From NCBI RefSeq assembly GCF_010500845.1, contig NZ_JAAAMI010000002.1, forward strand, positions 453,461-517,460: a DNA stretch of 64,000 bases, given 5' to 3'. Each line of letters opens with the position of its first letter. Positions within the stretch are counted from its first letter, which is position 1. The notes beneath the pieces are model-generated. The model did not search any database. It saw nothing but the letters and a program-made list of their open reading frames with translations, and had not been told where the DNA came from. Position numbers and translations under genes: made by a program. This stretch comes from Flagellimonas sediminis (GTDB lineage Bacteria > Bacteroidota > Bacteroidia > Flavobacteriales > Flavobacteriaceae). Shown here piece by piece: positions 1-64,000 of this stretch.

Positions 1-566
1 GCCTTAAAACAACGATCTACATAATTTTGATAGATTTCGCCCATTCGTGGACGCTTGGCCATGGCATCCGCCTCTACCAACTCCGGGTTTTGAAAATAGG
101 CCTTAACGGTGATCAAACTGTTCTTGTAGGATGATATGCGGTTTTGGATCTGCTTGTATTTATAAATATCCTTGTCAAGCCCCATTTCCTTGATGATGGA
201 AGCGATCAACCGTTGGGAATCCTGCGTGTCATAAATGGTAAAATTGCTGGGGAAGCCCAATTTATCGCCATCAAAACGCAACAATTTGGCAAATACGGAG
301 TGAAAGGTCCCCATCCAAAGATTCTTGGCCTCCGAATTCCCCACAATGGAGGCAATCCGCTTCTTCATTTCACGTGCCGCTTTGTTGGTAAAGGTCAAGG
401 CCAAGATGTTAAAGGAGTCTACTCCCTGCTCCATCAAATGGGCTATACGGTAGGTCAATACACGGGTCTTTCCCGAGCCCGCTCCAGCAATTACCATCAA
501 TGGTCCATCCTTGTGCAGTACAGGGGCACGTTGCGCATCGTTCAATTCATCCAAAAAAGTACTCAA
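1..566 (-). CDS. uvrD: ATP-dependent DNA helicase UvrD/PcrA, N-terminal part (runs off the window)
   Basis: Superfamily 1A 3'-5' DNA helicase used in nucleotide excision and mismatch repair. Only the first 188 codons are inside the window. Reading the minus strand, a family-typical N-terminus (FLDELNDAQR) is followed by the Walker A motif AGAGSGKT at about residues 27-34 and motif Ia TFTNKAAREMKKR at about residues 60-72. The start is probably the TTG at 566-564: an in-frame stop lies five codons upstream and no ATG is available in between. The gene points out of the window and is divergent from the DsrE-like gene. The C-terminal helicase half and the length cannot be judged. The assignment to UvrD rather than Rep is from general resemblance. 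Confidence 0.9.
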   Translation of the reverse strand, partial: MSTFLDELNDAQRAPVLHKDGPLMVIAGAGSGKTRVLTYRIAHLMEQGVDSFNILALTFTNKAAREMKKRIASIVGNSEAKNLWMGTFHSVFAKLLRFDGDKLGFPSNFTIYDTQDSQRLIASIIKEMGLDKDIYKYKQIQNRISSYKNSLITVKAYFQNPELVEADAMAKRPRMGEIYQNYVDRCFK

Positions 567-706
567 CAGGTCAAATCTTTAAAAAGTAGGGGTGAAATTA
601 GCCAATAATGGACTGATGCTAAAATCATACTTTCAATTTTTATAAACACTGGCATCGAAAATCAATACATTTTTAAATATATTTAGGGCCTCAACTTATA
701 TTGCTG

Positions 707-1246
707 ATGAATTTTCACCATTTTCCCCTATTCCTCCTTTTTCTTTTTGGTTTTTTAGGAATTTCACAAGAGAAAAGTACTGGCCCTGTCATTGCTGATT
801 ATGGCCCGGTTTTCAAAATTGAAAACCCCGATTTTAAAACCGACATGTCACAAGAATTCAAGGTAGTGTTCGATGTTATGGACAGCCCGGAATCCCATAC
901 TATGCTGAACCAGAAATTGGAAACGGCTGCCCGGTTCCTGAACCTTCACGCTCAAGCCGGCATACCTGTATCCCAATTAAAGGTTGCCGTGATCGTACAC
1001 AACGCGGCTTCCAAGGACATCACCCATGATGAAGCCTACAAGGCTCGGTTTGGGGTTGCCAACCCAAATTCTGGTATGGTGCAAGCTTTGCTTGATGCCG
1101 GGGTCGAAATCATTTATTGTGGGCAATCTTCCATGGCAAGGAATTTTCCCAAGGAGGATTTGATTCCAGGGGTGAAAATTGCCCTTTCCGCCATGACCGC
1201 CAACATTCAATTGCAAAACCAAGGATACCGTCCAATTAAATTATAA
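707..1246 (+). CDS. Secreted DsrE-family protein
   Basis: A 179-residue protein starting with a hydrophobic signal peptide (residues 1-21) and followed by a DsrE/DsrF-like alpha/beta domain. The C-terminal half shows the family pattern: a beta strand LKVAVIVHN, a segment NPNSGMVQALLDAGVEI, and a single conserved cysteine in IIYCGQS (about residue 138). DsrE-like domains act in sulfur relay or bind small ligands; exported flavobacterial versions have no defined role. I start at ATG 707, not at the TTG six bases upstream. The gene ends 6 bp before an M20 amidohydrolase on the same strand, so the two are probably cotranscribed. The precise function is unknown. Confidence 0.75.
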   Translation: MNFHHFPLFLLFLFGFLGISQEKSTGPVIADYGPVFKIENPDFKTDMSQEFKVVFDVMDSPESHTMLNQKLETAARFLNLHAQAGIPVSQLKVAVIVHNAASKDITHDEAYKARFGVANPNSGMVQALLDAGVEIIYCGQSSMARNFPKEDLIPGVKIALSAMTANIQLQNQGYRPIKL

Positions 1247-1252
1247 ACCAAC

Positions 1253-2539
1253 ATGATGAAGAACATTTTACCGCTTGCCCTTTTTTGTGCAAGCTTAACC
1301 ATCTATGCCCAGCACGGGTTGGAAAAAGACATTGCCGCCGTTGAATCCAAGGTAATTGAATGGAGACGCGACATTCATGAACATCCTGAATTGAGTAACA
1401 GGGAGTTCCAAACAGCAGAAAAAATTGCAGCACACCTAAAATCACTAGGCATTGAAGTGCAAACAGGTGTTGCCCATACCGGTGTGGTCGGGTTGTTAAA
1501 GGGAAAGAAACCAGGTAAAGTGGTTGCACTTCGTGCCGATATTGATGCCCTGCCCGTTATTGAACGAAACGATCTTCCTTTCAAATCCAATGTGAAATCC
1601 GAGTATTTGGGTCAGGAAGTTGGTGTAATGCACGCTTGTGGACACGATACCCACATCGCTATTTTGATGGGTGTTGCCGAAGTACTTTCCAAGAACACGG
1701 ATAAAATCCGAGGCACCATAAAATTCATCTTCCAACCCGCGGAAGAGGGTGCTCCTCCCGGAGAGGAAGGTGGTGCCGAATTGATGGTAAAAGAAGGCGT
1801 ACTGGATAACCCAAAGGTGGATGCCATTTACGGACTACACATTGGCTCTTACCTTCCTGTGGGGCAAATTGCCTATAAACCAGGAGGGGCTTTGGCCGCT
1901 GCACAACGTTTTGTGGTGACCATCAAAGGAAAACAAACACACGGTTCGGCTCCGTGGGCTGGAATCGACCCCATTTATGTGGCTTCCAAAATTGTAGATG
2001 GTTATCAATCGATCATCAGCCGTGAAATGGAATTGACCAAGGAAGCGGCCGTAATCACCGTGGGCAAGATCAGTGGTGGGGTTAGAAACAACATCATTCC
2101 TGAAAGTGCCGAGCTTGTAGGAACCATTCGAACTTTGGATTACGATATGCAAAAACAGTTGAACCAACGTATGATCGAAATGGCACAGGATATCGCAAAA
2201 GCCTATCGCGCTGAAGCGACCGTGGAAATTGCCAAAGGCGTTCCAATCACCTATAATGATGTAGATCTCACCGAAAAGTCCCTACCCAGCCTACAACAAA
2301 TGGCCGGTGCAGAAAATGTACACTTGATCAAAGCGGTGACTGGAGCCGAGGACTTCTCTTTCTATCAAGAAAAAATTCCAGGTTTCTTTTTCATTTTGGG
2401 CGGAAAAGATCCAAATGCCGGGCCAGGGGAATATTACCCACACCATACACCTGATTTCAAGATCGATGATAGTGGGTTGTTACTGGGTGTTAAGTCCATG
2501 ACGGAAATTGCTTTGGATTATTTGGATAGAAGCAAATAA
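1253..2539 (+). CDS. M20D-family amidohydrolase, exported
   Basis: A 428-residue metallopeptidase/amidohydrolase of the M20D group (hippurate hydrolase, N-acyl or IAA-amino acid hydrolase type). Such enzymes cleave N-acyl or amide bonds of amino acid conjugates. A signal peptide covers about residues 1-19 (cleaved after IYAQ). The M20D hallmarks are present: RRDIHEHPELSNREFQTA near the N-terminus, the metal-binding MHACGHDTH at about residues 126-134 where Cys replaces the bridging Asp, an EEGAPPGEEGGAE catalytic region, the lid domain KQTHGSAPWAGIDPI, and the C-terminal histidine in YYPHHTPDF. It follows the DsrE-like gene by 6 bp. The substrate cannot be told from sequence. Confidence 0.9.
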   Translation: MMKNILPLALFCASLTIYAQHGLEKDIAAVESKVIEWRRDIHEHPELSNREFQTAEKIAAHLKSLGIEVQTGVAHTGVVGLLKGKKPGKVVALRADIDALPVIERNDLPFKSNVKSEYLGQEVGVMHACGHDTHIAILMGVAEVLSKNTDKIRGTIKFIFQPAEEGAPPGEEGGAELMVKEGVLDNPKVDAIYGLHIGSYLPVGQIAYKPGGALAAAQRFVVTIKGKQTHGSAPWAGIDPIYVASKIVDGYQSIISREMELTKEAAVITVGKISGGVRNNIIPESAELVGTIRTLDYDMQKQLNQRMIEMAQDIAKAYRAEATVEIAKGVPITYNDVDLTEKSLPSLQQMAGAENVHLIKAVTGAEDFSFYQEKIPGFFFILGGKDPNAGPGEYYPHHTPDFKIDDSGLLLGVKSMTEIALDYLDRSK

Positions 2540-2636
2540 AACCTAACTCAAAATTTAAATCGGGCCCCAATGTCTTCCTTTATTTGGAATTTGGACATTG
2601 GGGCTTGATATTTGTAACGTACCTGAATTTTAAAAC

Positions 2637-4211
2637 ATGGACCCAATTCTTGATTTTTTAGGCGACATCACATGGTGGGGCTGGATTCTCATCTTTCTTT
2701 TAATCGTTGCCATCCGCGATATCTTTTTCCAAAAAGCTCATACCATCAGCCATAATTTTCCCATTGTGGGGCATTTGCGTTACTGGCTGGAAAGTATCGG
2801 ACCGGAAATGCGCCAATATTTTGTGGCCAACAACCGTGAAGAGCTTCCTTTTAACCGAATTGAAAGAAGCTGGATCTACGCTTCTGCCAAAAAAGAAAAC
2901 AATTACGAAGGATTTGGGACCGATCGCGACATTTACAAGCACCAGCACATTTTTGTAAAGAATGCAATGATCGGGTATCAGGTTCCCGAACAGCACCCAA
3001 ACATCAAAGACCCCTATTTTGTGCCCTGTGCCAAGGTCATGGGCGCCTATAACAAACGGAAGAAACCATATCGCCCTGCATCCATCATCAATGTTTCAGC
3101 GATGAGTTTTGGATCTTTATCCGCCGCGGCCATTGAATCGCTCAACCAAGGCGTGGAAAAATGCCATGCCTACCATAATACGGGTGAAGGTGGACTTTCA
3201 CCCTACCACAAAAAAGGTGGTGATGTCATATTTCATTTTGGCACTGGATATTTCGGGGTACGTAGCAAGGATGGTAATTTCTCCATGGAAAAAATGAAGA
3301 TTTTGGTGGATGAAAACCCGTGCATCAAAGCCATTGAAATCAAATTATCGCAAGGAGCCAAACCGGGCAAAGGTGGCGTGCTGCCTGGCTCCAAGATAAC
3401 ACATGAGCTGGCCGAGATTCGAGGTGTTGAGGTTGGAAAAGATGTCATCTCCCCTCCTACCCATAAAGCCTTCAAAAATATCTCAGAGCTCATGCAACTT
3501 ATTGAGTCCATAGCCAATGAAACCGGATTGCCCGTGGGCATTAAAGGAGCCATTGGTAAATTGGACCAATGGGAAGAACTCGCCGACCTGATGATCAAAT
3601 CGGGAAAAGGACCTGATTTCATCACCATTGATGGTGGCGAGGGCGGAACTGGAGCAGCACCTCCTAGCTTTGCGGACCACGTTTCACTGCCATGGACCTA
3701 TGGTTTCTCATCGGTTTACAAACTCTTTTTGGACCGTGGATTAACCAACCGTATTGTATTTATTGGAAGTGGAAAGTTGGGATTTCCCGCCAAAGGGGCC
3801 ATGGCCTTTGCCATGGGCGCGGATTGCATCAATGTGGCCAGGGAGGCCATGATGAGCATTGGTTGTATCCAAGCGCAGGTTTGCCACACCAACAGATGTC
3901 CTTCCGGTGTGGCAACACAGAACAAATGGCTGCAAAAAGGTATCAACGTGCCTCTGAAATCGGACAGGTTGGCCCAATATTTCAAGACGTATCGTAAAGA
4001 ATTACTGGAGATTACGCATGCGGCCGGGTATGAGCATCCATGCCAATTTCATATGGAAGACATTCAAGTAAATGTAGATGATGACTACCTTAGCAGTAAT
4101 TTAAGGTCCGTGTTCAAATACCAAAAAGAAGAGGTGGATTTTACCTCCATGCAAAAACTTTATGATTGTGTTCACTTAGGCGGACGCCCATCATTGGAAA
4201 AAACATTATAA
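2637..4211 (+). CDS. FMN-binding glutamate synthase family protein, membrane anchored
   Basis: A 524-residue protein with an N-terminal membrane helix (about residues 12-30, WWGWILIFLLIVAI) followed by the FMN-binding barrel of the glutamate synthase large subunit. Visible family features are the FMN-domain segment INVSAMSFGSLSAAAIESLN, ISPPTHKAF, DFITIDGGEGGTGAAPPSF and the cysteine cluster CIQAQVCHTNRCP that would bind a 3Fe-4S cluster. It lacks the glutaminase domain and the GXGXG domain of true GltB (about 1500 residues), so it is unlikely to be a complete GOGAT. Proteins of this size are common in Bacteroidota and have no firm function. A 97-bp gap upstream suggests its own promoter. Confidence 0.85.
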   Translation: MDPILDFLGDITWWGWILIFLLIVAIRDIFFQKAHTISHNFPIVGHLRYWLESIGPEMRQYFVANNREELPFNRIERSWIYASAKKENNYEGFGTDRDIYKHQHIFVKNAMIGYQVPEQHPNIKDPYFVPCAKVMGAYNKRKKPYRPASIINVSAMSFGSLSAAAIESLNQGVEKCHAYHNTGEGGLSPYHKKGGDVIFHFGTGYFGVRSKDGNFSMEKMKILVDENPCIKAIEIKLSQGAKPGKGGVLPGSKITHELAEIRGVEVGKDVISPPTHKAFKNISELMQLIESIANETGLPVGIKGAIGKLDQWEELADLMIKSGKGPDFITIDGGEGGTGAAPPSFADHVSLPWTYGFSSVYKLFLDRGLTNRIVFIGSGKLGFPAKGAMAFAMGADCINVAREAMMSIGCIQAQVCHTNRCPSGVATQNKWLQKGINVPLKSDRLAQYFKTYRKELLEITHAAGYEHPCQFHMEDIQVNVDDDYLSSNLRSVFKYQKEEVDFTSMQKLYDCVHLGGRPSLEKTL

Positions 4212-4248
4212 TTTAGCCCTGAATATTTTAACGAACAAGTCATTACTT

Positions 4249-5022
4249 ATGAGAAGACATTTACCCCTTATACTGTTCCTAAGCATAGCTACCACTGCGT
4301 TTTCCCAAAAGAAAAGCGACCTTATTGCGGAAATTGAAAGTTTGAAGACCAAAATTTCCGAGGTGGAACAAGATTTGGCCAAAGCCAAGCGCGAAATTTC
4401 ATCGGCCAATGCCAAAGCGGAAACCTTGGATACTGAAAATGCCGGACTTCGCGACGCCAATGCCACCCTATTGGGCAACTTGAGTAATTTCTCTGAACTA
4501 TCCAAACAAAACTCGGAGAATGTGAACAAAGCCATGGCCGCACTTGCCCGCAAAGAAAAGCAACTTAGCGGTGTAAACGACATGATCTCCGCCAACGACT
4601 CCACGGCCATTGTATCCTTGACCCGCATAAAACAAACCTTGGGTGAAAATGCCAATGTAGCCGTAGGAGAAGGTGTAATTTCCATTTCGAACAGTTTGAA
4701 CAATCTTTTCGGTTCTGACACTTCTTCCAAATTAACAGAGGAAGGCAAAGCATGGTTGGCCAATGTTTCCAAAGTGATCAAGGCGAACCCCAACTTCAAG
4801 GCAGAAGTAGAAGGATTGAACATGACAGGCGAATTTGGCCCAACTTATGACCAAGCTGCTGCTGTAGCCAAAGAATTGGTGGAAACCTTGGAAATCCCAG
4901 CAACACGTATTGCCATTACTGCCAAAGACGGTAATTTTAAAGAAGGCATCAACATAAAATTGCAGCCTGACTACAAAGGATTTTATGCCAAGGCCAAGGA
5001 AAGTGCCAAAGCGAGTCAATAA
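4249..5022 (+). CDS. Exported coiled-coil protein with degenerate OmpA-like C-terminus
   Basis: A 257-residue protein with a signal peptide (residues 1-19, ending TTAFSQ). Residues about 22-115 form a long coiled coil rich in Glu, Lys and Ala with heptad spacing. The C-terminal 120 residues contain VISISNSLNNLF, LTEEGKAWLANVSKVIKANP and a helix-strand arrangement reminiscent of the OmpA peptidoglycan-binding fold, but the normal D and R ligands are not evident. It is probably a periplasmic structural protein. It follows the glutamate synthase-like gene by 37 bp and precedes a small membrane protein by 73 bp. I do not recognise a specific family. Confidence 0.6.
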   Translation: MRRHLPLILFLSIATTAFSQKKSDLIAEIESLKTKISEVEQDLAKAKREISSANAKAETLDTENAGLRDANATLLGNLSNFSELSKQNSENVNKAMAALARKEKQLSGVNDMISANDSTAIVSLTRIKQTLGENANVAVGEGVISISNSLNNLFGSDTSSKLTEEGKAWLANVSKVIKANPNFKAEVEGLNMTGEFGPTYDQAAAVAKELVETLEIPATRIAITAKDGNFKEGINIKLQPDYKGFYAKAKESAKASQ

Positions 5023-5095
5023 CCCATTGGCTACACATACTTTTTAGGATTTTGGTTCGTTCTTGGTAAAGTAAAATCAAAAACCAAACTATCCT

Positions 5096-5617
5096 ATGAG
5101 TGGAGATCAAATCCTTCAGCTATTTGCCTATTTAATGCCTGCAGTTGTAACCGGGGCGGTTGCCTTTTACTTTTTTAGATTGCATACCCGAAATGAAGAT
5201 GGCAGACGCCGTTTTCTATTGCATAAAGATTCCCAAAAGGATACGCTGCCCGTCCGTTTGCAAGCCTATGAGCGCATGGCCCTTTTCTTGGAACGAATCG
5301 CGTTGAACAGCCTTGTGGTAAGGGTGGCGCCAAAAACCAAAAGTAAAAGCGATTACGAGAACCTACTCATACAACAGATAGAAACGGAGTTTGAGCATAA
5401 CCTATCCCAACAGATCTACATGACGGATGAATGCTGGAACATTATCAAAACGGCTAAAAATGCCACAATCCAGATCATTCGTAGTGCTGGTATGAGCCAA
5501 ACGGATTCCCCGGACAAGTTGAGGGAAGACATCCTCAACCAAACCATGGAAAAGCAATCCCCTTCACAGACCGCTTTGGCGTTTGTAAAAAAAGAAGTGA
5601 GCGAACTTTGGGATTGA
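5096..5617 (+). CDS. Conserved membrane-anchored hypothetical protein
   Basis: A 173-residue protein with one N-terminal transmembrane helix (about residues 7-27, LFAYLMPAVVTGAVAFYFF) and a soluble, mostly helical cytoplasmic part rich in charged residues. The segment RLQAYERMALFLERIALNSLV and the region QQIETEFEHNLSQQIYMTDECWNIIKTAKN are what I associate with a small flavobacterial family without assigned function. No catalytic motif is visible. It is convergent with the patatin gene, with a single base between stops, and no terminator hairpin is seen there. Confidence 0.6.
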   Translation: MSGDQILQLFAYLMPAVVTGAVAFYFFRLHTRNEDGRRRFLLHKDSQKDTLPVRLQAYERMALFLERIALNSLVVRVAPKTKSKSDYENLLIQQIETEFEHNLSQQIYMTDECWNIIKTAKNATIQIIRSAGMSQTDSPDKLREDILNQTMEKQSPSQTALAFVKKEVSELWD

Positions 5618-5618
5618 C

Positions 5619-6533
5619 CTATTCCTGCATTTCGGGACTGATCGGACTGGTTTCCTCATTCTTGTTCTTGGCATAGAGGTAACCGCGTTTCCACCATAAT
5701 GTCATTCGTTCTTTATTGAAAATCAACGAGTTGGTTGTTAAAACCGTGGGTGTGTAATAGAAATTGATGATGGCGTCCTTTTGGTTCGCTACCAATTTGC
5801 CAATACGTACATTTTGGTTTTCGATCCTGTCCAACATAAAACTGAAAATGGTGGTAATCAGGTCGAACGGGTTTTTGGACGACATACGGTTCAAGTGGTT
5901 CACTTCGGTATGGAGTACCACCACATCCACCTCGGTTGCCCCACGCTGTAGGGCTTCCTCTATGGGTACCAGACTGCCCAAACCCCCATCGGCATACTCG
6001 CAGCCATTCTTTTTAACCAAACTCATAAAGGGCGTATAGTTGGAAGAAATCCAAATCCAATCACAAAACTCATCATAGGTACAATCATTGATGGACTTGT
6101 ATTCCACTTGGTTTAGGGAAAGGTTGGAAACCGTGACCACCACATCGGTGTCACTCTCCTTCAATTCTTCAAATTCCTCTATAGTAATGGAATCCCGAAT
6201 CAATTTTCTGAGGTTCTCGCTTTCGCCAAAGGTCTTTTTACCTCGGATAAAGTTTTTCACCACATTCCAGTGGTTGATGGCAATAATCTCTACCCCATGT
6301 TTTTTCTTGATGATGAAAGGACAGTTGTTAAAAATACTGTCTTGGTTCACCGAGGAATAGATTTCTTTGATCTTATCCAATTTGTTCAACGCCAGATGGG
6401 AAATCAAAAGACTCCCTGTGGACGTTCCCACAAAAAGGTCATACTTATGTTGGGCTTCCTGGATCAGGAATTGGGCCACCCCACCTGCAAAAGCTCCTTT
6501 ACTGCCCCCACCAGAAATGACCAATGCCCTCAT
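5619..6533 (-). CDS. Patatin-like phospholipase
   Basis: A 304-residue patatin-family lipid acyl hydrolase with a Ser-Asp dyad. The oxyanion-hole loop GGGSKG is at residues 8-13, the nucleophile elbow GTSTG at 36-40 gives Ser38, and the catalytic Asp is in ADGGLG (Asp182). There is no signal peptide, so it is probably cytoplasmic or loosely membrane associated and may act on membrane phospholipids. The start codon lies inside the last codon of the M1 aminopeptidase gene (ATGA overlap), which indicates translational coupling. The fold and dyad are clear; the substrate is unknown. Confidence 0.88.
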   Translation of the reverse strand: MRALVISGGGSKGAFAGGVAQFLIQEAQHKYDLFVGTSTGSLLISHLALNKLDKIKEIYSSVNQDSIFNNCPFIIKKKHGVEIIAINHWNVVKNFIRGKKTFGESENLRKLIRDSITIEEFEELKESDTDVVVTVSNLSLNQVEYKSINDCTYDEFCDWIWISSNYTPFMSLVKKNGCEYADGGLGSLVPIEEALQRGATEVDVVVLHTEVNHLNRMSSKNPFDLITTIFSFMLDRIENQNVRIGKLVANQKDAIINFYYTPTVLTTNSLIFNKERMTLWWKRGYLYAKNKNEETSPISPEMQE

Positions 6534-8617
6534 TCACTCAAAGTTTTGTCCAAATATTGCTTTTCTTCTTGATTTAGCAAAGGATATAAGGACTTAACCC
6601 TTGCCAGACCGCCTTCTTGCTTTAAAATTTCATTCAAAATATTACGTGCCGATTTTTTAAAATGCCAAACATGATGGCTACAGGCCTCTATCAAATTTTT
6701 GAGTGACTCATCATTGAACCCGCCGATACTTTTCAAATATTCAAAAGCCATTAACCGTGTTTCAAAATGATATTCCGCACCGGTATAATTACTCAATTCC
6801 TCCAAATAAGCAGGTTTTAAGTCGGAACGATATTCGGGGGTTACAAGAGCCAACGTTAACCATAACAATCGAATATTTTTATTGGGAAACCCGATGACGG
6901 ACTGCGTTTTATCAAGATAACGGCCCCTGCCCTCGGGAAAATCAGACCAAAGTTTGTACAAGGCTGATTCCACCGTGGTATAACTGGCATCCGTCAACAG
7001 CTCTTCTGCTGAACTTTGCAATTCTTCTGGCACTTTGTCCAAGGATAAAATGACAGCTTGCCGCACTTTTAAATCATCTTCCTTCAATACCTTTTCCAAA
7101 AATAAGGGCGATAGGCTCTTGCCATAATCCAAAATGAGGTTTTGTTTCAGTTGGGATGAGGTGAAGGAGTCCCAAGCGTTTGCCAATATCGTTTCCGTTT
7201 TGGTAGGATTGTTTTCTACTTCGTTTTTAATCTCAAAATACTGTTTGATAGAAGCATTTTTCTCCATCAAAAAGGTTTGCACACTTTCAAACGGAAAATC
7301 AGAATCGTGTAACCAAATAGATTCAAAATTGGAAAGTCCCATGCCGGAAACAGCCTCCATCTCCGCCATAAAATCGGGAATGGTCACATTTTCATATGCG
7401 TATTTATTTAGATAATTCTGGATTCCTTTCTTAAAATTGGCCTCTCCCAATTTATCCTGAAGCATCACCAAGGCCCAAGCGCCTTTCTCATAAAAGGTCA
7501 GACTTCCCGCCCCTGAATTCCTTAGGGCCTCGCCTTGGTCATCTTCCGATAAATTTTCCAAGGCACTGGCCGTTTCGAGCAAATGCCAATAAAAATAATC
7601 ATCCCCAAAAATGTCCTTTTCCGCCAAATAGGCATAAAACGTGGCAAACCCTTCGTGCAACCAATGGTGCTCGCTGCTGGTTTCGGTGACAAGATCTCCA
7701 AACCATTGATGGGCCAGTTCATGGGCATTCACATTCACGTAATTTTTATCCACAAAGGCTGTTGAATCAATCACGTATTGGTTGGAAAAAATGGTGCAGG
7801 TAGTGTTTTCCATACCCGCATATAAAAAATCCTGAACAGGGACTTGTTTGTAATTCTGCCACGGATAAGGCACGCCGATTTCCTTCTCCAAAAAATCAAA
7901 AATATGTTGGGTGTAACGATACGTGGGCTCCACTTTTAAGCTGTCCTTGGGTTCGTAATACAGTTCAATGGGCACTCCGGATGAAGATTTGAGCTCTTTT
8001 TTATCAAAATCCCCAATGGCAAAACCGACCAAATAACTGCTCATGGGTTGCTTCATTTCGAAAAACCAATGTTTGGAATCCCGAATACTATTAAAACTTC
8101 TATCTAGCTTCCCATTTGAAATCACCTTATACTTCCTAGGAGCGGCTATTATGATATCAAACTCTACTTTTTCGGTCATGTCATCTAAACTGGGTAGCCA
8201 ATAGCTGGTATATTTCCCTTGACCTTGGGTCCAGATTTGTTCATTTCCTTTTATATTGTCATTACATCCCAAAAAATAAACCGTCTGTTTAGGAGAAGTT
8301 TCATAGTAGATATATAGCTTATTGTTCCTGGAAGGTTTTAGTTTTTTGTGAACTACCAGCTTTTTATTGTCATAAAAATGACGCACCTTTTTTCCATTCA
8401 GTTCTACATTAAAGATTTTCATATTTTGTGCATCCAGAAAAAAAGTGTCAAGTTGTGAAATGACATCAAATGTATATTCTACTGACCCCTTTATTTTCAG
8501 ACTATCAACATCCACATAAAAAAATGGTTTGGCATGGATAAAATCCACCTTGTCCTGAACCTGGGCGTTCAAGAGGTGCACAAATAGGAAAAAAATAAGA
8601 ATCGGGTTCAGCTTCAT
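6530..8617 (-). CDS. M1-family zinc aminopeptidase, exported
   Basis: A 695-residue metallopeptidase of the gluzincin M1 family. A signal peptide occupies residues 1-18 (FFLFVHLLNAQ). The exopeptidase motif appears as YAGMENTTC, a GAMEN variant, and the zinc site HELAH is near residues 297-301, followed about 18 residues later by the second zinc ligand in LHEGFATFYAYLAE. The C-terminal third is a helical HEAT-like domain. It would trim N-terminal residues from peptides in the periplasm. The gene is divergent from recG across a 46-bp gap, and its stop overlaps the start of the patatin gene. Confidence 0.92.
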   Translation of the reverse strand: MKLNPILIFFLFVHLLNAQVQDKVDFIHAKPFFYVDVDSLKIKGSVEYTFDVISQLDTFFLDAQNMKIFNVELNGKKVRHFYDNKKLVVHKKLKPSRNNKLYIYYETSPKQTVYFLGCNDNIKGNEQIWTQGQGKYTSYWLPSLDDMTEKVEFDIIIAAPRKYKVISNGKLDRSFNSIRDSKHWFFEMKQPMSSYLVGFAIGDFDKKELKSSSGVPIELYYEPKDSLKVEPTYRYTQHIFDFLEKEIGVPYPWQNYKQVPVQDFLYAGMENTTCTIFSNQYVIDSTAFVDKNYVNVNAHELAHQWFGDLVTETSSEHHWLHEGFATFYAYLAEKDIFGDDYFYWHLLETASALENLSEDDQGEALRNSGAGSLTFYEKGAWALVMLQDKLGEANFKKGIQNYLNKYAYENVTIPDFMAEMEAVSGMGLSNFESIWLHDSDFPFESVQTFLMEKNASIKQYFEIKNEVENNPTKTETILANAWDSFTSSQLKQNLILDYGKSLSPLFLEKVLKEDDLKVRQAVILSLDKVPEELQSSAEELLTDASYTTVESALYKLWSDFPEGRGRYLDKTQSVIGFPNKNIRLLWLTLALVTPEYRSDLKPAYLEELSNYTGAEYHFETRLMAFEYLKSIGGFNDESLKNLIEACSHHVWHFKKSARNILNEILKQEGGLARVKSLYPLLNQEEKQYLDKTLSE

Positions 8618-8663
8618 ACGATCATCCCATCAAAAGTCCTTCCAAATTACATATTTTAGTTCG

Positions 8664-10769
8664 ATGAATCCCAATTTTCTACAAACTCCCATTGCCTATC
8701 TCAAAGGTGTCGGTCCCAACCGGGCCGATGTTCTAAAGGCCGAACTGGGTATAGAAACCTACAGGGACCTGCTCCATCTCTTTCCCAATCGCTATTTGGA
8801 CCGCACCAGTTATTACAAGATCAACCAATTGCAGCCCAGTGGTGCCGATGTACAGGTAGTAGGGAAAATCATCCACCTTAAAATGGTGGAACAAAAGCGC
8901 GGCAAACGTTTGGTGGCCACTTTTGTGGATGAAACCGGGCAAATGGAACTCGTTTGGTTCCGTGGACACAAATGGATCAAAGAAAATTTAAAAATCAACG
9001 AACCCTATGTGGTGTTCGGTCGGGTTTCACAATACGGCAGCACTTTTTCCATGCCCCACCCCGAAATGGAACTCTTGCACCATCATCAACAAGGCCTGAA
9101 AATTGCCATGCAACCCATCTATCCTTCCACAGAAAAATTGAGTGCGAAGGGCATCACCAATAAGGTTGTCTCCAAAATGGTGCAGCAACTTTTTTTAGAA
9201 TCCAGGGGGCTGTTTCCCGAGTCGTTGTCCCCTACTATTTTGGACGAACTTCGGTTGATCTCCAAAACGGAAGCCTTGCTGAACATCCATTTTCCAAAAA
9301 ATCAAGAGTTGTTGGCGCGGGCACAGTTCCGATTAAAATTTGAAGAACTGTTTTTTGTGCAGATGCAATTGATTTCCAAAAAAATGCTCCGCAAACAAAA
9401 GATCAAGGGGCTGCCATTTGAAAATGTGGGTGAAAATTTCACCACGTTCTTTCAAAACCATCTCCCCTTTGAACTCACGGAAGCCCAAAAGCGCGTGATC
9501 AAGGAAATCCGCAACGATTTGGGCAGCAATGCTCAAATGAACCGCTTGCTGCAGGGCGATGTGGGATCAGGGAAGACCATCGTGGCCCTGATGTGTATGC
9601 TGTTGGCCATCGACAACGGATTCCAAGCTTGCTTGATGGCCCCCACGGAAATCTTGGCCACCCAGCATTACAACGGACTCAAGGAACTTTTGGGGCAAAT
9701 GGACATCAAGATTGCCTTGTTGACGGGTTCCACAAAAAAATCGGAGCGGACCTTATTGCACAACCAATTGGAAAATGGGAACCTGAACATTTTGGTGGGC
9801 ACCCATGCTGTTTTGGAGGATAAAGTCCAGTTCAAAAACCTTGGGTTGGCCATTGTGGACGAGCAACACCGCTTCGGGGTGGCACAGCGTTCCAAATTGT
9901 GGCATAAAAACGATACGCCTCCACACATTTTGGTGATGACGGCAACGCCTATTCCCCGAACGCTGGCCATGAGTCTGTATGGGGATTTGGATGTTTCCGT
10001 AATCGATGAACTCCCACCGGGTCGAAAACCCGTGACCACAGTCCATCGCTTTGATAACAATCGTTTAAAAGTTTTTGGATTTTTAAAAGATGAAATCAAA
10101 AAAGGACGGCAGGTGTATATCGTGTATCCCTTGATCCAAGAATCGGAAGCCATGGATTACAAAGATTTGATGGACGGATATGAAAGTATCGCTAGGGATT
10201 TTCCGCAACCGGAGTATCAAATTTCCATTGTTCACGGCCAGATGAAAGCGGCAGATAAGGACTACGAAATGGAACGTTTCGTAAAAGGTGAAACCCACAT
10301 CATGGTAGCCACAACGGTCATCGAGGTTGGGGTTAACGTTCCCAATGCTTCGGTGATGATCATTGAAAGTGCGGAACGCTTCGGGCTTTCCCAATTGCAC
10401 CAGCTTCGTGGGCGTGTGGGCCGAGGTGCCGAACAAAGTTTTTGTATTTTGATGACAGGCCACAAATTGTCCGAAGATGCCAAAACGCGTTTGCAGACCA
10501 TGACCAGCACCAACGATGGGTTTGAGATTGCCGAAGTGGACCTAAAGCTGCGAGGGCCAGGCGATTTGATGGGCACGCAACAAAGTGGACTGTTGGCCTT
10601 GAAGATCGCGGACATTGTAAAGGACAACCAAATTTTACAGACTGCTCGGTATCATGCCATACAATTGTTGAAAAACGACCCCAGATTGGAAAAAGAGGAA
10701 AATGCACCTGTTCTGAGGGCATTTACCAAAATGATGGCCAACAAAACCATCTGGAATTATATTAGTTGA
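8664..10769 (+). CDS. recG: ATP-dependent DNA helicase RecG
   Basis: A 701-residue branch-migration helicase that remodels stalled forks and Holliday junctions. Domains in order: an N-terminal wedge/OB domain (GVGPNRADVLKAELG at the start, then the beta-rich region through about residue 150), helicase domain 1 with Walker A GDVGSGKT near residue 297 and the DEQH box near residue 397, TATPIPRTLA, and helicase domain 2 with HGQMKAADKDYEMERF and QLRGRVGRG. The length and motif order fit full-length RecG. It stands alone and is followed directly by a rho-independent terminator. Confidence 0.97.
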   Translation: MNPNFLQTPIAYLKGVGPNRADVLKAELGIETYRDLLHLFPNRYLDRTSYYKINQLQPSGADVQVVGKIIHLKMVEQKRGKRLVATFVDETGQMELVWFRGHKWIKENLKINEPYVVFGRVSQYGSTFSMPHPEMELLHHHQQGLKIAMQPIYPSTEKLSAKGITNKVVSKMVQQLFLESRGLFPESLSPTILDELRLISKTEALLNIHFPKNQELLARAQFRLKFEELFFVQMQLISKKMLRKQKIKGLPFENVGENFTTFFQNHLPFELTEAQKRVIKEIRNDLGSNAQMNRLLQGDVGSGKTIVALMCMLLAIDNGFQACLMAPTEILATQHYNGLKELLGQMDIKIALLTGSTKKSERTLLHNQLENGNLNILVGTHAVLEDKVQFKNLGLAIVDEQHRFGVAQRSKLWHKNDTPPHILVMTATPIPRTLAMSLYGDLDVSVIDELPPGRKPVTTVHRFDNNRLKVFGFLKDEIKKGRQVYIVYPLIQESEAMDYKDLMDGYESIARDFPQPEYQISIVHGQMKAADKDYEMERFVKGETHIMVATTVIEVGVNVPNASVMIIESAERFGLSQLHQLRGRVGRGAEQSFCILMTGHKLSEDAKTRLQTMTSTNDGFEIAEVDLKLRGPGDLMGTQQSGLLALKIADIVKDNQILQTARYHAIQLLKNDPRLEKEENAPVLRAFTKMMANKTIWNYIS

Positions 10770-10800
10770 AAGCCCAGTAAAAAACTGGGCTTTTATTTTT
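10769..10800 (+). terminator. Rho-independent terminator of recG
   Basis: A perfect 10-bp stem, AAAGCCCAGT at 10769-10778 paired with ACTGGGCTTT at 10784-10793, with a 5-nt loop, followed by TATTTTT. It starts at the last base of the recG stop codon. The T tract is present on the plus strand only, so it serves recG and not the convergent DUF2911 gene. Confidence 0.9.
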
Positions 10801-10812
10801 CGTTCAACTTTT

Positions 10813-11925
10813 TTAATTGATATCCTCGCCTTGTTCCAATTTTGGAAAATAGGAGGCAATCGCATTACGATTGGCTTGGTCAGGTGCTCTTCCTGCTGCG
10901 ATTTTTAGATGTTTCAGTGCCATTTTGTAATTTCCGACTGCCGAATAACCTCTCGCCAAACCAAAATCCACTGGCCAGGTTCCCTTGTGCTTTTTGGCAT
11001 TCCATTTAAAAACTTCAAGGGCAGCATCTTTCTTGCCTTGGGCTATAAGTTGTCTTCCGTAGGCATGTACTTCAAAAACAGTTCCAAGGGGCAGGGCCTC
11101 ATCCATTACTGTCTTGGCCTCCAAGGATTTACCCTGTTTTTCCAGAATCTGGGATTTGATACTCAGATTATTGAAATTCTTTTCACTGAAAAACTGTCCC
11201 TCGATGGCTGCATTGATCCAACTCAATGCTTCATCCAAATCTCCGCCATTGTTCAGCGAAAAACTGGCCGCTTGCTCCCAACTCTGTCGGTTGAATCCGG
11301 GTGAAGTCTGTAACTGCTGTCGGATTTCGGCCAAAACGTTTTTGGTCACATCCGTTTCAATCTTGAACGGAATCTGTTTTTTCTCCCATTTTAGAGATGC
11401 TATTGTGGAATTCGGCATTACATTGTCAAACGAATAGGTCAGTTGCTCAACATGAGGGGTATCATTGGTGTTGACATCTACACGGAGAGCATCTTCCGAA
11501 GGGTCATAGAAAAAACTTCCCCAAGCCCCATGATTTTTGGAGAAGATAATCGTAGCGGTATTATCTTCGTTGACTATCATGTGTAATCCGTATTCCCCGG
11601 CCGGAAGATTCTTGCCTTCAACACTGACATCGTGCGTGGTTTTGAATATGGTGTTTTCATTGGCTCCGGCTCTCCAAGGAGATTCGGTAGCCGTTCCAAA
11701 GCCTAAATTGTTCATTCCGTAGGGAACAAGCGCGCCCCATACCTTTCTGCCATTTACACTGGGTCGGGAGTACTCGAGAGTCAAATCCGTATTTCCTATT
11801 CTTTGTGATACTTCGGCTTTCTGACTTCCCTGAGGTAAAAAATCGAATTGAGCTGAAACCGTTCTGCACAGAAATAGTGTGGCAACCAAGAAAGTTGCCC
11901 TCATTGTGGTGTAATTTTTCATCAT
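10813..11925 (-). CDS. Exported DUF2911 protein with C-terminal TPR-like repeats
   Basis: A 370-residue protein with a signal peptide (about residues 1-25, ending TVSAQ). Residues about 30-175 form the DUF2911 beta-sandwich, recognised from VEYSRPSVNGRKVWG-like text, the RAGANENT segment, LPAGEYGLHMIV and FSKNHGAWGSFFYD. The rest is helical with TPR-like repeats (ALSWINAAIEG, KMALKHLKIAAGR). DUF2911 proteins are common in Bacteroidota and have no assigned activity. Either of two adjacent ATGs (11925 or 11922) could be the start. The gene is convergent with recG and divergent from leuC. Confidence 0.85.
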   Translation of the reverse strand: MMKNYTTMRATFLVATLFLCRTVSAQFDFLPQGSQKAEVSQRIGNTDLTLEYSRPSVNGRKVWGALVPYGMNNLGFGTATESPWRAGANENTIFKTTHDVSVEGKNLPAGEYGLHMIVNEDNTATIIFSKNHGAWGSFFYDPSEDALRVDVNTNDTPHVEQLTYSFDNVMPNSTIASLKWEKKQIPFKIETDVTKNVLAEIRQQLQTSPGFNRQSWEQAASFSLNNGGDLDEALSWINAAIEGQFFSEKNFNNLSIKSQILEKQGKSLEAKTVMDEALPLGTVFEVHAYGRQLIAQGKKDAALEVFKWNAKKHKGTWPVDFGLARGYSAVGNYKMALKHLKIAAGRAPDQANRNAIASYFPKLEQGEDIN

Positions 11926-12175
11926 TAGTTCGTTTTTGATGTAGTTGTTCCTTGTTTTTTGATATTTCCTCCCAATGTAAAAAGCTTATGGATACTCCCG
12001 CGTTAGAGCTTTGTTAAAAACTTCCCATGCATTTAAAATTCAATGGGTTATTTTAAAGGTTATGTTATTCTTTCATTCGGCAGTTAATTTGTTGGATTAT
12101 GGTAATGTCCTTTAAATTTGATGTTGAACATCGTAATTTTACCCTGTTCCGTTAAACACATTTTCATTCAAATTT

Positions 12176-12183
12176 TAACTTTG
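12176..12183 (+). promoter_or_regulatory. Candidate -7 element of the leu operon promoter
   Basis: TAACTTTG matches the Bacteroidota -7 consensus TAnnTTTG. It would place the transcript start near 12190, about 20 nt before leuC. I see no matching -33 TTG at the usual 17-23 bp distance. The 284-bp region 11926-12209 holds no convincing leader peptide or terminator, in contrast to the ilv operon. Confidence 0.5.
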
Positions 12184-12209
12184 TAGGCTTACATAATTTG
12201 ATTGTTACC

Positions 12210-13619
12210 ATGAGCAAAACACTTTTTGATAAAGTATGGGATTCCCATGTAGTTCAGCATATTGATAATGGTCCGGATGTACTGTTCATTGACAGGCATT
12301 TGGTCCACGAAGTTACGAGTCCCGTGGCTTTTCTCGGGTTGAAGAACCGAGGCATTAAAGTATTGTACCCAGAGCGCACTTTCGCCACTGCGGATCACAA
12401 CACGCCAACCATAAATCAACATTTACCCGTTCAAGATCCATTGTCCGCCAACCAATTGAAAGCTTTGGAGGAGAATGCAACGGCCTACAATATTCCTTAT
12501 TGGGGTCTTGGACATAAGAAAAATGGTATTGTACACGTGATAGGTCCAGAGAATGGTATCACCGTTCCTGGGGCTACCATTGTGTGTGGTGATTCCCACA
12601 CCTCTACCCATGGTGCTTTTGGTGCCATTGCCTTCGGTATCGGGACCAGTGAGGTGGAAATGGTATTGTCCACCCAATGTATCATGCAGCCGAAACCCAA
12701 GAAAATGCGTATCAACATCAACGGGGGCCTCAACAAGGCCGTAACCCCAAAAGATGTGGCGTTGTTCATCATTTCCAAATTGACCACTTCTGGGGCAACC
12801 GGTTATTTTGTGGAGTATGCCGGTGATGTGTTCAAGAACATGTCCATGGAAGGTAGGATGACCGTTTGTAACCTCAGTATAGAAATGGGTGCCCGTGGCG
12901 GTATGATTGCCCCAGATGAAAAGACTTTCGAGTACATCAAAGGTCGTGAATACACCCCTAAAGGTGCCGATTGGGACAAAGCTATGGAATATTGGAAAAC
13001 CTTGTATTCTGACAGCGATGCCGTTTTTGATAAGGAATTGACCTTCACTGCCAACGAAATAGAACCCATGATCACTTACGGAACCAATCCAGGTATGGGA
13101 ATGGGCATCAAAAATGACATTCCTTTGGCCGAGGCCGTGGAGGGCGGCGTAGCTACCTATAAAAAATCATTGGAATATATGGCGTTCCACGAAGGTGAAG
13201 CTATGATCGGCAAACCCATCGACTTTGTATTTTTGGGAAGCTGTACCAATGGTAGGATCGAGGATTTCAGGGCTTTCGCCTCCATCGTAAAAGGAAGGAA
13301 AAAAGCGGACAATGTAACGGCTTGGTTGGTTCCTGGCTCCCATCAAGTGGAAGAGGCCATCAAGGAAGAAGGCATTTTGGATATTCTACAAGATGCGGGA
13401 TTTGAATTACGTGAACCCGGATGTTCGGCCTGTTTGGCCATGAACGATGACAAAGTTCCTGCCGGGAAATACGCGGTAAGTACTTCCAACCGAAACTTTG
13501 AAGGAAGACAAGGACCAGGTGCCAGAACCTTATTGGCCAGCCCTTTAGTAGCGGCGGCGGCGGCCGTGACCGGAAAAGTTACCGACCCAAGGGAACTCAT
13601 GGAAGAAATCTACGCATAG
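12210..13619 (+). CDS. leuC: 3-isopropylmalate dehydratase large subunit
   Basis: A 469-residue aconitase-family subunit. With LeuD it isomerises 2-isopropylmalate to 3-isopropylmalate in leucine synthesis. The 4Fe-4S cluster ligands are visible in FLGSCTNGR and GCSACLAMN, and the HASTP-type segment [20 protein letters not shown] is intact. I start at ATG 12210 ([10 protein letters not shown]) rather than the TTG 12 bases upstream. It is the first gene of leuC-leuD-leuA-leuB, all on the plus strand with short gaps. Confidence 0.97.
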
Positions 13620-13633
13620 CAATAAACAATTTA

Positions 13634-13669
13634 CAATTAGCAATCAACATAGAAAGACATTGCTAATTG
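13634..13669. repeat. AT-rich inverted repeat in the leuC-leuD spacer
   Basis: CAATTAGCAAT at 13634-13644 is the exact reverse complement of ATTGCTAATTG at 13659-13669, with a 14-nt loop. It is followed by GATAATTGACAACTGAAAATTG, made of variations on the word AATTG. The stem is too AT-rich and lacks a T tract, so it is not a terminator. It could be a transcript-stabilising hairpin or an intergenic repeat of the kind often seen in flavobacteria. Confidence 0.6.
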
Positions 13670-13697
13670 ATAATTGACAACTGAAAATTGAAACAAC

Positions 13698-14294
13698 ATG
13701 GCATACGATAAATTCAGCATATTAAAAAGTTCAGCGGTACCCATGCCGATAGAAAATGTGGATACCGATCAAATCATACCCGCACGTTTTCTAAAAGCAA
13801 CGGAAAGAAAAGGTTTTGGGGACAACCTGTTCCGCGACTGGCGATATAACTCCGATGGCACTCCAAAAGAGCATTTTGTATTGAACAACCCTATCTACAG
13901 TGGAAAAATTCTAGTGGGTGGTAAAAACTTTGGTTCTGGATCTTCCCGTGAGCATGCCGCTTGGGCCGTTTACGATTACGGATTCCGATGTGTGGTGTCG
14001 AGTTTCTTTGCGGATATCTTCCGTAACAACTGTTTGAATGTGGGCGTTTTGCCCGTTCAGGTGACTCCAGAATTTTTGGACCAAATATTCAAAGCCATCG
14101 AAGCGGATCCCAACACCGAATTGGAAGTCAACCTACCTGAGCAGACCATCACCATCTTGGCTACTGGAGAAAAGGAAAGCTTCGACATCAACGATTACAA
14201 AAAAGGCAATATGCTCAATGGTTTCGATGATATCGACTACCTGTTGAACATCAAAGAAGGCATCCAAACCTTTGCGGAGAACACACCACTTTAA
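13698..14294 (+). CDS. leuD: 3-isopropylmalate dehydratase small subunit
   Basis: A 198-residue small subunit of isopropylmalate isomerase that carries the swivelling substrate-binding domain. The signature GSGSSREHAAWAVYDYGF is intact, as are the N-terminal PIENVDTDQIIPARFL and the region FFADIFRNNCLNVGVLP. Its size is typical. It lies 78 bp downstream of leuC, behind the AT-rich inverted repeat, and 26 bp upstream of leuA. Confidence 0.97.
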   Translation: MAYDKFSILKSSAVPMPIENVDTDQIIPARFLKATERKGFGDNLFRDWRYNSDGTPKEHFVLNNPIYSGKILVGGKNFGSGSSREHAAWAVYDYGFRCVVSSFFADIFRNNCLNVGVLPVQVTPEFLDQIFKAIEADPNTELEVNLPEQTITILATGEKESFDINDYKKGNMLNGFDDIDYLLNIKEGIQTFAENTPL

Positions 14295-14320
14295 TCTGAC
14301 CTTCAGAACAAGGCACGAGA

Positions 14321-15838
14321 ATGAAAAAACGCACCGTTGAAATCATGGACACCACTCTTCGGGATGGTGAACAAACCTCTGGGGTTTCTTTTTCGGCTTC
14401 CGAAAAACTCACCTTGGCCAAACTCCTTTTGGAAGAACTCAAGGTAGACCGCATCGAAGTGGCTTCGGCACGTGTATCCGAAGGGGAAATGAAAGCGGTA
14501 AAGAGTATTACGGAATGGACGGCTTCCGAAGGGTATTTATCCAAAGTGGAGGTATTGACCTTTGTGGATGGTGGCGTGTCGTTAAAATGGATGCAAGAGG
14601 CCGGTGCCAAGGTGCAGAATTTGTTGACCAAAGGTTCGTTAAACCATCTAACCCATCAGCTCAAAAAAACTCCGGAACAACATTTCAGCGAAATAGCGGA
14701 AGTCATTTCCAAAGGGAAACAATTGGGCATCGATACCAATGTGTATTTGGAAGATTGGAGCAACGGCATGCGCAACTCCAAGGAATACGTGATGCAGTTT
14801 CTGGATTTTTTGACCCAACAGCCCATCAAACGTATTTTATTGCCTGACACCCTTGGTATTCTTACCCATACGGAAACCGGAGCCTTTTTCAAGGAAATTA
14901 TTGCGCGCTACCCTAACACGCACTTCGATTTTCATGGACATAATGATTACGACCTGAGTGTGGCCAACGTCATGGAAGCACTGAAAGCTGGGGCTCATGG
15001 TCTGCACCTTACCGTGAATGGGATGGGTGAACGTGCGGGGAATGCCCCATTGGCCAGTGTGGTTGCCGTAATCAATGATTTTTTACCTGAAATCACCATC
15101 GGGGTAAAGGAATCCTCACTTTATAAAGTGAGTAAATTGGTATCGGCTTTTACCGGTTTTGGCATCCCTGACAACAAACCAATCGTTGGCGACAACGTTT
15201 TTACACAAACTGCTGGAATACATGCAGATGGAGATAGCAAAAAGAATCTTTACTTTAATGATTTGTTGCCGGAGCGTTTTGGCAGGAAACGCAAATATGC
15301 CTTGGGCAAAACCTCTGGCAAGGCGAACATTCAAAAGAATTTACAGGAGTTGGGATTGACCTTGAACGATGAGGAGCTTAAAAAGGTAACTGAGCGTATC
15401 ATTGAACTTGGCGACAAAAAGGAACGTGTCACCAAAGACGACCTCCCTTATATCATCTCCGATGTATTGGACAGCAGCCAATATCACCAAAAAGTATTCG
15501 TGAAGTCTTACGTGCTAACCCATTCCAAGGGGTTGAAACCCTCCACTACCCTTTCCATCGAAATTGAAGGAAAACTATACGAGGAAAGTTCCCAAGGTGA
15601 TGGGCAGTTCGATGCTTTTATCAACGCTTTGAAAAAAGTATACAAAAAAGAAAACCGTGAGCTTCCCAAATTGGTGGATTACGCTGTTCGGATTCCCCCT
15701 GGCAGCACCTCTGACGCCCTTTGTGAAACCGTGATCACATGGCAGACCAAGGACAAGGATTTCACCACCCGTGGATTGGATTCCGACCAAACAGTATCCG
15801 CCATCAAGGCTACCGAAAAAATGCTCAACCTAGTTTAA
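14321..15838 (+). CDS. leuA: 2-isopropylmalate synthase (LeuA-type) with LeuA allosteric domain
   Basis: A 505-residue DRE-TIM metallolyase that condenses acetyl-CoA with 2-oxoisovalerate as the committed step of leucine synthesis. Catalytic motifs are DTTLRDGEQTSGVSFS at residues 10-25, the metal-binding HGHNDYDLSVAN, and GMGERAGNAPL. The C-terminal part (about residues 390-505) is the alpha-isopropylmalate synthase regulatory domain, so leucine feedback is expected. The sequence also resembles citramalate and homocitrate synthases, but its place between leuD and leuB supports the leucine assignment. It is the only leuA in the window. Confidence 0.88.
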   Translation: MKKRTVEIMDTTLRDGEQTSGVSFSASEKLTLAKLLLEELKVDRIEVASARVSEGEMKAVKSITEWTASEGYLSKVEVLTFVDGGVSLKWMQEAGAKVQNLLTKGSLNHLTHQLKKTPEQHFSEIAEVISKGKQLGIDTNVYLEDWSNGMRNSKEYVMQFLDFLTQQPIKRILLPDTLGILTHTETGAFFKEIIARYPNTHFDFHGHNDYDLSVANVMEALKAGAHGLHLTVNGMGERAGNAPLASVVAVINDFLPEITIGVKESSLYKVSKLVSAFTGFGIPDNKPIVGDNVFTQTAGIHADGDSKKNLYFNDLLPERFGRKRKYALGKTSGKANIQKNLQELGLTLNDEELKKVTERIIELGDKKERVTKDDLPYIISDVLDSSQYHQKVFVKSYVLTHSKGLKPSTTLSIEIEGKLYEESSQGDGQFDAFINALKKVYKKENRELPKLVDYAVRIPPGSTSDALCETVITWQTKDKDFTTRGLDSDQTVSAIKATEKMLNLV

Positions 15839-15841
15839 GAA

Positions 15842-15876
15842 TATTGATAATTGTTTATTGAAAACTGATAATTGAA
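15842..15876. repeat. AATTG-word repeat in the leuA-leuB spacer
   Basis: The 41-bp gap contains TTGATAATTG and TGATAATTG, the same words found in the leuC-leuD spacer 2.2 kb upstream. It is the second copy of an AT-rich intergenic repeat inside one operon. It has no coding potential and no terminator structure. Confidence 0.5.
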
Positions 15877-15879
15877 CAA

Positions 15880-16938
15880 ATGAAACTAAACATAGCCCTT
15901 TTGGCCGGCGATGGAATTGGCCCAGAAGTTATTGATCAAGCCGTAAAAGTTTCCGATGCCGTAGCCGAGAAATTCGGACATGAAATCGAGTGGACCCCTG
16001 CCCTAACAGGAGCCGCCGCCATTGATGCCGTTGGTGAACCTTATCCCGATGAAACACATGAAGTTTGTGTTGCAGCCGATGCTGTGCTTTTTGGAGCTAT
16101 TGGACACCCGCGGTTCGACAATGATCCATCCGCCAAGGTAAGACCCGAGCAAGGCTTGTTGAAAATGCGCCAAAAATTGGGACTTTTTGCCAATGTACGA
16201 CCTACCTTCACCTTTCCATCCTTGATTGATAAGTCACCTTTGAAAAGAGAACGCATTGAAGGCACCGATTTGGTGTTTTTGCGAGAATTGACCGGAGGTA
16301 TTTACTTTGGAAAAAGAGGTCGAGAGGATAATGACAATACCGCATACGACACCTGCACTTATACTCGTGAGGAAGTGGAGCGTTTGGCCCGAAAAGGCTT
16401 TGAAATGGCCCTACAGCGTTCCAAAAAGCTGTGTTGCGTGGACAAGGCGAACGTTCTGGAAACATCCCGTTTGTGGAGAGAGACCGTGCAAAAACTGGAA
16501 AAGGAATACCCCGAAGTTCAGGTTTCATACGAATTTGTGGATGCCGTAGCCATGCGTTTGGTACAGTGGCCAAGTTCCTATGATGTTTTGATCACTGAAA
16601 ACCTTTTTGGCGACATCTTGACCGATGAGGCTTCTGTTATTTCCGGTTCCATGGGATTGATGCCATCCGCTTCTTTGGGCGAAAAGACTTCTTTGTTCGA
16701 GCCTATTCACGGTTCGTATCCGCAAGCTGCTGGAAAAGACATAGCCAACCCCTTGGCGACCGTGTTGTCTGCAGCGATGATGTTCGAGACCGCTTTCGGA
16801 TTGAAGGATGAGGCCGAAGCCATTAGAGACGTGGTGAACAAATCATTGGCAGAAGGTGTAGTTACCGAAGATTTGGCCGATGGCGGAAAAGCCTATAAAA
16901 CCAGCGAAGTGGGCGATTGGCTGGCTAAAAATATTTAA
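15880..16938 (+). CDS. leuB: 3-isopropylmalate dehydrogenase
   Basis: A 352-residue NAD-dependent decarboxylating dehydrogenase that converts 3-isopropylmalate to 2-oxoisocaproate precursors. Motifs seen are [15 protein letters not shown] at the N-terminus, the RREL-type substrate loop as [15 protein letters not shown], the [16 protein letters not shown] metal-binding segment, and GLMPSASLG and [18 protein letters not shown] near the C-terminus. The length is standard. It closes the leu operon and ends before a strong bidirectional terminator. Confidence 0.97.
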
Positions 16939-16963
16939 TCGACCCAACAGATAAACCAAAAAT

Positions 16964-16990
16964 AAAGCCCCGACGAATCGGGGCTTTTTA
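16964..16990. terminator. Bidirectional terminator between leuB and gapN
   Basis: AAAGCCCCGA at 16964-16973 pairs perfectly with TCGGGGCTTT at 16978-16987 around the loop CGAA. T-rich tracts follow on both strands (TTTTTATTT on plus, TTTATTTTT on minus). It would end both leuB and the convergent gapN transcript. Confidence 0.92.
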
Positions 16991-17009
16991 TTTATAGCTC
17001 AATCGAATT

Positions 17010-18602
17010 TTATAAGATATAATCCGTACTCAAGAAGTTGCTCACTTTCGCTTCCAGCAATTGCTCGATGGTCTGGTTGTTCAGTTCATTATCCTTGAAC
17101 GCCACAAACGTACGAATCGAGAAGGATCTTAAGGCGTCGTGCACACTCAATGTGGATTGCGCAGAGTCCTTTCTTCCTGTAAATGGATATACATCTGGTC
17201 CACGTTGACAGGAACTGTTCAAGTTTACCCTGCATACCAAGTTGGCCAAGGCATCGATCAATGGGGAAAGTGTATACACATCCTTCCCGAACAAGCTGAC
17301 TTGTTGACCATAGTTGGATTCTGCCATGTCATCCAATGGCTCTTCAATGTCCTTGAAAGAAAGCACGGGAATTATCGGACCGAACTGCTCCTCTTCATAT
17401 ACCCTCATGTCCTTTGAAACAGGATATACTACCGCTGGCCAGATATAATTGTCGAAATGCTTCCCTCCTTTTTTGTTCAGCACTTTGGCACCTTTCATCT
17501 TGGCATCATCCAACAGCTCTTGTATGTATGCTGGCTTTTCTGGTTCAGGCAGCGGGGTCAAGTTGACACCGTCATCCCATGGGTTACCAAATTTCAGGGC
17601 ATCTACCCTTTCCGAGAATCGTTTTAAAAATTCATCCTTAATATCCTCATGCACATACACCACTTTAAGAGCGGTGCAACGCTGTCCATTAAACGACAAG
17701 GTTCCTGAAATACATTCGTTGATGGTGAGATCTAAATCAGCATCTGGTAGCACAATAGCGGGGTTTTTGGCCTCCAATCCCAACACCAATCTGAGCCTGT
17801 TGCTTTTTGGATGTTGGTCCTGCAATGCATTGGCAGATTTACTGTTACCGATCAAGGCCAGTACATCCACCTTGCCGGTTTTCATTATGGGTGCCGCTAC
17901 GGCCCTTCCACGGCCAAAAAGTATATTGACCACTCCTTTTGGAAAACTGCTCTGAAAAGCCTCCATAAGCGGCGTAATCAATAGGACACCGTGCTTGGCC
18001 GGTTTAAAAATGGTAGTGTTCCCCATGATGATGGCAGGAATCAACAATGCGAAGGTCTCGTTCAAAGGGTAGTTATAAGGACCCAAACACAAAACAACTC
18101 CCAGGGGACCTCTTCGGATGTGAGCGTAAACACCATCGTGTTTATCAAATTTGGCACAACCGCGATCCAATTGCTTATATTCTTCGATTGTGTCATAAAT
18201 ATACTCAACGGTACGATCAAATTCCTTGTAAGAGTCCGGTTTGGATTTGCCAATTTCCCACATGAGGAGTTTCACCACATCCTCCCTTTTCTTTTCCATT
18301 TTTTTTACAAAGGCCTCCATGCACATGATACGGTCCTTGACCTTCATGGTTGGCCAAACACCTTGGCCCCTGTTATAGGCCGCCAATGCAGCATCCAAGG
18401 CTTCCATTGCCTCAGGCTCTCCCATATCGGGAATGCTCCCCAGAGGCGTAGGCGCATATTCTTTTGTGGATGAAATTGTTGAGGTTACCTGGCTTGTAGC
18501 TCCTTGCCATTTTCGGAGTTCACCATTTACCAAGTAGGTTCTTTGATGTATTTCTTCCGTAATCTGAAAAGCTTCAGGAATCACGTTCTTAGATGTTGAC
18601 AT
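17010..18602 (-). CDS. gapN: NADP-dependent glyceraldehyde-3-phosphate dehydrogenase (non-phosphorylating, GapN-like ALDH)
   Basis: A 530-residue aldehyde dehydrogenase superfamily member. The closest fit is GapN, which oxidises glyceraldehyde 3-phosphate directly to 3-phosphoglycerate with NADP and so supplies NADPH. The catalytic cysteine is in FNGQRCTAL (about residue 309) and the general base in [18 protein letters not shown]. The N-terminal cofactor segment [18 protein letters not shown] and the C-terminal [14 protein letters not shown] are typical. Downstream of ilvA on the same strand, but a 145-bp gap with a -7 element suggests its own promoter. Another ALDH specificity is possible. 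Confidence 0.8.
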
Positions 18603-18652
18603 AGTTATTGTTTATAGAATTAGTGTTCATGGAAATGGTCGCCCATCCTTCA

Positions 18653-18660
18653 CAAAGCTA
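18653..18660 (-). promoter_or_regulatory. Candidate -7 element of the gapN promoter
   Basis: On the minus strand TAGCTTTG matches TAnnTTTG exactly and would give a leader of about 43 nt before the gapN ATG. No clear -33 TTG is seen at the expected distance. The rest of the gap 18603-18747 shows no other feature. Confidence 0.45.
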
Positions 18661-18747
18661 ACATAAAAACTGGAGGAAAACAGCTCATTTCCATGGGTTT
18701 TACAACGAAATCGATTTAGAAAACAAGATACCGGATCGTTGTGAAAA

Positions 18748-20016
18748 TCAGACCAAATATTGAAAAAGATCGGGCTTATCGTTCAGGTAATCCCCAAAAA
18801 AATGCCTTGCCTTCATCCGTTGGATCAATGGTTCCAAATCATCCGAAGATTTTAGTTCAATCCCCACGACTGCCGGGGCATTCTCACGGCTTGATTTTTT
18901 GGAGTATTCAAAGTGGGTGATATCGTCGTTGGGGCCCAGGATTTCGGCGACAAATTCTTTTAAGGCACCTGGCCTTTGTGGGAATCTTACAATAAAATAA
19001 TGCTTCAGGTTGGCATACAGCAAAGCCCGCTCCTTAATTTCGGCGGTTCGGGTAATATCGTTGTTGCTGCCACTTACAATGCAGACCACATTTTTCCCTT
19101 TAATTTCTTCGGCGAAATCATCCAACACGGCTATCGTTAAAGCACCAGCAGGTTCTACCACAATGGCATCACGATTGTACAGATCCAAGATGGTCTGGCA
19201 TACTTTACCTTCGGCCACCAAAACCATTTCACTTAAACAATTACTACAGATGGAATAGGTTAAAGTTCCTACTTTTTGAACAGCTGCCCCGTCAATGAAC
19301 TTATCGATTTCATTTAGCTCAGTCAGTTTTCCAGTTTCCATGGACCGTTTCATGGAAGGGGCCCCCAGAGGTTCCACCCCTATGATTTTAGTCTCTGGAG
19401 ACAAGGCCTTGAAAGCTCCGCACAACCCGGAAACCAATCCTCCACCTCCTACCGGAACGAAGATATAATCAATAGGTTTATCGGATTGTTGAAGAATTTC
19501 CAATCCTACGGTGCCCTGTCCTTCAATAATTTTTTCATCATTAAAAGGATGCACAAAGGTTTTGCCATATTGATCGCAGTACCATTGGGCCGTCTTATTT
19601 GCGTCGTCAAAAGTATCACCTTCCAAGATCACTTCCACCCAATTTCCACCGAACATTTTTGTTTGGTCAATTTTTTGCTTGGGAGTGACCACGGGCATAA
19701 AAATGGTTCCTTTCACCTCCAAATGGCTACAGGCAAAGGCAACCCCTTGGGCATGGTTACCAGCACTGGCACAGACCACGCCTTGCCCTAACTCTGTTTT
19801 GGAAAGGGATGCAATTTTATTAAACGCACCCCTGATTTTATAACTACGGACCCGTTGAAGGTCTTCGCGCTTTAAAAGAATATTGGCCCCATATTTTTTC
19901 GAATAGCGGATATTTTGCTGCAAAGGGGTTTTCTCCACAACTTGTGAAATGGTCTCTGCTGCTTGTTGAATATCCGCAAGTTGCGGGAAATATGTTTCCA
20001 CGGCTTCTTTGTTCAT
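18748..20016 (-). CDS. ilvA: Threonine ammonia-lyase (threonine deaminase)
   Basis: A 422-residue PLP enzyme that deaminates threonine to 2-oxobutanoate, the entry to isoleucine synthesis. The PLP lysine is Lys60 in RVRSYKIRGAF, and the glycine-rich phosphate-binding loop is VPVGGGGLVSGL. The C-terminal 90 residues form one ACT-like regulatory domain (YFIVRFPQRPGALKEFVAEIL), as in the shorter IlvA class, so feedback control by isoleucine is plausible. It is the last gene of the ilvD-B-MT-N-C-A operon, 18 bp after ilvC. Confidence 0.95.
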   Translation of the reverse strand: MNKEAVETYFPQLADIQQAAETISQVVEKTPLQQNIRYSKKYGANILLKREDLQRVRSYKIRGAFNKIASLSKTELGQGVVCASAGNHAQGVAFACSHLEVKGTIFMPVVTPKQKIDQTKMFGGNWVEVILEGDTFDDANKTAQWYCDQYGKTFVHPFNDEKIIEGQGTVGLEILQQSDKPIDYIFVPVGGGGLVSGLCGAFKALSPETKIIGVEPLGAPSMKRSMETGKLTELNEIDKFIDGAAVQKVGTLTYSICSNCLSEMVLVAEGKVCQTILDLYNRDAIVVEPAGALTIAVLDDFAEEIKGKNVVCIVSGSNNDITRTAEIKERALLYANLKHYFIVRFPQRPGALKEFVAEILGPNDDITHFEYSKKSSRENAPAVVGIELKSSDDLEPLIQRMKARHFFGDYLNDKPDLFQYLV

Positions 20017-20034
20017 GGGGCCAGTATACTTGAA

Positions 20035-21507
20035 TTATATTGGCTTCATTGCGGTCATGGATGCACGCAATCTGGCACCTACAACTTCAACATTGTGGGT
20101 TCTGATGGCTTTGTTCACCTTGATCAATTTAATGTTGTCCACACCATTGTCCTTGCCTTCGCCGAAATGTTTACCGATCACATCTGTATCCATTCTCTTC
20201 ATGAAATCGGTCAAAAGTGGTTTACATGCATGATCGAACAAATAGCATCCGTACTCAGCAGTATCGGAAATTACACGGTTCATCTCGAACAATTTCTTTC
20301 TGGCGATGGTGTTGGCGATCAAAGGGGTTTCGTGCAACGATTCGTAGTAAGCGGATTCACCGATGATTCCTGATTCTGTCATGGTCTCATAAGCCAATTC
20401 CACTCCGGATTTCACCATGGCCACCATCAAAACGCCATTATCGTAGTATTCTTGCTCCGAGATAGATACGTCACCGGCAGGCGTTTTTTCAAAAGCGGTC
20501 TCCCCGGTTTCAGCCCTCCAATCCAAAAGGTTTTTATCGCCATTGGCCCAATCTTCCATCATGGTCTTGGAGAAATGTCCGCTCATGATATCATCCATAT
20601 GTTTTTGGAACAACGGACGCATGATCACTTTCAGTTCCTCAGCCAAATCAAAAGCCTTGATCTTGGCAGGATTGGACAGACGGTCCATCATGTTGGTGAT
20701 ACCACCTTGCTTCAACCCTTCGGTAATAGTCTCCCATCCGTATTGGATCAATTTGGAAGCGTAACCTTTATCAATTCCTTTTTCTACCATTTTATTGAAG
20801 CAAAGAATGGAACCAGTCTGCAACAAACCACAGAGAATGGTCTGCTCACCCATCAGATCCGATTTAACCTCTGCCACGAATGAAGATTCCAACACCCCGG
20901 CCTTATCACCGCCAGTGGCCGCTGCATAGGCCTTGGCTTGCTCTAACCCTTTTCCTTCAGGGTCATTTTCAGGGTGAACCGCAATAAGGGTAGGCACTCC
21001 AAATCCTCTTTTGTACTCCTCACGAACTTCGGAACCTGGACTTTTGGGCGCCACCATGATCACGGTAAGGTCTTTGCGAATCTGCATACCCTCTTCAACG
21101 ATGTTGAATCCATGCGAATAGGACAAAGTAGCCCCTTTCTTCATCAAGGGCATTACGGTTCCCACTACATTGGTGTGCTGCTTGTCCGGTGTAAGGTTGA
21201 TGACCAAATCGGCCGTTGGGATCAATTCCTCGTACGTTCCTACAACAAAATTGTTTTCAGAAGCATTCTTAAAGGATTGTCTTTTTTCCTTGATCGCAGC
21301 TTCGCGAAGGGTGTAAGACACATCCAATCCCGAATCGCGCATGTTGAGACCTTGGTTCAAACCTTGGGCCCCACAGCCAATGATTACAATTTTCTTTCCT
21401 TTTAAAGCTGTAACACCATCAGTAAATTCGCTGGGGTCCATAAACCTACATTTTCCCAATTGGGTCAATTGCTCACGAAGTGATAGTGTGTTAAAGTAAT
21501 TTGCCAT
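20035..21507 (-). CDS. ilvC: Ketol-acid reductoisomerase, class II
   Basis: A 490-residue NADPH-dependent reductoisomerase acting on acetolactate and acetohydroxybutyrate in valine and isoleucine synthesis. The Rossmann motif [19 protein letters not shown] lies near residues 37-55. The protein is of the long class II type (E. coli-like, two C-terminal knotted domains) rather than the 330-residue class I form, as shown by its length and by ALNFRISE-free C-terminal duplication ([20 protein letters not shown]). It sits 23 bp after ilvN and 18 bp before ilvA. Confidence 0.96.
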
Positions 21508-21530
21508 TTTATGATTTGATTTTATGCTAT

Positions 21531-22058
21531 TTAGTTTTCTTGAAATTCTTTTAATATTTCGGATATCGGCATGGCCGCCTTGGTCACCGCAATACGTCCT
21601 GAACGGACAAACTGCATGATCCCATAAGGTTCCAGAGCATCGTGCATCTCATCGATTTCGTGTCGGCGGCCGGTCTTGGACAATACGAAGAACTCACGGC
21701 TCACTGTTACGATCTGAGAGTTGCTTTCTTTTATGATGTTTTGGATCTGACGTTCATCGAACAGCAAGTGGGATGCTATCTTGAACAGGGCAGATTCCTG
21801 GTAGATAATATCATCATCGGTATGATAAAATGCCTTTATGACCTCTACCTGCTTCTCAATCTGCTGAACAATCTTCCGTGTCCAATCCTCTGTGGTATAA
21901 ATTACAATCGTGAATTTTGAAACGTTCTCAATCTCTGATTTAGAAACATTTAAACCTTCTATATTAATGTGTCTCTTTAAGAATATCCCTGATATTCTAT
22001 TCAGTAATCCCACATTATTTTCGGAATACACCGATATGGTATACCATTGTTTTTCCAT
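21531..22058 (-). CDS. ilvN: Acetolactate synthase small (regulatory) subunit
   Basis: A 175-residue regulatory subunit with an N-terminal ACT domain ([29 protein letters not shown]) and the C-terminal small-subunit domain. It binds valine and activates the IlvB catalytic subunit. I start at ATG 22058 (MEKQWYT); an upstream extension to 22100 would overlap the methyltransferase gene. Only two bases separate its start from the methyltransferase stop. It is unusual that ilvN is not directly next to ilvB. Confidence 0.93.
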
Positions 22059-22060
22059 TC

Positions 22061-22642
22061 TCAATTTATTTTTACTGCAACGATCAATCCCGTGGACCAA
22101 TCCATTTTTGTTATTGTTATGTCTTCTCGTTGTTCTAAAATTTGAACAAGCGCCTTGGCCTTTTCTTCATGTCCATCCGGCCAATTGGGCTGCTTTTTCA
22201 TATCATCTATTACGTAAAATCCGCCTATTTTAATGAGGCTCATTGTCTTATCCAGATGACTGTATTTTCCCGGCCATGCATCTGCGAAAATCAGGTCAAA
22301 AGACTCTCCGGTATAATTTTCCAACCATTCTTCGCCATCGGAACATATTAATGTTAATCTTGGTTCTTCCTTAAAGAAAAGATTGGCTATTTGGATAAGC
22401 TCTGGATCGTTATCCACACTTGTCATCCTGGACTTCTCATCCATTCCTTCGGTCATCCAAGCCAAGGACAATCCTATACCTGTGCCTAGCTCCAAAAAGT
22501 TGCCGTTTGGTTTTGATGCCACCAATGTTTTCAGCAATGTCCCAACATAGACATCTGATGGCATGGTGAACCCCAGTTCCTTAGACTTTGCAAGCAAAGC
22601 CGGATATTGGCCCGGCATTTGAATGATCTTGGTCTGGTCCAT
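22061..22642 (-). CDS. SAM-dependent O-methyltransferase-like protein inserted between ilvB and ilvN
   Basis: A 193-residue class I SAM-dependent methyltransferase of the catechol/CcoA-O-methyltransferase type. Motif I is FLELGTGIGLSLAW (residues 49-62), motif II is MTSVDNDPELIQIA, and FDLIFADAWPGKYSHLDKTM carries the acidic metal-binding-type segment; GGFYVIDDM follows. Its start is one base after the ilvB stop and its stop two bases before the ilvN start, so it is translated as part of the ilv operon. No role in branched-chain amino acid synthesis is known to me, and the substrate cannot be told. Confidence 0.85.
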   Translation of the reverse strand: MDQTKIIQMPGQYPALLAKSKELGFTMPSDVYVGTLLKTLVASKPNGNFLELGTGIGLSLAWMTEGMDEKSRMTSVDNDPELIQIANLFFKEEPRLTLICSDGEEWLENYTGESFDLIFADAWPGKYSHLDKTMSLIKIGGFYVIDDMKKQPNWPDGHEEKAKALVQILEQREDITITKMDWSTGLIVAVKIN

Positions 22643-22643
22643 T

Positions 22644-24377
22644 TTACTTTAATCTGATGTCGGCTACCGAGGCACCTGTTGGAATCATCGGGAAAACGTT
22701 GTCCTCTTTTTCCACTTTAACCTCCAAAAAATAGGGGTCTTTGGAAGCTATCATTTCTTCCACAGCGTCCTTCAATTCGGAACGTTGCACCACCCTTCTG
22801 GCTTTGATGTGATATCCTTCGGCAATTTTTACAAAATCAGGATTGGTCATTACGGTCGATGCATATCTGCTTTCAAAGAAAAGCTCCTGCCATTGGCGAA
22901 CCATTCCCAAGTGATCGTTGTTTAGCACGACAATTTTTACCGGTACGTTGTGTTGGAAAATCACGCCCAATTCCTGAATGGTCATCTGATAGCCACCATC
23001 CCCAATAATGGCTACCACTTCGCGGTCCATGGCACCCATTTTGGCTCCAATGGCCGCCGGGAGTCCAAAGCCCATGGTACCCAAACCACCAGAAGTGATA
23101 TTGCTTTTCGTTTCTTTGAACTTGGCATATCTACAGGCAATCATTTGGTGCTGTCCTACATCAGAAACAATTACGGCATTGTCTCCGGACGCGATATTGA
23201 TTTGCTCCATGACCTCACCCATGGTCAGTCCTTCCTTGGTGGGGTAGATATCTTTTTCAATGACGGTTTCGAACTCGATTTTATGTTTCTTTTCAAATTC
23301 GGCAAGCCATTCCTTGTGTTCGTTCTTGTTGATCAATGGCAATAGCATGCCCAAGGTTTCTTTGGCGTTGCCCAAAACCGCAACATCAACCCTCACATTC
23401 TTGTTGACCTCAGCGGGATCTATTTCAAAATGAATGATTTTTGCTTGTTTGGCATAAGTGGCCAAATTACCAGTAACACGGTCATCAAATCGCATACCGA
23501 TGGCAATTAGAACATCACATTCGTTAGTCAAAACATTTGGACCATAATTGCCATGCATACCAACCATACCCATATTTAAGGGGTGGTCCGTTTCCATAGC
23601 GGAAAGGCCCAAAATAGTCCAAGCGGCAGGAATTCCTCCTTTTTCAACCAACGCTTTCAATTCAGATTCAGCTTCGCCCAAAATAACACCTTGACCAAAA
23701 ATGATGTAAGGTCTTTTGGCGTTGTTGATGAGTTCAGCAGCTTTTTCAATAGCTGAAGCATCGGGCTCTGGAACCGGCTTGTAACTTCTTACTCCAGTAC
23801 ATTTTTCGTATTTGAAATCCAGTTCATCAAACTGTGCATTTTTGGTGATATCCACCAAAACGGGGCCTGGCCTTCCAGATTTTGCAATATAGAATGCCTT
23901 GGCCATGATCTCAGGGATTTCCTCTACACGGGTAATCTGATAGTTCCATTTGGTCACCGGGGTGGAAATACCTACAATATCCGTTTCTTGGAACGCATCG
24001 GAACCCAAAAGACTCCTGGTCACCTGACCTGTAATGCACACCATTGGGGTTGAATCGATTTGAGCATCGGCGATACCAGTGACCAAATTGGTGGCTCCAG
24101 GTCCGGAGGTGGCCATGGCCACACCCACTCTACCTGTAACCCTGGCATAGCCCTGTGCGGCGTGTGCGGCACCTTGCTCATGGCGGGTAAGGATGTGCGT
24201 CAGCTTATCCTGAAACTTGTACAACTCATCATACACGGGCATGATGGCACCTCCGGGATAACCGTAAATCAAATCGACACCTTCCGCCAACAAACAATGT
24301 ATAATGGCCTCCGCACCTGTGATGCGCATGGTAGTTTCTTGCTTTTTTTCCTTCTTTTCCGCTTTCAATGTTTCCAT
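22644..24377 (-). CDS. ilvB: Acetolactate synthase large (catalytic) subunit
   Basis: A 577-residue ThDP- and FAD-dependent enzyme forming acetolactate or acetohydroxybutyrate. The N-terminal domain starts TGAEAIIHCLLAEGVDLIYG and carries the conserved catalytic glutamate region HEQGAAHAAQGYARVTG. The ThDP-binding motif is IGDGGYQMTIQELG followed by LNNDHLGMVRQWQ. I start at ATG 24377 (METLKAEKK); the frame is open further but that would overlap ilvD. A lysine-rich stretch precedes the conserved domain. Confidence 0.96.
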   Translation of the reverse strand: METLKAEKKEKKQETTMRITGAEAIIHCLLAEGVDLIYGYPGGAIMPVYDELYKFQDKLTHILTRHEQGAAHAAQGYARVTGRVGVAMATSGPGATNLVTGIADAQIDSTPMVCITGQVTRSLLGSDAFQETDIVGISTPVTKWNYQITRVEEIPEIMAKAFYIAKSGRPGPVLVDITKNAQFDELDFKYEKCTGVRSYKPVPEPDASAIEKAAELINNAKRPYIIFGQGVILGEAESELKALVEKGGIPAAWTILGLSAMETDHPLNMGMVGMHGNYGPNVLTNECDVLIAIGMRFDDRVTGNLATYAKQAKIIHFEIDPAEVNKNVRVDVAVLGNAKETLGMLLPLINKNEHKEWLAEFEKKHKIEFETVIEKDIYPTKEGLTMGEVMEQINIASGDNAVIVSDVGQHQMIACRYAKFKETKSNITSGGLGTMGFGLPAAIGAKMGAMDREVVAIIGDGGYQMTIQELGVIFQHNVPVKIVVLNNDHLGMVRQWQELFFESRYASTVMTNPDFVKIAEGYHIKARRVVQRSELKDAVEEMIASKDPYFLEVKVEKEDNVFPMIPTGASVADIRLK

Positions 24378-24429
24378 AAGCTTATCTTTTTTTGGGAACT
24401 CCCCCTTACTTTTAATTCGATTTGAGTGG

Positions 24430-26106
24430 TTAGAATGTATCCGTAACACAACCTTTAGATGCCGAAGAAACCATTTTGGCGTATTTGTACAAACTACCGG
24501 ATTTCACCTTTAACTCGGGTTGCACCCAAGCTTTTCTCCTTTGTTCCAATTCCTCGTCGGAAATGTTGATGTTGATGGTATTCTTCACGGCATCAATGGT
24601 GATCTCATCCCCATCTTTCACCAAGGCGATACCGCCACCCACTTGGGCTTCCGGTGAAACGTGACCTACCACGAACCCGTGGGATCCCCCTGAAAACCTC
24701 CCATCGGTGATCAAAGCAACATCCTTACCCAATCCTGCACCCATGATGGCGGATGTAGGTTTCAACATTTCAGGCATACCCGGGGCACCTTTTGGTCCTT
24801 CATAACGAATGACCACTACATCCCCTTTTTGCACCTTCCCATTTTTGATGCCTTCGTTCACTTCAATTTCACCGTTGAAGACCCTTGCGGTTCCCGTGAA
24901 ACTCAATCCTTCCTTGCCCGTGATCTTGGCCACGGCACCTTCGGTCGCCAAATTACCATACAGGATTCGGATATGGCCTGTTTCCTTTATTGGCTGTTCC
25001 AAAGGTTTGATGATGTCCTGGCCTTCTTCCAGATCGGGAACATCCAATAGGTTTTCTGCCAAGGTCTTTCCGGTTACCGTCATACAATCTCCATGAAGCA
25101 TGCCTTTCTTCAACATGTACTTCAACACTGCTGGCACACCCCCGATTTTATGAAGGTCTTCCATCAAATATTTTCCACTGGGCTTTAAATCGGCCAACAA
25201 CGGGGTCGATTCGCTGATACGTGTGATATCTTCCAAAGTAAAATCCACTTCCGCGGCATGGGCAATGGCCATAAAATGCAATACGGCGTTTGTGGAACCA
25301 CCTAAAACCGTTACCAACCTAAAAGCATTTTCCAATGCCTTTTTGGTCACGATGTCCTTGGGTTTCAAGTCCATTTCCAACAGGTTCAGAATGGCTTCCC
25401 CTGCAGCTTCGCAATCGGCACCCTTAGCAGAGTTTACTGCCGGAATGGATGAATTAAAGGGTAACGACATACCCATGGCCTCAATGGCCGATGCCATGGT
25501 ATTGGCGGTATACATCCCTCCACAGGCTCCGGCTCCTGGACATGCCTTATGGATCACTGCCTTAAATTCAGTTTCGTCAATGGTTCCTGCTACTTTTTGG
25601 CCATAGGCCTCAAATGCGGAAATGATATCCAATTTCTTATTATTATGGCATCCCGGGGCAATGGTGCCTCCATATACCAAAATAGAAGGTCTGTTTAGCC
25701 TTAGTTGGGCCATAAGCGCACCGGGCATGTTCTTATCGCAACCCACAACGGTCACCAATCCATCATAATACATGGCCTGCATTACGGTTTCGATGGAATC
25801 GGCAATGATGTCCCTTGACGCCAAGGAATATCGCATTCCAGGTGTTCCGTTGGAAATTCCATCACTAACACCGATGGTATTGAAGATGAGTCCGACCATA
25901 TTGGAAGCCTCCACTCCTTTTTTAACCTCCTTGGCCAATCCGTTCAGGTGCATGTTGCAGGGGTTCCCCTCATAACCTGTACTGGCTATTCCAATAAATG
26001 GTTTTTTAAGATCTTCATCATTGAGCCCTAATGCGTGCAACATGGCCTGTGCAGCTGGCAGCGTTGGGTCTTGGGTCACACTTTTACTAAACTTGTTCAG
26101 TTCCAT
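24430..26106 (-). CDS. ilvD: Dihydroxy-acid dehydratase
   Basis: A 558-residue iron-sulfur dehydratase producing the 2-oxo acids of valine and isoleucine. Cluster ligands lie in [14 protein letters not shown] and [17 protein letters not shown]; the first cysteine is in [13 protein letters not shown]. The C-terminal motif [17 protein letters not shown] is intact. The ATG at 26106 is preferred over TTG 26112. It is the first structural gene of the operon, about 190 nt downstream of the attenuator terminator. Confidence 0.97.
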
Positions 26107-26293
26107 TGTCAAATTTCATTCAAATACAGAATTCCGCTGAATTTATACTGTCAATCAAAGATAGATGTTTAAAAAGCCTTAGATTTTTAACAGTTTAAGC
26201 CTGTTTAAATCCATTTGAAACATAAAATATACAAAATTCTGTTTTTCAAATACTTACATCAATTCAAAATCCAATATTCAATTATTTTCTTTA

Positions 26294-26333
26294 TAAAGAA
26301 AAAGGGCCTGCATCTATTTAGATACAGGCCCTT
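26294..26333 (-). terminator. Attenuator terminator of the ilv operon
   Basis: On the minus strand AAGGGCCTG (26333-26325) pairs with CAGGCCCTT (26310-26302). The stem continues after one mismatch as ATCT/AGAT around a small loop, and is followed by TTTTTCTTT. The T tract exists on the minus strand only. It lies upstream of ilvD, between a branched-chain-rich leader peptide and the structural genes. The rest of the 353-bp gap (26107-26293) is AT-rich untranslated leader with no other visible feature. Confidence 0.88.
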
Positions 26334-26355
26334 CGTCATCAAAAGCAAGTCTGTA

Positions 26356-26412
26356 TCATTCCAAATTTGGAACAATAATGACCACTCTAATGACCAGATT
26401 ATTTCTTTTCAT
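26356..26412 (-). CDS. ilvL: ilv operon leader peptide (attenuation)
   Basis: A short reading frame encoding MKRNNLVIRVVIIVPNLE and ending in TGA. Eight of the nine residues in positions 6-14 are Leu, Val or Ile, including Val-Val-Ile-Ile-Val, which is the hallmark of ilv leader peptides. Its stop codon overlaps GATACAG (26357-26351), which is complementary to CTGTATC (26327-26321) in the ascending arm of the terminator. A ribosome stalled on the Val/Ile codons would leave GATACAG free to form this antiterminator. A ribosome reaching the stop would mask it and let the terminator form. It is too short for ordinary gene callers. Confidence 0.88.
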   Translation of the reverse strand: MKRNNLVIRVVIIVPNLE

Positions 26413-26424
26413 GCTTCAATGTTA

Positions 26425-26459
26425 CAAAAAAATATGTTGGATCCCAGCAGAAAAAACAA
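26425..26459 (-). promoter_or_regulatory. Candidate promoter of the ilv leader
   Basis: On the minus strand a TTG at 26459-26457 is followed after 22 nt by TATTTTTTTG (26434-26425), close to the Bacteroidota TTG-N19-TAnnTTTG pattern but with two extra T in the -7 box. It would start the transcript only a few bases before the leader ATG at 26412. The upstream pxpC gene ends at 26460, so read-through from the pxp operon is the alternative. Confidence 0.4.
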
Positions 26460-27299
26460 CTAAAGTAATTTGAAGGAGAACTTGTCCCCCAACTTCTTTT
26501 GCGCCAAAGTACAAATGGATTCCTCGGAAAGTTGCAGTATTCTTGGGTAGCCTCCCGTGGTCTGCCCGTCTTTCATCAGAATGATCAACCGTCCTGCCGG
26601 TGTCAACTGTACCGTTCCGGGCAAAGTGCCCGAGGTAAGCATGGAATGGGAATGGCTCTCTATCAATTCGGACAACTGATAGGCCATCCTATTGTTTTCT
26701 TTGGATACCGTGAAGGTTTTGGTAAATATTCCGGATAGTTGCATATCGGACAAGAGTTCAAACTCTGGGCCTTTGTACACGTCCAGATGATTCTCTAGAA
26801 AATGATCATCGATCTTTACTTCGGAAATGAGGGGTTTAAAAGAGATGTTCTTGATATAGGGCACCTCTTCTCCATCCTTGAGTCTTTTTGTTTTGGTCAC
26901 GGGAACAAACTGCGAGCGGCTGCCCAAAACCTTTTCCGTCTGGAATCCGCCTTTTATGGCCAAATAGGCACGAAATCCGTTCTGCAATTTCCCATAGGAC
27001 AGAATATCGCCTTTGGTTACTTGTACCACTTGATAGTTCTCTATGGGCCTGTTGTTCACGGTAGCTGAAATGTGCGCTCCCGAAAGGCAGATAAAGGTCG
27101 GCTCGTCAAACTGCAAGGTTGGTCCCGTCATGGTGATCTCCATTACGGCCGCGTTGGGGTCATTCCCCAACAAAAGATTGGCCTTTTTTACGGAATCAGC
27201 ATCCATAGCCCCAGATACAGGCACCCCTATATCACGATAACCATACCTGCCAAGATCCTGTATCGTCACAAAAAATCCCGATTTAAGTACCTTAAGCAT
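26460..27299 (-). CDS. pxpC: 5-oxoprolinase subunit PxpC (biotin-dependent carboxyltransferase-like)
   Basis: A 279-residue KipA/PxpC protein. Together with PxpA and PxpB it opens 5-oxoproline to glutamate with ATP. Family features are KSGFFVTIQDLGRYGYRDIGVPVSGAMD at the start (given here in part), NLLLGNDPNAAVMEITMTGP, GGFQTEKVLGSRS and the C-terminal MLTSGTLPGTVQLTPAG and TTGGYPRI. The ATG at 27299 overlaps the end of pxpB by 8 nt; an upstream GTG-like extension is not needed. It is the last gene of its operon. Confidence 0.92.
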   Translation of the reverse strand: MLKVLKSGFFVTIQDLGRYGYRDIGVPVSGAMDADSVKKANLLLGNDPNAAVMEITMTGPTLQFDEPTFICLSGAHISATVNNRPIENYQVVQVTKGDILSYGKLQNGFRAYLAIKGGFQTEKVLGSRSQFVPVTKTKRLKDGEEVPYIKNISFKPLISEVKIDDHFLENHLDVYKGPEFELLSDMQLSGIFTKTFTVSKENNRMAYQLSELIESHSHSMLTSGTLPGTVQLTPAGRLIILMKDGQTTGGYPRILQLSEESICTLAQKKLGDKFSFKLL

Positions 27300-28026
27300 G
27301 CAACACAACTTTAGCGGGTTTGTAAATACCTACTTCGGCCTCTATTTTATGGAGGTCGTATTCAGCCTTGGAAATTTTATTGAATTGGATCTTGTCCCCC
27401 ACCTTTACAAAACAAGGTTCCTTTAAACCAGGATTGAACAACGGAACGGGGCAGTTGCCGATGATGTTCCAGCCCCCCGGAGATTCCTGGGGATAAATGC
27501 CCGTTTGTTTCCCTGCCAAACCAACCGAGCCCTTGGCAACTTGCAAACGTGGTTCCGACCGTCTGGGGATTTCCAGAGACTGTGGAAGACCTCCCAAATA
27601 CATAAACCCGGGCAAAAATCCTATGCCATATACCACGTATTGGTGTGACGTATGCTGTTGGATGAGTTCCTCAACGGACAAGTTTAAAGTTTTGGAAACT
27701 TCTTGTATGTCTATTCCAAATTCCTGATCGTAGCATACCGGAATGGTCCACAGGTGTTGTACCCTATTCGATGGGCTCTTGGCCTGACCTGCATGGCAAT
27801 CCAGAATCATTTTTTGGGTTTCCTCAAAGTCCAGATGATCGTTGTTGTAGACCATGGTCAAGGAATTATAGGCTACGGACATTTCCCAACCTGGAATTTT
27901 GAGTGCCTTGAAGGCTTCCATAAAATCTAGGATATCGGCCAAAATGGATTCCTTCACCTCACTGGGCCATTCCACAAGAACGGCTCGTTCTCCAAAGGGT
28001 TTGATGCTGATGGGGTAACTTTTCAC
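27292..28026 (-). CDS. pxpB: 5-oxoprolinase subunit PxpB (KipI-like)
   Basis: A 244-residue KipI-family subunit of the prokaryotic 5-oxoprolinase. It opens with PFGERAVLVEWPSEV and carries the cyclophilin-like domain motifs YGIGFLPGFMYLGGLP, IPRRSEPRLQVAKGSVGLAG and GIYPQESPGGWNIIG. Its start overlaps the pxpA stop (ATGA), and its end overlaps pxpC, so all three subunits are translationally coupled. Bacillus KipI is also known as a histidine kinase inhibitor, but the pxpABC arrangement points to the enzyme. Confidence 0.93.
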   Translation of the reverse strand: MKSYPISIKPFGERAVLVEWPSEVKESILADILDFMEAFKALKIPGWEMSVAYNSLTMVYNNDHLDFEETQKMILDCHAGQAKSPSNRVQHLWTIPVCYDQEFGIDIQEVSKTLNLSVEELIQQHTSHQYVVYGIGFLPGFMYLGGLPQSLEIPRRSEPRLQVAKGSVGLAGKQTGIYPQESPGGWNIIGNCPVPLFNPGLKEPCFVKVGDKIQFNKISKAEYDLHKIEAEVGIYKPAKVVLHA

Positions 28027-28766
28027 TTTTGTATTTGCACCTGATTTTTGGGTAATTCCCGTGAAAGATACATTAATATTTCCAATGCCGAAGCAGTATC
28101 ACCATGTACACAAAGGGTGTTCGCCTCAATTTTATGGAATCTGCCGGAAACAGTCTTCACTTTTGCATCTTTTATAATGGGCAGCACATGGGCCAAAGCT
28201 TCTTTCGGCTCTTGGATCAAGGCGTTATCACTTTTTCTGGACACGAGGCTCAGGTCTGCATTGTAGTTTCGGTCCGCAAAGGCTTCGTACCATATTTGAA
28301 AACCCACCTCCATTGCCAATTCTGCCACAACAGACCCAAATGGTACATAAAGAACGGCTTTTTCCTTGTAGGCTGAAATAGCTTCCAAATAGGTTTTTGC
28401 CAATTTTGGATCCTTTGCGGTTTGGTTATAAAGCGCCCCATGTGCCTTAATATGATGGAGCTTTACTTTTTTTCGATTTAAAATGATATCAAAAACATTC
28501 ATTTGATCCTTGATACTTTGTATCAGCATCTCATTTGGAATATTCAAAACCTCTCTCCCAAAATTCGCTTTATCAGGGTACGATGGGTGTGCTCCTATCT
28601 TAACACCGTGTTCTAGGGCCAGAGCTACCACCTTTGACATGGTTTCTTCGGTTCCCGCATGGCCGCCACAGGCAATATTACACGAACTGATATAGGGAAA
28701 AATTTCGGGTTCATTGCCGATTCCTTCCCCTACATCACAGTTGATATCAATCGCAAATGCTTTCAT
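28023..28766 (-). CDS. pxpA: 5-oxoprolinase subunit PxpA (LamB/YcsF family)
   Basis: A 247-residue LamB/YcsF-family protein. It starts IDINCDVGEGIGNEPEIFPY and contains CNIACGGHAGTEETM, GAHPSYPDKANFGRE, HIKAHGALYN and CVHGDTASALEI, all family-typical and likely to include metal- or substrate-binding Asp and His residues. It starts immediately after the Nramp stop codon with no gap, and overlaps pxpB by 4 nt. Confidence 0.95.
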   Translation of the reverse strand: MKAFAIDINCDVGEGIGNEPEIFPYISSCNIACGGHAGTEETMSKVVALALEHGVKIGAHPSYPDKANFGREVLNIPNEMLIQSIKDQMNVFDIILNRKKVKLHHIKAHGALYNQTAKDPKLAKTYLEAISAYKEKAVLYVPFGSVVAELAMEVGFQIWYEAFADRNYNADLSLVSRKSDNALIQEPKEALAHVLPIIKDAKVKTVSGRFHKIEANTLCVHGDTASALEILMYLSRELPKNQVQIQK

Positions 28767-29963
28767 CTACAGGGTTCCTATCACTTTTAAAATACTTTTC
28801 GCTCCCAAGAAAATGGCAAAGGCCACTATGGCCATTCCCAAAACATTTTGTAAAAGGGTGTTTCTGTTTTCCCCCATAACAGATTTCTTGTTCACTACCC
28901 ACAATAACAAAAGTGCCATAATAGGCAACAAAACACCATTGGCCACCTGGGCAAATTGGATGACCTTGATGGGCTTGATGTCAAAGGACAAAAAAATCAC
29001 CCCGCAGAGCAAGACAAATGCCCATGTAAATTTGAATCTTTTATCCTGCATGCCCCCTTCCCAACCAAAACAGCTACTGGCCACATACGCAGCAGCCAAA
29101 GGAGCCGTTATGGCCGAGGTCACCCCTGCCGCCAAAAGTCCGATGGCCATAAAGTAAAGGGCCATTTTCCCAAAAAGGGGCTCCAGGCCTTTGGCCATGT
29201 CCATGGCATTGTTGATGTCGGAAATAGGTGCCGCGGAAGCCGTGATCAAAATAGCCATGGACACCAGTCCACCTAAGGCTATGGAAATGATGGTGTCCCA
29301 TTTCACGACTTTCAGGTCGTTTTGGGATTTCCATTTTTCACGCACCAAGGATGCGTGCAAGAACAGATTGTAGGGTACTACGGTTGTACCTACCAAGGCC
29401 ACTACGGTCAACAAGCTGTCTTTGGGCAGAGTTGGCACAAACATACCTTTCAAAATACCGGATAGGGAGGGCTTGGTCATGAGTGCACAAATAATGAAGC
29501 TTGCTCCCATTAATCCTACCAGACCCACAAAAATTCTTTCCAACGCTTTATAATTGCTGAACCACAGCAGGCAGAAAATGGCAATACCAATCAACATTGG
29601 GAGAAAAGGTCGTATTTGGGGATTTGGAAAAATCTGTTCAAGCCCCAAAGTAGCCCCTCCAATGTTCCCTCCTTCGTACGCCGCATTACCAATGAGAATA
29701 GCTCCCAATACCACGGCAAGGACCACATTTCGGACCCACGGTGTACCTAATTGTTCCCGAACCACGTCAACTAGGCCTTTTTGGGTCACCAAACCGATTC
29801 TCCCGGCCATGCCCTGCAATACGATCGTGGCCAGGATGGAAATCAATAAGGCCCAAATCAAGGCATATCCAAATCGCGCTCCGGCCAACGTACACATGGC
29901 AATGGTTCCAGGTCCAACAAAGGCCGCCGCCACCAACACTCCGGGTCCTATTTTTTTCAACAT
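28767..29963 (-). CDS. Nramp-family (MntH-like) transporter linked to pxpABC
   Basis: A 398-residue polytopic membrane protein of the Nramp family with about 11 transmembrane segments. In Nramp metal carriers helix 1 carries DPGN; here the first helix reads KKIGPGVLVAAAFVGPGTIAMC, which lacks that Asp and Asn pair, and helix 6 reads GLLAAGVTSAITAPLAAAYV rather than the MPH motif. It is therefore probably not a classical Mn/Fe carrier. Its stop abuts the pxpA start, as with the Nramp-like YcsG in the Bacillus kip locus. A role in importing 5-oxoproline or a related compound is an inference. Confidence 0.85.
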   Translation of the reverse strand: MLKKIGPGVLVAAAFVGPGTIAMCTLAGARFGYALIWALLISILATIVLQGMAGRIGLVTQKGLVDVVREQLGTPWVRNVVLAVVLGAILIGNAAYEGGNIGGATLGLEQIFPNPQIRPFLPMLIGIAIFCLLWFSNYKALERIFVGLVGLMGASFIICALMTKPSLSGILKGMFVPTLPKDSLLTVVALVGTTVVPYNLFLHASLVREKWKSQNDLKVVKWDTIISIALGGLVSMAILITASAAPISDINNAMDMAKGLEPLFGKMALYFMAIGLLAAGVTSAITAPLAAAYVASSCFGWEGGMQDKRFKFTWAFVLLCGVIFLSFDIKPIKVIQFAQVANGVLLPIMALLLLWVVNKKSVMGENRNTLLQNVLGMAIVAFAIFLGAKSILKVIGTL

Positions 29964-30144
29964 AAACGGGTTGATTTACGGTGTTGAATTTAACAGGATA
30001 TTGGGACAAACCATGTATTTCATCCAAAAAAATGCATTTCGTCTAAAAGTGGGATGTTTTACATCGAATTTATATACGATTTTAAAAATGGTGAAGTTAT
30101 AATAGTCCCAAATCGAACTTTGACCTTAAACTTGACAAATACTT

Positions 30145-30588
30145 ATGACATGTAAGGATTGTGATAAGAGTATTGATTCCCATCAGTATACGACTTCTAT
30201 GGAGTCTTTGGGAATCCACTTGTGCGACCGTCATTCGCGGCTCATTAAAAAAGTAATTCTTGATAACAACACGCCGTTGGAGGCCATACACCTCTTTTAC
30301 GCCCTAAAGGAAGCCGGAGCACACCCCATGTTGGAATGGTGGGACGGCAAACGATCCGTGGATATCGCCATTTCCCGTGTAAAGCTCAATATTGAGATCG
30401 ACAAGGACTACAACATGATTACCCATGAACAGGCCATCAACGATCTTGAAGATGCCATGCATTCGTTCAAAAATGGGTTCACCACCATTAGGATCCCCCA
30501 TTTGGCCATCAAATATTATTTAGAGGAAACGGTACAGAATATCTTGGGAATTATTTCAGGACTCAAAGCGAACATCAAGGCCATCTAA
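30145..30588 (+). CDS. Small zinc-finger protein with endonuclease-like (VSR/DUF559-type) domain
   Basis: A 147-residue protein of unknown function. The N-terminus carries a possible zinc site: CKDC at residues 3-6, then HLCDRH at about 25-30. Residues 60-147 show a pattern like small PD-(D/E)XK proteins of the VSR/DUF559 type: HPMLEWWDGKRSVDIAI, then KLNIEIDKDYN, then AINDLEDAMHSFKNGFTTIRIPHLAI with a helix and a final strand. Catalytic activity is uncertain because the exact acidic triad cannot be confirmed by eye. It stands alone, divergent from the Nramp gene, and overlaps the cupin gene by 4 bp tail to tail. Confidence 0.6.
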   Translation: MTCKDCDKSIDSHQYTTSMESLGIHLCDRHSRLIKKVILDNNTPLEAIHLFYALKEAGAHPMLEWWDGKRSVDIAISRVKLNIEIDKDYNMITHEQAINDLEDAMHSFKNGFTTIRIPHLAIKYYLEETVQNILGIISGLKANIKAI

Positions 30589-30995
30589 TCACAGAATTCC
30601 ACCTTGTTGTTTTTTTTGGTTTCCTTGTATTCCAAAATACTGATGCAGACAGGGTGTTCCCCTATGTTTTCCAAGTCGTTCACATAGTCTTTGCCCCTGT
30701 TCTCAAAATATTCGGTATCTCCCGGGTTTATCTTGAACATGTCGATTTTTCCATTCCCATAGCGGGTGATTACCAGACCGCCTGTTGGGCAAACCCAACC
30801 GTAGTTTGTACTATGCCTTCTAAAAGGAATCCGCTCACCGGGTGCGAGATGTAAATCCCATAGTTTGACACTTTCGTTTTCAAACACAAGTCTATTGCTT
30901 AAAGACTCTGTTATTTTTTGATGCAGCAACTCATCGATCTTCTCCTGTTCCCAAGGGTCAAAATTGCCCACCGGGTTCAATTCCACACATTGCAT
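30585..30995 (-). CDS. Cupin-like protein
   Basis: A 136-residue single-domain protein that fits a small cupin: a beta-rich core with LHLAPGERIPFRRHSTNYGWV, GNGKIDMFKINPGDTEYF and a final strand CISILEYKET. Only one of the usual histidines (in RRHS) is obvious, so metal binding is uncertain. The open frame extends upstream to a GTG at 31040, but the ATG at 30995 (MQCVELNPV) is more likely. The upstream region to 31269 (274 bp) shows no clear feature. Function unknown. Confidence 0.6.
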   Translation of the reverse strand: MQCVELNPVGNFDPWEQEKIDELLHQKITESLSNRLVFENESVKLWDLHLAPGERIPFRRHSTNYGWVCPTGGLVITRYGNGKIDMFKINPGDTEYFENRGKDYVNDLENIGEHPVCISILEYKETKKNNKVEFCD

Positions 30996-31269
30996 TCCAC
31001 TAAAATTTGAAAAATAGCGGCAAATATAGCCATTAACCACCTCAATTACAGATCGATGTGACTATTTGTTGTATTTTTCACACTTGTTAATCCTTTATGC
31101 ATACAAATTGCCAATTTTGATTGAAAAACCTTAAAATTTTGCCTTTTTCAAAAACAATCCGGGGTATGGGCTTCCGTTTGACTTTTTTATCTAATTTGTC
31201 ACCAAGTGTATCATCTTCAGGAAAATTCGAAACACTTTTCAATTTGAAACCAACTAAACCACCTCAAGA

Positions 31270-32697
31270 ATGAAAAAATTCCTTTTCGTGCTCTTAAGCC
31301 TTATCATCGTATTGGCCGCCGTCTTAACTTTTAATACCCTTTCCCTGTCTTCCAAGCAAGTAGCCACGGAACCATTGCAAAAAATGGATTTTCCGGCGAA
31401 TGCCTATCAGCACCTTTCCAAGGCAGTGCAGTTCGAAACCATTTCCTACAGCGAAGATGCCATACCGGATTCCACGGCGTTCAACGGATTCCATCAGTTT
31501 TTAAGGGAAACTTATCCTTTGATCCATGAAAAACTGTCTTTGGAGAAAATCAGTGACTACAGCCTGCTCTATACATGGGAAGGATCGGATACATCAAAGA
31601 AGCCCATCATCCTTATGTCTCACCAAGATGTGGTTCCCGTGGACCAACCTACCCTGTCCGATTGGGAGGCTCCTCCCTTTGCCGGGAAGATTACCGATAC
31701 CCATATCATCGGCAGGGGCACTTTGGATGATAAAAGTTCCTTGATGGCCTTGATGGAATCCATAGAGACTCTGCTAAAAGAATCCTTCACCCCTTCCCAG
31801 ACCATTTATTTGGCCTTTGGACATGATGAGGAACTTGGTGGTGAAAATGGGGCTCAGAAGATTGCAGCTTATCTGAAAGATAAAAGCATCCACGCGGCAA
31901 TGACCTTGGATGAGGGCGGACTGTTGGCCGAGAACATGGTCCCCGGGTTCGATAAGACCATAGCCATGCTCAATTTGGCGGAAAAAGGGTACGCGTCCTT
32001 TAACCTGATCGTAGAAACCAAGGGTGGACATAGCTCATCCCCTCCCAAAGACAATACCTTGGGCATGTTGGCACAGGCCATCGTGGATTTGGAGAACAAC
32101 CAATTGCCTTATAAACTGGTCAAGCCCATTGACTACCAATTTGAATACATGGGAGCGGAAATGCCTTTCTTTAAAAGAATGGCGTTTGCCAATCCATGGC
32201 TTTTTAAAGGACCGGTCCTAAAAGCGTTGAATGCACATACCACAACGGCCCCGACCATTGTGGAAGGTGGTGTAAAGGACAATGTGATCCCAACAGTGGG
32301 CAAGGCTACCATCAATTTTAGGATTTTGCCAGGAGAGACGGTTGCATCGGTAAAGGAGCATATCGAAAAAACCGTTGGGGATAAAGTAAAAGTGGAACTG
32401 GCAGGATTTGCCGTAGACCCCTCCCCTGTTTCAGGAATTGATTCAGACGCTTTCAAAAATCTGGAAACGACTATCCGTTCTGTTTTTCCAGATGTGGTAG
32501 TCGTGCCCGGTTTGATCGGCGGTGGCACCGACGCCCGCTATTTTTATGGGGTTTCTGACGATGTGTACCGTTTTTATCCCATCCGCATCAGTCCGGAGAG
32601 TTTTTCCCGTTTTCATGGCATTGATGAAAAAATCAGCAAGGAAAATTACAAGGAGATGGTCGAGTTTTCATATCAGATGATCAAGAGATTTAACTAA
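31270..32697 (+). CDS. M20-family carboxypeptidase (CPS1/PM20D1-like), membrane anchored
   Basis: A 475-residue metallopeptidase with an N-terminal membrane anchor (residues 2-24). Zinc-binding motifs are ILMSHQDVVPV and IIGRGTLDDKSSLMALME with the catalytic glutamate in FGHDEELGGENG. The dimerisation/lid region has ETKGGHSSSPPKDNTLGML, and the C-terminal ligand is in SFSRFHGIDEKIS. It resembles eukaryotic-type carboxypeptidase S / PM20D1 more than DapE or ArgE because of length and the N-terminal anchor. Substrates are probably peptides or N-acyl amino acids. Confidence 0.9.
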   Translation: MKKFLFVLLSLIIVLAAVLTFNTLSLSSKQVATEPLQKMDFPANAYQHLSKAVQFETISYSEDAIPDSTAFNGFHQFLRETYPLIHEKLSLEKISDYSLLYTWEGSDTSKKPIILMSHQDVVPVDQPTLSDWEAPPFAGKITDTHIIGRGTLDDKSSLMALMESIETLLKESFTPSQTIYLAFGHDEELGGENGAQKIAAYLKDKSIHAAMTLDEGGLLAENMVPGFDKTIAMLNLAEKGYASFNLIVETKGGHSSSPPKDNTLGMLAQAIVDLENNQLPYKLVKPIDYQFEYMGAEMPFFKRMAFANPWLFKGPVLKALNAHTTTAPTIVEGGVKDNVIPTVGKATINFRILPGETVASVKEHIEKTVGDKVKVELAGFAVDPSPVSGIDSDAFKNLETTIRSVFPDVVVVPGLIGGGTDARYFYGVSDDVYRFYPIRISPESFSRFHGIDEKISKENYKEMVEFSYQMIKRFN

Positions 32698-32765
32698 ATT
32701 GATTACCAACTTTCTTAATTTGAATGAAATACGAAATTTCATAAATAAATTCACTTGAAATAGAC

Positions 32766-33356
32766 TCAACCAAGTTTTTCCTTACCTGCATTAACTAATT
32801 GATCTCTCATTTTTTGATCTAAATCATGAACTTTAACTTTCCATTCTTTAACCAAATTTTCCAAATTGATGCAAAATGTGTCTGAAGACTGGTCATTTCT
32901 TTTGTTCTTTATGAACTCTTCAGCGAAATCGTAATATCTCAAAATCATTGTTGCCCCGTAATCGAAGCTTATCTCCTTGTCTATAATATTATTTTTGATG
33001 CCTATTGAAATCATCTCGCAATAGTTCAGAAGTCTATCCAATTTAGAATCAAAACTTTCAAGCTTATTCTTATCAATTGAGTCAACAACCTCATTGTACT
33101 TTTTTCCTTTCAACGATATATCAAAATTATTTAATTCATCCGCTATCTTAGAAAATCCTTCAGTAAGTATTTCTAGATTAATATCTAATGATGTTTTTCT
33201 TCTGTTCCATTCTTGGTTATCTGAATTCTCTTTGATGAGAAGTTTGACTTGTTGTTTCAAATAATAGACCTGTCTACCCGCATAGATAAGACCGCCAAAA
33301 ATTAATACAAGGGACAAAAAACCTAAAATACTAGATGTCCATTCATATGCATCCAT
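32766..33356 (-). CDS. Membrane-anchored hypothetical protein (DUF4760-like)
   Basis: A 196-residue protein with one N-terminal transmembrane helix (about residues 9-29, ILGFLSLVLIFGGLIYAGRQ), a short coiled stretch (VYYLKQQVKLLIKEN), and a helical domain (LNYCEMISIGIKNNIIDKEI, FDYGATMILRYYDFAEEFIK). The topology and the LLNYCEMISIGI segment resemble DUF4760 proteins, whose function is unknown. It is noticeably more AT-rich than its neighbours and stands alone between M20 and yifB, so it may be a recent acquisition. Confidence 0.55.
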   Translation of the reverse strand: MDAYEWTSSILGFLSLVLIFGGLIYAGRQVYYLKQQVKLLIKENSDNQEWNRRKTSLDINLEILTEGFSKIADELNNFDISLKGKKYNEVVDSIDKNKLESFDSKLDRLLNYCEMISIGIKNNIIDKEISFDYGATMILRYYDFAEEFIKNKRNDQSSDTFCINLENLVKEWKVKVHDLDQKMRDQLVNAGKEKLG

Positions 33357-33490
33357 AATACTAGTTTAATGATGTGTTTAGTTCTAAAATAAACAAAAGT
33401 TCTGATCTATTTCACTGATTTACAGTAACAATTTCAAGTAAACTAATTTTCTATTTTAATAGATAATAGTCAAAAAATTCAATTGAGCCT

Positions 33491-35026
33491 TTAACCCAGC
33501 CAACCTTCCCTATCCAAGCTCCTGTATTGGATGGCTTCGGAGATATGGTTTTCATGTAAATGCTCTTGGCCTTCCAAATCGGCAATGGTTCTGGCCACTT
33601 TTAATATTCGGTCATAGGCCCTAGCCGAAAGGTTCAAGCGTTGCATCGCACTTTTTAAAAGTGTCTTTGAAGATGCATTCAACTTACAAAATTCCCTGAT
33701 GTGCTTGGTATTCATCTGGGCATTGTAATGCAGGTCCTTGATGTCTTCAAACCTTAAGGTTTGAAAATCCCGTGCCGCCTCCACTCGCTTCCGGATCTCC
33801 ACACTGCTTTCCCCTTTTCGGTCATCGGAAAGTTTTTCAAAAGGAACCGGGGTCACTTCAATATGAATGTCGATACGATCCAACAGAGGACCTGATATCT
33901 TACCCAAATACCGTTGCATTTCAGCAGGCGAAGAAGTTACCGGGGCATCGGGATCATTGAAATATCCTCCCGGACTGGGGTTCATACTGGCCACCAACAT
34001 GAAACTGCTCGGATAGGTCACCGTGTATTGTGCCCTTGCAATGGTCACCTCCCGATCTTCCATGGGTTGGCGCATCACCTCCAACACCCTACGTTCAAAT
34101 TCGGGGAGTTCATCCAAAAACAATACACCGTTGTGAGACAAGGAAATTTCCCCAGGTTGCGGATAACCTCCCCCACCTACCAAGGCAGCACTACTGATCG
34201 TATGGTGGGGGCTACGGAACGGTCGTTGGCTCATCAACCCTTTGTTCTTTACCTTGCCCACCACGCTATGTATTTTGGTGGTTTCCAAGGCCTCATGTAA
34301 GGTCATGGGAGGCAGAATGGAAGGCAATCGCTTTGCCAACATGGTCTTTCCTGCTCCTGGCGGGCCTATCAAAATGATGTTGTGACCACCGGCAGCCGCA
34401 ATCTCCATGCAGCGTTTAATACTTTCCTGCCCCTTCACATCAGCAAAATCAAATTCGGGCAAATTCAGATGGTCATAAAATTCTTGGCGCGTATTCACTA
34501 TGGTTTCTTCCAAGGGAATGCCTTGATCAAAAAAGGCAATGACTTCTTTGATGTTTTCCACACCATACACTTGCAGTCCGTCTACAATGGCCGCTTCATT
34601 GGCATTTTCTTTTGGAAGGATGAATCCCTTGAATCCTTCATGCTCTGCCTTTATGGCAATGGGCAACGCTCCCTTAATGGGTTGCAAACTGCCATCCAAG
34701 GAGAGTTCCCCCATGATCAGATAGTTGTGGATATCTTCGGATTTGATCTGTTCCGAAGCGGCCAAAATGCCCAAGGCCAAGGTAAGATCATAGGCGGATC
34801 CTTCCTTGCGTAAATCGGCCGGGGCCATATTGATGGTGATCTTTTTGCCGGGAATCCTATACCCGTTGTTCTGCAAGGCTGCCGCAATACGGAAATTACT
34901 CTCTTTGATGGCGTTGTCCGGCAGCCCGACCAGATGATACCCTACCCCTTTATCTATGTTGACCTCTACCACAATCGTGGTCGCCTCAATGCCAAAAACG
35001 GCACTGCCATACACTTTTATAAGCAT
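33491..35026 (-). CDS. comM: YifB/ComM-family Mg-chelatase-like AAA+ ATPase
   Basis: A 511-residue protein with an N-terminal Lon-protease-like domain (residues 1-170, KVYGSAVFGIEA..., LSLDGSLQPIKGALPIA), an AAA+ module with Walker A LIGPPGAGKTMLAKRL, the family signature RPFRSPHHTISSAALVGGG and Walker B VLFLDELPEF, and a C-terminal Mg-chelatase-type helical domain. ComM is a hexameric branch-migration helicase in natural transformation of Vibrio; the flavobacterial orthologue is widely conserved. It lies 117 bp after the penicillin acylase gene on the same strand. Confidence 0.93.
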   Translation of the reverse strand: MLIKVYGSAVFGIEATTIVVEVNIDKGVGYHLVGLPDNAIKESNFRIAAALQNNGYRIPGKKITINMAPADLRKEGSAYDLTLALGILAASEQIKSEDIHNYLIMGELSLDGSLQPIKGALPIAIKAEHEGFKGFILPKENANEAAIVDGLQVYGVENIKEVIAFFDQGIPLEETIVNTRQEFYDHLNLPEFDFADVKGQESIKRCMEIAAAGGHNIILIGPPGAGKTMLAKRLPSILPPMTLHEALETTKIHSVVGKVKNKGLMSQRPFRSPHHTISSAALVGGGGYPQPGEISLSHNGVLFLDELPEFERRVLEVMRQPMEDREVTIARAQYTVTYPSSFMLVASMNPSPGGYFNDPDAPVTSSPAEMQRYLGKISGPLLDRIDIHIEVTPVPFEKLSDDRKGESSVEIRKRVEAARDFQTLRFEDIKDLHYNAQMNTKHIREFCKLNASSKTLLKSAMQRLNLSARAYDRILKVARTIADLEGQEHLHENHISEAIQYRSLDREGWLG

Positions 35027-35143
35027 TCATAAATTCTTGAAGATTACCCTCAAAAATTAACTTTTACAAATTGGCATGAGAGGGTAGATTGATGAATGCC
35101 CTATTTTGGATTGACACAGGTGCTTTCCGAATTAGTGAATGGA

Positions 35144-37537
35144 TTACTTCTTGGTAAACGTGAGCACGGATTCCGCGGTTTCCTGAATCTCCTGTTTGTT
35201 CATCATCATCTTACGGAACTTGCCCTGTACGTACATTTCAGCTTGATCTTTGTAATGCTTGCTGAACGGATTTCCCGATTGGCCCGTGGGCAAAATGCTG
35301 ATACTGTTTTCTACATCCGAAAAATCCACGATCCGGCGTGTAGATGGTCCCGAACTGACTTTGTAATAGCCTGTACTATCATACGGAAAAGAGAGGTTGT
35401 TGATGACTTCGCGGGTGCCTTCCACGGGAAACGGCCCTACATTGAAATATTTTCTAAGGGATTCCACCTTTCCAAAGGGATGCTGATGTTCCAAGGTATG
35501 CACTTTGTCCCAAGTCCATTGGCTCGCGTCCTGACCTAAATCATTCACCAAGGACTCCCAAGCATCGGCAAAGGACTTCATTACAATATCTTTTCGGGTT
35601 TCCACTACGTCTTTGGTATGCACATTGTCCCACCATTTTCCCGAATCCATTTTGGCTCCCCATGCAATCTGTCTTTTAAAAACATGGGTGTCCAGAAATT
35701 CGTTGAACATTTCAGGACCCAATTCGTCTTCCATCGTGTTTTTCGCCATAAAATACTCGCAGCGATGGTACAACGTAGGGCTTGTGCTGTTCAAAGTGTA
35801 CTCCCCGCTCCAGTTTTTAAGGGAATCGACCAGAACCAATTGCTCTGTGGACAAAAGGGATACATCGAACAGCTTGATCAATTCGGTTACCAGATCGGTA
35901 TTTACGGGTGAGGTAACATCCAAGATCATTTCGGAAAAAGATTCCTTGTCCCAATCATTTTTGGCATCCAACAACTGAACAATTCTTTTGGCCCTGTTCT
36001 CGGGCAAATAATAACCGGGGTATAACATCCCTGCAATGGAATCAGGTTGGTTGTTCGCGGAATAGACGTAATGCCAAGGCGGATTCACGGCACTTGGGTT
36101 TTCTGAAAAGTCGAGGTAACGTATGGGTTCGTCCTTACCCGAAGTGCCTTCCAAAATAAATTTAGTGGAAACGCTGTCCGGCATCTGGTATAATTTGGCT
36201 GTGGCCCACCACCCCACATTGCCTTTGGCATCACCGTACATTACATTGAGTCCTGGAGCATGTATCTTGGGAAGGGCACTTTGAAATTCCTCCAAATTGG
36301 TGGCATGGCTCAACCCATATAAAGCGTGCAACACCTCATTTTTAGGTTTGGTATAAATCCATGACATGGCCACGGGGCGTTCGCCGGATATTTGGTCGGC
36401 AATGTCGTTCATGATCGGACCGTGTTGCGATTTTTTAAAGGTAAACGATACGTCATCCCCGTCTTTCACCTTGATGGTCTTGGTGACATATTCGTAAGTC
36501 TTCCAACCGTCTACGGTTTTGTATTGTGTGGAATCCGAAGGATTGGTTTCCTCAAAGTAAAAATCGATATCATCGTTCTCGAACATGGTCAAACCATAGG
36601 CCAGGTTTCTATCATGACCCAACAAAGGAAAGGGAACTCCAGCCAAATGGTAGCCGTATTTTTCATAAGTGGGTGTGACCACATGGGCTTCATACCAAAC
36701 CGAAGGTTGTGCAAACCCAATATGGGGATCATTGGCGAAAATAACCTTACCGTTCTTGGTCTTTTCAGGAGAAACCACCCAACTGTTGCTACCTTCAAAA
36801 AGTGGGACAGGTAAATTTTTAAGAGCGGCAGTAACGCTTGCCGTAATATTGGCTCCTAACGTATCAGCTTTTATCCCATGGTAATTTTTTATCCACACGG
36901 TAGAAGTATCGGAATCGATTGCAAGGTCTTTCATGTATTCGTCCCCTAGTTTATTCCTCATACTGGTAAGCAAGGGGTCCGTTTTATGGGCCATGGCAAA
37001 ACTGAAGGCCATATAGCCCACGGCATTGTACACATCCTCTAAAGAAAAAGGTTCCTTGTCAATTCCAGTCAAATAAAATTCTATAGGGGTCGGACCCTTT
37101 TTGATGAAGTCGTTGATACCGTCCAAATAGGCCTGGGCCATCATGGCTGTCTCACTCTGTTTGTCAAGGTTGGCAACTGTTAGGGCAGATTGGTCATCGA
37201 TACCCATTGAAAGAAAAAACCTATCCGTCTTGATAAAATCCGCACCGAATACTTCCGCTATCCTACCCTTTGCCACCCTTCGCAAAAGTTCCATTTGCCA
37301 TAGCCTGTCCTGCGCATGCACATAGCCCAATGCCCTAAGGGCATCCTTTTCATTATCTGCATAAATATGAGGGATTCCATACGTATCAAAATACACATTG
37401 ACCTCACTCTGAAGGCCTTCCATGTATTTTGAACCGCTATATTCAGGTTTTAAGGAATTGAAGAAAATGGCAATGGCAATCGCCAAAAGCAGAAGTAGTC
37501 CCCCAAGTATCAGAAGTACTTTTTTAAACTTTTTCAC
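35144..37537 (-). CDS. Penicillin acylase family (Ntn-hydrolase) protein
   Basis: A 797-residue S45-family N-terminal nucleophile hydrolase. A signal or anchor helix spans residues 6-27. The alpha-chain region includes GIPHIYADNEKDALRALGYVHAQDRLWQME (cited in part). The new N-terminal serine of the beta chain is in EGSNSWVVSP near residue 250, where self-cleavage between Gly and Ser creates the active enzyme. GNVGWWATAKLYQMP and ANNQPDSI follow. Such enzymes cleave amides of many kinds, including acyl-homoserine lactones in some species; the natural substrate here is unknown. Confidence 0.92.
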   Translation of the reverse strand: MKKFKKVLLILGGLLLLLAIAIAIFFNSLKPEYSGSKYMEGLQSEVNVYFDTYGIPHIYADNEKDALRALGYVHAQDRLWQMELLRRVAKGRIAEVFGADFIKTDRFFLSMGIDDQSALTVANLDKQSETAMMAQAYLDGINDFIKKGPTPIEFYLTGIDKEPFSLEDVYNAVGYMAFSFAMAHKTDPLLTSMRNKLGDEYMKDLAIDSDTSTVWIKNYHGIKADTLGANITASVTAALKNLPVPLFEGSNSWVVSPEKTKNGKVIFANDPHIGFAQPSVWYEAHVVTPTYEKYGYHLAGVPFPLLGHDRNLAYGLTMFENDDIDFYFEETNPSDSTQYKTVDGWKTYEYVTKTIKVKDGDDVSFTFKKSQHGPIMNDIADQISGERPVAMSWIYTKPKNEVLHALYGLSHATNLEEFQSALPKIHAPGLNVMYGDAKGNVGWWATAKLYQMPDSVSTKFILEGTSGKDEPIRYLDFSENPSAVNPPWHYVYSANNQPDSIAGMLYPGYYLPENRAKRIVQLLDAKNDWDKESFSEMILDVTSPVNTDLVTELIKLFDVSLLSTEQLVLVDSLKNWSGEYTLNSTSPTLYHRCEYFMAKNTMEDELGPEMFNEFLDTHVFKRQIAWGAKMDSGKWWDNVHTKDVVETRKDIVMKSFADAWESLVNDLGQDASQWTWDKVHTLEHQHPFGKVESLRKYFNVGPFPVEGTREVINNLSFPYDSTGYYKVSSGPSTRRIVDFSDVENSISILPTGQSGNPFSKHYKDQAEMYVQGKFRKMMMNKQEIQETAESVLTFTKK

Positions 37538-37606
37538 GAAGATATGGTTAAGTCAATTAGTCACTCTAAGGTATAACTAATTTCCTACTCCCATGAAAAA
37601 TAATCG

Positions 37607-39586
37607 TTATTTGTTCATAGACAGCTGATGCTTTTCCAAACCGGATTTTAACCATTTTTGATAGGTTTCCACATCCACATATTGCACGGCATCGTTCAGG
37701 ATTTCCATATCCGGGGTCATCAAGACGTAATAGGGTTGTGATGCGGCGTTGAAATTGACCGTCTGAAAAGTACCCCATTTCTGGCCAACATTTTCGATGG
37801 ACTTTATTCTTCCTGAATCAAACTTAAAATCGAATTTTTGGTCTTCGGGAAGTTCCTTTCTATCATCCACATAAAGTGAGATCAACACATACTCATCCTT
37901 TAGGATGGGATACACGCTGGCATCGCTCCAAACGTTTTCTTCCATTTTTCTACAGTTGACACAGGCCCAACCGGTAAAATCGAGTAGAATGGGCTTGTTC
38001 ACCTCTTTGGCATAGGCCACTCCCTCCTCAAAATCCTTGAAACAATCCAATCCCAACGGACAATCGCTCTCGGTTTCCACAATACTGTAGAAACTTGGCG
38101 GTGGGAATCCGCTCAACAGTTTCAAATTAGTGACATGGAACAGCCCAAGAACCAAATAGACAGAGAAGGCAAAGCTTAAAAGCCCCACCATTTTTCTTGA
38201 GGGTGAAAGGTTTTTTCTGGGGCCATCATGTGGAAAACGGAACACCCCGAAGAGGTAAAGCGTCATCAACACAAACAATACCACCCATATCCCTATAAAA
38301 ATCTCCCGTTTGAACACTCCCCAATTGCCTACCAAATCCGCATTGGACAAAAACTTAAAGGCCAAAGCCAGTTCCAAAAAGCCCAACACCACTTTTACAG
38401 TCGTCATCCAACCGCCAGATTTTGGCAAGGAATGCAACCAAGCAGGAAACATGGCGAACAAGGCAAAAGGCAAGGCCAGAGCCAAACCGAAACCCACCAT
38501 ACCCATGGTCAAGTTAGTAGCCACATTACCTTCCGCTAAAGTGGTACTGCCCAAAAGACCTCCCAAAATGGGGCCCGTACAGGAAAATGATACAATGGCC
38601 AAGGTCAATGCCATAAAAAAGATGCCCAATCCCCCACCTACTTTGGATGAAGCGGAATCCATCTTATTGGCCCAAGAACTTGGCAGGGTGAGTTCGTAAT
38701 ACCCAAAGAACGAAAAGGCAAAGAACACAAAAATGACAAAGAAGAACACGTTGAGCCAAATGTTGGTGGCAATGGTGTTCAAAATCTGTGAGTCGACGGA
38801 ATTGAACAAGTGAAAGGGCAAACTCAACAAGAAATAGATCATTACAATAAACAACCCGTACAGCACCGCATTGGCAATTCCCTTGGATTTGTTTTGGGAT
38901 TGTTTCGTAAAGAATGAAACTGTTAACGGGATCATCGGGAAGACGCAGGGCGTCAACAAGGCGATCAACCCTCCCAAAAAGCCAAGCCCGAAAATCATCC
39001 AAAGATTCGATTTTCCCTCAGAATCCACCAAACCACCTTGATTAAGCAGTTCCTTGTTCTTCAAATCCAGTTTAAGGGACTCACCGAGGGCCACACTACG
39101 GTCATCCAAGGTTTTGGTGTCGGCCACAAAATCACCCCCATCCAATGAAACTTCGAACACTTGATCCTTAGGGATGCAGACCTCTTTGCAGATCTGGTAA
39201 AACAAATTGACGGTAACCTGCCGTACATCAGGCTTGAGGAGTTTTATTTTTTGAGTAAAAATGGCCTCTTTTTTAAAGAAGGTCTCTTCCACCTCGAACA
39301 CGTCACTATATTCCTTGATCGTTTCGCTTTCCTCGGTACCGCCTACCAGTTCGTAGTCCTGGCCCGCTTTTTCAAAGGTGAATTCGCTGGGCAAGGAACC
39401 TCCTTCTGCAGTAAACTGGGAATACACGTGCCAGCCATCCATGATCTTTCCCGTAAAGACCAGTTCGTATTCTGTGTCTGATAATTTGTGTACTTCATGG
39501 CTCCAAACTGCGGGATTGGTATCCGTTTGTGCAAACAGGGTTAGATTGATGAAGAATAAACCTAAAAAAACTTTCAATACTCTCAT
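37607..39586 (-). CDS. dsbD: Thiol:disulfide interchange protein DsbD-like
   Basis: A 659-residue inner-membrane reductant shuttle. A signal peptide is followed by an N-terminal immunoglobulin-like DsbD-alpha domain with the cysteine pair region FYQICKEVCIPKDQ. Then come about eight transmembrane helices with a cysteine in LLTPCVFPMIPLTVSFF and another in FSCTGPILGG, and a C-terminal thioredoxin-like domain with GWACVNCRKME. It passes electrons from the cytoplasm to periplasmic thiols and cytochrome c maturation. ATG 39586 overlaps the tilS stop (ATGA); an alternative ATG lies at 39595. Confidence 0.93.
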   Translation of the reverse strand: MRVLKVFLGLFFINLTLFAQTDTNPAVWSHEVHKLSDTEYELVFTGKIMDGWHVYSQFTAEGGSLPSEFTFEKAGQDYELVGGTEESETIKEYSDVFEVEETFFKKEAIFTQKIKLLKPDVRQVTVNLFYQICKEVCIPKDQVFEVSLDGGDFVADTKTLDDRSVALGESLKLDLKNKELLNQGGLVDSEGKSNLWMIFGLGFLGGLIALLTPCVFPMIPLTVSFFTKQSQNKSKGIANAVLYGLFIVMIYFLLSLPFHLFNSVDSQILNTIATNIWLNVFFFVIFVFFAFSFFGYYELTLPSSWANKMDSASSKVGGGLGIFFMALTLAIVSFSCTGPILGGLLGSTTLAEGNVATNLTMGMVGFGLALALPFALFAMFPAWLHSLPKSGGWMTTVKVVLGFLELALAFKFLSNADLVGNWGVFKREIFIGIWVVLFVLMTLYLFGVFRFPHDGPRKNLSPSRKMVGLLSFAFSVYLVLGLFHVTNLKLLSGFPPPSFYSIVETESDCPLGLDCFKDFEEGVAYAKEVNKPILLDFTGWACVNCRKMEENVWSDASVYPILKDEYVLISLYVDDRKELPEDQKFDFKFDSGRIKSIENVGQKWGTFQTVNFNAASQPYYVLMTPDMEILNDAVQYVDVETYQKWLKSGLEKHQLSMNK

Positions 39587-40890
39587 GAAATCCATGTAAT
39601 CTTTACTATTTGTCGGGTCGAATCGTCAACCCTGAATCGTTCATCGGCCCTTTTGCCCACTACCCAAACAATTTCATCGTCCGAGCACAACAACCATTGC
39701 TTTTCCTTGGAAACGACATCAATCTTCTCATCCTTGAAAAACTTGGACAACTTTTTCTTGCCTTTCATCCCGAAGGGATAAAAATAGTCGCCTTTCCCCC
39801 AATTTCTTAACACCATCGGGAAGTTTAACTTTTCCTTATCCAAAAATACAGTATTGGTTAATGGTTTCGTCACACTGTCCACCTTTTCCATGGTCAATTT
39901 GATGGGCTGTTCGAGCATGGTATCCTTATCAAAGACAGGGAAATGTTCATTTACCCTAGTTTTTATTTTGGAAAGGATCAACTGATCCCTATCTTTTAAC
40001 AGGCGGTGGGTTTTGGAAAGCACTTCCTTGCCACTCATGGAGGTCAATAATCCATGAACCGCTTCCCAATCGGAAAAGCCGAACCCATGGAACAATCCGT
40101 ATAGATAGGCTTGCAAGGGCTGTAACTTTTGTAAATCGGCTACATTGACCTTGATTGTACCATCGGCTTTTTGGAATAACCTAGTCTTGACCTCCTCCAA
40201 ATGATTGTTGACCAAATCACTGGTCTGATGCAAATACGATTGGGTCTGGATAAAATTTTGGACAAATGTTGGGTGCAGCTCCTTCAGTTTGGGAACAATC
40301 CCATGCCGAATCTTATTTCGGAGGTATTTGGATTCCGAATTGCTGCTATCTTCCCGCCATTGGATTTTTTGTTCTTCGGCATAAGCCGTTATCTCTTCTC
40401 TGGTAAAGACCAACAAAGGGCGAATGACTTTATCGTTCTGCTCTGGAATTCCCAAAAGTCCTTCCAAACCGGTGCCTCGGGAAAGGTTGATTAGGAAGGT
40501 TTCCAAATCATCATCAAGATGATGGGCCGTGAGCAGGCAATCAAAGCTTTTGTCTGCCAAAAGTTGGTTGAACCATTGATAACGCAACTCCCTGGCCGCC
40601 ATTTGGACCGAGCCCCTATGGTTTTGGGCGTAATCCAAGGTATCGAATTCCTTTACCAAGACCTCAAGTTCCAAAGAACTGGCCAGATTCCGAACAAAGG
40701 CCTCGTCACCATCGCTTTCAGTTCCTCGCAATTTAAAATTGCAATGCGCCAATGTGAGATCCAACCCGATTGCCTTGCAAAGCTGAGCCAACACCACACT
40801 ATCCAGTCCCCCACTACAGGCCAGCAATAGTTTTTTTCCTTTTAAAAAAGAAAGTTTGGTGTTGATGTGGCTTTTAAATTTGGACAGCAT
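39583..40890 (-). CDS. tilS: tRNA(Ile)-lysidine synthetase
   Basis: A 435-residue PP-loop ATPase that modifies C34 of the AUA-reading tRNA-Ile to lysidine, an essential step. The PP-loop SGGLDS lies at residues 26-31 in LLLACSGGLDSVVLAQL. TAHHLDDDLETFLINLSRGTGLEGL and the arginine-rich segment KYLRNKIRHGIVPKL follow. The C-terminal TilS domain (MKGKKKLSKFFKDEKI) recognises tRNA. It is followed with overlap by dsbD and preceded 22 bp upstream by pabB. Confidence 0.96.
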   Translation of the reverse strand: MLSKFKSHINTKLSFLKGKKLLLACSGGLDSVVLAQLCKAIGLDLTLAHCNFKLRGTESDGDEAFVRNLASSLELEVLVKEFDTLDYAQNHRGSVQMAARELRYQWFNQLLADKSFDCLLTAHHLDDDLETFLINLSRGTGLEGLLGIPEQNDKVIRPLLVFTREEITAYAEEQKIQWREDSSNSESKYLRNKIRHGIVPKLKELHPTFVQNFIQTQSYLHQTSDLVNNHLEEVKTRLFQKADGTIKVNVADLQKLQPLQAYLYGLFHGFGFSDWEAVHGLLTSMSGKEVLSKTHRLLKDRDQLILSKIKTRVNEHFPVFDKDTMLEQPIKLTMEKVDSVTKPLTNTVFLDKEKLNFPMVLRNWGKGDYFYPFGMKGKKKLSKFFKDEKIDVVSKEKQWLLCSDDEIVWVVGKRADERFRVDDSTRQIVKITWIS

Positions 40891-40912
40891 AAAGCAAAAT
40901 TACGAATAAACA

Positions 40913-42199
40913 TCAGCCTTTTTCCAATACTTTACGCATGGCTTTTGCCTTGAGCAAACATTCCCGGTATTCTTTCTCCGGGTCTGATTTTGAAGTGATG
41001 GCACTCCCTACCGAAAAGGAAGCATATTTGTTCGCTCCATTGTACAAGATACTCCGGATGACTACGTTAAAATCAAAATCCCCATTGGGTTCAAAATACC
41101 CAACGGCTCCACTGTAGAGTCCACGTTTGGTTTCTTCTAAATTTTCAATGATCTGCATGGCCGATAGTTTTGGAGCCCCGGTCATACTACCCATGGGAAA
41201 GGCTTCCTTGATCAATTCCACAGGGTTTTTATCCTTGGAAACCATTGAACCGATGGTGGAGATCATTTGGTGTACTTGCTTGTAGCTGTTCACTTTGCAA
41301 AGTTCTTCTACTTGAACGCTACCTCGTACAGCACTCTTGGACAGATCGTTACGAACCAAGTCGACAATCATGATGTTTTCGGCCCTTTCTTTCTCATCCT
41401 GCTCCAATTCTGTTTTCAATTTCAGGTCTTCAGATTTGGTTTTCCCGCGGGGGGCGGTGCCCTTAATAGGTTGCGAAATAACCTTTTGTCCTACTTTTTT
41501 AAGGGACCTTTCTGGGGAGGCACACATCAAATAGTGATTGTCAAGTCGCATAAACGTTGCAAACGGCGGCTCCGAAATGGCATTGAGTTTACTGTAAATA
41601 TTGAGGGGATCGAGAAGGACATCTTCAGCATAAAATTCCTGACAAAAATTGGCCTCGTATATATCCCCTCTGTGGATGTGCCCCAAAAACTGTTTCGCTT
41701 TTTCAAAATAGGCATCCTTGTGGATACGCATCTTGATCTTGACAGGTTGGAGCATTGGAGTCGATGGTCCTTTCAAATCAATGAAACTGGAAATTTGCTG
41801 AAAATCGGATTCGATTTCATGACCTAAAACATCCAAATATTTGAAATGAAGGGCATCCCCCTCCAATACGATGACTTTTTTGGGCCGGAAAAAATAAAGT
41901 GTTGGAAAATTCAGGCCATCTGCGTTTTCGGAAACCAAATCCTCCAGTTCATTTTTAAGGTCATAGGAAAAATAGCCGAAAAGCCAGTCTGGATCCATTT
42001 CCAAGCAAGAAGCGATCCCATCCAAAGTGTTCAAACGCTTTTCTTCCCCAAAAGCAAGGCAAGCTTCAAACGAACCATAACGGTCACGATGGCCGTTACT
42101 ATCCAACCAAACCACCTGCTCAAACGGTTTGGACCACTGCAACAGAGCGCTTTTGGTCTCGGAGATAGATTTGACCTTAAAGGAGCGAAGGATTCGCAA
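40913..42199 (-). CDS. pabB: Aminodeoxychorismate synthase component I
   Basis: A 428-residue chorismate-utilising enzyme that aminates chorismate on the way to p-aminobenzoate and folate. Typical motifs are FATFMRLDNHYLMCASPER, the lysine segment VISQPIKGTAPRGKT, MIVDLVRNDLSK, MGSMTGAPKLSAM and GLYSGAVGYFEPNG. Anthranilate synthase component I is the main alternative, but the short length, FDFNVVIRS and the isolated position favour PabB. There is no fused lyase (PabC) domain. Located between an FMN reductase gene and tilS. Confidence 0.88.
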   Translation of the reverse strand: MRILRSFKVKSISETKSALLQWSKPFEQVVWLDSNGHRDRYGSFEACLAFGEEKRLNTLDGIASCLEMDPDWLFGYFSYDLKNELEDLVSENADGLNFPTLYFFRPKKVIVLEGDALHFKYLDVLGHEIESDFQQISSFIDLKGPSTPMLQPVKIKMRIHKDAYFEKAKQFLGHIHRGDIYEANFCQEFYAEDVLLDPLNIYSKLNAISEPPFATFMRLDNHYLMCASPERSLKKVGQKVISQPIKGTAPRGKTKSEDLKLKTELEQDEKERAENIMIVDLVRNDLSKSAVRGSVQVEELCKVNSYKQVHQMISTIGSMVSKDKNPVELIKEAFPMGSMTGAPKLSAMQIIENLEETKRGLYSGAVGYFEPNGDFDFNVVIRSILYNGANKYASFSVGSAITSKSDPEKEYRECLLKAKAMRKVLEKG

Positions 42200-42205
42200 G
42201 GCAAT

Positions 42206-42739
42206 TTATTTTAAAGAATCCAGAAAGGTTTGCAAAGCGGTTTCATGAGCCGTTTTCAAATCGGCATCAAGAATTCCTTCATCTGAAAAATTATCGTAAA
42301 AAGAAGGTAGGGAAAAGCTGGTCACCACCTCGCCACCAAACCGAGGGAGCATGTTTTCAATGACCGACAAAGATCCCTTTGCCCCTCTTTTTCCTCCGGA
42401 AGTGGACATCAGCAGGATCCTGGTGCCTTGCAAAAAATTGCGGTCCAAGCGCGATAACCAGTCCAATACATTTTTAAAATACGCCGAAGGATTCCCATTG
42501 TGTTCGTTTACAGACAAAATAAGGCCTTTGCTTTTTTGAATGTCGTCTCGCAATTCTACCAACGAATTGGAGTACCCTTTCTGTTTTTCCACATCTTCAC
42601 TGAACATGGGAAAAGGACAATTGGCCATGTTTAACACCTGAACCTCATGGGATTGCACCAAGGAAACAGTAAGTTTTACCAATCTAAAATTAATAGAAGT
42701 GGAAGAATTGCTTCCAGCAAATGCCAATATTGCAGCCAT
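42206..42739 (-). CDS. NAD(P)H-dependent FMN reductase family protein
   Basis: A 177-residue flavodoxin-like oxidoreductase. The FMN phosphate loop is AFAGSNSSTSINFRLVK at the N-terminus, and the second FMN-binding segment is ILSVNEHNGNPSAYFKNVLDWLSR, with LLMSTSGGKRGAKG forming the third loop. It would reduce FMN, quinones or other small electron acceptors. It is 6 bp upstream of pabB on the same strand, so the two are probably cotranscribed. Confidence 0.88.
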   Translation of the reverse strand: MAAILAFAGSNSSTSINFRLVKLTVSLVQSHEVQVLNMANCPFPMFSEDVEKQKGYSNSLVELRDDIQKSKGLILSVNEHNGNPSAYFKNVLDWLSRLDRNFLQGTRILLMSTSGGKRGAKGSLSVIENMLPRFGGEVVTSFSLPSFYDNFSDEGILDADLKTAHETALQTFLDSLK

Positions 42740-42869
42740 ACCCGAAAATCGTTGATTGTTTCGCTAAAATACCCCAATTGCGGATCAGAAGCGAGTATTT
42801 TGCATATTTTTGCCACGAAAAGCATCCAAACCTACTGCTAAACAAGTATATAGGATAATATTTGACCGA

Positions 42870-44066
42870 ATGACAGCAAAGACCAACAGGTTATTTTTTA
42901 TTGATGCCATGCGGGCATGGGCCATTTTGATGATGTTACAGGGGCATTTCATCGATGGGCTTCTTGACCCTGTTTTTAGGGATACTTCTAATCCCGTATA
43001 CAATATTTGGCTCTATTTCAGGGGAATAACCGCTCCTGTCTTCTTTACCGTTTCAGGATTCATCTTTACATATTTGCTCATCAGGGTACCCCAAATGGGA
43101 TTGGAAAATCCAAGGGTTGCCAAAGGTGTGCGTCGTGGTTTACAACTGTTGCTCATTGGTTATTTGCTCCGATTGAACCTTTTTGGTCTTTTTAAAGGGC
43201 AACTGTATAATTCCTTTTATTTGGTGGATGTACTGCACTGCATCGGTCTTTCCATTTTGGGCATCATCGGCTTGTATTTACTCACCTCCAACAAAAGAAA
43301 AGATGTTTTTCCATCGGTATTGATCGGGATTACCTTATTGCTTTTCCTCTTGGAACCTGTTTACAAACAATGGACGTTCTCGTTCTTGCCTGATTTGATT
43401 GCCAACTATTTTACCAAGGCCAACGGATCTGTGTTCACCATCATTCCTTGGTTTGGGTATACGGCCTTGGGAGCCTTTATCTCAGTATTGTTCACCAAGT
43501 ACAGGGAATCCAAATACTTGTTCCCTGCCGCCATTTCCATAGCGTTAGTGGTTGGTTATCTGTTGATCTATCAATCCTCCCGAATGTTTGATGGCCTGTA
43601 CGATGTAACAGGATTGGAGTTGTTCAAAATGATTTTGGCCAATAATTACCTTTTCATCCGATTAGGAAATGTTTTCATAGTTTTTGCGGTATTTATGGTG
43701 CTTCGCCAGTTCATGACCAACAAAACCGTTTTGAATATTGGCGCGAGTACTCTTTCCATCTACGTGATACATTTTATCATCCTTTATGGTAGTTTTACGG
43801 GATTGGGACTGTACCGATTCCTTAACCACTCCTTGGCTCCGCAAGTGGCCATCTCCGGAGCATTGGCCTTTATGGTTGCCTGCACTTTTTTGGCCTTGAA
43901 ATACAACCAGTACGAAGAGCGTATCAAATCCCAGATCAGTTTGGGCTACGCTACAATTGTCTCTCAATTAATTGATTTGAGAGAGGCTTCCATTCCAATT
44001 ATTCTTGAACTTTTTGTGAGGGCAAGATTGTTCCTGAAAAGAGTATTCCGTACCGTACGCGAATAG
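42870..44066 (+). CDS. Heparan-alpha-glucosaminide N-acetyltransferase-like membrane protein (DUF1624)
   Basis: A 398-residue polytopic membrane protein with about ten helices. The N-terminus RLFFIDAMRAWAILMMLQGH is the signature of the HGSNAT/DUF1624 and acyltransferase-3-like group, in which the Arg and His residues serve acyl transfer across the membrane. It probably acylates an envelope glycan or small molecule. The frame is open upstream to a TTG at 42810, but ATG 42870 places the first helix correctly. Divergent from the FMN reductase gene. Confidence 0.8.
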   Translation: MTAKTNRLFFIDAMRAWAILMMLQGHFIDGLLDPVFRDTSNPVYNIWLYFRGITAPVFFTVSGFIFTYLLIRVPQMGLENPRVAKGVRRGLQLLLIGYLLRLNLFGLFKGQLYNSFYLVDVLHCIGLSILGIIGLYLLTSNKRKDVFPSVLIGITLLLFLLEPVYKQWTFSFLPDLIANYFTKANGSVFTIIPWFGYTALGAFISVLFTKYRESKYLFPAAISIALVVGYLLIYQSSRMFDGLYDVTGLELFKMILANNYLFIRLGNVFIVFAVFMVLRQFMTNKTVLNIGASTLSIYVIHFIILYGSFTGLGLYRFLNHSLAPQVAISGALAFMVACTFLALKYNQYEERIKSQISLGYATIVSQLIDLREASIPIILELFVRARLFLKRVFRTVRE

Positions 44067-44077
44067 TCGATACTAAA

Positions 44078-44120
44078 AAAGCATCCAGTCCTAAAACTGA
44101 ATGCTTTGCTATCCTTTTAT
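44078..44120 (+). terminator. Terminator between the acetyltransferase-like gene and lpdA
   Basis: AAAGCAT plus CAGT at 44078-44089 pairs with ACTG plus ATGCTTT at 44096-44107, with one mismatch and a 6-nt loop. It is followed by GCTATCCTTTTATTTT, a loose T-rich tract. It lies between convergent genes and may act on both. Confidence 0.65.
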
Positions 44121-44132
44121 TTTATGTATTCC

Positions 44133-45536
44133 TTAAATATGCAACGCCCTATCAGCTGTTGCGGCCAATGCTGCTTCTTTCACAGCTTCCGCAAACGTTG
44201 GGTGGGCATGGCTCATGCGTGAAATATCCTCTGCAGAAGCCCTAAACTCCATGGCAGTGACACCTTCGGTGATCAAATCGGCACAACGCGCACCGATCAT
44301 GTGGACTCCCAATACTTCATCGGTTTTTTTGTCCGCCAAAATCTTCACGAAACCGTCCAAATCCATACTGGCACGGGATCTACCCAAGGCACGCATCGGG
44401 AATTGTCCCACTTTGTACTCCACGCCTTCTTCCTTCAATTGCTCTTCGGTCTTACCCACTGCTGCAACTTCCGGCCAGGTGTAAACCACTCCTGGAATCA
44501 AGTTATAATCGATATGCGGTTTTTGGCCTGCCAATAATTCGGCGACCAAGGTCCCTTCTTCTTCCGCTTTATGGGCCAACATGGCTCCTTTGATTACATC
44601 ACCAATGGCATAAATATTGGAAACGTTGGTCTGCAAATGATCGTTCACTTCCACTCTACCTCTGTCGTCCATTTTTACACCGGCCGCTTCAAGGTTCAAT
44701 CCATCGGTATAAGGTCTGCGGCCCACACAAACCAAGCAATAGTCTCCGGTCATGGTCACTTCATTGCCTTTTTTATCATCAGCTTTTACGATGACCTCAT
44801 CTCCTTTACGCTCCACAGATTTCACTTTGTGCGAAAGGTTGAACTGCACCTTTTGCTTTTTCATAACCTTGGTAAGTTCTTTGGAAAGGGCTCCGTCCAT
44901 TCCCGGAATGATACGGTCCATGTATTCTACCACGGTAACTTCCGCACCAAGACGCTTGTACACTTGGCCCAACTCCAGACCAATGACCCCACCCCCGATT
45001 ACGATCAGGTGCTTGGGTACTTCTTTTAGTTTCAAAGCTTCTGTGGAAGTGATTACTCTTTCCTTATCAATTTTGATAAAAGGAAGGGTAGATGGTTTTG
45101 ATCCCGTGGCAATGATGATGTGCTTCGCCTCAATGGTTTCTTGGCCATCCTCTTTGGTAATATTGATGTGCGTGGCATCCTTAAAGCTACCAACGCCATG
45201 ATATACATCGATTTTGTTCTTGTCCATCAAAAAGTCGATACCTTTTGTGGTCTGGTCCACTACACTCTGCTTGCGGGCAATCATTTGCGCCAAATTCACC
45301 TTGATCTCGCCAGGAATATCAATCCCGTGCTCCTCAAAGTGTTTTACGGCATCCTCGTAGTGATGGGAAGAGTCCAAAAGGGCTTTGGATGGAATACAGC
45401 CCACGTTGAGACAGGTTCCGCCCAAGGTGGCATATTTTTCGATTATGGCAGTTTTCATTCCCAATTGGGCACATCGAATGGCCGCTACATAGCCTCCAGG
45501 TCCGGAGCCGATGATAGCTACATCATATTGATTCAT
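44133..45536 (-). CDS. lpdA: Dihydrolipoyl dehydrogenase
   Basis: A 467-residue flavoprotein disulfide reductase, the E3 component of 2-oxo acid dehydrogenase complexes and the glycine cleavage system. The FAD motif GSGPGGYVAA is at residues 10-19, the redox-active cysteines are Cys42 and Cys47 in GGTCLNVGCIPSK, the NAD-binding loop is VIGGGVIGLELG, and the C-terminal catalytic dyad is in HAHPTFAEAVKEAAL. It stands alone with a 143-bp upstream gap where I see no strong promoter. Confidence 0.97.
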   Translation of the reverse strand: MNQYDVAIIGSGPGGYVAAIRCAQLGMKTAIIEKYATLGGTCLNVGCIPSKALLDSSHHYEDAVKHFEEHGIDIPGEIKVNLAQMIARKQSVVDQTTKGIDFLMDKNKIDVYHGVGSFKDATHINITKEDGQETIEAKHIIIATGSKPSTLPFIKIDKERVITSTEALKLKEVPKHLIVIGGGVIGLELGQVYKRLGAEVTVVEYMDRIIPGMDGALSKELTKVMKKQKVQFNLSHKVKSVERKGDEVIVKADDKKGNEVTMTGDYCLVCVGRRPYTDGLNLEAAGVKMDDRGRVEVNDHLQTNVSNIYAIGDVIKGAMLAHKAEEEGTLVAELLAGQKPHIDYNLIPGVVYTWPEVAAVGKTEEQLKEEGVEYKVGQFPMRALGRSRASMDLDGFVKILADKKTDEVLGVHMIGARCADLITEGVTAMEFRASAEDISRMSHAHPTFAEAVKEAALAATADRALHI

Positions 45537-45679
45537 ATTGAATGATTTGTAAGGATATTTTTGTAACTGATCTGTTCATAAAAAACAGCTGTAAAAATAC
45601 GAATGTTTTTCGGGACCGTCCCATCAATTGATTCTGAAATACATCAATTTGGATGATATGACAAATACATGGTCCGCTG

Positions 45680-46141
45680 TTAAATATGAACGGAAGGACT
45701 GTTCTTCACCTCATTGATTACAAAGGAACTCTGTGTGTTGCCAATATTGTTGATGGCGGTGAGCTTGGTGATCATGAACTCGCGATAACTTTTCATGTCC
45801 TCCACGTTGATTTTCAGAATATAGTCGTAATCACCGCCAACATGGAAACATTCTGACACTTCTTCCAACTTCAAGATCTCGCGTTCAAAACGCAACACAT
45901 TTTCTTTGGTATGCTGCACCAAACGAATGTGGCATAATACGGTAAAGTCGCGCTTGATCTTGGATTTGTTCAACAATGCCACATAACCGGTAATGACACC
46001 GGTCCGTTCCAAGCGACGAATGCGCTCATACACCGCGGTTTTGGACAATTGCAGGGCGTCCGCATATTGTTTTGTGGTCTTTTTGCAGTCTTCCTGAAGA
46101 AGCGCAACCAATTGTTTGTCCAAGGCATCCAATTCCATCAT
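45680..46141 (-). CDS. Lrp/AsnC-family transcriptional regulator
   Basis: A 153-residue regulator with an N-terminal winged helix-turn-helix (LDKQLVALLQEDCKKTTKQYADALQLSKTAVYERIRRLER, cited in part) and a C-terminal RAM ligand-binding domain (VSECFHVGGDYDYILKINVEDM). These proteins form octamers or dimers and respond to amino acids. It is divergent from a PLP-dependent Cys/Met lyase gene, and a 37-bp palindrome lies between them, which suggests that it controls both itself and that gene. A second in-frame ATG is at 46138. Confidence 0.93.
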   Translation of the reverse strand: MMELDALDKQLVALLQEDCKKTTKQYADALQLSKTAVYERIRRLERTGVITGYVALLNKSKIKRDFTVLCHIRLVQHTKENVLRFEREILKLEEVSECFHVGGDYDYILKINVEDMKSYREFMITKLTAINNIGNTQSSFVINEVKNSPSVHI

Positions 46142-46173
46142 GATGATTTTTCTATTGAAACCGATATATACTT

Positions 46174-46181
46174 CAAAATTA
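46174..46181 (-). promoter_or_regulatory. -7 element of the Lrp-family regulator gene
   Basis: On the minus strand TAATTTTG matches the TAnnTTTG consensus exactly. It abuts the palindrome at 46181-46217, which would cover the region from -10 to beyond -40. That position fits negative autoregulation. Confidence 0.5.
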
Positions 46182-46217
46182 GAACAATATTCTAATTTTA
46201 ATTAAAATATTAGTTCT
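46181..46217. promoter_or_regulatory. Candidate Lrp-family operator (imperfect palindrome)
   Basis: AGAACAATATTCTAATT on the left mirrors AATTAAAATATTAGTTCT on the right: after one gap, 16 of 17 positions are complementary. The AT-rich dyad is centred near 46199 in the 147-bp divergent promoter region. Lrp/AsnC proteins favour such AT-rich dyads. Function as an operator is inferred. Confidence 0.55.
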
Positions 46218-46241
46218 ATTTCCTTTAATTAGGTCAATTGA

Positions 46242-46272
46242 TTGACTTTTAATCAACATTTGAATAGATTTA
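46242..46272 (+). promoter_or_regulatory. Candidate promoter of the PLP lyase gene
   Basis: TTG at 46242-46244, a 20-nt spacer, then TAGATTTA at 46265-46272 (7 of 8 matches to TAnnTTTG). It would start transcription near 46279, about 10 nt before the ATG at 46289. The Lrp-type palindrome lies 25 bp upstream of the -33 element. Confidence 0.5.
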
Positions 46273-46288
46273 CAAAAAATCGTATATC

Positions 46289-47509
46289 ATGGATTACAAA
46301 GCAGCAGAACATATTCAAGATCTTCAATATTTTGGTGAATTTGGTGGTGTAAACCCTTCCATATCAGATTCATCCACCTACACCTTCTTGACCGCGAAGA
46401 CGATGTTCGACACCTTTGAAGGCAACACCGAAGGTTGTTACCTATACAGCAGGCATTCCTCCCCTTCCAATCTATATTTGGGAGAGGCCATGGCCCAATT
46501 GGAAGGCACCGAGTCCGCCAACGTATTTGCAAGTGGCATGGGGGCCATAAGTGCAGTGATCATGCAATTGTGCGATAGTGGCGACCATATCGTATGCAGT
46601 AGAACCATTTACGGGGGCACCTATGCCTTCTTGAAGAATTTCTTGAAAAAGTTCAACATAACTACCTCATTTTTGGATATTACGGATTTGGATGGCGTTG
46701 CCAACGCCATCACGCCAAAAACCAAAATGATCTATTGTGAAGCGATCAGTAATCCGTTGTTAGAGGTGGCCGATATAGCTTCCCTGTCCAAAATTGCCAA
46801 AAAGAACAATATTCCTTTGGTGGTGGACAATACCTTTTCCCCTTTGAACATCAGCGCAGCCCAATTAGGTGCAGATATCGTGGTACACAGCCTCACCAAA
46901 TTCATTAACGGTAGCAGCGACTGTGTGGCTGGGGCCGTTTGTGGCACCAAGGATTTTTGTCTTAGCCTTAAGGATGTGAATAATGGTGCCGGCATGCTGT
47001 TCGGAAGTACCTTGGATAGTCTTCGGGCGGCATCCATCCTAAAAAATATGCGTACGCTGCATATCCGCATCAAAAAACATAGTGAAAATGCCCATTATTT
47101 GGCCAAACAATTTGAAAAGGACGGTTTAAAGGTGGTATATCCCGGTTTAGAGAGTCATCCTGGCCATGCGTTAATGAAAAAACAGATGAACCCTGAATAC
47201 GGCTTCGGCGGTATGTTGACATTGGATGTTGGCTCCTTGGACCAAGCCAATGCTTTGATGGAACTCATGCAAAAAGAAAAATTGGGGTATCTGGCAGTGA
47301 GTTTGGGCTTTTACAAAACCTTGTTCAGTGCTTCCGGAACGTCAACGTCTTCCGAAATCCCCGAAGAAGAACAAAAGCAATTGGGTCTTTCCCAAGGACT
47401 TATCCGTTTTTCCATAGGTTTGGACAATGATATTCACAAAACCTATCTATCCATGCGTCACTGTATGGAAACTTTGGGAATCCTTTCACCTGTTTCAGCT
47501 TTGGTCTGA
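46289..47509 (+). CDS. PLP-dependent Cys/Met-metabolism lyase (methionine gamma-lyase-like)
   Basis: A 406-residue fold-type I PLP enzyme of the Cys/Met metabolism family (cystathionine beta/gamma-lyase, methionine gamma-lyase). The tyrosine-containing YSRHSSPSNLYLGEAMAQLEG binds PLP phosphate in the tetramer, FASGMGAISAVIMQL follows, the aspartate is in VVDNTFSP, and the internal aldimine lysine is in HSLTKFINGSSDCVAGA. Residue choice between methionine and cystathionine lyase cannot be settled by eye. Its divergent Lrp-family partner suggests amino-acid-responsive control. Confidence 0.85.
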   Translation: MDYKAAEHIQDLQYFGEFGGVNPSISDSSTYTFLTAKTMFDTFEGNTEGCYLYSRHSSPSNLYLGEAMAQLEGTESANVFASGMGAISAVIMQLCDSGDHIVCSRTIYGGTYAFLKNFLKKFNITTSFLDITDLDGVANAITPKTKMIYCEAISNPLLEVADIASLSKIAKKNNIPLVVDNTFSPLNISAAQLGADIVVHSLTKFINGSSDCVAGAVCGTKDFCLSLKDVNNGAGMLFGSTLDSLRAASILKNMRTLHIRIKKHSENAHYLAKQFEKDGLKVVYPGLESHPGHALMKKQMNPEYGFGGMLTLDVGSLDQANALMELMQKEKLGYLAVSLGFYKTLFSASGTSTSSEIPEEEQKQLGLSQGLIRFSIGLDNDIHKTYLSMRHCMETLGILSPVSALV

Positions 47510-47579
47510 TTGTATTGCGATCCCGTTTGCAGAACAAGGGGCAAAATCGTAATATTACCTCTTAACAAACTCAGACCAC

Positions 47580-49070
47580 ATGGCTAATCCAGAGGAAAAA
47601 CCACATTTTAGGGAAGACGAACATATTGTAGAGAACAAAAATCTTAGCATTGCCGAAGCGCTCATCCCTGTGATTGCCTTGGTTGGTATGTTGGCTTACA
47701 ACGTTTTTGTCTTTGGTGACGATGCACTGAGTGGTTCCAATCAATTTATCCTATTGTTGGGAGGTGCCGTGGCGGCAATTGTCGGTTTCTTCAACAAGGT
47801 TTCCTACCAGCAAATGATAGATGAAGTGGCTGAAAATGTGCGGTCCACCACGGGAGCCTTGCTTATCCTGCTCATGGTTGGGGCTCTTTCCGGAACTTGG
47901 TTGGTGAGTGGTATCATTCCTGCCATGATCTATTACGGTCTGCAGATATTGAACCCGACCATATTTTTAGCGGCCTGTGTGATCATTTGTTCCATTATTT
48001 CGGTGGCCACAGGAAGTAGTTGGACCACTTCTGCCACGGTGGGTATTGCCTTGGTAGGCATTGGGGATGCGCTGGGCATTCCTTTAGGAATGACGGCCGG
48101 GGCCGTGCTTTCAGGTGCCTATTTTGGGGACAAGATGTCTCCCTTGAGCGACACCACCAATTTGGCACCGGCTATGGCAGGGGGTGATTTGTTTTCCCAC
48201 ATTCGCTATATGGCCTTGACCACCACCCCTACCATCATCATCACCTTGGTGTTCTTTATCATTATGGGCTTTACCATTGACACCTCAGGTGTTGCCGATA
48301 CCGGTTCCATTTTGACGAACATCAGCAACACCTTCAACATTAGTGGATGGCTGTTTTTGGTACCTATTGCAGTTATTGTATTGATCGTAAAAAAGGCTCC
48401 TCCATTAATGGCCTTGTTGATCGGTACGCTTTTGGGCGGGGTGTTTGCCCTGATTTTTCAACCGGACATTGTGGCACAGATCGGAGGAAGCAGCCAATTG
48501 ACCTTTGAAACCGCTTACAAAGGCATTTTAAATGCCATTACCGTAGATACCAATATTGCCACGGAAGATCCCGCGCTCAACGATCTTTTCTCCTCTGGAG
48601 GTATGTCTGGCATGCTCGGAACCATTTGGCTAATTGTGTGCGCCATGGTCTTTGGCGGTATCATGGATGGTATAGGAGCTTTGGAACGTATCACCGAGTC
48701 CCTCTTGAAAATGGCCAAGACCACTTTTGGGCTCTTTGCCAGTACCGTGGGGAGCTGTTTGGCGCTCAACGTTACGGCCTCCGACCAATATTTGGCCATT
48801 GTGGTGCCCGGCAAAATGTTTTCCAAAGCGTACAAGGACCGTGGATTGGCCCCTGAAAATTTAAGTCGTTCTTTGGAGGATTCAGGCACGGTCACTTCGG
48901 TTTTAGTGCCCTGGAACACCTGTGGCGCTTATCACAGCGGGGTTTTGGGTGTTAGTGTTGCGGAATATGGCATTTTTGCCGTTTTCAATTGGCTGAGTCC
49001 CATCATGACACTCTTGTTCGCTGCCTTCAAAATTAAGATCAAACAGCTCACTACCAGCATTTCCGAATAG
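47580..49070 (+). CDS. nhaC: NhaC-family Na+/H+ antiporter
   Basis: A 496-residue polytopic membrane protein with about 12 helices. NhaC-typical segments are ISVATGSSWTTSATVGIALVGIG, LSGAYFGDKMSPLSDTTNLAP (cited in part), NVTASDQYLAIVVPGKMF and LVPWNTCGAYHSGVLGV. It exchanges Na+ for H+, or malate/lactate in some relatives, and would serve pH and salt homeostasis in a marine bacterium. A 70-bp gap upstream separates it from the PLP lyase gene. Confidence 0.92.
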   Translation: MANPEEKPHFREDEHIVENKNLSIAEALIPVIALVGMLAYNVFVFGDDALSGSNQFILLLGGAVAAIVGFFNKVSYQQMIDEVAENVRSTTGALLILLMVGALSGTWLVSGIIPAMIYYGLQILNPTIFLAACVIICSIISVATGSSWTTSATVGIALVGIGDALGIPLGMTAGAVLSGAYFGDKMSPLSDTTNLAPAMAGGDLFSHIRYMALTTTPTIIITLVFFIIMGFTIDTSGVADTGSILTNISNTFNISGWLFLVPIAVIVLIVKKAPPLMALLIGTLLGGVFALIFQPDIVAQIGGSSQLTFETAYKGILNAITVDTNIATEDPALNDLFSSGGMSGMLGTIWLIVCAMVFGGIMDGIGALERITESLLKMAKTTFGLFASTVGSCLALNVTASDQYLAIVVPGKMFSKAYKDRGLAPENLSRSLEDSGTVTSVLVPWNTCGAYHSGVLGVSVAEYGIFAVFNWLSPIMTLLFAAFKIKIKQLTTSISE

Positions 49071-49165
49071 GGCTTTTCTTTAATTTTTTTCTAAAATCAC
49101 TGATAGGTTTTGTGCCTTTCAGCTTTAATCTTTTTACCTTCACGCCAAAATAAAAACATATTCAT

Positions 49166-49672
49166 ATGGCATCCATATCATTGGGCGGAAGCCCTGCAAA
49201 TACCATCGGTGATCTTCCACAAATTGGTTCCATGGCACCTGATTTCACATTGACGAAATTGGATCTTTCCGAAGCCTCCCTTTCGGATTTTAAAGGACAA
49301 AAATTGGTTTTGAACATTTTCCCAAGTGTAGATACTGGAACTTGTGCCCAATCGGTTCGTCATTTCAACAAGAATGCGTCCGAATTGGAAAACACCAAGG
49401 TGCTTTGCATTTCCAAAGACCTTCCCTTTGCACAAAAAAGATTTTGTGGTGCCGAAGGCATTGAAAATGTGGTCATGCTATCGGATTTCAAGACCGGTAA
49501 ATTTGGAAACGATTACGGTTTGACCTTTGCGGATACAGTTTTCAAAAACCTTTTGTCCCGATGTGTTGTGGTGGTGGACAAAAACGGAAAAGTAGTATAT
49601 ACCGAACAAGTGGCCGAAACCGCCAATGAACCTAATTATGAGGCAGCGCTGGACGCACTGAAAAATGCCTAG
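49166..49672 (+). CDS. tpx: Thiol peroxidase
   Basis: A 168-residue atypical 2-Cys peroxiredoxin of the Tpx family that reduces peroxides, especially lipid hydroperoxides, with thioredoxin. The peroxidatic cysteine is Cys60 in SVDTGTCAQS, and the resolving cysteine is Cys94 in KRFCGAEG, the spacing expected for Tpx. The N-terminus MASISLGGSP is typical. Its last codons overlap the start of dgkA by 8 nt. Confidence 0.97.
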   Translation: MASISLGGSPANTIGDLPQIGSMAPDFTLTKLDLSEASLSDFKGQKLVLNIFPSVDTGTCAQSVRHFNKNASELENTKVLCISKDLPFAQKRFCGAEGIENVVMLSDFKTGKFGNDYGLTFADTVFKNLLSRCVVVVDKNGKVVYTEQVAETANEPNYEAALDALKNA

Positions 49673-50030
49673 GGAATCTTTCATAACCAATAGAATCCGC
49701 GGAGTGGGATATGCCCTTAAGGGCATGTTCCTGCTGTTGCGCACCGAGAACAGCATACAGATCCAATTCTGTATTGCCCTTGTCATGACGGTCGCTGGGT
49801 TCTATTTTGAAATTTCAAGTACGGAATGGGTTTTGCAGTTGTTGGCCATTGGTATGGTGATGGGCATTGAGGGATTGAACACGGCAATTGAAAAGGTCTC
49901 TGATTATATCCAACCCGACCTAGACCCCAAAATCGGGTTCATAAAAGATATTTCCGCAGGTGCCGTTATGATCGTGTCCATCATTGCCAGTATCATTGGG
50001 TTGATCATTTATCTGCCCAAATTCATGTAA
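49665..50030 (+). CDS. dgkA: Diacylglycerol kinase / undecaprenol kinase family protein
   Basis: A 121-residue membrane enzyme with three transmembrane helices. The family core EGLNTAIEKVSDYI contains the catalytic and metal-binding glutamates, and RTENSIQIQFCIALVMT precedes it. It phosphorylates diacylglycerol or undecaprenol at the inner membrane. Its start overlaps tpx by 8 nt, so the pair forms a small operon. Confidence 0.92.
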   Translation: MPRESFITNRIRGVGYALKGMFLLLRTENSIQIQFCIALVMTVAGFYFEISSTEWVLQLLAIGMVMGIEGLNTAIEKVSDYIQPDLDPKIGFIKDISAGAVMIVSIIASIIGLIIYLPKFM

Positions 50031-50057
50031 TGGCATCCAAGAACAATTGTAGCCTCG

Positions 50058-50065
50058 TAAATTTG
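50058..50065 (+). promoter_or_regulatory. Candidate -7 element upstream of ftsK
   Basis: TAAATTTG matches TAnnTTTG exactly and lies 28 bp before the ftsK ATG, which gives a leader of about 20 nt. No TTG is present at the expected -33 distance. Confidence 0.45.
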
Positions 50066-50093
50066 TAACTTAGCCCCGCATTAAACAGGATTG

Positions 50094-52478
50094 ATGGCAA
50101 AAAAAAGGACAAAATCAAAATCTCAACCTACGACCTCCAAGAAGAAGTTCTCGCTTAAACCCTCCAAGCAGAACAAGATTATTTTCGGAAGTCTTTTGAT
50201 CGTTCTCAGCATAGCGCTATTTTTCTCCTTCATGTCTTTTTATTTCACTTGGCAGGAAGACCAGAGCATGCTTTCCGAATTTGCCGATCGCAATGCGCAG
50301 GCCAAAAACCTTTTGAACAAGTTTGGGGCGGCCGTTAGCCATTTTTTCATGTACAAAGGCTTCGGATTGGCCTCGTTTGCCTTTCCCCTGCTGTTGGCTG
50401 TCACCGGATTGTATCTTTTTTTAGGGCTTGACGGCAAAGGCCTGGTCGGAAAATGGGTTTGGGGCCTAACCGGAATCATTTGGGTCTCCGTGGCCTTGGG
50501 CTTTTTTGCTGCGGACCTTCCCTTGTTGGGTGGATCGATCGGGTACGAGATGAATGATTTTCTTCAAGACTACACAGGTAAAATTGGGGTGTTCCTTATT
50601 TTGATATTTGTATTGATGGTCATCTTGGTAAGACTTTTCAATTTTACCCCGGAAGGTTTTGCTAATTTCTTCAAATCACAAAAACAAAAGATAAAATCGG
50701 ACTTTACCGACACCAATGAACAACCTATTGATGCTGATGATACCGAGGAAGATGAGGAAAGCAGCATTGAACTCAGGATGGACGACAAAGTCCAGGAAAA
50801 AATAGACACCTACACCCATAAAAAGGATATACCCCCTCTTAAAAGCGAAGCCGGTTTGGATGTAAACCTACCGGAAGATGATGCATCTGACATTGACTTG
50901 ACTGTTGAAGAAACCAAGGAAGAAGAGGAAAGCGATGTTAAGGCGGCCAAACTGGTGAAGGATTTTGGCGAATTCGACCCCAAATTGGAACTCGGCAATT
51001 ACAAATTTCCCCCTTTAGATCTTTTGGATGCCCATGGGGCATCTGGCGGCATCACCATTAATCAGGAAGAACTTGAGGAAAACAAGAACCGTATTGTCAG
51101 CACCCTTAAAAATTATAAGATCGGAATCGCCCAGATCAAGGCAACCATTGGTCCAACAGTTACCCTATACGAAATTGTTCCCGATGCGGGTATCCGTATT
51201 TCCAAAATCAAAAATCTGGAGGATGACATTGCTTTATCCTTGGCTGCTTTGGGCATCCGCATCATTGCCCCTATTCCCGGCAAAGGAACCGTAGGCATTG
51301 AAGTACCGAACAAAAATGCCACGGTGGTTTCCATGCGTTCCGTGATTGCCTCCAATAAATTCCAAAAGGCGGAAATGGAGCTTCCCGTCGCCTTTGGCAA
51401 GACCATCAGCAACGAAACCTTTGTCGTGGACCTGGCCAAAATGCCCCACTTGCTTATGGCCGGTGCTACTGGTCAGGGTAAATCCGTTGGTCTCAATGCC
51501 GTCATCACCTCCTTGCTCTATAAAAAGCATCCTGCGGAAGTGAAGTTCATCTTTGTGGATCCGAAAAAAGTGGAATTGACGCTTTACAATAAAATTGAAC
51601 GCCATTTCTTGGCCAAACTTCCGGATTCGGACGAGGCCATCATCACCGATACCACCAAGGTGATCCATACCTTGAACTCGCTCTGTATTGAGATGGACAA
51701 CCGCTATGAGTTGTTAAAAACAGCCATGGTACGGAACATTAAGGAATACAATGCCAAGTTCAAGGCTAGAAAATTGAATCCGAATGATGGGCACAAGTTT
51801 TTACCCTACATAGTTTTGGTGATTGACGAGTTTGCCGACCTCATTATGACTGCTGGCAAGGAAGTGGAAACGCCTATTGCCAGATTGGCACAGTTGGCAC
51901 GGGCTATTGGCATCCACTTGATCATTGCCACGCAGCGTCCTTCGGTGAACGTGATCACGGGCATTATCAAGGCCAACTTCCCGGCGCGTATTGCGTTTAG
52001 GGTAACTTCAAAAATAGATTCCCGCACCATTTTGGATGCCCAAGGCGCGGATCAACTTATTGGCCGTGGGGACATGCTCTACACCCAGGGAAATGACATG
52101 ACACGTTTGCAGTGTGCCTTTGTGGATACTCCTGAAGTAGGTAAAATTGTTGAGTATATCGGATCCCAAAGAGCTTACCCAGAAGCCCATATGTTACCTG
52201 AATATATTGGTGAGGATTCTGGCACAAGTATTGATTATGATATTTCGGAAAGGGATGCCATGTTCCGTGAAGCCGCAGAAGTCATTGTAACGGCCCAACA
52301 AGGTTCCGCCTCCCTTATACAACGTAAATTAAAATTGGGCTACAACAGGGCCGGCAGGATCATTGATCAATTGGAAGCCGCCGGAATTGTGGGGCCATTT
52401 GAAGGGAGTAAGGCCAGACAGGTATTGATCCCGGATATTTATTCTTTGGAACAACATTTGGAAAATGAAACAAAATAA
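50094..52478 (+). CDS. ftsK: DNA translocase FtsK
   Basis: A 794-residue septal DNA pump. Four N-terminal membrane helices lie within residues 25-185, followed by an acidic, Glu/Asp-rich linker (about 205-290), the alpha domain, and the RecA-like motor with Walker A GATGQGKSVGLNAV and Walker B IVLVIDEFADLIM. The C-terminal gamma domain, QRKLKLGYNRAGRIIDQLE, reads KOPS-type sequences and activates XerCD. I use ATG 50094 rather than TTG 50091. It heads an operon with lolA, an LptF/G permease and ribB. Confidence 0.97.
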   Translation: MAKKRTKSKSQPTTSKKKFSLKPSKQNKIIFGSLLIVLSIALFFSFMSFYFTWQEDQSMLSEFADRNAQAKNLLNKFGAAVSHFFMYKGFGLASFAFPLLLAVTGLYLFLGLDGKGLVGKWVWGLTGIIWVSVALGFFAADLPLLGGSIGYEMNDFLQDYTGKIGVFLILIFVLMVILVRLFNFTPEGFANFFKSQKQKIKSDFTDTNEQPIDADDTEEDEESSIELRMDDKVQEKIDTYTHKKDIPPLKSEAGLDVNLPEDDASDIDLTVEETKEEEESDVKAAKLVKDFGEFDPKLELGNYKFPPLDLLDAHGASGGITINQEELEENKNRIVSTLKNYKIGIAQIKATIGPTVTLYEIVPDAGIRISKIKNLEDDIALSLAALGIRIIAPIPGKGTVGIEVPNKNATVVSMRSVIASNKFQKAEMELPVAFGKTISNETFVVDLAKMPHLLMAGATGQGKSVGLNAVITSLLYKKHPAEVKFIFVDPKKVELTLYNKIERHFLAKLPDSDEAIITDTTKVIHTLNSLCIEMDNRYELLKTAMVRNIKEYNAKFKARKLNPNDGHKFLPYIVLVIDEFADLIMTAGKEVETPIARLAQLARAIGIHLIIATQRPSVNVITGIIKANFPARIAFRVTSKIDSRTILDAQGADQLIGRGDMLYTQGNDMTRLQCAFVDTPEVGKIVEYIGSQRAYPEAHMLPEYIGEDSGTSIDYDISERDAMFREAAEVIVTAQQGSASLIQRKLKLGYNRAGRIIDQLEAAGIVGPFEGSKARQVLIPDIYSLEQHLENETK

Positions 52479-52482
52479 GACC

Positions 52483-53130
52483 ATGATCAAAAAATATATA
52501 CTTTTTATCGCTTTAGCCACAGTCGGACTTTTTTCTTACGGTCAGGATGCCAATAAGGCAAAATCCCTTTTGGATGATGTATACAACAAGGTGAAGTCCT
52601 ATGACAATATTTATATTGAGTTTCAATCTTCCCTTGAAAATACAGAGGCCAACATAAAACAGGAAACCAATGGTAATGTAACCCTTAAGGGTGAAAAATA
52701 TGTGTTGAACTACCTTGGTGCGGAACAATTGTTTGATGGTAAGAAAGTATACACCATTGTACCCGAAAATGAGGAGGTTACCATTGAGGACGTGAACGAG
52801 GAAGAGGACAATGTGAGCCCATCCAAAATGCTGACTTTTTACAAAACGGGCCATAACTACAAATGGGACATCCTTCAAAATGTGGGCGGTAGAAAAATTC
52901 AATATGTAAAGCTTACCCCTATCGATTCCAACTCAGAGATTAAATCTATTTTGCTCGGGATAGATACGGAAACCAAACATATCTATAAATTGATCCAAAC
53001 GGGAAATAATGGCACCAAGACCACTATTACCGTTAATTCTTTCAAAACCAATCAACCACTTTCGAGCACTCTGTTTACCTTTAACGAGAAAAAATACGAG
53101 GACAAAGGGTATTACATTACAAGAAACTAG
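52483..53130 (+). CDS. lolA: Outer membrane lipoprotein carrier protein LolA
   Basis: A 215-residue periplasmic lipoprotein chaperone. A signal peptide (residues 1-20, ending LFSYGQ) precedes the LolA beta-barrel half-shell: KVKSYDNIYIEFQSSL, GNVTLKGEKYVLNYLGAEQLFDGKKVYTI (in part), and SKMLTFYKTGHNYKWDIL. I choose ATG 52483, 4 bp after the ftsK stop; an upstream in-frame ATG at 52465 would overlap ftsK and shift the signal peptide. It lies between ftsK and the LptF/G gene. Confidence 0.9.
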   Translation: MIKKYILFIALATVGLFSYGQDANKAKSLLDDVYNKVKSYDNIYIEFQSSLENTEANIKQETNGNVTLKGEKYVLNYLGAEQLFDGKKVYTIVPENEEVTIEDVNEEEDNVSPSKMLTFYKTGHNYKWDILQNVGGRKIQYVKLTPIDSNSEIKSILLGIDTETKHIYKLIQTGNNGTKTTITVNSFKTNQPLSSTLFTFNEKKYEDKGYYITRN

Positions 53131-53133
53131 GCG

Positions 53134-54636
53134 TTGAAAATACTAGACCAGTATATATTAAGGAGGTTCCTTTATAATTTCTTCAGTTCCTTTCTCATCC
53201 TGATCGTCATATTCATTTTTCAGGGAATATGGCTGTTCATAGATGATTTGGCCGGGAAAGGTCTGGGTATCGTCATCATCGCCAAATTCATTTTTTATTT
53301 CATTCCTACATTGATCGACAAGGTTTTACCATTAACGGTATTGCTTTCGTCTATCCTTACTTTTGGGACCTTTGCTGAGAACTATGAGTTTGCCGCCATG
53401 AAAGCTTCGGGTATTTCGCTCCAGCGAGGTATGCGGAGTTTGATCGTGTTCGTACTCTTTTTGGGAGTGGTCACCTTTTTCTTTGCCAATAACGTAATCC
53501 CAAAATCAGAGCAAAAAATGTTCAACCTGAGGCGGAACATAGCCAAGGTAAAACCTGCTGCCGCCATTACTGAAGGGGTTTTCAGTAATTTTGAAGGAAC
53601 TGCCCAAGGCATGAACATCAAAGTAGACCGAAAGCATGGGGAACAGGATCGTTTTTTGGAAAATGTGATCATCCATAAAAAATCGAACCAAGGAATCAAT
53701 ACTACCGTGATCAAGGCAAAATCCGGGGAGCTTATCAGTAGCGAGACATCGGATATTATCCAATTGGTACTCAAGGATGGAAATTATTACGAGGAACTGC
53801 AGCCAAAAGATGCCAAAGAACGCAGAAAACAACCTTTTGCCAAATCCGATTTCGAGACGTATACCATCAATATCGACATATCGGAACTGAACGATCAGGA
53901 TCTGGAAGAAGATCAGAACATCACCACCAATAAAATGAAGAATGTGAGTCGGTTGATCAAGGATATCGACTCATTGCGTGAAAACAACTTGGAAAAGGTA
54001 GAGGCCTTTTCCAAGAACATCGTCAACCGAATGGGTGCATTCCCTATCCTACCCAAAAAAGACAGCACGGAACAAAAGAATGGCCCAGAACTGATTGTTT
54101 CAGAAAAAGTCAAAAAAATACATAAGGATTCCATAAAAAGTACTGATGATCTGGTGAAAAATCTCGAGCTATGGGAGCAACTGCAAGTGATGAAAAAGGC
54201 ACAGAATGATGTTGCCGGTATTTTGAGCACTGTGATCGCTAAAAAAGACGAGCTACAGACCAGATTTAAGTTCTACAACAGCCATATCCTATCCCTGCAC
54301 CAAAAATATGCACTGGCGCTGTCCTGTATCATCCTTTTCTTTGTAGGGGCGCCCTTGGGTGCCATTATCAGGAAGGGAGGACTTGGATTGCCCATGGTAA
54401 TCGCTATTATTTTATTTTTGACCTATTATTTTATTGGGGTATTTGCTGGTAATTACGCCAAGGAAGGTAACATTCACCCAGCCCTGGGTGCGTGGCTTTC
54501 CACATTGATCATGTTGCCCTTGGGCGTATCCTTGACCAAAAGAGCCACTGCGGACAAAGGGTTGTTCGGGTTCGGAAATGTATGGGATCGGATTAAATCC
54601 ATTTTTAAGAGAAAGAATAAAGATTCAGAGGAATGA
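53134..54636 (+). CDS. LptF/LptG-family permease, TTG start
   Basis: A 500-residue permease of the lipopolysaccharide export ABC transporter. It has three N-terminal helices (through about residue 120), a long periplasmic region with beta-jellyroll and coiled-coil parts (about 125-390), and three C-terminal helices. It starts MKILDQYILRRFLYNFFSS, the usual N-terminus, with TTG at 53134 as start codon since no ATG is near. It is longer than E. coli LptF/G (about 360 residues) because of the insert after residue 270. It overlaps ribB by 4 nt. Confidence 0.9.
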   Translation: MKILDQYILRRFLYNFFSSFLILIVIFIFQGIWLFIDDLAGKGLGIVIIAKFIFYFIPTLIDKVLPLTVLLSSILTFGTFAENYEFAAMKASGISLQRGMRSLIVFVLFLGVVTFFFANNVIPKSEQKMFNLRRNIAKVKPAAAITEGVFSNFEGTAQGMNIKVDRKHGEQDRFLENVIIHKKSNQGINTTVIKAKSGELISSETSDIIQLVLKDGNYYEELQPKDAKERRKQPFAKSDFETYTINIDISELNDQDLEEDQNITTNKMKNVSRLIKDIDSLRENNLEKVEAFSKNIVNRMGAFPILPKKDSTEQKNGPELIVSEKVKKIHKDSIKSTDDLVKNLELWEQLQVMKKAQNDVAGILSTVIAKKDELQTRFKFYNSHILSLHQKYALALSCIILFFVGAPLGAIIRKGGLGLPMVIAIILFLTYYFIGVFAGNYAKEGNIHPALGAWLSTLIMLPLGVSLTKRATADKGLFGFGNVWDRIKSIFKRKNKDSEE

Positions 54637-55775
54637 TGGCCGCCAAAGACAAAAAAATACAGCTCAACGCCATAGAGGATGCCATTGCCGATATTCGTGA
54701 AGGCAAGGTAATCATTGTGGTTGATGATGAAAACCGGGAAAACGAAGGTGATTTTCTAGCCGCAGCAGAGCTCATTACCCCTGAGACCATCAATTTTATG
54801 GCCACCCACGGTCGCGGGCTTATTTGTGCGCCCTTAACAGAGGGAAGATGCAAAGATCTTGGTCTGCATAAAATGGTCACCCATAATTCAGACCCTTTGG
54901 AAACAGCTTTTACGGTTTCTGTTGATTTAAGAGGAAATGGTGTCACCACCGGTATTTCTGCCTCTGACAGGGCCAAAACGGTATTGGCATTGACCGATCC
55001 TACCACAAAGGCCCATGATTTGGGAAGACCTGGTCATATTTTTCCTTTGATTGCCAAGGAAGGTGGGGTATTAAGACGGACTGGACATACCGAGGCAGCC
55101 ATAGATTTTGCCCGATTGGCCGGTTTGGAGCCTGCCGGGGTCATTGTAGAGATCATGAATGAGGATGGATCTATGGCCAGATTGCCACAATTGATGGAGG
55201 TTGCCAAAAAATTCGCCCTTAAAATCGTTTCCATTGAAGATTTGATCGCCTATCGTATGGAACACGATAGCCTTATAGAACTCAAGGAAGCCTTTACCAT
55301 CCAAACCAGGTTTGGCGAGTTCAGGTTGAGAGCCTACCAACAAACCACCAATGACCAGGTGCACATTGCCCTTTTAAAAGGAAACTGGAAAAGTGGCGAG
55401 CCCGTGTTGACCCGTATCAATTCAACATTAGTGAACAATGATATACTGGGAACGTTGACCAATAACCCTGATGAAGCCCTCCAACGCATGTTCAAGGTTT
55501 TGAATGCCGAAGAAAACAGTGCCATGATCTTCATCAACCAGGGCAACCAATCCATGAACTTGTTAAGCAGGTTGTCCGAATTCAAGAAATTACAGGCGCA
55601 AGGTGTAACCAGTGCCCCAAAAATTGATATGGACAGTAAGGATTTTGGCATCGGCGCCCAAATACTGCATGACATCAATATTTCTAAAATCCGTCTTTTG
55701 AGCAATTCTGCACACACCCGTCGTGTTGGCATGGTGGGGTACGGATTGGAGATTGTGGAATATGTGAATTATTAA
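54633..55775 (+). CDS. ribB: 3,4-dihydroxy-2-butanone 4-phosphate synthase with degenerate GTP cyclohydrolase II domain
   Basis: A 380-residue protein with the RibBA layout. The N-terminal half has intact RibB motifs: VDDENRENEGDF, THGRGLICAPL, GISASDRAKT, GRPGHIFPL and RTGHTEAAIDFA. The C-terminal half aligns in outline with RibA but has lost its active site: where RibA has RVHSEC and SLRCDCG, this protein has RINSTL and TLTNNPD, so all three zinc cysteines are missing, and the HRQEGR region is NQGNQS. It should supply only the dihydroxybutanone phosphate branch of riboflavin synthesis. It overlaps the LptF/G stop (ATGA). Confidence 0.92.
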   Translation: MMAAKDKKIQLNAIEDAIADIREGKVIIVVDDENRENEGDFLAAAELITPETINFMATHGRGLICAPLTEGRCKDLGLHKMVTHNSDPLETAFTVSVDLRGNGVTTGISASDRAKTVLALTDPTTKAHDLGRPGHIFPLIAKEGGVLRRTGHTEAAIDFARLAGLEPAGVIVEIMNEDGSMARLPQLMEVAKKFALKIVSIEDLIAYRMEHDSLIELKEAFTIQTRFGEFRLRAYQQTTNDQVHIALLKGNWKSGEPVLTRINSTLVNNDILGTLTNNPDEALQRMFKVLNAEENSAMIFINQGNQSMNLLSRLSEFKKLQAQGVTSAPKIDMDSKDFGIGAQILHDINISKIRLLSNSAHTRRVGMVGYGLEIVEYVNY

Positions 55776-55912
55776 AGTACGTGTACCTCCCCTCCTGTCA
55801 TTCTTTAAAAGACTGCGATTGAAGACTCTTCGTTCGGGTAAAATTGAAAAGAATCAAGGGGCAAGTGTTAAAGTTATCTATTGCCTTTGATCATGTGGCA
55901 TTCAATCCTTTT

Positions 55913-55995
55913 TTGAGATGCTTCGCTCTGCTCAGCATGACAGGGTAGTTCCACTTTATTAAAAAACAGACGTGATGAGATGTTTCGCTTTGCTC
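55913..55995. repeat. Pair of related intergenic repeats
   Basis: TGAGATGCTTCGCTCTGCTC (from 55914) recurs as TGAGATGTTTCGCTTTGCTC (from 55976), differing at two positions. The first is followed by AGCATGACAGG, whose reverse complement CCTGTCAT occurs at 55793. The 266-bp gap between the convergent ribB and degT genes holds no gene or terminator. The words look like a dispersed intergenic repeat family. Confidence 0.5.
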
Positions 55996-56041
55996 CGTAC
56001 GCCAGCCTTAACCCAAATTGAAAAGTGTTAATGGCTTATTG

Positions 56042-57241
56042 TCAATTGAAAAGTGTCTCCTGGATAGCGGAAACCATTTTTGATGCCCTGTCCTCCATTT
56101 CCTTTTCGGACCAACTTAACTTAATAAGACAAGAAATCGTTCGGCCCATCCAATGGTCGGAAGCAGAAAAATCAGTTTGGGTATAATCCGGAACCGCATT
56201 CCTAATCTCTTGCGGTAAATTGCCCAACGATTTTAACTGGGTAAGGTGTTCCCATTTTCTATAATAATGCCAATTATTGTTGTACCAATAGAAACAACTG
56301 TCAACTCCATTCTCCCTGAGGGATTTGTGTGCCTTTCGTGCCAATCCCTCCGTTGGAAGAAAGAAGCTGAGGAATGAATAATTCTCCTCCCCTCCATCGG
56401 GAACTCTTCTAAAGGTGACCTCTGGAATACCGGACAGAGCATTTCTTAAAATGGTATAGTTTCTTTCTTGGATGGAAAGAAATTCGTCCAATCTGGAAAG
56501 TTGTGCCAATCCTACCGCAGCATTCAATTCCGAGATTCTAAAATTGTATCCCAAAAAAGGATGCTGCTCCGCTCCCCTATCGCTACCTATGTGGTCATGG
56601 CCATGATCGGAATACTTATGGGTATTTTCGTAATAAGCCTCGTTATTGGTGATGATGGCCCCGCCCTCGCCACAGGTAATGGTCTTTACATAATCGAAAG
56701 AAAAACAGCCGAGGTCGCCGTAACTTCCCAGCGGTTTACCATTATAACTACCTCCAATGGCCTGACAAGCATCTTCCAAAAGCGACAGTCCATGTTTTGT
56801 ACAGATTTTTTGCAGGGCGTCCAAATTGGCCATGGAGCCACACATATGCACGGGCATCACTACTTTGGTACGTGGTCCGATGGCCTTTTCCACCGCAGCG
56901 GGGTCTAAGGTAAGTGTATCATCAATATCCACAAGGATAGGAACGGCTCCCAATGCCAATATGGATTCGAAACTGGCCACAAAGGTAAAGGTAGGCATAA
57001 TGACCTCATCCCCTGCACCAACCCCTATACTGGCCAAGGCCACCGTCAAGGCGGCGGTACCGCTACTCACCAAATGCACATGTTGGGTCTGCATGCGATT
57101 GGCAAGGGCTGCTTCCAATTCCTTGGCTTTCCAATGACCATTACGCATACCATCAAATCCGTAGCGCATAAGCACCCCCGAGTCCAACACATCCTGCACC
57201 TCTTTTCTTTCCTTGTCACCAAAAAGTTCAAATCCCGGCAT
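56042..57241 (-). CDS. kdnA: DegT/DnrJ/EryC1/StrS aminotransferase, KdnA-like
   Basis: A 399-residue PLP-dependent sugar aminotransferase. The internal lysine is in FSFDYVKTITCGEGGAI, and GTAALTVALASIGVGAGDEV and EDACQAIGGSYNGKP bind PLP. The segments MPGFELFGD, SDHGHDHIGSDRGAEQHP, FYWYNNNWHYYRKWEH and RTISCLIKLSW match my memory of KdnA, the enzyme that makes 8-amino-3,8-dideoxy-Kdo for lipopolysaccharide in Shewanella. The partner dehydrogenase KdnB is not in the window. DegT membership is certain; KdnA function is likely but inferred. Confidence 0.75.
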   Translation of the reverse strand: MPGFELFGDKERKEVQDVLDSGVLMRYGFDGMRNGHWKAKELEAALANRMQTQHVHLVSSGTAALTVALASIGVGAGDEVIMPTFTFVASFESILALGAVPILVDIDDTLTLDPAAVEKAIGPRTKVVMPVHMCGSMANLDALQKICTKHGLSLLEDACQAIGGSYNGKPLGSYGDLGCFSFDYVKTITCGEGGAIITNNEAYYENTHKYSDHGHDHIGSDRGAEQHPFLGYNFRISELNAAVGLAQLSRLDEFLSIQERNYTILRNALSGIPEVTFRRVPDGGEENYSFLSFFLPTEGLARKAHKSLRENGVDSCFYWYNNNWHYYRKWEHLTQLKSLGNLPQEIRNAVPDYTQTDFSASDHWMGRTISCLIKLSWSEKEMEDRASKMVSAIQETLFN

Positions 57242-57266
57242 TCCTATTGTTCCATTTTAATTCGAC

Positions 57267-58019
57267 TTAAAAAAACCACAGTTTTATGGCCATGATCACT
57301 ACAGCTACCACCAAAAAGGTCTTGATGAAGCCATCTCCGCGTTTTACCGAAAAACGACTTGCCACCCAGGCTCCCGACCCGTTGCCTATGGCCAAAATTA
57401 ACCCGATTTTCCAATTGACCTTATCATGAAAGGCAAATACTGCCAATGCCGCCAACATATAGATAAATACGACCGTTACTTTGGTGGCATTGGACCGTAC
57501 AAGATTCATTCGGTTAACGTAGTGCGTAAACAGCATCATCAGAAAGCCAAGTCCAGCGTTGATGAAGCCCCCATAGACACCAAAGCCGAAAAAAACAATC
57601 AAACTGATCCATAAATATTTTCCGGTGAGTCGCTCCTGCATGTCCTCCATTCGCATTTTGGGCTTAAAAATGATGATCAGTACCACGGCCAACATGACCA
57701 TGGCCAAGATCCGATTAAAGGTTTCCCCTTTGATATCGACCGCAATCCAAGCCCCCAGTATAGATCCAAAAAAAGCCGAAATGCCCAAATAGACATTGAA
57801 TGGAAAGGTGGAAATGCCCTTGCTCTTAAAACCGGCCGTGGCCATGGCGGTCTGTATTACAATGGCCACCCGATTGGTACCATTGGCCACCGCGGCGGGA
57901 AGCCCTAAAAAGATGAGCGTTGGTAACGAAAGTAGGGAACCCCCACCCGCAATAGTATTGATAAAACCAACAGTAAAACCAACGGCAACAAGAAGCAAAT
58001 AATGATACCATTCCAACAT
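57267..58019 (-). CDS. TauE/SafE-family permease
   Basis: A 250-residue membrane protein with about eight helices. The repeat pattern of the TauE/SafE family is visible: GFINTIAGGGSLLSLPTLIFLG (in part) near the N-terminus and GFGVYGGFINAGLGFLMM in the second half. Family members are thought to export sulfite, sulfoacetate or other organic anions. It lies 25 bp upstream of the kdnA-like gene on the same strand. The substrate is unknown. Confidence 0.9.
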   Translation of the reverse strand: MLEWYHYLLLVAVGFTVGFINTIAGGGSLLSLPTLIFLGLPAAVANGTNRVAIVIQTAMATAGFKSKGISTFPFNVYLGISAFFGSILGAWIAVDIKGETFNRILAMVMLAVVLIIIFKPKMRMEDMQERLTGKYLWISLIVFFGFGVYGGFINAGLGFLMMLFTHYVNRMNLVRSNATKVTVVFIYMLAALAVFAFHDKVNWKIGLILAIGNGSGAWVASRFSVKRGDGFIKTFLVVAVVIMAIKLWFF

Positions 58020-58103
58020 GGGGCAAAAGTACAGGCAATAGTTGAATTCTTGTGCGATTAAAAAATAAAATGCTTTGGTTTTTCACAGAAGGAAAAAGCT
58101 TTA

Positions 58104-58111
58104 TATATTTG
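58104..58111 (+). promoter_or_regulatory. -7 element of the tRNA-Ser promoter
   Basis: TATATTTG, followed by GCACCCGC, is the usual arrangement upstream of stable RNA genes in Bacteroidota. It would transcribe first the tRNA-Ser relic and then the intact tRNA-Ser. No TTG lies at the normal -33 spacing. Confidence 0.6.
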
Positions 58112-58121
58112 CACCCGCTTA

Positions 58122-58180
58122 GGAGGATTGGCAGAGTGGTCGTCCCGATGGTTATTGGGAGCGGCAATCTTGAAAACAGA
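58122..58180 (+). pseudogene. Broken tRNA-Ser relic
   Basis: GGAGGATTGGCAGAGTGGTC reproduces the acceptor 5' strand and D arm of a tRNA-Ser, and GCGGCAATCTTGAAAACA reproduces the anticodon region with TGA. Between them the D loop holds an 18-bp palindrome-like insert at 58143-58160 (TCCCGAT...ATTGGGA). After the anticodon loop the similarity stops: there is no complementary stem, variable arm, T arm or acceptor 3' strand. It cannot fold as a tRNA and lies 15 bp upstream of an intact tRNA-Ser with the same anticodon. Confidence 0.75.
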
Positions 58181-58194
58181 CCTTCTTTTTTACT

Positions 58195-58279
58195 GGAGAA
58201 ATGGCAGAGTGGTCGAATGCGGCAGTCTTGAAAACTGTTGAGGGTCACACCTCCGGGGGTTCGAATCCCTCTTTCTCCG
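58195..58279 (+). tRNA. tRNA-Ser(UGA)
   Basis: An 85-nt tRNA gene. The acceptor stem pairs GGAGAAA (58195-58201) with TTTCTCC (58272-58278), with discriminator G. The D arm, an anticodon stem with loop CTTGAAA (anticodon TGA at 58229-58231), a long class II variable arm (TGAGGGTCACACCTC region) and the T arm GGGGGTTCGAATCCCTC are all present. CCA is not encoded. A terminator follows 11 bp downstream and a tyrosine recombinase gene starts 220 bp downstream. Confidence 0.97.
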
Positions 58280-58289
58280 CTTAATGACG

Positions 58290-58320
58290 TGAAAAGTCCC
58301 TTTTTTAGGGGCTTTTTTTT
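58290..58320 (+). terminator. Terminator after tRNA-Ser
   Basis: AAAAGTCCC (58292-58300) pairs with GGGGCTTTT around a T-rich loop, followed by a run of nine T. It separates the tRNA from the recombinase gene. The remaining gap to 58499 shows no clear promoter; a near-consensus TAAATTTA lies about 15 bp before the recombinase ATG. Confidence 0.8.
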
Positions 58321-58499
58321 TGGTTGACAATCTAGGTGACAGAACTTGCTTTATAAGTTCCATATTAAAGGGTGACCAATGATGAATATTCTCCGCATTT
58401 TTCCCTGATATTAACTTCATAGTTTTTATCTTATCTTTTCATAGATTCCCAACCTCTTCACGATTCTGGTCTCACGGCCAGATTTTAAATTTACTTTTC

Positions 58500-59639
58500 A
58501 TGGAAAAGCCCGTTGTTTTATTCTCAAAATCCAACTATGAGGGACAGGTAGTTCTCCTTGTGAATTTTCCAAGCAATTTGAAATTGCATGGATATTTAAA
58601 GAAGTTTAATGGTATTATTTGGAGTAAATCTCTTGGGGCATTTTACCTGCCTTTTTCCAAGGCAATAACCAATGCCTTGTTCCAATATCTCAGAGCGGAA
58701 AATTATTATATTGACTATTCTGCGTTAACCACTGGAAAATCATCCAATGTAAATACTGAGAAAATCAAAAAAGTGGATGCTGGGCACCGAATAGTCAAAA
58801 AAGTCAAACTTAGTATTGATTACTTTAAAACTTGGATGAGCCAAAAACGCTATAGTGAGAATACAATCAGGACTTATGAAGGGATGCTGCTTATATTCTT
58901 TCGGTTTCATTTCCCAAAGACGGAGTTGGAAATTACAGAAAAAGATATTGTCACTTTCAATACTGATTATATTTTGGCCAATGGGTTCTCATATACTTAC
59001 CAAAACCAAGCAATAAATGCCATTAAACTTTTTTACCGCCAACAAGGGAAAACACAATTGTTACCAGAAAATTTGGAACGTCCTAAAAAAACAAAGAAGC
59101 TGCCCGAGGTATTGAGTGTTGAGGAAATCCAGCTAATAATTCAGAATACAACGAACCTAAAGCACAAAACCTTGATCAGCTTACTTTATTCCTGTGGTCT
59201 AAGAATTGGAGAAGCACTAAAACTCAAGGTGAAGGATATTGACAACAAAAGGAGGTCCATGCATATCAAATCAGCGAAAGGCTCCAAGGACAGGTATGTT
59301 CCAATACCAATTAGGATGATTGATTTACTGAATAAATACATGGTCCGCTATACTCCCAATGATTTTGTTTTTGAAGGTCAAAATGGCGGAAAATATTCGG
59401 CTGTGAGTGCACGTCAGATCTTACAACGTTCTTTACATTTATCCAAAATTGAAAGGTCAATTACCTTGCATACTTTACGTCACAGTCATGCTACGCATTT
59501 ATTAGAAAATGGTACAGATATAAGATATATACAAGAGCTACTGGGCCATAATAGCCCCAAAACCACCATGATCTACACTCATGTTAGCACCACAAGTCTG
59601 GACAAAATAAAGAATCCGTTTGATGAGTTTGAGATTTAA
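58500..59639 (+). CDS. Tyrosine recombinase adjoining the cassette array (non-IntI integrase)
   Basis: A 379-residue site-specific recombinase. An N-terminal extension of about 100 residues (FSKSNYEGQVVLLVNFPSN...) precedes the SAM-like core-binding domain (YFKTWMSQKRYSENTIRTYE, about 108-127). The catalytic set is complete: Arg in YSCGLRIGEAL, Lys in SAKGSKDRYVP, HxxR in LHTLRHSHATH, His in LLGHNSPKTT and the nucleophile in MIYTHVS. The C-terminus IKNPFDEF resembles the end of IntI1 (RSPLD), but the roughly 40-residue extra block that IntI carries before HxxR is absent: only about 60 residues separate KGSKDR from HTLRH. It points towards the array, with a hairpin site directly after its stop. 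It probably excises and inserts the cassettes. Confidence 0.9.
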   Translation: MEKPVVLFSKSNYEGQVVLLVNFPSNLKLHGYLKKFNGIIWSKSLGAFYLPFSKAITNALFQYLRAENYYIDYSALTTGKSSNVNTEKIKKVDAGHRIVKKVKLSIDYFKTWMSQKRYSENTIRTYEGMLLIFFRFHFPKTELEITEKDIVTFNTDYILANGFSYTYQNQAINAIKLFYRQQGKTQLLPENLERPKKTKKLPEVLSVEEIQLIIQNTTNLKHKTLISLLYSCGLRIGEALKLKVKDIDNKRRSMHIKSAKGSKDRYVPIPIRMIDLLNKYMVRYTPNDFVFEGQNGGKYSAVSARQILQRSLHLSKIERSITLHTLRHSHATHLLENGTDIRYIQELLGHNSPKTTMIYTHVSTTSLDKIKNPFDEFEI

Positions 59640-59727
59640 TATAGAAAACAACCCAAATCATCGCTTTTATTCCTATTTTGGGTGTATAGAGATGTATTAT
59701 ACGTTTCTATAAACAAGTTGTGCGGCA
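59640..59727. other. Candidate primary attachment site (attI-like)
   Basis: Directly after the recombinase stop, TATAGAAA (59640-59647) mirrors TTTCTATA (59704-59711), and inside this ACCCAAA (59651-59657) mirrors TTTGGGT (59677-59683). The first cassette end GTTGTGCGGCATTT starts at 59717, so the crossover would be between 59717 and 59718. Unlike the five downstream sites it lacks the AGACC element before GTT. The inner hairpin could also end the recombinase transcript. Confidence 0.55.
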
Positions 59728-59775
59728 TTTACCAACGACACTGCAAAATTGATAACTTGATTAAGATAATAAGAC

Positions 59776-60012
59776 ATGTCTACACAAATTTGTCCGAAAT
59801 GTAAAGCAAATTCTTTTACCTGGCATATTGATGATGACGTAAACCTAACCTCTTGGGGCTGCTATGATTGTGGATATATAGCTTATGAGGATGAATCTTT
59901 TGAGCGAGAATGTTCAAATTGTGGAAAAAAAACTGAAAGTAGATTGGAAGACAAAGAGAAAAAATATTGGTGGTGTTGTTCATGTAATAGGATAACTGAC
60001 TATGAATTATAA
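59776..60012 (+). CDS. Cassette 1, gene a: small zinc-ribbon protein
   Basis: A 78-residue protein made of two or three zinc ribbons. Cysteine pairs occur as CPKC (residues 6-9), CYDC (about 29-32), CSNC (about 46-49) and CCSC (about 67-70). It has no other domain. It lies 58 nt inside cassette 1 and its end overlaps the next gene by 11 nt, so this cassette carries two coupled genes. Function unknown; nucleic-acid or protein binding is possible. Confidence 0.7.
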   Translation: MSTQICPKCKANSFTWHIDDDVNLTSWGCYDCGYIAYEDESFERECSNCGKKTESRLEDKEKKYWWCCSCNRITDYEL

Positions 60013-60538
60013 TTTTAAAATATTACCATTTGTTCTGATTTCAATAACACTTGTGAATTGCTCACGGATTAAAAATAAGACTGACGATATAACCAATAAA
60101 GTCAAGTCAAAGACAAAAAAGGAAATAAAAAAACAAACAGATAAAGTTGTTGATAAGGTATTTCCACCTTTTGACAGTGACAAAGCTGATACAGAAAATA
60201 ATAAAAGAAGATTTAAGGATTTTATAAAAGTTGAGTTGACAGAGGATGTTAAAAACATTTATTGCTTTGATGATGCGATAGGAATTGACGCTGATTACAT
60301 GTTTTCATTTACTTGTAACTCACAGACATCTGATAAGATTATTAAAACCCACAATTTGACCAGAGATACTAATAACTCAGATAATGGATTTAATCTCCAG
60401 CATGACTTTGATTGGTGGGATAAAGATAAAATCTCACAACTCGTTAAATATAGCTGGACAAATGGAGGTCAGTATTATAAGTATTATTGGTTTGACAATG
60501 AGAATAATAAGGCATATTATTTTGAATTTGACATGTAA
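60002..60538 (+). CDS. Cassette 1, gene b: putative lipoprotein
   Basis: A 178-residue protein with a lipoprotein signal peptide (residues 1-20, lipobox ending LVNC). A lysine-rich segment (KNKTDDITNKVKSKTKKEI, about 24-42) follows, then a mixed domain with YCFDDAIGIDADYMFSFTC and a tryptophan/tyrosine-rich end. I do not recognise a family. It overlaps the zinc-ribbon gene by 11 nt and ends 18 bp before the paired end of attC site 1. Confidence 0.65.
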   Translation: MNYNFKILPFVLISITLVNCSRIKNKTDDITNKVKSKTKKEIKKQTDKVVDKVFPPFDSDKADTENNKRRFKDFIKVELTEDVKNIYCFDDAIGIDADYMFSFTCNSQTSDKIIKTHNLTRDTNNSDNGFNLQHDFDWWDKDKISQLVKYSWTNGGQYYKYYWFDNENNKAYYFEFDM

Positions 60539-60556
60539 AAATTTAATACTAAACGA

Positions 60557-60694
60557 CCGCACAACACGCGGTAAAAAACATTGGGGGTTTGGGTGGTATG
60601 GCGAGCCTTACGGCTCGTATCGTTTCCCGTGCACCAGGATACGACCGCAGCTCGAAATCCCCAACGATTTCTTACCGCGAGACCGTTGTAACAC
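60557..60694 (+). repeat. attC-like site 1
   Basis: A 138-bp hairpin site. The left end CCGCACAAC (60557-60565) matches the start of cassette 1 in reverse complement. CGCGGTAA (60567-60574) pairs with TTACCGCG (60672-60679), CATTGGGG (60579-60586) with CCCCAACG (60659-60666), and CGAGCC with GGCTCG in the apical part. AGACC (60680-60684) stays unpaired before GTTGTAACAC. The crossover G|TT falls at 60685/60686. Confidence 0.8.
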
Positions 60695-60699
60695 ATTTG

Positions 60700-61194
60700 A
60701 TGAAAACCCAAGAAACATTGACAAACGAAGAATTAATTGATTATGTCTACTATGATATTGCAGGAAAATATCTGAATGAAAAAATCAATGATTGGAGTCA
60801 AACTAAAATGTGGTACGACACAGTTTTTGAATTATCAGAACCTGTTCGATATAGGTATGGAATTGGAGTTTTAAATATGCAAGTAATGAATGGTGGATTT
60901 GAACAGTATTTCGACAATGATTATGGAATTTTTGCAGAGGAAACGCTAAATGGACTGAAAAAAATTGGAGCTGAATTGACTTTTGCACTTTTAAAAAGTG
61001 CAATCAAAATATTAAATAAACATAAAGAACCGCAAACTGACCTGTTTGAATTCATAACCCAGAATAAATATTGGGAAAATGAAGAAATAGAACAAGAACT
61101 CGACCGATTAGATGATGAATATTACAAACTCGAAGAAAAAGAGAATTTGACTGAATTACTCGGGAATTATTTGCGGAGCTGTGAAATAAAATAA
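60700..61194 (+). CDS. Cassette 2: DMP19/DUF4375-type protein
   Basis: A 164-residue, strongly acidic protein. The segment VLNMQVMNGGFEQYFDNDYG followed by LNGLKKIGAE is the core signature of the DUF4375 (DMP19) family. The founding member in Neisseria is a DNA-mimic protein that binds a repressor; most relatives are uncharacterised and many sit in accessory regions. I start at ATG 60700, 15 nt after the cassette boundary; a longer frame would read through the attC site. The C-terminus is rich in Glu and Asp. Confidence 0.75.
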   Translation: MKTQETLTNEELIDYVYYDIAGKYLNEKINDWSQTKMWYDTVFELSEPVRYRYGIGVLNMQVMNGGFEQYFDNDYGIFAEETLNGLKKIGAELTFALLKSAIKILNKHKEPQTDLFEFITQNKYWENEEIEQELDRLDDEYYKLEEKENLTELLGNYLRSCEIK

Positions 61195-61198
61195 AAAC

Positions 61199-61337
61199 GT
61201 GTTACAACAATGTATAACCGCAATTACGGCGGATTCGACTACGTCCGAATCCACTCGGAATTGCTAACGTCAGTGCCAAACCGAAAATTAACGCATATTA
61301 ACCCGTAAATGACGGTTATACGAGACCGTTGTGGTGC
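61199..61337 (+). repeat. attC-like site 2
   Basis: A 139-bp site. The left end GTGTTACAAC (61199-61208) is the exact reverse complement of the start of cassette 2, GTTGTAACAC. GTATAACCG (61212-61220) pairs with CGGTTATAC (61313-61321), and GGATTCG with CGAATCC in the apical part. GAGACC (61322-61327) precedes GTTGTGGTG. The crossover falls at 61328/61329. It starts 5 bp after the cassette 2 stop. Confidence 0.8.
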
Positions 61338-61356
61338 ATTTAAACAAACCCTAAAA

Positions 61357-61962
61357 ATGAATTTAAAATTTGCCAAATATTTGATAATTATGCTGCTTTT
61401 GGCAAATTGTGGAAAGCAAGAAACTGAAATAAAGAATTATGGATTTCCAAAAAGCGAAAGTGGAAGTTTAAATGTATCTCTTAAATTATCGGAATTTAAA
61501 AATTATGGAAAACTCATTGACAGAATTCGTGAAATAACCTGCAATGATAGTATTCCCAGAATAGTCATTAAAGAAGAAAATATAGTTCGGAATATTTATC
61601 CGATTGAACATTGCGAACCGATGATTTTTGACCCAGAAGGAAAACACTATGTTTCTTTTACAAAAGGTAAATTTTATAAAGACCATTTTAGCAAAGAAAT
61701 TAAGGCGGATTCTTTGGATTGGACTTTAAAGAACGACTTTGCCTATTTCAAGGTAGAAGACGAAACTGATGTTATCAAAAGTTATTTTATGATTATGGAA
61801 TCTAATCGGGACGAAAAAATTAACGGAATTGAAAATTTCCTAAATGAATTAACTCAAGAATATGACAAACTAAAAACTGAATTGGAACTCAATATATCAT
61901 TTTGGGAAGTTGTGCCTTATTTGCCACCATCTGAAATAGAGAATGACAAACAAACTGAATAA
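61357..61962 (+). CDS. Cassette 3: putative lipoprotein
   Basis: A 201-residue protein with a lipoprotein signal peptide (residues 1-18, lipobox LLANC). The mature part has a beta-strand-rich region (GSLNVSLKLSEFKNYGKLI, RIVIKEENIV) and a C-terminal helix (IENFLNELTQEYDKLKTEL). I do not recognise a family. I start at ATG 61357, 28 nt after the boundary; the longer frame from 61309 would begin inside the attC site. It ends 8 bp before the left end of attC site 3. Confidence 0.65.
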   Translation: MNLKFAKYLIIMLLLANCGKQETEIKNYGFPKSESGSLNVSLKLSEFKNYGKLIDRIREITCNDSIPRIVIKEENIVRNIYPIEHCEPMIFDPEGKHYVSFTKGKFYKDHFSKEIKADSLDWTLKNDFAYFKVEDETDVIKSYFMIMESNRDEKINGIENFLNELTQEYDKLKTELELNISFWEVVPYLPPSEIENDKQTE

Positions 61963-61970
61963 AAAAACGA

Positions 61971-62106
61971 CACCACAACAATGGCTATAAGTAATTGCTT
62001 GTTCTCACCTACTTCTGAAAATCCTTGCGGATTTTCAGTTTGGTGTGTACTTGCAAAGTTAAGTGCTAAACCACGCAACTACTCATAGCCGAGACCGTTA
62101 CCTGTA
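61971..62106 (+). repeat. attC-like site 3
   Basis: A 136-bp site. The left end CACCACAAC (61971-61979) complements the cassette 3 start GTTGTGGTG. GGCTATAAGTAATTGC (61983-61998) pairs with GCAACTACTCATAGCC (62075-62090) in 16 positions including two G-T pairs. An inner perfect hairpin joins CTGAAAATCC (62015-62024) and GGATTTTCAG (62029-62038). GAGACC (62091-62096) precedes GTTACCTGTA. The crossover falls at 62097/62098. It is nearly identical to site 5. Confidence 0.85.
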
Positions 62107-62109
62107 ATT

Positions 62110-62643
62110 TTGAAAAAACCTTTACAAATATTGACATTATGGATTTTTGGTGTCGGAATTGGATGGGCACAAACGGAATTTCCTTTTTTCGAGCAAAACG
62201 CGTTTGACTTCTATGCGAAAGAGATACTTAAAGTGAATCCTGTAAAAAAAAGAATAAGCGTTTATAGATATTACTTTGAATTTCAAGATTCTACTAGACA
62301 TTTTGTGGAAGGAGAATGTTTGGAAAATCCCATATTTAAAAATCAATTGAAAAAAGTTGATGAAGCTGAGTACAAACAATTACATATCGATTCAGACAAA
62401 TTTGAATTGGACTTAAGCAAAATTGACAAAAAACAATTTAGAATCAGGAGAAATGGACGAGGCAACTTTCCTAAATTATTCATAAGCTATCCGATGGTTT
62501 CTACTAAAGACCCAACAAGATTTTTTGTTAATATCTATGAGTCATATGAAAGACAAGGGAATAACTATCATATAGAATTAAATGATAAAGGAAAAGTAAT
62601 CGATTGGTGTCACTCTCGACATGTTACAATAACAATTCATTAA
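62110..62643 (+). CDS. Cassette 4: exported hypothetical protein, TTG start
   Basis: A 177-residue protein with a signal peptide (residues 1-21, ending IGWAQ). The start is TTG at 62110, since it is the only start codon before the signal peptide and lies 12 nt after the cassette boundary. The mature part has FAKEI-like helical text, FRIRRNGRGNFPKLFISYP and a short C-terminal beta segment (YHIELNDKGKVIDW). No family is recognised. Its stop is 5 bp before the left end of attC site 4. Confidence 0.65.
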   Translation: MKKPLQILTLWIFGVGIGWAQTEFPFFEQNAFDFYAKEILKVNPVKKRISVYRYYFEFQDSTRHFVEGECLENPIFKNQLKKVDEAEYKQLHIDSDKFELDLSKIDKKQFRIRRNGRGNFPKLFISYPMVSTKDPTRFFVNIYESYERQGNNYHIELNDKGKVIDWCHSRHVTITIH

Positions 62644-62648
62644 AAAAC

Positions 62649-62787
62649 TACAGGTAACACTGGCTATAATTCATTGCTGCTTTATTGCTAAATTTAAACC
62701 TATCAACCATTAACAGGGCCCGATTTCTCCCGGACAAATCCTGCCGGATTTATCCACGCCGAAATCATAGCCAAACCGTTGTGCGTA
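62649..62787 (+). repeat. attC-like site 4
   Basis: A 139-bp site. The left end TACAGGTAAC (62649-62658) is the exact reverse complement of the cassette 4 start GTTACCTGTA. TGGCTATAATTC (62661-62672) pairs with GAAATCATAGCCA (62761-62773) with one bulge. AAACC precedes GTTGTGCGTA in place of the AGACC of the other sites. The apical part holds GGACAAATCC/GGATTTATCC. The crossover falls at 62778/62779. Confidence 0.8.
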
Positions 62788-62796
62788 ATTTGAAAA

Positions 62797-63528
62797 ATGA
62801 AATATTTAGTAATTTTTATAGTATTATTTCTTCTTCCAACCTTCGTTTTATCTCAAAATGAAAAAGATGTTTATGAAGCAAAAACTGAGCAAATTAATCC
62901 ACAGAAGATTGATTCGCTTTGCTACGAAATATACTCTCAAAATAATTTGGAAAATCTCGAATATTCATTCAAATATATAGACGATATTGAAAAATGCGAA
63001 AATGTGATAACGACCAATTATTGGGCGAATGACATTAAAGTTAACTTTGTATTTGAAAATGGTAATCTCTCTTATTTAACACCTTCAAAATTCGATGATT
63101 TTAGAAGAAGTTTCTATCAAGAAAAGATATTGAATGTTCTTGTCTATTTAAACGATAAGGAAGTTAAAAGACGTTTCTTTAAAGCAAAATCATCGAAACC
63201 TTTTACATTTTACAAAACAAAAAACTTCATAACCACAACCATTTTTTTTGAAAGATTTGACCGATTTTTAATTTTTGATTATTACTTTCAAAACGATAAA
63301 TTAATAAAGGTTAGCATTAGAGAATTAAATCCTGAATTTCAATGGGATAAAATTAATTATACTGATTTCTACTACAATAATTCAAAAATTGTTTCCCGGA
63401 ATTTCTATCAATCATTAATGGATGGACGATTTTCATTAGACAGAAAAATTAATGACGAAGATTTAATTAAAATATCAACTGACTTATTAGAAAAAATAAA
63501 AACTACGCACAACAATGGCTATAAGTAA
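62797..63528 (+). CDS. Cassette 5: exported hypothetical protein reading into its attC site
   Basis: A 243-residue protein with a signal peptide (residues 1-19, ending FVLSQ). The mature part is rich in aromatic residues and beta strands (VNFVFENGNLSYL, NFITTTIFFERFDRFLIFDYYF in part). No family is recognised. It starts 18 nt after the cassette boundary. Its last eight codons (TTHNNGYK) and stop lie inside attC site 5, so the recombination site encodes the C-terminus and exchange would not alter it, because the crossover is 100 bp further. Confidence 0.7.
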   Translation: MKYLVIFIVLFLLPTFVLSQNEKDVYEAKTEQINPQKIDSLCYEIYSQNNLENLEYSFKYIDDIEKCENVITTNYWANDIKVNFVFENGNLSYLTPSKFDDFRRSFYQEKILNVLVYLNDKEVKRRFFKAKSSKPFTFYKTKNFITTTIFFERFDRFLIFDYYFQNDKLIKVSIRELNPEFQWDKINYTDFYYNNSKIVSRNFYQSLMDGRFSLDRKINDEDLIKISTDLLEKIKTTHNNGYK

Positions 63529-63640
63529 TTGCTTGCTCTCGCCTACTTCTGAAAATCCTCGCGAATTTTCAGTTTGGTGTGTACTTGCAAAGTTTAATGC
63601 TAACCCACGCAACTACTCATAGCCGAGACCGTTACCACAC
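63504..63640 (+). repeat. attC-like site 5
   Basis: A 137-bp site. The left end TACGCACAAC (63504-63513) is the exact reverse complement of the cassette 5 start GTTGTGCGTA. GGCTATAAGTAATTGC (63517-63532) pairs with GCAACTACTCATAGCC (63609-63624). GAGACC (63625-63630) precedes GTTACCACAC. The crossover falls at 63631/63632. About nine of ten bases agree with site 3 over the full length, although the flanking cassettes are unrelated. Confidence 0.85.
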
Positions 63641-63670
63641 ATTTGAGAAAATCTATAACGAAATAAAATT

Positions 63671-63880
63671 ATGGGAATATTTGACTTTTTCAAGACAAAA
63701 CGAAACGAAAAATCTAATCAAAATCCGATTGATGAAACGCAATTGGAATTTATTGAAAAATCTACAAATAATGCTGAACGACTGATTTCTAGTTTCAATA
63801 AAAGACTAGATGATGGATTGGATTATAGCGAATCAAGTTTGACCGTTTTAGACGAGGAGATTTTGAGCTTATTTGGATAG
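63671..63880 (+). CDS. Cassette 6: probably truncated hypothetical protein
   Basis: A 69-residue acidic protein starting MGIFDFFKTKRNEK, with the helical segment STNNAERLISSFNKRLDDGLDYSESSLTVLDEEI. The N-terminus looks like that of a longer soluble protein, and the frame ends abruptly at a TAG followed by GC-richer sequence. No attC-type end (expected to contain TGTGGTAAC) is found after it. It may be the intact N-terminal part of a gene cut by an insertion or deletion at about 63880. Confidence 0.5.
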   Translation: MGIFDFFKTKRNEKSNQNPIDETQLEFIEKSTNNAERLISSFNKRLDDGLDYSESSLTVLDEEILSLFG

Positions 63881-64000
63881 GGCGGTCAATGTATACCACC
63901 TGCGGCGGATGAAAGTGAGCAGTGCAAATCAAGTGCACGAGATCGACTCATTTTGGTGCTGAAGTTAACGTTTATTTTTAATTTTTTTTCTCATTGATTC
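63881..64000. other. Sequence after the array, possibly an insertion-sequence end
   Basis: From 63881 the base composition changes (GGCGGTCAATGTATACCACC and a GC-rich CTGCGGCGG). The GGTCAATGT word recalls the repeated terminal boxes of IS21-family elements in Bacteroidota. No cassette end, open frame or tRNA is visible up to the window end. The identification is tentative because the body of any element would lie outside the window. Confidence 0.25.

Follow-up and report, generated by a model that had tools for sequence, protein, structure and literature searches.

The window analysed here is a stretch of 64,000 nucleotides from Flagellimonas sediminis (contig NZ_JAAAMI010000002.1). Its last part carries a tyrosine recombinase gene followed by an array of gene cassettes, which is truncated by the assembly since the contig ends where the window ends. 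The features are as follows:

58195..58280, + strand: tRNA-Ser (TGA), found with ARAGORN and Rfam; the platform adjoins this tRNA gene
58500..59639, + strand: tyrosine recombinase, 379 aa
59640..59719, + strand: attI-like site, from a 7-locus alignment; imperfect inverted repeat and TATAAACAAG|TT
59718..60685, + strand: cassette 1, ends matching over 9 nt; ORFs 59776-60012 and 60002-60538
60557..60693, + strand: site 1, R'' CCGCACAAC ... GAGACC G|TT; from end matching, folding and covariance model
60686..61328, + strand: cassette 2, ends matching over 10 nt; ORF 60700-61194, DMP19 family
61199..61337, + strand: site 2, from end matching, folding and covariance model
61329..62097, + strand: cassette 3, ends matching over 9 nt; ORF 61357-61962, no assigned function
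61971..62105, + strand: site 3, from end matching, folding and covariance model
62098..62778, + strand: cassette 4, ends matching over 10 nt; ORF 62110-62643, TTG start, no assigned function
62649..62786, + strand: site 4, from end matching, folding (weakest of the five) and covariance model
62779..63631, + strand: cassette 5, ends matching over 10 nt; ORF 62797-63528, no assigned function
63504..63639, + strand: site 5, from end matching, folding and covariance model
63632..64000, + strand: cassette 6, start only; ORF 63671-63880

An earlier note on this DNA had described a recombinase with co-oriented cassettes separated by sites of uniform length, and both points were confirmed: the recombinase gene, six cassette starts and five structured sites of 126-129 nt are present. 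Each cut falls at the G of a GTT, namely at positions 59717, 60685, 61328, 62097, 62778 and 63631. No 3' site of cassette 6 was detected in the window before the contig end, and the cassette script returned 0 cassettes on both strands of window positions 1-58499. The first ORF of cassette 1 is zinc-ribbon-like (Pfam matches below cut-off) and the second appears lipoprotein-like, while the gene of cassette 2 is also a cassette in another genome (G201, locus L115; 87.6%). The platform of Muricauda sp. M10 (locus L033) lies at a same-looking place by a tRNA, judging from its sequence read by eye, and its recombinase gene is broken.

The recombinase gene of the window is intact. Its product comprises an N-terminal alpha/beta domain (residues ~1-78), a core-binding domain (~100-181) and a catalytic domain (~190-377), and the expected catalytic residues R235, K260, H324, R327, H350 and Y359, whose roles we take from the family, are invariant among 67 homologues. 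The extra N-terminal domain noticed earlier is real in this enzyme but not general, as it is missing in the array-linked recombinases of locus L090 and of Balneolaceae. The reported lack of the IntI-specific block was borne out by profile, alignment and model: the IntI profile TIGR02249 scored 197 bits against a cut-off of 265 and its positions 180-238 were unmatched in the family pieces, residues 178-247 of IntI4 (2a3v) stood opposite 27 residues of the window recombinase, and the structural model contained no inserted helix, i.e., no I2. The best NCBIfam match was NF040815 (206 bits, cut-off 220), with the product name site-specific tyrosine recombinase/integron integrase. The scores for XerD (185 bits, cut-off 330) and XerC (178 bits, cut-off 335) were below the equivalog level, and another recombinase of the same genome (L003) lay above the XerD cut-off with 341 bits. 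A second relative in this genome (C13) could be the acting recombinase.

In phylogenetic trees, the window recombinase and IntI grouped together to the exclusion of Xer, and the recombinase did not fall within the IntI clade itself (whose support was 100/99 and 100/100 in two trees). Rows with E > 1e-30 or <= 180 residues were left out beforehand; the tree without XerA rows also dropped seven Flavobacteriaceae rows, X_L004 and C_L153, and the tree with XerA rows dropped fourteen Flavobacteriaceae rows and C_L153. IntI was sister to the I2-less set in the former (96/91) and nested within it, with weak support (54/80), in the latter, so that its position relative to this set is unsettled. A one-clade test on 61 rows gave a p-AU of 0.03 for a group that omitted S_L144, S_L145, C_L152 and X_L111, which lie inside it, and says at most that these four belong inside.

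Cassette 1 starts at the attI-like site, 78 nt past the recombinase stop. The region 3' of the recombinase is conserved among relatives as far as G|TT and divergent beyond it (7-locus alignment), TATA..GTT is present in 42/47 loci, and we infer that attI is cut between G59717 and T59718. As in integrons, such a site lies beside the recombinase and cassettes start there.

The first 9-10 nt of cassettes 1-5 reappear, exactly reverse-complemented, 126-129 nt ahead of the following cut, and each end pairs with the other end of its own cassette rather than with that of the neighbour, which is the integron logic that the earlier note had recognised in the unit ends. Because each cassette opens with the reverse complement of its own last R'' box, a free circle would hold one perfectly paired site. 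A script extended the pattern to 366 cassettes across 84 loci, mostly of Flavobacteriaceae, with ends matching by 9-10 nt in 350 of them, although the finder itself demanded 8, and with the longest ORF co-oriented with the array in 344. For a quantity that the finder did not select, the in-array R''/R' boxes matched by 3-4 nt in 256/364, and the median pairing of the hybrid site between array neighbours was only 4 nt. Against 307 cassettes in 67 loci, the finder listed 10 in controls resampled with an order-1 Markov model and 25 when the loci were reversed. It can nevertheless accept false chains: in L156 it listed a pair of starts that belong to a single type, and one of them lies inside the recombinase frame, while both of its cassettes in L111 lie far from the best site. 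TAnnTTTG, the Bacteroidota -7 promoter motif, was sought at cassette starts and found in 3/366.

In bottom-strand folding, four of the five window sites outperform their shuffles (z -4.4, -3.2, -3.6 and -2.8), and site 4 folds near chance (z -1.7, with 15/200 shuffles equally good). A covariance model built from 21 sites, two of them from the window, recovered all five window sites at E <= 1.7e-6, the next match having an E of 0.42. Both sides change in 12/19 pairs, and 86.4% of paired cells are complementary versus 65.2% after shuffling and 26-34% after sliding, the latter control being flattered because the structure was drawn from these same sites. The bottom strand folds better in 262/285 sites and the top strand in 20; mid-cassette folding controls gave 95 against 260 of 364. 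Among 3840 stem cells the top strand carries 483 A.C and 7 G.T (171 versus 7 in 85 distinct stems), and as a top-strand A.C mismatch is a G.T wobble on the bottom strand, it is the bottom strand that should fold. By predicted folds and covariation, the sites are therefore imperfect palindromes with bottom-strand folding, as integrons have. Most stems carry two conserved G.T wobbles in place of extrahelical bases, and some, read by eye, have an extra base. The core boxes RYYYAAC and GTTRRRY are both present in only 2/364 sites, just AAC and GTT being general. A search of Rfam found no family for the sites, and a plain repeat search detected the stem of one site only, being weak here because the sites have structure in common more than sequence.

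Near-identical cassettes (>= 90% identity over >= 95% of length, and up to 100%) occur in different places, genera and families next to unrelated neighbours. There are 39 such pairs between different neighbours, 15 between genomes and 24 within one genome, 15 of the latter coming from six copies in a single genome (G014); many of the pairs, being confined to a single genome, may simply be duplications. Both flank identities are < 0.5 in 38/39 pairs, and alignments with flanks added end close to G|TT. A 735 bp cassette is present twice at 100% on contig C10 of F. sediminis itself, a 3,876 bp cassette is common to G274 and G087 at 99.3%, and a 1,049 bp cassette is shared at 99.8% by G134 and a genome of another family (G500), standing first at attI in both beside recombinases that are 44% identical. 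These comparisons agree with the proposed gain and loss of whole units at G|TT, and indicate the whole-cassette mobility, with ends at or near that boundary, that characterises integrons.

The covariance model detected sites in 338/397 family genomes and close relatives of the recombinase were found in 51/397, at a threshold (E 1e-75) too strict for judging association genome by genome. As sites found nearly everywhere make a genome-level test weak, we used local adjacency: a site lay within the 1.5-kb flanks of 21/29 recombinase relatives versus 0/16 other tyrosine recombinases of the same genome, and cassettes were present at 32/35 relatives having at least 1 kb downstream. Of 20 array places lacking a close relative, a more distant recombinase stood at the 5' end in 8 and a weak one next to a site in one (L111); the upstream stretch ran into a contig end in 2 and, over the 8-18 kb examined, showed no recombinase in 9. 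Two of the observations that the earlier note had named as telling against its reading were not made, and one was made in part, the sites being more widespread than close recombinase relatives.

Taken together, these results support the reading of an integron-like array with a non-IntI recombinase. We consider it highly probable that this is a gene-capture platform where circular cassettes are integrated at attI and reordered, likely by the I2-less tyrosine recombinase; that this enzyme acts on the sites and moves the cassettes is what we infer. The bottom strand of a site would be extruded as a hairpin, which the recombinase would cut beside G|TT and join to attI, and replication would then resolve the resulting one-strand junction in the manner of known integrons. 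We predict that the site itself determines the strand, since its paired stem positions are A.C mismatches when read on the top strand and G.T wobbles when read on the bottom one. Its two conserved wobbles would be the landmarks that extrahelical bases otherwise provide, the recombinase having no I2 helix for recognising them. The weakest link in this scheme is the single-strand step, because enzymes without I2 are not known, from excerpts of PMC7790495, to stop second-strand exchange.

Other explanations were weighed against this platform. Palindromic repeats dispersed between genes by chance would account for the lone sites in the same genome (C1:796853 and C23:6213, one match each per 7 kb examined), yet whole cassettes recur elsewhere and their ends match their own partner rather than the neighbour's, which contradicts random pairing; we rejected this reading as practically negligible. 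We also rejected, as very improbable, duplex modules in which dif-like sites flank cassettes and exchange as double-stranded DNA. The recombinase is Xer-like, and Acinetobacter has Xer-site modules with resistance genes (excerpts of PMC7399989), but the stem covariation and the one-sided distribution of A.C and G.T can be understood only if a single strand folds, and the ends are inverted within each cassette, with no direct repeats.

Integrase-free clusters are common in integrons, and the cassettes here could belong to a classical cluster that a true IntI mobilises in trans, the neighbouring recombinase being a bystander. The sites work like attC, IntI was above cut-off in 46/148 phylum genomes, the 9/20 array places noted above showed no recombinase nearby, and most archaeal clusters lack an integrase (excerpts of PMC9668308). 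However, no IntI was above cut-off in this genome and 14 other family genomes of that draw, the core boxes almost never fit, and the site model matched nothing in four phylum IntI loci (L146-L149), where arrays are not established. Cassettes also accompany the recombinase at 32/35 loci. The bystander was rejected, and movement in trans is very improbable. A fossil, i.e., a platform that once worked and whose arrays in this genome now change only through ordinary repeat recombination, would fit the broken L033 gene and the recombinase-free arrays; it is unlikely given the intact window gene with its expected residues and the 100% identical cassette at two places of this genome, which suggests recent movement, although plain duplication is also possible.

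Going further than the capture platform itself, we tentatively suggest, with slightly less than even confidence, a second, ancient integron lineage without the I2 helix, in which the site chooses the strand via paired G.T wobbles, within or beside which IntI arose by gaining I2, and which is the standard capture platform of Flavobacteriaceae and Balneolaceae. Integrons are held to depend on I2, which reads extrahelical bases and blocks second strand exchange (excerpts of PMC7790495 and PMC8138268), and no earlier report of such a platform was found in the literature searched. If the platform works as proposed, integron-style capture would extend beyond the known integrase and might predate it. 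A widespread I2-less platform would show another route to recombining folded single strands and make the origin of integrons testable using living relatives. It would also reveal a large mobile cassette pool in Bacteroidota, likely missed by searches based on IntI and classical attC, whose cargo includes restriction-modification, putative nucleotidyltransferase and toxin-like genes and mostly genes of no assigned function. Assemblies also seem to break at the arrays, and this would have contributed to hiding them.

Among known systems, archaeal XerA and XerC-XerD share the catalytic core, but two XerA and four XerC/D rows fell outside the clade of IntI and cassette recombinases, and we know of no cassette array adjacent to them. 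The integrase of Salinibacter ruber M1 is presumably a true IntI. Unlike the window platform, its complete integron within the phylum was detected by IntegronFinder 2.0 through an IntI and attC search (excerpts of PMC9024848). The window enzyme groups with IntI, as does the 'integron-like' tyrosine recombinase subgroup of Smyshlyaev et al. 2021 (PMC8138268); in the excerpts of that paper the insertion is termed essential to integron function, and no sites, cassettes or platforms are described for insertion-less members. With IntI integrons, both mobile classes and chromosomal ones (e.g., Vibrio), the platform has in common an attI by the integrase, co-oriented cassettes, the G|TT boundary, hairpin sites, matching R''/R' boxes and a better-folding bottom strand. 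It differs from them in a recombinase that has no I2 block, scores under the IntI cut-off, lies outside the IntI clade and is usually co-oriented with the array, and in sites that carry paired G.T wobble landmarks and not RYYYAAC/GTTRRRY.

The platform at the end of the window consists of a recombinase gene, an attI-like site and six co-oriented cassettes, five of them with 3' sites, and the contig (C12) stops where the window stops. Its features are:

58195-58280, tRNA-Ser, adjoining the recombinase gene
58500-59639, + strand, tyrosine recombinase of 379 aa, followed by small co-oriented genes
59717, 60685, 61328, 62097, 62778 and 63631, + strand, cassette cuts at the G of GTT (our placement)

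In cassettes 1 to 5 the exact reverse complement of the first 9-10 nt was found 126-129 nt ahead of the next cut; for cassette 6 there is the start only. Since the ends of a cassette match each other, a free circle would carry one perfectly paired site, and a site in the row is a hybrid from two cassettes. Self-matching ends in the circle and hybrid sites in the row are the defining logic of integron cassettes. Judged from its sequence, the platform would work like an integron, with a putative step in which the recombinase acts on the sites. Immediately 5' of the intact tRNA-Ser lies a partial tRNA-Ser-like copy (58123-58194), perhaps a scar from an older insertion. Muricauda sp. M10 (L033, 10000-12650) has one too, with a platform at a same-looking tRNA-Ser place; its recombinase gene is broken, and there are an attI-like site and a pair of cassettes, of which the second was identified by eye.

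A cassette finder script requiring matching ends (at least 8 nt) and a stem retrieved 307 cassettes from 55 of 67 loci; order-1 Markov resamples gave 10, reversed loci 25 and window positions 1-58499 none. With later loci added, 366 cassettes (median length, 830 nt) were found in 66 of 84 loci, 344 of them with a co-oriented longest ORF. Cassette ends matched by 9-10 nt in 350/366, the finder itself having demanded at least 8, and the R'' and R' boxes at the two ends of in-array sites matched by 3-4 nt in 256/364. After the 10-nt box, positions 10-21 of the 366 cassettes commonly show MAT and then an A-rich run, which may belong to the translation start region or to the site.

In an alignment of 21 sites, both sides change in 12 of 19 pairs, and 86.4% of cells pair versus 65.2% when shuffled and 26-34% when slid, the slid control being flattered because the structure was drawn from the same sites. 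The AAC-to-GTT span was 106-125 nt in 286 of the 364 sites, 166-195 nt in 52, 40-75 nt in 7 and elsewhere in 19; only two of the 364 contained both RYYYAAC and GTTRRRY. These spans are stepped by ~63-64 nt (about 55, 118 and 182 nt), and one idea is that each step represents three helical turns of the hairpin stem. For the 240 sites whose unpaired segments are the usual 3 and 6 nt, the top strand had A.C at stem position 7 in 195 and at position 12 in 170. Stem cells overall included 483 A.C versus 7 G.T among 3840 (171 versus 7 in the 85 distinct stems), and the stem finder counted only Watson-Crick pairs, so A.C was not favoured over G.T. Because A.C on the top strand is G.T on the bottom, the bottom strand makes the better hairpin. 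By predicted folding it was better in 262 of 285 sites (median -3.0 kcal/mol) and the top strand in 20, and mid-cassette stretches showed the opposite trend (95 versus 260 of 364).

The stretch following the recombinase was aligned for the window, the second copy in the same genome (contig C13) and L029-L033 (Allomuricauda, Muricauda, Flagellimonas and Maribacter records). In all of these except the C13 copy the stretch, which includes an imperfect inverted repeat, is conserved as far as CAAG and diverges starting at G|TT; the C13 copy has only the last part in common with them. The attI-side sequence of L029 is CAAGATGG. TATA..GTT occurred at most 220 nt from the recombinase stop in 42 of 47 loci, a few of these matches (e.g., L066, L093, L097) looking like chance. 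The C13 recombinase (L020, 255-1343), a second family member 43% identical and with an attI-like site, lies 254 bp from the contig end.

Between different neighbours, 39 cassette pairs shared at least 90% identity across at least 95% of length; in 15 pairs the two copies come from different genomes and in 24 from a single one, and 15 of the latter derive from six copies of one G014 cassette, so the pairs are not independent. In 34/39 pairs the match reached the terminal base on either side, but the queries were bare cassettes and the borders therefore rest on the flanks, whose identities, by a crude measure, were both below 0.5 in 38/39. With 300-nt flanks added, full-copy alignments started 1 to 47 nt ahead of the first G (exceptions being one 18 nt past it and one pair 124-127 nt before) and finished 3 to 23 nt past the next G, overhangs that shared site arms would explain. 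A 735-bp cassette is present twice on contig C10 of the same genome (100% identical), and a 3,876-bp cassette, which by sequence reading encodes a cytosine-methyltransferase-like protein, is 99.3% identical in G274 and G087. A 1,049-bp cassette predicted to encode a nucleotidyltransferase is 99.8% identical between G134 and G500, the latter from another family of the class; the G468 copy is 97.5% identical. These nearly identical copies, from three genomes in two families, each occupy the first position at attI, next to recombinases that share 41-47% identity:

L072 1219-2268, L161 1957-3006 and L162 2099-3150, array on + strand, predicted LinB-like nucleotidyltransferase cassette

Some shared genes differ in site interior, the alignment breaking off ~100 nt ahead of the next G, as between window cassette 2 (60685-61328) and L115 16900-17541 (87.6%). 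Such copies keep the same start and R'' box, and it looks as if site interiors had been swapped between copies of one cassette gene.

Cargo was scanned in 100 cassette ORFs (99 of 110 listed plus the window DMP19 ORF). Pfam assigned 53 families, the two commonest with two members each and the others with one, and PADLOC five. The LinB-like_C match is among these ORFs, its assignment to the 1,049-bp cassette being a sequence reading. L030 holds a type III restriction-modification pair within one cassette.

Recombinase relatives (E <= 1e-75) occurred in 51 of 397 family genomes, including this one, and in 46 of 237 genera. R1, a covariance model built from 21 hairpin sites, matched 338 of the 397 at E <= 1e-6 (at most eight candidates were scored per genome, so per-genome counts saturate) and 63 of 148 genomes sampled across the phylum at E <= 1e-5. 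The F. sediminis genome gave 16 matches. Some of them lie where contigs end or begin (C10 and the start of C1), and its array was therefore probably split by assembly. Contigs C10 (L163), C1 (L164, start) and C12 (window end) begin or finish in or near sites, and for 17 of the 40 relatives fetched the contig ends no more than 3 kb past the recombinase, on its downstream side; with ends so placed, the site repeats seem to break assemblies.

Are the arrays linked to the recombinase? An R1 site lay within the 1.5-kb flanks of 21/29 relatives (L034-L062) and of 0/16 other tyrosine recombinases of the same genome (L003-L018). Where at least 1 kb downstream was available (35 relatives), 32 had cassettes, and in 23 the first one found began no more than 200 nt after the stop. 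Arrays without a recombinase count against this link, and 20 array places were taken from genomes without a close relative. Nine had no recombinase in the 8-18 kb upstream fetched (L104, L106, L107, L108 with L136, L110, L112, L113, L114, L118) and two ran into a contig end (L121, L122). A more distant recombinase stood beside the array in five places in the first stretch (L105, L115, L117, L119, L120) and in three more after extension (L135, L137, L138). The remaining place, L111, had a weak one (174 bits) 85 nt from a site and directed away, as are those of L115 and L120. The diverged L111 recombinase of the clade (1643-2668, genome G220) groups with the site-less one of G398. In Balneolaceae, I2-less recombinases (L155-L159) of 280 aa without the N-terminal domain are divergent to the arrays, the same arrangement as in classical integrons; R1 sites were found in four of the five loci fetched (L155-L158) and none in L159. 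A true IntI over cut-off is also encoded in four of the five Balneolaceae genomes (G431, G446, G515, G529), and none in G439.

Pfam detected phage integrase and SAM-like domains in the window recombinase, and all NCBIfam scores were under their cut-offs (bits): NF040815 206 (220), IntI TIGR02249 197 (265), XerD 185 (330) and XerC 178 (335). IntI profile positions 180-238 had no match, and 27 residues stand where IntI4 has 70. The AlphaFold2 model (mean pLDDT 81, pTM 0.50) predicts no helix at the IntI4 insertion place and an extra N-terminal alpha/beta domain; its top Foldseek match was IntI4 2a3v (E 2.9e-15), with XerA next. IntI exceeded its cut-off in 46/148 phylum genomes and in 0/15 family genomes among them. 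IntI and the I2-less recombinases stood apart from XerC and XerD in the first tree (100/99) and from XerC, XerD and XerA in the tree with XerA rows (100/99). IntI formed one clade in both (100/99, 100/100), either sister to the I2-less set or nested inside it, and this set includes members not known to sit beside arrays (G398, which lacks an R1 match).

Among open-access papers on integrons or cassettes in connection with Flavobacteria, Bacteroidota, I2 or Xer, screened largely by title and abstract, no report of such a platform was recognised. Integron function is linked in the literature with the I2 helix as well as with extrahelical bases (PMC7790495, PMC3053210), and one complete integron is reported in Bacteroidetes proper, that of Salinibacter (PMC9024848; see also PMC2426708, PMC9668308, PMC8618304, PMC3414803). 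Compared with classical integrons, the window platform is alike in cassette logic, but its recombinase falls outside the IntI family.
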